From Candidatus Zhuqueibacterota bacterium (GTDB taxonomy: Bacteria; SM23-31), in assembly GCA_022562855.1 (NCBI GenBank), contig JADFON010000163.1, forward strand, positions 1 to 5,404: 5,404 nucleotides of DNA. The letters are read 5' to 3'. Below, piece after piece: positions 1 to 5,404 of the stretch. A program made the translations under genes and the position numbers. A model generated the notes under the pieces. It was not told the DNA's origin. It was given only the letters and a program-made list of their open reading frames with translations, and ran no database searches. Every line of letters starts with the position of its first letter. Within the stretch, counting starts at the first letter, position 1.

Positions 1-40
1 CCATTATTGAAAAATAGAGCTTTTAATTGGCTGACAAACT

Positions 41-3040
41 ATGAAAAGAAACCCAAAAATAAAATCCGGCAGGTCCACTGATAAAGCCCCCCGAATGCCC
101 CAAAAGAAAGGGGCAGGCAGGGACAGGCGGGACAATCTCAAGAATGCGTTGCATGAAGACCATTGTCAAATTGGCTTTGGCAGGCGGTCTTTCCTGAAAA
201 TAGGCGCTTATTCCGTTGCGACTGCAGCCTTGACAGGCTGCCAACGACCCGTTGAAAAGGCAATCCCCTACCTGAACAAACCCGAAGAAATTACACCGGG
301 AATAGCCAACTGGTACGCCTCTACCTGCGGCGCATGTCCTTCGGAATGTGGAATCCTGGTGAAAACACGCGAGGGCAGACCGGTTAAACTTGAAGGAAAT
401 AAACTTGATATTCGATCAGGAGGAGGTTTATGCGCCGTAGGGCAGGCCTCGATTTGGTCGCTGTATGATTCGGAACGGATGAACGCTCCAATGATAAACG
501 GTACCGCTTCAAGTTGGAATGATATTGACGAACTGGTACCGGGGCAGATCATGAATGCAGCTCAGCAGGGGAAAAAGACTTATCTGCTGACCGGTAGTAT
601 TGTTAGTCCTACAATTCGCGAAGCGATCGGCAGATTCTTAAATGTATTTCCAGATGCAACTCATATAGAATATAATGCCGTTTCTCATTCGGCTATAGCC
701 GAATCGCACCGCCGGACTCATGGAAGAGAGGTTATCCCATCGTACCGATTCAATAATGCAAAAGTGATCGTGGCATTTAATGCCGATTTTCTTGGAACGT
801 GGTTATCGCCTGTTGAATTTACTGCACAATATTCTTCCGGAAGGCGTCTCGAAACTGATGACGCTGTGATGTCCCGGCATATTCAGTTTGAATCAAGAAT
901 GTCTTTGACAGGCAGTAACGCAGACCTGCGTGTTCCCGTTTCCCATGATGAGGAAAAACAATCCCTTCTTTATCTCGCAAGGCTTATTACTGAAAAGTCA
1001 TCCACACAAAATATAAGTGGCAGCGAAAGACGTTTCGCTGAGATTTCACAACCTTCAAACAATACATTGAGCAATCACATTGTTAGAACCGCCGAAGAAT
1101 TATGGACTGCTAAAGGAGAAAGCTTACTTATATGCGGTACTAATGATGTAAACACCCAGTCTATCGTTAATTACATCAACCATGGACTGGGAAATTACGG
1201 AAATACAATAGTCTTTAATCGTTCACACAATCAATTTGCGAATAACGATTCCGATGTTGTTGATATGGTTAATGACATGAACAATGGCGGCGTGGGAACG
1301 TTGATAGTTTGGAACACGAATCCGGCATATCATTATCCGGAGGCAGATGAATTTTTGGCAGGATTGGAACGTGTAGACATAAAGATATCGCTTTCCGGCT
1401 GGAAAGACGAGACCGCCGGACAGATGACATTTCTCTGCCCCGATCATCATTTCCTCGAGGCATGGGGCGACGCAGAAGTTGAGAATGGTTATTATACCGT
1501 GCGTCAGCCGACCATCAGACCCTTGCATAATACACGTCAAGGCGCCGAATCCCTGCTGAGATGGGCGGGAATTGAAACGAATATGTATGATTTTCTGAAA
1601 AACTTCTGGAACACAAATATATTCCCCAATCAAAGCTCGATTAGTGATTTTCAATCGTTCTGGGATTCGACGCTTCATGACGGTATCTATTCCGGAAGCA
1701 ATTCCATGAGACAAAGTTCCTCAGTAAACTCATCCCGTTACTCCTTTAACTTCGGGCAACTGGATGACACGCTGACACAATTGTCATCGCAGATTTCTCT
1801 ATCCGGTGAAAGTAATTCGGAATTTGAGCTCGAGCTTTATGAATCCGTGGCTTTACGCGACGGTTCTTCCGCCGGAGTTCCCTGGTTACAGGAATTACCC
1901 GATCCTATTACAAAAGTTACCTGGGACAACGTGGCGCTCATTGCTCCATCAACAGCGGAAAGTTTAGATTTACATGACGGAGACGAGATACGTGTTACAT
2001 CTAATGGTAAGACAATTCATCTTCCTGTTCTTGTTCAACCGGGACAGCATGAAAAAGTAATTTCCACAGCTTTAGGATATGGACGCCGTAATGCCGTAAA
2101 CGCCGGCAAAAAAGTAGGTGTAAACGCATTCGGATTGATTTCATTTAAAGAATCGGCGTTTAAATATAGCGGCGAAACAATTCAAATTGAACCGACCGGA
2201 AATCGTGTCAATCTTGCAAAAACGCAAACACATAATTCCTCCGAAGGAAGAGACCTCGTCCGTCAGTTTACATTTGAAGAATTCAAAAGTGAAAACTTCC
2301 ACGGTCTCGAAGAATCCCATACGCTTCCAAACATGTGGAGCGACCATGACCATAAAGACCATCGATGGGCAATGACTGTCGATCTCAATACCTGTACGGG
2401 CTGCAGTGCCTGTATAATAGGATGCCAGGCAGAAAATAATATTTCAACAGTCGGCAAAGAGGAAGTATTTAACCGGCGCGAAATGCACTGGATACGGATT
2501 GACCGGTATTACAATAACGATACAGTGCAGCATCAACCAATAATGTGCGCCCATTGTGACAAAGCACCCTGTGAAACAGTCTGCCCTGTGCTCGCTGCCG
2601 TTCACAGTAGCGATGGCTTGAACATACAAAATTATAACAGGTGCATCGGGACTCGTTATTGTGAAAATAACTGCCCCTATAAAGTACGGCGGTTCAACTG
2701 GTTTGAATATGCTCGTGATAAACCCCTCGAAAATCTGCAATTGAATCCGGATGTCACGGTCAGGAGCAGGGGGGTCATGGAGAAATGCACGTTTTGTGTA
2801 CAGCGCATCCAGGAAAAAAGGATCAAAGCGCGAAGGGAGAACCGGCCGGTGCAGGACGGCGAAATACAAACAGCGTGTCAGCAAAGTTGTCCCGCTGGCG
2901 CTATTGCTTTCGGAGATATGAACGACCCGGATAGCAAAGTATCAAAGTTAATAGAGCAAAACCGTTCCTATCGCCTTCTGACTGAATTAAACGTCGAACC
3001 GGCTGTGTGGTATCTTGCGAAAATAAGAAATCAAGCTTGA
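41..3040 (+). CDS. actB: ActB, Fe-S / molybdopterin-like subunit of Alternative Complex III
   Basis: This 999-residue protein is the periplasmic electron-transfer subunit of ACIII, a fusion of a molybdopterin-oxidoreductase-like half and an NrfC/PsrB-like ferredoxin half. A Tat motif (RRSFLK, residues 48-53) precedes a hydrophobic stretch ending in LTGC (Cys67), a possible lipidation site. The family block RPVEKAIPY follows. Cys96, Cys99, Cys103 and Cys131 form a C-x2-C-x3-C-x27-C motif typical of the proximal [4Fe-4S] cluster of molybdoenzymes. The block PDHHFLEAWGD (467-477) and a C-terminal molybdopterin-dinucleotide-type barrel (about 625-705) are ActB-like; characterised ActB proteins carry no Mo cofactor. 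The ferredoxin half has cysteines 785/788/791/795, 836/839/844/848, 868/874/878 (Thr871 replaces the second Cys) and 916/919/946/950, which predicts three [4Fe-4S] clusters and one [3Fe-4S]. The ATG at 41 has no clear Shine-Dalgarno; an in-frame ATG at 95 is the other option. In-frame stops at 8 and 32 bar any earlier start. Length is normal for ActB. Confidence 0.95.
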   Translation: MKRNPKIKSGRSTDKAPRMPQKKGAGRDRRDNLKNALHEDHCQIGFGRRSFLKIGAYSVATAALTGCQRPVEKAIPYLNKPEEITPGIANWYASTCGACPSECGILVKTREGRPVKLEGNKLDIRSGGGLCAVGQASIWSLYDSERMNAPMINGTASSWNDIDELVPGQIMNAAQQGKKTYLLTGSIVSPTIREAIGRFLNVFPDATHIEYNAVSHSAIAESHRRTHGREVIPSYRFNNAKVIVAFNADFLGTWLSPVEFTAQYSSGRRLETDDAVMSRHIQFESRMSLTGSNADLRVPVSHDEEKQSLLYLARLITEKSSTQNISGSERRFAEISQPSNNTLSNHIVRTAEELWTAKGESLLICGTNDVNTQSIVNYINHGLGNYGNTIVFNRSHNQFANNDSDVVDMVNDMNNGGVGTLIVWNTNPAYHYPEADEFLAGLERVDIKISLSGWKDETAGQMTFLCPDHHFLEAWGDAEVENGYYTVRQPTIRPLHNTRQGAESLLRWAGIETNMYDFLKNFWNTNIFPNQSSISDFQSFWDSTLHDGIYSGSNSMRQSSSVNSSRYSFNFGQLDDTLTQLSSQISLSGESNSEFELELYESVALRDGSSAGVPWLQELPDPITKVTWDNVALIAPSTAESLDLHDGDEIRVTSNGKTIHLPVLVQPGQHEKVISTALGYGRRNAVNAGKKVGVNAFGLISFKESAFKYSGETIQIEPTGNRVNLAKTQTHNSSEGRDLVRQFTFEEFKSENFHGLEESHTLPNMWSDHDHKDHRWAMTVDLNTCTGCSACIIGCQAENNISTVGKEEVFNRREMHWIRIDRYYNNDTVQHQPIMCAHCDKAPCETVCPVLAAVHSSDGLNIQNYNRCIGTRYCENNCPYKVRRFNWFEYARDKPLENLQLNPDVTVRSRGVMEKCTFCVQRIQEKRIKARRENRPVQDGEIQTACQQSCPAGAIAFGDMNDPDSKVSKLIEQNRSYRLLTELNVEPAVWYLAKIRNQA

Positions 3041-3064
3041 AAATACAAAGAGAAACGGATTTAC

Positions 3065-3068
3065 AGGA
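3065..3068 (+). promoter_or_regulatory. Putative ribosome binding site of actC
   Basis: AGGA lies 4 bases before the ATG at 3073, and only 1 base before the adjoining in-frame ATG at 3070. It is the only Shine-Dalgarno-like sequence close to the possible starts, so it favours 3073, although the spacing is short. The upstream GTG at 3007 lies inside actB and has no such site. Confidence 0.4.
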
Positions 3069-3072
3069 CATG

Positions 3073-4512
3073 ATGGAAAATTCCGATATATCTACAATCA
3101 GGTATCCGTTAGTCAAGGAAGATAAAAGCTATAAGCAGGTAACTGACGACATCACCGGTATTCTGAACAGGAAACCCGGAAAAGGATGGTGGATTGCCAT
3201 TTCCGTGTCATCGGTAATGCTGCTTCTTGGTATCTACTCTGTCTGGGTTACTTTTACAGTTGGAATCGGAACGTGGGGGCTCAATAAAACAATCGGCTGG
3301 GGTTTTGCGATAACAAACTTTGTTTTTTGGATAGGAATAGGTCACGCAGGTACTCTTATCTCCGCTGTACTTTTTCTGTTTCGTCAAAAATGGCGGACAG
3401 CCATAAACCGTTCTGCGGAGGCGATGACCATTTTTGCCGTGATCTGTGCCGGTCTTTTTCCAATTATTCACCTGGGAAGACCGTGGCAATTTTTCTGGAT
3501 CATACCTTATCCAAATTTCAGGGGACCTCTTTGGGTAAATTTCCGCTCCGCATTAATGTGGGATTTCTTTGCTATTTCGACTTATTTCACTATTTCCCTG
3601 CTGTACTGGTATCTTGGAATGATACCCGATCTTGCGACTGCACGGCATAGAGTGAAATCTAAAGTAAAACGATTTGTTTACCGCTTCTTGAGCTTACGGT
3701 GGAACGGTTCAAGCAGCGACTGGGCACGGTATGAAACCGTGTATCTCCTCTTAGCCGGTCTTGCTACTCCTCTGGTACTCTCGGTGCACAGCATTGTTAG
3801 CTTTGATTTTGCCACGAGTCTTATTCCCGGATGGCATTCGACAATTTTTCCACCATATTTTGTTGCCGGCGCAATCTTCTCAGGTCTTGCAATGGTTATG
3901 ACCCTTCTCATACCAATGCGAAGATTTTTTGGACTAAAAGCATATATTACAACGAAGCATCTTGAAAATATGTGCAAGCTGATTATTCTCACTTCTTGGA
4001 TAGTGCTGATCTCCTATTTAACAGAATTCTGGATATCATGGTATAGTGGAAATCCTTATGAACATTATATTTTTCTGAACCGCGCTAACGGTTTTTATCT
4101 TGTGATATTCTGGATCTCGATAATCTGTAATACTCTGATTCCCCAGTTGTTCTGGTTTAAAAAACTCAGAACATGCGTTCCGGTGATATTTGTGATTTCT
4201 ATATTAATAAATGTAGGTATGTGGTCGGAACGGTTTATAATTGTAGTTCAGTCGCTTCACCGCGATTTTCTGCCGTCAAGCTGGGCGACATACACGCCGT
4301 CGCTCGTTGAGATTGGAATTTTCGTAGGCAGTTTTGGACTTTTCTTCACATTATTCCTGCTCTTTGCGAGGTTCTTTCCGGTCATTTCCATTAGCGAGAT
4401 AAAGGGTGTTTTGCTGCTGGGGAGGGATGGAAATGGGAGAGCCGAAAGTGCCGGAAACACTCCTCAAGAATTAAATACTGAAAAAAACAAGACGGCGAGG
4501 AAAAATCCATGA
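3073..4512 (+). CDS. actC: ActC, NrfD/PsrC-like quinol-binding membrane subunit of Alternative Complex III
   Basis: This integral membrane subunit is where menaquinol is thought to be oxidised, passing electrons to the Fe-S clusters of ActB. The 479 residues show about ten hydrophobic segments, near 39-60, 77-103, 117-135, 158-183, 223-243, 261-283, 302-322, 340-362, 368-393 and 411-435, as expected for ActC. Family blocks are very clear: PLVKEDKSY near the N-terminus, GIGHAGTLISA (88-98), FRQKWRTAINRSAEAMT (103-119), HLGRPW (133-138), GPLWVNF (151-157), LSVHSIVSFDFATS (236-249), IPGWHSTIFPPYFVAGAIFSG (251-271), and SLHRDFLPSSW (394-404). Candidate quinone- or proton-pathway residues are His133, Asp164 and Asp245, by analogy with the family. 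The last 30 residues are polar and probably disordered. The ORF stays open back to a GTG at 3007 inside actB, but the conserved region begins only after the twin ATGs at 3070/3073. The stop overlaps the actD start (ATGA), which suggests translational coupling. Confidence 0.95.
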   Translation: MENSDISTIRYPLVKEDKSYKQVTDDITGILNRKPGKGWWIAISVSSVMLLLGIYSVWVTFTVGIGTWGLNKTIGWGFAITNFVFWIGIGHAGTLISAVLFLFRQKWRTAINRSAEAMTIFAVICAGLFPIIHLGRPWQFFWIIPYPNFRGPLWVNFRSALMWDFFAISTYFTISLLYWYLGMIPDLATARHRVKSKVKRFVYRFLSLRWNGSSSDWARYETVYLLLAGLATPLVLSVHSIVSFDFATSLIPGWHSTIFPPYFVAGAIFSGLAMVMTLLIPMRRFFGLKAYITTKHLENMCKLIILTSWIVLISYLTEFWISWYSGNPYEHYIFLNRANGFYLVIFWISIICNTLIPQLFWFKKLRTCVPVIFVISILINVGMWSERFIIVVQSLHRDFLPSSWATYTPSLVEIGIFVGSFGLFFTLFLLFARFFPVISISEIKGVLLLGRDGNGRAESAGNTPQELNTEKNKTARKNP

Positions 4513-5060
4513 ATGAACGATATTACCTGGGATATTTTACATCTGAAGCTAATTTACGCAGGGCAGCGGATGCAGTTCGTGAGCATGATTTCCAGGTTCA
4601 TGACATTTATACTCCTTATCCGGTACATGGGATAGAGGCTGCCATTGGATTTAAACGATCCCGTCTGGCGGTGGTCGGTTTTGGCGCAGGTACCGTTGGG
4701 CTTATTCTTGCTGTCTTCTTTCAATACTGGACGACCGGGTTTGACTGGCCCTTGATCGTAGGTGGGAAACCCCTCAATTCCTGGTCGGCATTTGTTCCGG
4801 TAATCTTCGAATTGACCGTATTATTTGCAGGAGTAATCGGTTTAATCGCATTATTTGTCCGCTCCCGTCTCTGGCCCGGAAGAAATCAACCGATAATACC
4901 CGAAGGTACAGATCATCTTTTTATTCTTGTACTAAAAGAAGGAAATGCAAGATTTATTCAAAATACAGCAGAAAAGATATTTTTAGAATGCGGCGCAATC
5001 AAACTCGAAGAGGGAATTACCGTTGAAAGTTCAGAGCCAATAGTAATCGCAAACTCTTAA
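4509..5060 (+). CDS. actD: ActD, DUF3341 membrane subunit of Alternative Complex III
   Basis: This 183-residue protein is the small DUF3341 subunit of ACIII. It carries no cofactor motif and is known as a structural partner of the membrane core; a role in proton movement has been suggested for the family but is unproven. A soluble N-terminal domain (1-50) contains the family signature DIYTPYPVHG (32-41), followed by two transmembrane helices at about 53-74 and 94-118. The second begins with PVIFELTVLFAG (97-108), whose buried Glu101 belongs to the conserved FELTVL block. A short C-terminal domain includes the typical DHLFILVL strand (135-142). The start is secure: GAGG at 4497-4500 lies 8 bases before the ATG, and the ATG overlaps the actC stop by 4 bases. 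DUF3341 directly after an ActC-type NrfD protein separates this operon from polysulfide reductase, Nrf and Qrc loci. Confidence 0.93.
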   Translation: MNERYYLGYFTSEANLRRAADAVREHDFQVHDIYTPYPVHGIEAAIGFKRSRLAVVGFGAGTVGLILAVFFQYWTTGFDWPLIVGGKPLNSWSAFVPVIFELTVLFAGVIGLIALFVRSRLWPGRNQPIIPEGTDHLFILVLKEGNARFIQNTAEKIFLECGAIKLEEGITVESSEPIVIANS

Positions 5061-5152
5061 CACATTTTAAGGATTGGTTAAACAGACTGATAAATAGAGA
5101 ACAGAAAATTAAACCATCTTCAAATACATAATTAAGATAAGTCAACAAAACC

Positions 5153-5404
5153 ATGAATGTTAATCGCAAATATCGGATATTATTGTGGATTCTGTGTTTT
5201 TTGTCACCGGTTCTTGTCATTTTTCTTCTTACTGTTTTGACCAGAAATTATTCGGAACCGAATTACGTTTGGCCCACGCAAATGCAAAATGACGCAGCCG
5301 CCAGTCCATACGAAGCGAATCCGGTACTGCCAATCGGTTTTACAATGCAGCATCCTGTCCAAGGGACAATTCCACGCGGATATCAGCCGTTCCATTACGA
5401 TACC
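5153..5404 (+). CDS. actE: ActE, cytochrome c subunit of Alternative Complex III (5' part only)
   Basis: An open frame runs from the ATG at 5153 to the window edge (84 codons, no stop), so only the N-terminus is seen. ActE is normally a periplasmic, membrane-anchored monohaem cytochrome c that helps pass electrons out of ACIII. Here a short basic start (MNVNRKYR) is followed by a hydrophobic segment at about residues 9-30. A family-like stretch comes next: SEPNYVWPTQM (35-45), NPVLPIGFT, then HPVQGTIPRGYQPFHYDT at the end. The HPVQGTI.RG block just after an EPNY-type segment is what marks it as ActE. The haem motif CxxCH lies beyond the window, so haem binding is not shown. Only Cys15 is present in the signal region and it is not in a good lipobox. 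The gap after actD is 92 bases (5061-5152), AT-rich, with no clear Shine-Dalgarno, terminator hairpin or promoter, so co-transcription with actD is likely. Confidence 0.85.
   Translation, partial: MNVNRKYRILLWILCFLSPVLVIFLLTVLTRNYSEPNYVWPTQMQNDAAASPYEANPVLPIGFTMQHPVQGTIPRGYQPFHYDT

Follow-up and report, generated by a model that had tools for sequence, protein, structure and literature searches.

The alternative complex III (ACIII) encoded in the window (the whole stretch of 5,404 nucleotides that we analyzed) probably has one more iron-sulfur cluster than the complexes of known structure. Four cysteines in the molybdopterin-oxidoreductase-like half (B1) of its ActB subunit have the spacing C-x2-C-x3-C-x27-C, and on the evidence of the sequence we consider it quite likely that they bind a fifth cluster, a [4Fe-4S], in B1. 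The solved relatives all lack this motif, and many unstudied bacteria have it, so the textbook picture of ACIII seems to come from lineages that lost a part. We suggest that the usual description of ActB, with four clusters and a cofactor-free B1, fits the lineages that lost an ancestral site; 50 of the 173 ActB ORFs in our sample keep it. Below, we refer to ActB with all four cysteines as Cys+ and to the others as Cys-.

The act locus

The window is one whole contig of the host assembly and contains the act genes B-C-D-(E), with a contig end on either side (Table 1).

Table 1. Features of the act locus (residue numbers are those of ActB).
Feature	Position	Strand	Description	Basis or remark
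actB	41..3040	+	999 aa; ACIII subunit in which B1 (molybdopterin-oxidoreductase-like) and B2 (four-cluster) are fused	
Twin-arginine motif	179..199	+	GRRSFLK, residues 47-53 (Tat export)	sequence
Lipobox	230..241	+	LTGC, residues 64-67	sequence
Four-cysteine motif	326..433	+	C96-x2-C99-x3-C103-x27-C131; predicted FS0/N7-like [4Fe-4S] site	codons: Cys96 326-328, Cys99 335-337, Cys103 347-349, Cys131 431-433
Ser215	683..685	+	aligns with the Cys that presumably binds Mo in Psr/Arr (8 of 9 rows have Cys)	alignment
B2 domain	2363..3037	+	residues 775-999, 15 Cys	CIGTRYC plus CxxC motifs for FeS2-4
actC	3007..4512	+	NrfD family	first in-frame ATG at 3070
actD	4509..5060	+	PF11821, with FVP..FE segment	
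actE (start)	5153..5404	+	monoheme cytochrome c, cut at contig end	position and N-terminal sequence

ActB is homologous over the whole length of B1 and B2 to the four solved ActB proteins (phmmer E of 1e-170 to 1e-187). An AlphaFold2 model of the protein (mean pLDDT 84, pTM 0.89) matches the solved ActB with Z of 36-41 over about 870-880 residues, and it matches ArrA and PsrA with Z of 29.3 and 28.5. The two arginines of the Tat motif are aligned across nearly all of the ActB, Psr, Arr, and Qrc rows. Judging from the lipobox, Cys67 is likely the lipidated first residue of mature ActB, and the solved chain 6btm_B begins at the equivalent cysteine. In B2, Thr871 of CIGTRYC replaces a ligand cysteine, which is the signature of the [3Fe-4S] cluster FeS1 of ACIII, and the cysteine pattern as a whole fits one [3Fe-4S] and three [4Fe-4S] predicted sites.

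ActC keeps the counterparts of His139, Ser164, Asp169, His247, and Asp253 of R. marinus ActC (for their roles, see PMC8076601 and PMC5928083), and its quinol-site residues (the counterparts of His139, Ser164, Asp169, and Asp253) are intact. The actE fragment has no Pfam match, and we did not find the window's own actA or actF in the host assembly. Most of the Cys+ relatives with enough flanking sequence have the full actA-B-C-D-E-F set, although some have no recognized E or F; ActA in these loci has 5 hemes.

Four cysteines that are absent from the solved complexes

The spacing and the coordinates of the four cysteines are exactly as given in an earlier sequence-only reading of this DNA. This exact spacing should arise by chance in about 3e-4 of proteins; when we shuffled the B1 half 200,000 times, a looser form of the motif appeared in 11 cases. 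Residues 91-138 match the Pfam family Molybdop_Fe4S4 with 31.2 bits (gathering cut-off 22.7). In phmmer alignments, the solved ActB proteins (6btm from F. johnsoniae, 6f0k from R. marinus, 6lod from R. castenholzii, and 8k9e from C. aurantiacus) do not have any of the four cysteines. The alignment therefore does not refute that reading's proposal of an additional cluster.

The absence agrees with what has been reported about the solved complexes. Domain B1 of R. marinus ActB carries no prosthetic group (PMC5928083), a review lists four clusters for ActB, one [3Fe-4S] and three [4Fe-4S] (PMC8076601), and a study of the superfamily describes the cofactors as lost in ActB (PMC10100899). The window shares with the solved ACIII of R. 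marinus, F. johnsoniae, R. castenholzii, and C. aurantiacus the Tat-exported ActB fusion, the B2 motifs with the threonine substitution at the [3Fe-4S] site, the order of ActC and ActD, and the quinol-site residues. The solved complexes differ in having no B1 cysteines, and B1 is empty in R. marinus (PMC5928083). A B1 without a prosthetic group, as described for solved ACIII, is not what the sequence of the window's ActB predicts, as the FS0 ligands are present. We nevertheless count it as a variant of ACIII because family members differ in the B1 cluster site, and those without the site are in a derived state.

Related proteins with the same ligands

The motif CX2CX3CX27C for a [4Fe-4S] cluster was already reported from the split ActB1 of iron-oxidizing Beta- and Zetaproteobacteria (PMC4643136). 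There it is also part of an act cluster, but ActB1 and ActB2 are separate genes, while they are fused in the window. In the literature that we covered, which was partial and did not extend to subscription papers on ACIII diversity, we found no paper which says that fused ActB had the four cysteines ancestrally or that many fused ActB have them.

Proteins of the DMSO reductase family such as ArrA and PsrA have the FS0 ligand columns and the B1 fold in common with the window, but they are catalytic, with Mo-bisPGD, and their FeS subunit is separate. QrcB and QrcC are a related B1/B2 pair that are likewise separate proteins. QrcB has been described as free of cofactors. The window's ActB is not part of a QrcABCD complex by our comparison: it scores 125.7 bits against the QrcB equivalog, whose cut-off is 440, and its B2 is fused.

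The closest parallel in another complex is cluster N7 of NuoG/Nqo3, which has the identical C-x2-C-x3-C-x27-C spacing, lies in a molybdoenzyme-like domain without Mo, and was lost in some lineages; N7 is off the electron path. In E. coli NuoG, it is bound by Cys228, Cys231, Cys235, and Cys263, while ovine complex I has Asp, Asp, Ser, and Ser, plus waters (PMC8357420).

What does B1 bind?

The four motif columns are cysteine in all 9 of the ArrA/PsrA-type rows that we sampled, and across ActB the four residues are kept or lost nearly as a set (see below). Homologous columns and all-or-none conservation thus bear out the predicted fifth cluster site. A fifth column, which is cysteine in 8 of 9 Psr/Arr rows and is likely the Mo ligand there, varies in ActB, where it is often serine whether or not the four cysteines are present. 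In the window's ActB, several of the Gly, Ser, and Asn residues that Psr/Arr conserve (GS/GG, at the pterin site) are replaced or deleted. Given Ser215 and the missing pterin-site residues, we predict a cluster without Mo in B1.

B1 could instead be a catalytic molybdoenzyme with Mo-bisPGD and FS0, as the FS0 motif and the fold match to ArrA and PsrA might suggest. Serine at the position of the Mo ligand would not by itself speak against this, as serine is the Mo ligand of some molybdoenzymes. But Cys- ActB often has this serine too, and its solved members do not have Mo (PMC5928083); the pterin-contact positions are replaced or deleted, and ActB has no match to PF00384 in Pfam. We rejected a catalytic Mo enzyme because of the ligand and pterin residues, and we consider it highly improbable. 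It is also improbable, if less so, that the cysteines are unmetallated, either as disulfides or as neutral leftovers. ActB does end up in the periplasm, a compartment in which disulfides form. However, the exact ligand spacing is maintained across deeply divergent ActB, with almost no intermediate states, and Tat substrates fold with their cofactors before export, as B2 must.

Distribution and ancestry of the four cysteines

We examined ActB from 80 named loci and from 386 genomes, of which 117 had an ActB-like match, and our counts rest on the 173 ActB ORFs of at least 850 amino acids. Since the named loci were ranked by their likeness to the window, the counts (four ligand cysteines in 50 ORFs, three in 1, two in 0, one in 20, and none in 102) describe the sample and not natural frequencies. 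The motif is conserved between ActB proteins that are just 34-50% identical, and of the 52 rows that we counted, 49 have a gap of 27 residues before the fourth cysteine. Named Cys+ examples are from Blastocatellia, Acidobacteria gp6, Planctomycetota, one Spirochaetia MAG, and one Bacteroidota MAG. The sequence-only reading had guessed that the motif was not unique to this organism, and these other Cys+ proteins do rule out uniqueness. Act clusters in which B1 and B2 are separate likewise keep the four cysteines.

To place these proteins, we built a tree of B1 with FastTree, excluding the motif columns, and rooted it with ArrA and PsrA-type proteins. The split ActB, the QrcB-like proteins, and the basal fused ActB in this tree are all Cys+. 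As read from these sequence trees, the four-cysteine state is ancestral in ActB and was lost several times. The Cys- state needs 7-8 changes on the FastTree B1 tree, with at least 5-6 forced by well-supported branches, and 8 changes, with 7 forced, on a full-length IQ-TREE tree. Forcing all Cys- ActB together made the tree worse by 319 log-likelihood units (AU p = 1.5e-7), so a single loss is rejected. Parsimony alone cannot separate gain from loss, but repeated regain of four exact ligands is much less likely than their loss. That all or nearly all of the ligands were lost together, several times, suggests that the four cysteines work as a unit. A few Cys+ rows (L069 and L073) fall inside the Bacteroidota part of the tree, which could reflect loss in their neighbors or transfer.

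In the full-length tree, the window's ActB pairs with one from Blastocatellia; both belong to a group of nine Cys+ rows, and this clade lies beside the F. johnsoniae-type (Bacteroidota) clade. The sequence-only reading had proposed that this ActB might be an early-branching form that retains ancestral features. The tree agrees that the feature is ancestral, but it puts the protein in a derived clade. Nor does the motif mark one subgroup, as that reading also considered: the Cys+ proteins form a paraphyletic grade over many families.

Association with nitrate reductase

We found nar genes upstream of act in 9 of 10 close Cys+ relatives of the window, and the 123 Cys- loci have no nar genes at all. 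At least NarI, and in some cases more of narGHJI, is encoded ahead of act in L035, L036, L056, L171, L172, L173, L179, L183, and L193 (the window's clade and its close neighbor L036), and L054 has NarK-type transporters, at a contig edge. A common order is narG-H-J-I-narK-narK-actA-actB, and there are variants with narK downstream of actF. A tenth Cys+ match that was scored as nar (L181) was discarded, as it is another molybdoenzyme and not a clear NarG.

The host genome has narH (partial)-narJ-narI-narK on another contig (L286, G000:C313, 1-3461), with narH cut by the contig start and narK by the contig end. Both narH and narK are interrupted in frame, narH by a TGA close to where it starts in the contig and narK by a TAG; these stops could be assembly errors or decay. 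A search of this genome for NarG with a Blastocatellia query gave no match, and narH, narJ, narI, and narK were found afterward. These genes fit the order in the clade, narG-H-J-I-narK-act, and we infer that they join to the window.

Similar clusters have been seen before. A report on Planctomycetota MAGs (PMC10732223) describes nar with six act-like genes and proposes that they encode either a new nitrite reductase resembling NrfAH or a component of the respiratory chain; the section that we consulted does not discuss the B1 cysteines. Like the window's clade, those clusters as described there have a 5-heme cytochrome, a fused Mo-like/4Fe4S protein, NrfD, ActD, a monoheme cytochrome c, and ActF downstream of nar. 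From this description, ACIII is the likely identity of this nar-linked "unknown complex."

Given the nar-narK-act array, the ACIII of this clade is probably the complex III of nitrate or denitrification respiration. NCBIfam identifies the NarG of L035 as the product of a true narG, and we found no Tat motif in its first 200 residues, so NarG of this type is likely cytoplasmic and would take electrons from quinol itself. Because Nar oxidizes quinol and is apparently cytoplasmic, direct transfer from ACIII to Nar is unlikely; ACIII would instead supply electrons to cytochromes in the periplasm and to later denitrification steps.

The same genome encodes a second, canonical ACIII that is Cys- (L004, G000:C373, 3-13698). 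There, actB is followed by ActC-F, sco, and cox2-cox1-cox3 for an aa3-type oxidase, which this second complex presumably serves. Across the 103 loci with enough downstream sequence, cox genes follow 3 of 40 Cys+ clusters and 53 of 63 Cys- clusters (Fisher p 3e-15), a contrast that we treat as a lead because it amounts to about four independent pairs, which is not significant.

In seven Cys+ loci (L155, L160, L163, L170, L175, L176, and L181), there is also a gene whose product weakly matches CydA and has cytochrome c at its C-terminus, a domain that Pfam identifies in the L155 member. This protein is a possible alternative partner of ACIII.

What might the cluster do?

We propose that the window's ActB belongs to a quinol-oxidizing ACIII that kept the FS0 site of its molybdoenzyme ancestor and lost the molybdenum cofactor. 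The FS0 cluster would be assembled in the cytoplasm ahead of Tat export. It would carry the wire of FeS1-FeS4 on from B2 into B1 and serve there as a redox center or, at a minimum, a structural one, comparable to N7 of complex I. Electrons from quinol would still exit mainly from FeS1 via the hemes of ActA and ActE to periplasmic carriers.

The cluster might be purely structural, a relic that stabilizes B1 and transfers no electrons, and we give this somewhat less than an even chance. N7 has the same spacing and has met the same fate, in that its molybdoenzyme-like domain is free of the cofactor and its ligands were lost in other lineages. N7 has been described as a relic that lies too far away to transfer electrons and, going by the title of a work cited there, as essential for stability (PMC9474812, PMC8357420). 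The repeated losses in ACIII also imply that the complex can manage without FS0. On the other hand, N7 is remote from the chain of complex I, while FS0 of CISM enzymes adjoins the distal cluster of the partner subunit. Since ActB keeps the pairing of B1 and B2, FS0 is probably within reach of FeS4.

Alternatively, FS0 might be a point of electron exit or entry that connects FeS4 with another partner docked on B1, which would make this ACIII a branched enzyme. FeS4 is near the surface and FeS2-4 have no known role (PMC5928083). Few of the Cys+ clusters are accompanied by cox genes, and some lie with nar or with a gene for the CydA-like/cytochrome c protein, so the partners of Cys+ and Cys- complexes appear to differ. 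Yet with about four independent comparisons, the cox contrast is not significant given the phylogeny, we identified no partner protein, and NarG here is probably cytoplasmic, so we view an exit or entry at FS0 as rather unlikely. A broader idea is similarly tentative: that ACIII was originally a five-cluster enzyme with FS0, that a large living class, including the nar-linked branch, uses FS0 with a second partner, and that the solved structures represent a reduced form of a branched complex. The FeS2-FeS4 wire of ACIII could be probed by comparing a Cys+ with a Cys- complex, and this organism may carry the two side by side.

Partial sites and split clusters

About 20 Cys- ActB, mostly from Bacteroidota (L038, L040, L041, L051, L065, and others), have a single ligand cysteine, usually the third (equivalent to Cys103), which is perhaps a vestige. 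The ActB of L178 (G347:C509) is missing one ligand, the first (Ser, Cys, Cys, Cys). The QrcB of L251, which has by far the best score for the QrcB family, keeps the same three and likewise has serine at the first position. A three-ligand site of the L178 type could hold a [3Fe-4S] cluster or none. The QrcB-like proteins of L252, L253, and L254, which score just over the QrcB cut-off, have all four FS0 cysteines. Six act-like clusters with separate B1 and B2 (L231, L232, L233, L234, L235, and L236) are all Cys+, and some of them have no recognized ActD or ActF; by appearance, these clusters stand midway between Qrc-type complexes and ACIII.
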